A stretch of 5,462 nucleotides of DNA, taken from assembly GCA_029563035.1 (NCBI GenBank), contig JAKQTP010000173.1, positions 1 to 5,462 on the forward strand. The letters are read 5' to 3'. The position numbers and the translations under genes are program-made. Origin of the DNA: an archaeon. Lineage in GTDB: Archaea > Iainarchaeota > Iainarchaeia > CSSED10-239. The notes below the pieces were generated by a model, which was not told where the DNA came from, ran no database searches, and saw only the letters and a program-made list of their open reading frames with translations. Positions 1 to 5,462 of the stretch are shown here, piece by piece (within the stretch, counting starts at the first letter, position 1; every line of letters begins with the position of its first letter).

Positions 1-65
1 CCCCACACCCCCTAACCCCCTTTTTTTTTTATATATTTATATATATTTATATTATTATATATATA

Positions 66-111
66 TTAAGCTCTCTTAAAGCTCACTTAAAACAAACTTA
101 AAACAATTTAA
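66..111. repeat. Five helically phased TTAA words (CTTAAA repeats)
   Basis: TTAA begins at 66, 76, 87, 98 and 108, giving spacings of 10, 11, 11 and 10 bp, about one helical turn. Three of the words are the longer CTTAAA, at 75-80, 86-91 and 97-102, exactly 11 bp apart. Such phasing would place a recognition site on one face of the helix, as in iterons or arrays of a DNA-binding protein. The region is AT-rich, so some TTAA words are expected by chance; the regular spacing is what stands out. Confidence 0.45.
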
Positions 112-114
112 GTG
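84..114. repeat. Inverted repeat CACTTAAA / TTTAAGTG
   Basis: CACTTAAA at 84-91 is matched by its reverse complement TTTAAGTG at 107-114, with a 15-bp spacer that contains another CTTAAA. The arms reuse the phased TTAA words. It could be a protein-binding site or a weak cruciform; the spacer and AT-rich arms make a stable RNA hairpin unlikely. Confidence 0.4.
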
Positions 115-119
115 GAAAA

Positions 120-137
120 TTTTACTGACCAGTAAAA
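120..137. promoter_or_regulatory. 18-bp palindrome, candidate operator
   Basis: TTTTACTGACCAGTAAAA has perfect 8-bp arms around a 2-bp centre, the geometry of a dimeric repressor or activator site. It lies about 80 bp upstream of the recA-like start. A rho-independent terminator is the alternative, since a T9 run follows at 142-150. However, the stem would be AT-rich and the T run starts several bases after it, so an operator seems more likely. Confidence 0.4.
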
Positions 138-141
138 AATA

Positions 142-177
142 TTTTTTTTTAAAAAAAAATAAAAAAATTTAAAAAAA
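142..177. promoter_or_regulatory. Phased A-tracts, predicted bent DNA
   Basis: A T9 run (142-150) is followed by A9 at 151-159, A7 at 161-167 and A7 at 171-177. The A-tracts start exactly 10 bp apart, the classic arrangement for intrinsic DNA curvature. Their place just upstream of the putative promoter of the recA-like gene suits an UP-like or curvature-activated promoter. The curvature follows from known DNA physics; the role is inferred. Confidence 0.5.
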
Positions 178-191
178 GTTAAAAGTTTTGT

Positions 192-202
192 AGTACTTTA
201 TT
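192..202 (+). promoter_or_regulatory. Conserved leader motif AGTACTTTATT (copy 1)
   Basis: AGTACTTTATT ends 15 nt before the ATG at 218, and an identical copy at 2928-2938 ends 14 nt before the ATG at 2953. In both cases only a Shine-Dalgarno-like purine stretch lies between the motif and the start codon. Identical sequence and placement suggest a shared phage promoter element, with transcription starting just downstream, or a leader element acting on translation. No standard -35/-10 pair fits convincingly. Confidence 0.45.
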
Positions 203-217
203 TTGAAGGCGGGAAAA

Positions 218-1357
218 ATGAAAAATGAAATAAAAGATTTTTTAAATTTTGTAGCTAGCGATGAAGAGATGCCAATGCTGTTAAGCGAAGTTGAAGACAC
301 GGTAAATTATGCCGATTGCAATTGTTATGCCCTTAATTATTTACTTACCAGAAAAATTTTTGCAGGATTTCCCTTAGGACGAATAATAACAATTGCTGGT
401 GATTCTGCCAGTGGAAAAACTGCGCTGGCATTACAATTTGCGACAATAAAAAATTTTGATTTAGTTTTTTACATTCAAACGAATGGAGAAGATGCCGAAA
501 AATCTTTTGTGAATAAGTTTAAAGGGATTGACCAAAATAAATTTGTCCGACAAACAATAAACAATTTTGAGCAATTAAACCAGCTAATGGAAAAAATATT
601 AATTTGGCTGGAACAAAAAAAGCAAAAAATTTTAATTATTGTTGACTCAGTTAGCGGATTGAGTGATATAAATATTAAAAACGATAATGCAGGCTTTGCT
701 GGTGGCAGAAGAGCTACATTGTTTAAGAATTTGTTAAGGAATTATGCAAACAAATTGAAAAATTGTGATAGCAATTTAATTTTAATTTCACAATATTATT
801 TAAATCCTACAGCTTCCTTTGGACAAGATCCGAAGGTTCTTGGTGGCGGGCTTGCAGTAAAACAATATTCACATTTAATTTTGGAATTAACAGCATTAAA
901 AAGCGACAGTGAAATTTTGAAAAAAAATATTATTGGAGCTTTAAATCAAGCAATTAACATAAAAGTTTCAAAATCTCGCTTTGGAACACAATATTCGGAA
1001 TTGAAAATCATTTTTGATTTTGAAGCAACAATTTCTCAAACAGCGGGATTGTTTGAACTTTGTAGCGATTTAACTTTAATTGAAAAAAAAGGGAAAATGT
1101 ATTATTTTCCCAATTTAATTACAAAAAAGGAAATAGAAAATTTTGATGTAGCTACTTATCCACTTTTTGGTGAAATAGACCTAGAAAGAGATAAAGGATT
1201 TTATCGTAAAGATTTTGAAAAAATAATAAATGAAAATCCTGCAATTTTAGAAAGAATTTTAAAAATAATAGATTTTAATTTTGGTGCGGAGAAAATTTTT
1301 TCCGAAGATTTAATTGAAAAAATTATGCAAAGGAAAAAAAGTATGGAAAAGGATTAA
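218..1357 (+). CDS. RecA/UvsX-like recombinase
   Basis: A 379-residue member of the RecA family, the ATP-dependent strand-exchange proteins that coat single-stranded DNA in homologous recombination and repair. Phages often carry such a protein (T4 UvsX is of similar size). Walker A GDSASGKT lies at residues 61-68 and the Walker B strand ILIIVDS at about 138-144, with Asp143. LILISQ (about 187-192) sits where RecA has its glutamine switch, and GGGLAVKQYSHLILEL (about 209-224) matches the RecA GG-N-A-x-K-F-Y region. A C-terminal part (about 285-379) follows the core, starting with GLFELCSDLTLIEKKG, which resembles the start of the RecA C-terminal domain. I chose ATG 218 over the in-frame TTG at 203 because AAGGCGGG lies just upstream of 218 and the TTG would read through that site. 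The core is divergent from bacterial RecA, so UvsX-type versus RecA-type is not settled. Confidence 0.88.
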   Translation: MKNEIKDFLNFVASDEEMPMLLSEVEDTVNYADCNCYALNYLLTRKIFAGFPLGRIITIAGDSASGKTALALQFATIKNFDLVFYIQTNGEDAEKSFVNKFKGIDQNKFVRQTINNFEQLNQLMEKILIWLEQKKQKILIIVDSVSGLSDINIKNDNAGFAGGRRATLFKNLLRNYANKLKNCDSNLILISQYYLNPTASFGQDPKVLGGGLAVKQYSHLILELTALKSDSEILKKNIIGALNQAINIKVSKSRFGTQYSELKIIFDFEATISQTAGLFELCSDLTLIEKKGKMYYFPNLITKKEIENFDVATYPLFGEIDLERDKGFYRKDFEKIINENPAILERILKIIDFNFGAEKIFSEDLIEKIMQRKKSMEKD

Positions 1358-1382
1358 TTAATATAAAGTAAAAGGAGAAAAA

Positions 1383-1934
1383 ATGAAAATGTTTGAAAAA
1401 TTAAAAGATTTTGCATTTGTTGCTTACATAATAAGTTTTTTTATTATTTTTAATTTTTTAATTTTAATTGCTATTTTAACTTTTACTTTTAACGAAGAGA
1501 TGTTAAATTTATTTTTCACACAAATAAATATTAACCAAATAAACACTTTGTTTTTTGCACTCACGATGATTTATTTGGGCATAATTGGTGCTGATAAACT
1601 TTTAACTCCATACGAAGAATTTATAAAAATTATAAAAGTGGATAGCTTCAATAATGAGGAATACGTCACACATTTTTCCAGAAAAAAATTTATATTTTGG
1701 CTTTGGTTTGTTTATTGCTTATTATATCTTATTTTATTTTACTTTATAAGTTTAAACAAAATTAATTTTAAATTTAATATAACAAATATTATTACATATT
1801 TTTTGTTAGTTTCTGCAATGTTTATTTCTGTTCAAACTTTGTCGCCACATTTGAGAAAAATAAACATTTTAAAAGATCCTGCAGAGACTGAAAAAAATAA
1901 TCAAGAAGAAAAAAACAAAGAGGAAAAAATATGA
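1383..1934 (+). CDS. Hypothetical membrane protein with four predicted helices
   Basis: A 183-residue protein that I do not recognise. Hydrophobic stretches at about residues 11-35, 52-72, 103-124 and 133-153 look like four transmembrane segments arranged as two hairpins. A polar loop of about 30 residues (75-102) separates the pairs, and a strongly charged tail rich in Glu, Lys and Asn (about 165-183) ends it. With an even number of helices, both ends should face the same side, probably the cytoplasm. There is no signal-peptide cleavage site. AAAGGAG at about 1370-1376 gives a good ribosome site. The stop codon overlaps the next start in an ATGA arrangement, so the two proteins are probably made together. 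A phage membrane role such as a holin or superinfection exclusion is possible, but nothing in the sequence shows it. Confidence 0.72.
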   Translation: MKMFEKLKDFAFVAYIISFFIIFNFLILIAILTFTFNEEMLNLFFTQININQINTLFFALTMIYLGIIGADKLLTPYEEFIKIIKVDSFNNEEYVTHFSRKKFIFWLWFVYCLLYLILFYFISLNKINFKFNITNIITYFLLVSAMFISVQTLSPHLRKINILKDPAETEKNNQEEKNKEEKI

Positions 1935-2458
1935 AAAAAGATGAAGTTATTGGATTTTTTTCTAATAAATTTAATTTGTTAAACAATACAAAAAAATCTT
2001 TTAAACCTAAAATTAATTTAGGAAGTAAAACAATTACAATAAAAGAAGATAAGTATAATTTTAAAGAGTACATTATTAACGCTGAAGCAGTCTATAAAGA
2101 TGACCAGGTTTTTTATACTTGCATTGTAAATTTGGACTTGCACGAAATAAGGGGCGGTGCAAAAAGACCTTATGTGCAAGACATTGAGGCTTTACAGAAA
2201 AGAGCTGAACAGCTTGGTTTTATTTTTACAGAATTTGATTCTCATTATTTTGATTTTTTGTTACAGAAAAAAATGTTTGATTTTAAAATATCTTCCGTTG
2301 ACGATTTAAAAGGTTTTGAAGATTATATTGCAGAACATCCTGATTACTTGGAAAAATTTTATGATGATGTTGAAACATTTTTAAAATTTTATCACGAATA
2401 CAAAGAAAACTTTGAGATTACAAATAGGGAATTTGATATATATAACAATGATATTTAA
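1931..2458 (+). CDS. Hypothetical protein, translationally coupled to the membrane protein
   Basis: A 175-residue, apparently soluble protein of unknown function. Its ATG overlaps the TGA of the previous gene by four bases, and AAAGAGG inside the end of that gene serves as ribosome site. The N-terminal third is Lys-rich and looks beta-prone. The middle (about 74-103) has a GGAKRPYV segment followed by a helix-like DIEALQKRAEQLGF. The C-terminal third (about 125-175) is acidic and aromatic, with many Asp, Glu, Phe and Tyr. There are no membrane segments, no zinc-type cysteine pattern and no catalytic motif that I recognise. Translational coupling suggests it may be made in step with, or bind, the membrane protein; this is inference. 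Confidence 0.72.
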   Translation: MKKDEVIGFFSNKFNLLNNTKKSFKPKINLGSKTITIKEDKYNFKEYIINAEAVYKDDQVFYTCIVNLDLHEIRGGAKRPYVQDIEALQKRAEQLGFIFTEFDSHYFDFLLQKKMFDFKISSVDDLKGFEDYIAEHPDYLEKFYDDVETFLKFYHEYKENFEITNREFDIYNNDI

Positions 2459-2482
2459 AAAGGTACAAGGAAAAAATATAAT

Positions 2483-2866
2483 ATGATAAATAAAAATGTT
2501 TTTTTTATTTATCCCGAAACGCCAAATATTTGTATTGGTAGGGGGCAAATAAAGCAAATTATAACGATGGAAGAAAACAATAAAGTTAATAAAAATTATT
2601 TATTGTCCAACGTTATTATTATTCCTTATAACGATAACGAAAAAGGAAAAGCTGAAAAAATTAAAGAATTTACAATTCCAGAAGAATATGTGTTTTTTAC
2701 CGAAGACGAATTTTTAACAAATTTTAATAAATGGATTGAGTTTATTTATTGCACTTTTTTGAAAAGTGCAATAAAATATTTTAGCTTGTCGCTTTCTGAA
2801 GAAGAGGTTGAAAATTCTTCGTTCTTAAAAAAATTATTTAAAAAATTTTTTAAGAAAAAAAAATGA
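2483..2866 (+). CDS. Hypothetical small protein with Lys/Phe-rich C-terminal tail
   Basis: A 127-residue protein that I do not recognise. The N-terminal part alternates hydrophobic and charged stretches (NVFFIYP at 5-11, NVIIIPYN at 43-50) and looks like an alpha/beta or beta fold. A helix-like stretch around 80-100 is followed by an acidic patch (SEEEVE, 105-110). The last 14 residues (LKKLFKKFFKKKK and neighbours) form a strongly basic, amphipathic tail that could bind membrane or nucleic acid. AAGG at 2467-2470 is the only ribosome site, about 12 nt ahead of the ATG, which is long. Residues about 88-98 are encoded by a perfect 14-bp inverted repeat. The TGA overlaps a possible ATG for an 18-codon reading frame (2863-2919), which I do not call. 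Confidence 0.68.
   Translation: MINKNVFFIYPETPNICIGRGQIKQIITMEENNKVNKNYLLSNVIIIPYNDNEKGKAEKIKEFTIPEEYVFFTEDEFLTNFNKWIEFIYCTFLKSAIKYFSLSLSEEEVENSSFLKKLFKKFFKKKK
2745..2775. repeat. Perfect 14-bp inverted repeat inside a gene
   Basis: TTTATTGCACTTTT (2745-2758) and AAAAGTGCAATAAA (2762-2775) are exact reverse complements separated by only TTG. The RNA would form a very stable stem-loop inside the gene at 2483-2866. There is no U run directly after it, so it is not a standard terminator. It could slow ribosomes, act as an RNA processing site or attenuator, or be a protein-binding site. Confidence 0.6.
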
Positions 2867-2927
2867 AAGAGAAACAAATTGTCCTGGCGATTTTTGTAAA
2901 AGAAAAATTTATAAATTAAATAAAAGA

Positions 2928-2938
2928 AGTACTTTATT
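2928..2938 (+). promoter_or_regulatory. Conserved leader motif AGTACTTTATT (copy 2)
   Basis: This is the second exact copy of the 11-nt motif found before the recA-like gene. It ends 14 nt before the ATG at 2953. It lies in an 86-nt gap between genes, one of the larger gaps in the window, where a new transcript could start. If it is a promoter, it drives the Cys-rich pair and also the omega RNA and iscB that follow. Confidence 0.45.
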
Positions 2939-2952
2939 ATAAAAGGAAAAAA

Positions 2953-3138
2953 ATGAAAGAAGTTAAAGAAATTATAAGAAATTTCTTGATAGCAGGTGGC
3001 TATGACGGGCTTTGCAGTGGAAATTGCCATTGTTCTGTTGAAGAACTTATTCCGTGCAAAGTTGATTTTTCTTGCTGTAGACCTACTCATTTTTTAAAAA
3101 GTGATACAGAAGATTTTGAAGAAAATACAAATAAATAA
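2953..3138 (+). CDS. Small Cys-rich phage-type protein (paralog 1)
   Basis: A 61-residue protein with a helix-like N-terminus (VKEIIRNFLIAGGYDGL, residues 4-20) followed by cysteines at 21, 25, 27, 35, 41 and 42. The pattern GYDGL, then C-x-C, then EELIPC, then C-x-P is shared with the next gene. From memory it recurs in short phage proteins of unknown function; the clustered cysteines suggest zinc binding. AAAAGGA at 2941-2947 is a good ribosome site, 5 nt from the ATG. Compared with the reconstructed paralog (78 residues), it ends early: after residue 45 it has an acidic tail and lacks the C-terminal cysteine cluster. It may be a shorter variant or a decaying copy. Confidence 0.75.
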   Translation: MKEVKEIIRNFLIAGGYDGLCSGNCHCSVEELIPCKVDFSCCRPTHFLKSDTEDFEENTNK

Positions 3139-3210
3139 TTTTAAAGAGGCAAAAATGAAAACTGTTAAAGAAATTGTAAGAAATTTCTTGATAGCAGGTG
3201 GCTATGACGG
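2975..3210 (+). repeat. 34-nt direct repeat within the paralogous pair
   Basis: Positions 2975-3008 and 3177-3210 are identical over 34 nt and encode the end of the N-terminal helix and the GGYDG motif in both small proteins. Divergence is clear on both sides. Such sharply bounded identity fits tandem duplication followed by divergence, or local gene conversion. Recombination between the copies would delete about 202 bp and fuse the two genes. Confidence 0.7.
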
Positions 3211-3310
3211 TCTTTATTGTGAGGAATGTGGATGTTCTTTGGAAGAACTTATTCCTTGCGGATCTGATTTTTCCCAATGTAAACCAGGATATTTTGTAAA
3301 ATGTCAACTA

Positions 3311-3331
3311 CCCAACGACTAAAGTCGTGGG
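3311..3331 (+). repeat. Left-end hairpin of the IS element
   Basis: CCCA pairs with TGGG and CGAC with GTCG around a TAAA loop, with A3315 left as a single bulged base. This is the usual form of the imperfect palindromes bound by Y1 transposases of the IS200/IS605 group. The right-end hairpin has the same layout. The TAA that ends the broken phage gene product falls in the loop. Confidence 0.8.
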
Positions 3332-3525
3332 CTTGATAGCCCTATGTTGACCAGGCTAAGGTTTGCAACAGAACCTACGTTATCTATGTTATGACACTTT
3401 AGGATACTCCTTCAGTCCTAAACACTGTCGTACAGCATTAAACAGGCGTAGTGGGTTAAGCCAGTGTGTTGTACGTGTAAGCATAGATAACATTGCCGAG
3501 AAGGATATTACCTGCGTAAGCAGAG

Positions 3526-3540
3526 AAAGGAGAAATTCCT
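3526..3540 (+). promoter_or_regulatory. iscB ribosome site, possibly self-masked
   Basis: AAAGGAG (3526-3532) lies 8 nt ahead of the iscB ATG. AGGA (3528-3531) can pair with TCCT (3537-3540) across a 5-nt loop, weakly hiding the site. Since the site adjoins the omega RNA 3' hairpin, folding of the guide RNA, or IscB binding to it, could limit iscB translation. This is inference from position and pairing. Confidence 0.4.
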
Positions 3541-4821
3541 ATGGTATTTGTTTTAGATGCAAATAAAAAACCATTATCACCTTGTCATGAAGCAGTTGCA
3601 AGAAAATTGCTTAAACAAGGTAAGGCTGCAATATTTAGAAGATACCCATTTACAATAATCCTTAAAAAAGCAGTAGATGACACTGATAATAAACAAGAAT
3701 ATAGATTAAAAATTGACTATGGTAGTAAACATACAGGATTAGCCATATTACAAAATAATAATGTAATATGGTTAGGACAAATAGACCATAGAACAGATAT
3801 TAAAAAGAAACTTGATGAAAGACGTTCTTATAGACGAAGAAGAAGAAATAAGAATTTGCGTTATAGACAACCAAAATTTTTAAATAGACGAAGAAAAGGA
3901 GAATGGATACCACCTTCACTTGAAAGTAGAGTTAATAATATAAAAACATGGGTTAATAGGTTACAAAAATTAATTCCATTAACTCACATATCTTATGAAA
4001 ATGTTAAGTTTGATACTCAATTAATGCAAAATCCTGAAATAAGTGACATTGAGTATCAACAAGGTACACTTCAAGGGTATGAAATTAGAGAATATTTACT
4101 TGAAAAGTTTGGTAGAAAATGTTGCTATTGTGGAAAAGAAAATATTCCTTTAGAAATAGAACATATAATACCAAAATCAAGAGGTGGTACAGACAGGATT
4201 GATAATCTTTGTTTAGCTTGCCATGAGTGTAACCAGAAGAAAGGTAATATGACAGCAGAAGAATTTGGTTATCCTGATATACAAAAACAAGTTAAACAAA
4301 CATTGAAGGATACTTCTGTAGTTAATTCTACAAGATGGAAAGTTTATGATGTACTTTGTAATAGTGGTTTAGAAGTTGAATGTGGTACAGGTGCTCTAAC
4401 AAAAATGAATAGAATCAAATTAGGATTGTCAAAAGAACATTACTTTGATGCTTGTTGTGTAGGTCAAAGCACACCAGATAAATTATATTTTAAGACAAAA
4501 GATGTTTTGTATATAAAAGCAAAAGGTAGAGGGAGTCATTGTAGAACAAATTTAGATAAATACGGCTTTCCGAGAGGATATTTAGCAAGACAAAAATATT
4601 TCTTTGGTTTTCAAACAGGAGATATGGTTAAAGCTGAAATACCAAAAGGAAAATATAAAGGTATATGGTATGGAGAAGTTGCTTGTAGAAAATCAGGTAG
4701 TTTTGATATTAAAGACAAGGAAGGTCAAAGAGTTGTACAAGGTGTAAATCATAAATATTTTTCAGTTGTACAACACTTTGATGGGTATAGTTATAGAAAG
4801 GAGGTAGCAAATCTTACGTAG
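3541..4821 (+). CDS. iscB: IscB RNA-guided nuclease (RuvC and HNH domains)
   Basis: A 426-residue, apparently intact IscB, the transposon-encoded RNA-guided DNA endonuclease family from which Cas9 descends. Domains in order: N-terminal PLMP-type domain (1-45, with VFVLDANKKPLSPC and RRYPFTI); RuvC-I with LKIDYGSKHTG (Asp59); Arg-rich bridge helix (94-119); RuvC-II with ISYENVKFD (Glu153); HNH (about 192-236) with zinc pairs C194-C197 and C227-C230, EIEHIIPKSRGG containing catalytic His208, and Asn222; RuvC-III with EHYFDA (His300, Asp303); and a C-terminal target-motif-interacting region (about 329-420). All catalytic residues are present, so both strands could be cut. The start is set by AAAGGAG and by the conserved N-terminus. 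The omega RNA lies directly upstream. It is expected to bind that RNA and cut DNA matching the guide beside a short flanking motif, whose sequence cannot be predicted here. Confidence 0.95.
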   Translation: MVFVLDANKKPLSPCHEAVARKLLKQGKAAIFRRYPFTIILKKAVDDTDNKQEYRLKIDYGSKHTGLAILQNNNVIWLGQIDHRTDIKKKLDERRSYRRRRRNKNLRYRQPKFLNRRRKGEWIPPSLESRVNNIKTWVNRLQKLIPLTHISYENVKFDTQLMQNPEISDIEYQQGTLQGYEIREYLLEKFGRKCCYCGKENIPLEIEHIIPKSRGGTDRIDNLCLACHECNQKKGNMTAEEFGYPDIQKQVKQTLKDTSVVNSTRWKVYDVLCNSGLEVECGTGALTKMNRIKLGLSKEHYFDACCVGQSTPDKLYFKTKDVLYIKAKGRGSHCRTNLDKYGFPRGYLARQKYFFGFQTGDMVKAEIPKGKYKGIWYGEVACRKSGSFDIKDKEGQRVVQGVNHKYFSVVQHFDGYSYRKEVANLT

Positions 4822-4839
4822 CGTCTTTGTAAGAGACGC
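4821..4839 (+). repeat. Hairpin after iscB stop codon
   Basis: GCGTCT (4821-4826) pairs with AGACGC (4834-4839) around a 7-nt loop, starting on the last base of the iscB stop codon. No U run follows, so it is a poor terminator. It may be part of a larger right-end fold closed by TCTTACG (4812-4818) and CGTAAGA (4876-4882). Confidence 0.5.
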
Positions 4840-4846
4840 AATTCCT

Positions 4847-4867
4847 CCACGTGGCTAAAGCCAGTGG
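4847..4867 (+). repeat. Right-end hairpin of the IS element
   Basis: CCAC pairs with GTGG and TGGC with GCCA around a TAAA loop, with G4851 as the single bulged base. Layout, loop and bulge position match the left-end hairpin exactly although the stem sequence differs, as expected if one transposase binds both ends. About 13 nt separate it from the inferred right end. Confidence 0.8.
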
Positions 4868-4985
4868 CTTCCTTGCGTAAGAATTTGTGATATAAAAAAT
4901 TGCGAAAATGAGTATTGCATAGGAGAAAGTGCTTTAAAGAAATGTACAGAACATTCAAATACTGATAATTAAAAAAGGGGTTAAA

Positions 4986-5462
4986 ATGAATTTAATCTTA
5001 GAGAAAACAAATAAAATTGCAATTTTAAATATAGAAAATAAACAAAATTTGTTTTTTTTATACGAAGATATAAAAAATCCAAATTTTGCTTTGCTCAATT
5101 TATTTAATTATTGCTATTTTCTTTATGATTTAAAAAACCAAATACTTTCGCAAGCTTTTTATCAAATTTTTACAGAAGGGTTATTAAACAACGAAAGCAA
5201 ATATTTTGTGGGTTTTCAAAAGGATGATAAAGAGTGTTTTGCGAATTTGTACACTTTTGAAAATGGAAAAATAGAAACATTATTGAAAAAAAAGTATGTT
5301 TTTGTTTATCCTTTTGGTTTAATAACAGGAAAAAATTCAAACCTTTTTGCTATTGAAAAAATAAGTGATACTTATAAAAAAATAGTAGCCATAGACTTTA
5401 AAAATTTTGATGAAAACAATTATGTGGAAATTATTCCTCAAAAATACGGAAAAATTGATGAA
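4986..5462 (+). CDS. Hypothetical protein, 3' end beyond the window
   Basis: An open frame of 159 codons from ATG 4986 to the window edge with no stop, so the gene is incomplete here. AAAAGGGG at 4973-4980 is a strong ribosome site 5 nt ahead of the ATG, and the start lies 13 nt after the stop of the interrupted Cys-rich gene, as in an operon. The protein begins MNLILEKTNKIAILNIENK and is rich in Phe, Tyr, Lys and Asn, with no clear membrane segment or signal peptide. Short hydrophobic strands (KYVFVYPFGLI near residues 101-111, IVAIDF near 133-138) suggest a soluble alpha/beta fold. I recognise no family. Its low GC matches the phage genes rather than the insertion. It may be cut off from its normal transcript by the element upstream. 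Confidence 0.68.
   Translation, partial: MNLILEKTNKIAILNIENKQNLFFLYEDIKNPNFALLNLFNYCYFLYDLKNQILSQAFYQIFTEGLLNNESKYFVGFQKDDKECFANLYTFENGKIETLLKKKYVFVYPFGLITGKNSNLFAIEKISDTYKKIVAIDFKNFDENNYVEIIPQKYGKIDE

Follow-up and report, generated by a model that had tools for sequence, protein, structure and literature searches.

An IscB/omega-RNA element inserted before GTGA within a small, probably phage-borne gene, and its uninterrupted landing sites

Genes and features of the locus

The window, i.e. the whole stretch of 5,462 nucleotides that was analysed, has a GC content of 27.4% and carries a UvsX/RecA-like recombinase gene, further short genes and a tandem pair of small ORFs, the second of which is interrupted by a complete IscB/omega-RNA element of 1,584 bp with structured ends (Table 1).

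Table 1. Coordinates of the features in the window, with the evidence on which each was placed
Feature	Position	Strand	Basis
UvsX/RecA-like recombinase	221..1357	+	phrog_97 UvsX-like, RecA TIGR02012, RecA fold
Protein of unlabelled function, 183 aa	1383..1934	+	no Pfam, PHROG or NCBIfam match at E 0.1
Protein, 175 aa	1931..2458	+	no family match; one 96% metagenome relative
Protein, 127 aa	2483..2866	+	no match above curated cut-off
Intact tandem paralogue, 61 aa	2953..3138	+	keeps GTGA at 3101-3104
Interrupted small cysteine-rich ORF, 5' part	3155..3302	+	paralogy and comparison with P0060
Predicted guide, 16 nt of left flank read into omega-RNA	3287..3302	+	scaffold start at 3303 plus 5' spacer of HEARO RNAs
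IscB/omega-RNA element	3303..4886	+	left limit: start of similarity in other loci; right limit: P0060
Omega-RNA (HEARO) scaffold	3303..3511	+	Rfam RF02033, full model 1-211
iscB, predicted RNA-guided endonuclease, 426 aa	3541..4821	+	NF040563, PF14239 RRXRR, HNH, PDB IscB matches
Right-end hairpin	4847..4867	+	covariation among relatives, 9 distinct sequences
GTGA, target-derived, predicted target-adjacent motif of the empty allele	4887..4890	+	P0060 frame; empty sites in L041/L042 and Anoxybacillus; 24/25 right junctions
Interrupted ORF, 3' part	4887..4972	+	CDIKNCENEYC... in frame with the 5' part once the element is omitted
Protein running off the window	4986..5462	+	no relative in IMG/VR or phage records

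The iscB ORF is free of frameshifts, and its product scored 448 bits against the NCBIfam model guided_IscB (NF040563; curated equivalog cut-off 175), with additional matches to Pfam RRXRR (PF14239), to HNH and to solved IscB chains in the PDB. The split RuvC domain and the HNH domain are equipped as in IscB proteins: Asp59, Glu153, His208 and Asp303 align with Asp, Glu, His and Asp of the solved chains u660/u652/u133650, which we take to be the catalytic residues, and both zinc-binding cysteine pairs (C194/C197 and C227/C230) are present. Directly upstream, the HEARO RNA (RF02033) was found at full length with 153.3 bits (gathering score 83, E 2e-33). The original prediction, made from the letters alone, of an intact IscB preceded by a structured RNA, with these same residues and cysteine pairs at these positions, was therefore borne out.

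The limits of the element were set by comparison with copies at other loci. DNA similarity begins at 3303 in L001, L002, L003, L005, L006, L020 and L021, and at 3290-3301, i.e. at most 13 bp away, in L019, L023 and L029. As TGT is common to both junctions, the two limits may shift jointly by -1 to +2 bp. The element had first been placed at 3300-4880; the element itself stood, its exact limits were replaced by 3303-4886. Hairpins had also been predicted to bound it. At the left end, the DNA fold is far more stable than chance (z = -5.4, 0/200 shuffles equally stable), which upholds that hairpin; at the right end (4838-4886) the fold is moderate by energy (z = -1.9, 11/200 shuffles equally stable), yet it covaries. 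Among 9 distinct sequences, 94.2% of 69 cells of the right-end hairpin are paired, with a covariation score of 0.278 against a shuffled mean of 0.129 (0/500 shuffles as high); neither the pairs with double changes (2; 397/500 shuffles) nor the further pair types (6; 197/500) exceeded the shuffles. By its covariation, this hairpin appears to be preserved through compensating changes.

Sharp ends common to copies at other sites, subterminal hairpins (at the right end by covariation) and insertion at a fixed short motif without a long target duplication (GTGA at 24 of 25 right junctions; TGT only) are all features of ISC-type (IS200/IS605-like) elements. As the scan of 8 window proteins gave no match to a Y1 TnpA transposase, which the autonomous form would carry, the element was filed as the non-autonomous form.

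The interrupted gene and its uninterrupted allele

The ORF starting at 3155 and the one just upstream of it are tandem paralogues; the former is broken off at 3302. Omission of 3303-4886 yielded the reading ...CKPGYFVKCDIKNCENEYCIGESALKKCTEHSN..., and the identical stretch occurs in P0060, an uninterrupted metagenome protein of 92 aa, whereas alternative right limits with the same start (4885, 4887-4892) gave stops or other residues. Since only the limit at 4886, or small slides of it, produces the P0060 reading, the comparison indicates that GTGA at 4887-4890 was part of the target and not of the element. A right end with GTGA inside the element (to 4889/4890) had been suggested by the invariance of GTGA at the right end of all 12 aligned copies; it was rejected because the 4886 limit yields CDIKNC of P0060 and because the empty sites themselves hold GTGA.

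P0060 differs from the window ORF in two residues near the start and has a tail that is 15 residues longer, so that it is best regarded as a related allele rather than the identical one; for the window, a protein sequence represents the empty allele. In those two residues P0060 begins like the upstream paralogue, and with its longer tail it looks as if the tandem genes recombine. The upstream paralogue itself was considered as a second target of IscB: it retains GTGA at the homologous position, though merely 10 of the 16 guide positions match, and it was set aside as such. It is possibly a diverged, cut-resistant site.

Further empty sites and the GTGA junction

Three pairs of filled and empty sites were available: the window and P0060; L009 with L041 and L042; and L019 with seven out of nine genomes searched from the same genus. 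L009, a virus contig of 59.8 kb, ends within a copy of IscB with 96.9% DNA identity to the window over 390 bp, and a portal gene (phrog_2739, E 3e-76) adjoins this copy. L041 and L042, two further virus contigs, carry this portal gene too (protein identity over the best segment 95% for L041 and 87% for L042) and lack the element there, and the similarity between L009 and L041 (92.8% over 5,385 bp) begins precisely at GTGA; since the left flank of L009 is missing, it offers no guide to compare with the element-free phage site. For Anoxybacillus, nine genomes were searched with the two flanks of L019 joined: seven contain them side by side, and the remaining two are L019's own, with the halves apart, and one without a match. 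All seven empty sites carry GTGA at the junction, with 5 extra bases shortly upstream in L053. A scan among relatives of the gene preceding the L002 insertion returned no closely related empty site.

Distinct right junctions followed by GTGA amounted to 11 plus 13 further, i.e. 24/24, or 24/25 when a right-end remnant on L006 is added, which abuts another copy and is followed by GTAG, the sole exception. L002 and L003 share one site, L023 and L076 one insertion, and each of these pairs entered the count once; the count leaves out the distant copies L008, L010 and L062-L064, whose right ends cannot be surely placed, as well as L007, L022, L024-L036 and the second copy on L001. The genome G003, with many copies, yielded 14 right junctions, all with GTGA. 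GTGA is the predicted target-adjacent motif (TAM), a reading drawn from the empty sites. Traces of repeated insertion at one place were seen in a doubled left end (L005:9745-9772) and in the L006 remnant (L006:6407-6459).

An ATG lies 4-16 bases past the start of GTGA at 17/24 junctions (13/17 bacterial; 4/7 viral, counting the window, which is without one), compared with 139/480 (29%) GTGA sites on both strands of Anoxybacillus loci and 86/342 (25%) in phage loci; seven of the ten Anoxybacillus control loci (L053-L059) are counterparts of one region, which makes them less independent than 480 sites suggest. Left junctions end in AG in 8 of 13 distinct cases, not counting the distant copies and L005, whose left end is partly doubled; among the control GTGA sites, AG precedes 27 of 480. 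The insertion context thus looks like an AGGTGA ribosome-binding core, to which the window copy, lying inside a gene, is an exception. In 10 of 12 loci examined, the nearest downstream ORF, called mechanically, is co-oriented with the element (exceptions L010 and L023). A literature search for an insertion motif of IscB elements found, judging by the titles listed, nothing relevant; Weinberg et al. (2009) reportedly noted ATGA/GTGA at HEARO insertions.

Relatives and spread of the element

Full-length copies share 74-93% protein identity with the window IscB in other virus contigs and 75-77% in bacteria. The IscB copies closest to it, in L001, L002/L003 and L004 from IMG/VR (87-93% protein identity) and in L009 (98% over 104 residues), share its right end and the GTGA junction, L001-L003 also its left end, which is missing from L004 and L009. 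They occupy sites other than that of the window, and copies differ in site and left flank, L002 and L003 representing one site. The DNA identity of relatives at other sites, 92-97%, points to recent movement. This identity, together with the checked residues, the full omega-RNA and both ends being intact, makes it very unlikely that the element is a dead relic, a reading that could otherwise appeal to the missing transposase in the window.

In a tree of 25 IscBs, the window groups with the virus contigs L001, L002 and L004 at a support of 92/93, just below the mark set by the tool, and the virus contigs L005 and L006 are placed within the Anoxybacillus copies (100/99), a pattern that favours recurrent exchange between phage and host. 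The Anoxybacillus pushchinoensis genome G003, from which L023 derives, gave 19 IscB matches, of which 16 lie at contig ends, as is expected of a repeated element; these matches and the 14 distinct right junctions suggest a very active multi-copy element. The TnpA family PF01797 (Y1) was found in 4/5 host genomes and in 2/9 virus records searched, the latter possibly being fragments.

Phage collections had been proposed as a place to look for close homologues. A tblastn search of 50,697 phage records with this IscB gave 60 matches, 12 of them across at least 80% of its length; in the lower half of the 40 that were listed, the match was mostly around the HNH part only. The nearest IscBs are those on virus contigs. 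A second, distant IscB was noted on the 185-kb virus contig L001 (L001:18270-19562), its nearest neighbour in the tree being that of L010. The HNH endonuclease of Nodularia phage vB_NspS-kac68v162, whose record MK605246.1 is a complete phage genome, is likewise an IscB and shares 47% identity with the window protein. Unlike the latter, it lies between two parts of the tnpB of an IS607-type element, an N-terminal part (OrfB_IS605) and a C-terminal part (Cas12f1-like TNB; L062:2807-5652), apparently one RNA-guided nuclease element inserted into another.

Genomic setting

The original prediction placed the element in a phage-like gene cluster beside a recA-like gene. That gene is present, and it prefers the phage family over housekeeping RecA: 115 bits for phrog_97 (UvsX-like) against 65 bits for RecA TIGR02012 (cut-off 325). 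Structure comparison gave a RecA fold, with bacterial RecA as the nearest solved structure and phage UvsX at rank 43; the fold as such does not separate a phage from a bacterial origin. On the 41-kb virus contig L039, a relative of the interrupted small ORF was found at 58% over 42 residues, and three phage records gave weak matches to this ORF (E 4e-4, 5e-4 and 0.4). The ORFs of the window are short and co-oriented, and no metabolic family was found among them. With the nearest IscBs on virus contigs, these features make the phage-like character likely, to which the short flanks add no hallmark match: the scan of 8 proteins from the 5.4-kb window gave none for terminase, portal or capsid.

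If the window belonged to a plasmid, or to a bacterial chromosome carrying a stray RecA paralogue, this missing hallmark would be explained, and several searches lean the same way. The recombinase, alone or as an alignment, had no relatives in IMG/VR, two neighbours had none either there or in the 50,697 phage records, the family occurs also on plasmids (93 records), and the recombinase cluster, present on contigs of up to 27 kb, has a GEM source, taken to mean genome bins; the ranking of bacterial RecA ahead of UvsX in the structure comparison agrees with this. The phrog_97 score, the grouping of IscB with three virus contigs despite support just below the mark, the phage relatives of the small ORF and the make-up of the ORFs argue against it. 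We regard a non-phage host as doubtful and a phage origin of the window as probable.

Elsewhere, the element lies near virion genes on three virus contigs: L002 has major-head, internal-virion and portal-family matches, L005 has portal and major-head matches, and L009 has the portal gene described above. L001 was dropped as a clear phage case, since, of ten of its proteins scanned against PHROGs, nine gave no match at E 1e-5 and the tenth a weak tail match; a terminase-like match over cut-off is found elsewhere on that record.

Proposed mechanism

In IscB systems the guide is 16 nt long. HEARO RNAs have been reprogrammed via their 5' spacer (PMC9755519), which makes the left flank the expected guide. 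For IsrB of Desulfovirgula, a relative, the preferred TAM is NTGA/TTGA (PMC9581776), and the predicted GTGA is compatible with this NTGA motif. The sequence after the guide match is GTCAAC in the filled allele, where it is the element's own left end, and GTGATA in the empty allele. As GTGA follows only in the empty allele and GTCA in the filled one, an active complex would spare the filled allele and cut the empty one.

We propose, with a probability of roughly 0.78 for the reading as a whole, that a non-autonomous ISC-type (IS200/IS605-like) element consisting of omega-RNA and IscB alone was inserted immediately upstream of GTGA, within one of the small genes of what is probably a phage, without target duplication beyond a possible TGT. 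Read-through from the co-oriented genes would bring the left flank into the omega-RNA as guide, and the IscB-omega-RNA complex would recognise the left-flank sequence plus GTGA, a combination present solely in element-free alleles, and cut there. Cutting would remove empty copies or permit repair from a filled copy, by which the element would be retained and could spread. A move to new sites would require a transposase in trans, which the Y1 transposases in 4/5 host genomes and 2/9 virus records make plausible. The anatomy and ends of the element, the empty and filled alleles, the target-derived GTGA and the co-orientation in most loci examined are observed; transcription, guide use, cutting, repair and mobilisation in trans are what we infer from them.

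The original prediction suggested that phages carry and spread these systems or use them in competition. Spread as a selfish element explains the observations; a role in phage-phage competition is conceivable. In the latter case the phage would retain the element as a weapon and profit from IscB cutting rival phages or host elements that bear the intact small gene. A phage-type setting, an uninterrupted allele in the wild that would bear the predicted target, and the three different virus contigs with the element near virion genes are in keeping with such a role. The copies compared, however, lie at differing sites with differing left flanks (L002 and L003 excepted), as for a transposon and not for a fixed weapon; virus-contig copies are interspersed with bacterial ones in the tree, and one host genome holds many copies. 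A weapon is, on balance, unlikely.

Within the preferred reading of a self-retaining mobile element, we suggest tentatively that phage-borne IscB could be a self-reprogramming homing endonuclease, in which each insertion before GTGA creates its own guide. Co-infecting element-free genomes would be cut and the element copied in by recombination, perhaps via the neighbouring UvsX-like enzyme; the choice of GTGA, a motif that often forms the core of a ribosome-binding site immediately ahead of a start codon, may also fix the orientation with the downstream gene so that the guide is transcribed. Homing of a phage-borne IscB in the manner of a classical homing endonuclease would be directly testable with a natural guide, target and motif.

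Comparison with known systems

IscB in a phage, put forward originally as a novelty, has precedents. PHROGs already holds a full-length IscB family, phrog_2214; more than 16% of HEARO/IscB (HEARO-effector) fragments have been reported as likely viral or prophage-derived (PMC9755519), and HEARO RNA is reported in isolated Staphylococcus phages (Silviavirus; PMC13346280). A phage HNH protein that resembles IscB in the HNH domain only (PMC12817073) and phage tnpB loci (PMC11437467) have no bearing on homing by IscB. Searching by titles and the beginnings of abstracts, with most subscription papers outside the search, returned no paper on homing by phage IscB.

The IscB/HEARO systems, IS200/IS605-associated OMEGA nucleases, share with the window element the protein architecture, the upstream HEARO RNA, the rarity of TnpA and a partly viral distribution (PMC9755519); the window adds this copy and the uninterrupted alleles, with no mechanistic difference found. 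Here, uninterrupted landing sites mark the ends of the element and its probable cutting target. Matched filled and empty alleles, including those of closely related virus contigs, fix the junction to about three bases.

In TnpB, of the same superfamily, the guide lies at the other end of the RNA than in IscB. Drive by TnpB on plasmids has been reported (PMC11870625) and follows the same logic as proposed here, in that the guide records the insertion site and element-free copies are cut. That drive belongs to the TnpB/Cas12 lineage and acts on plasmids, whereas the element of the window encodes IscB and resides in a probable phage.
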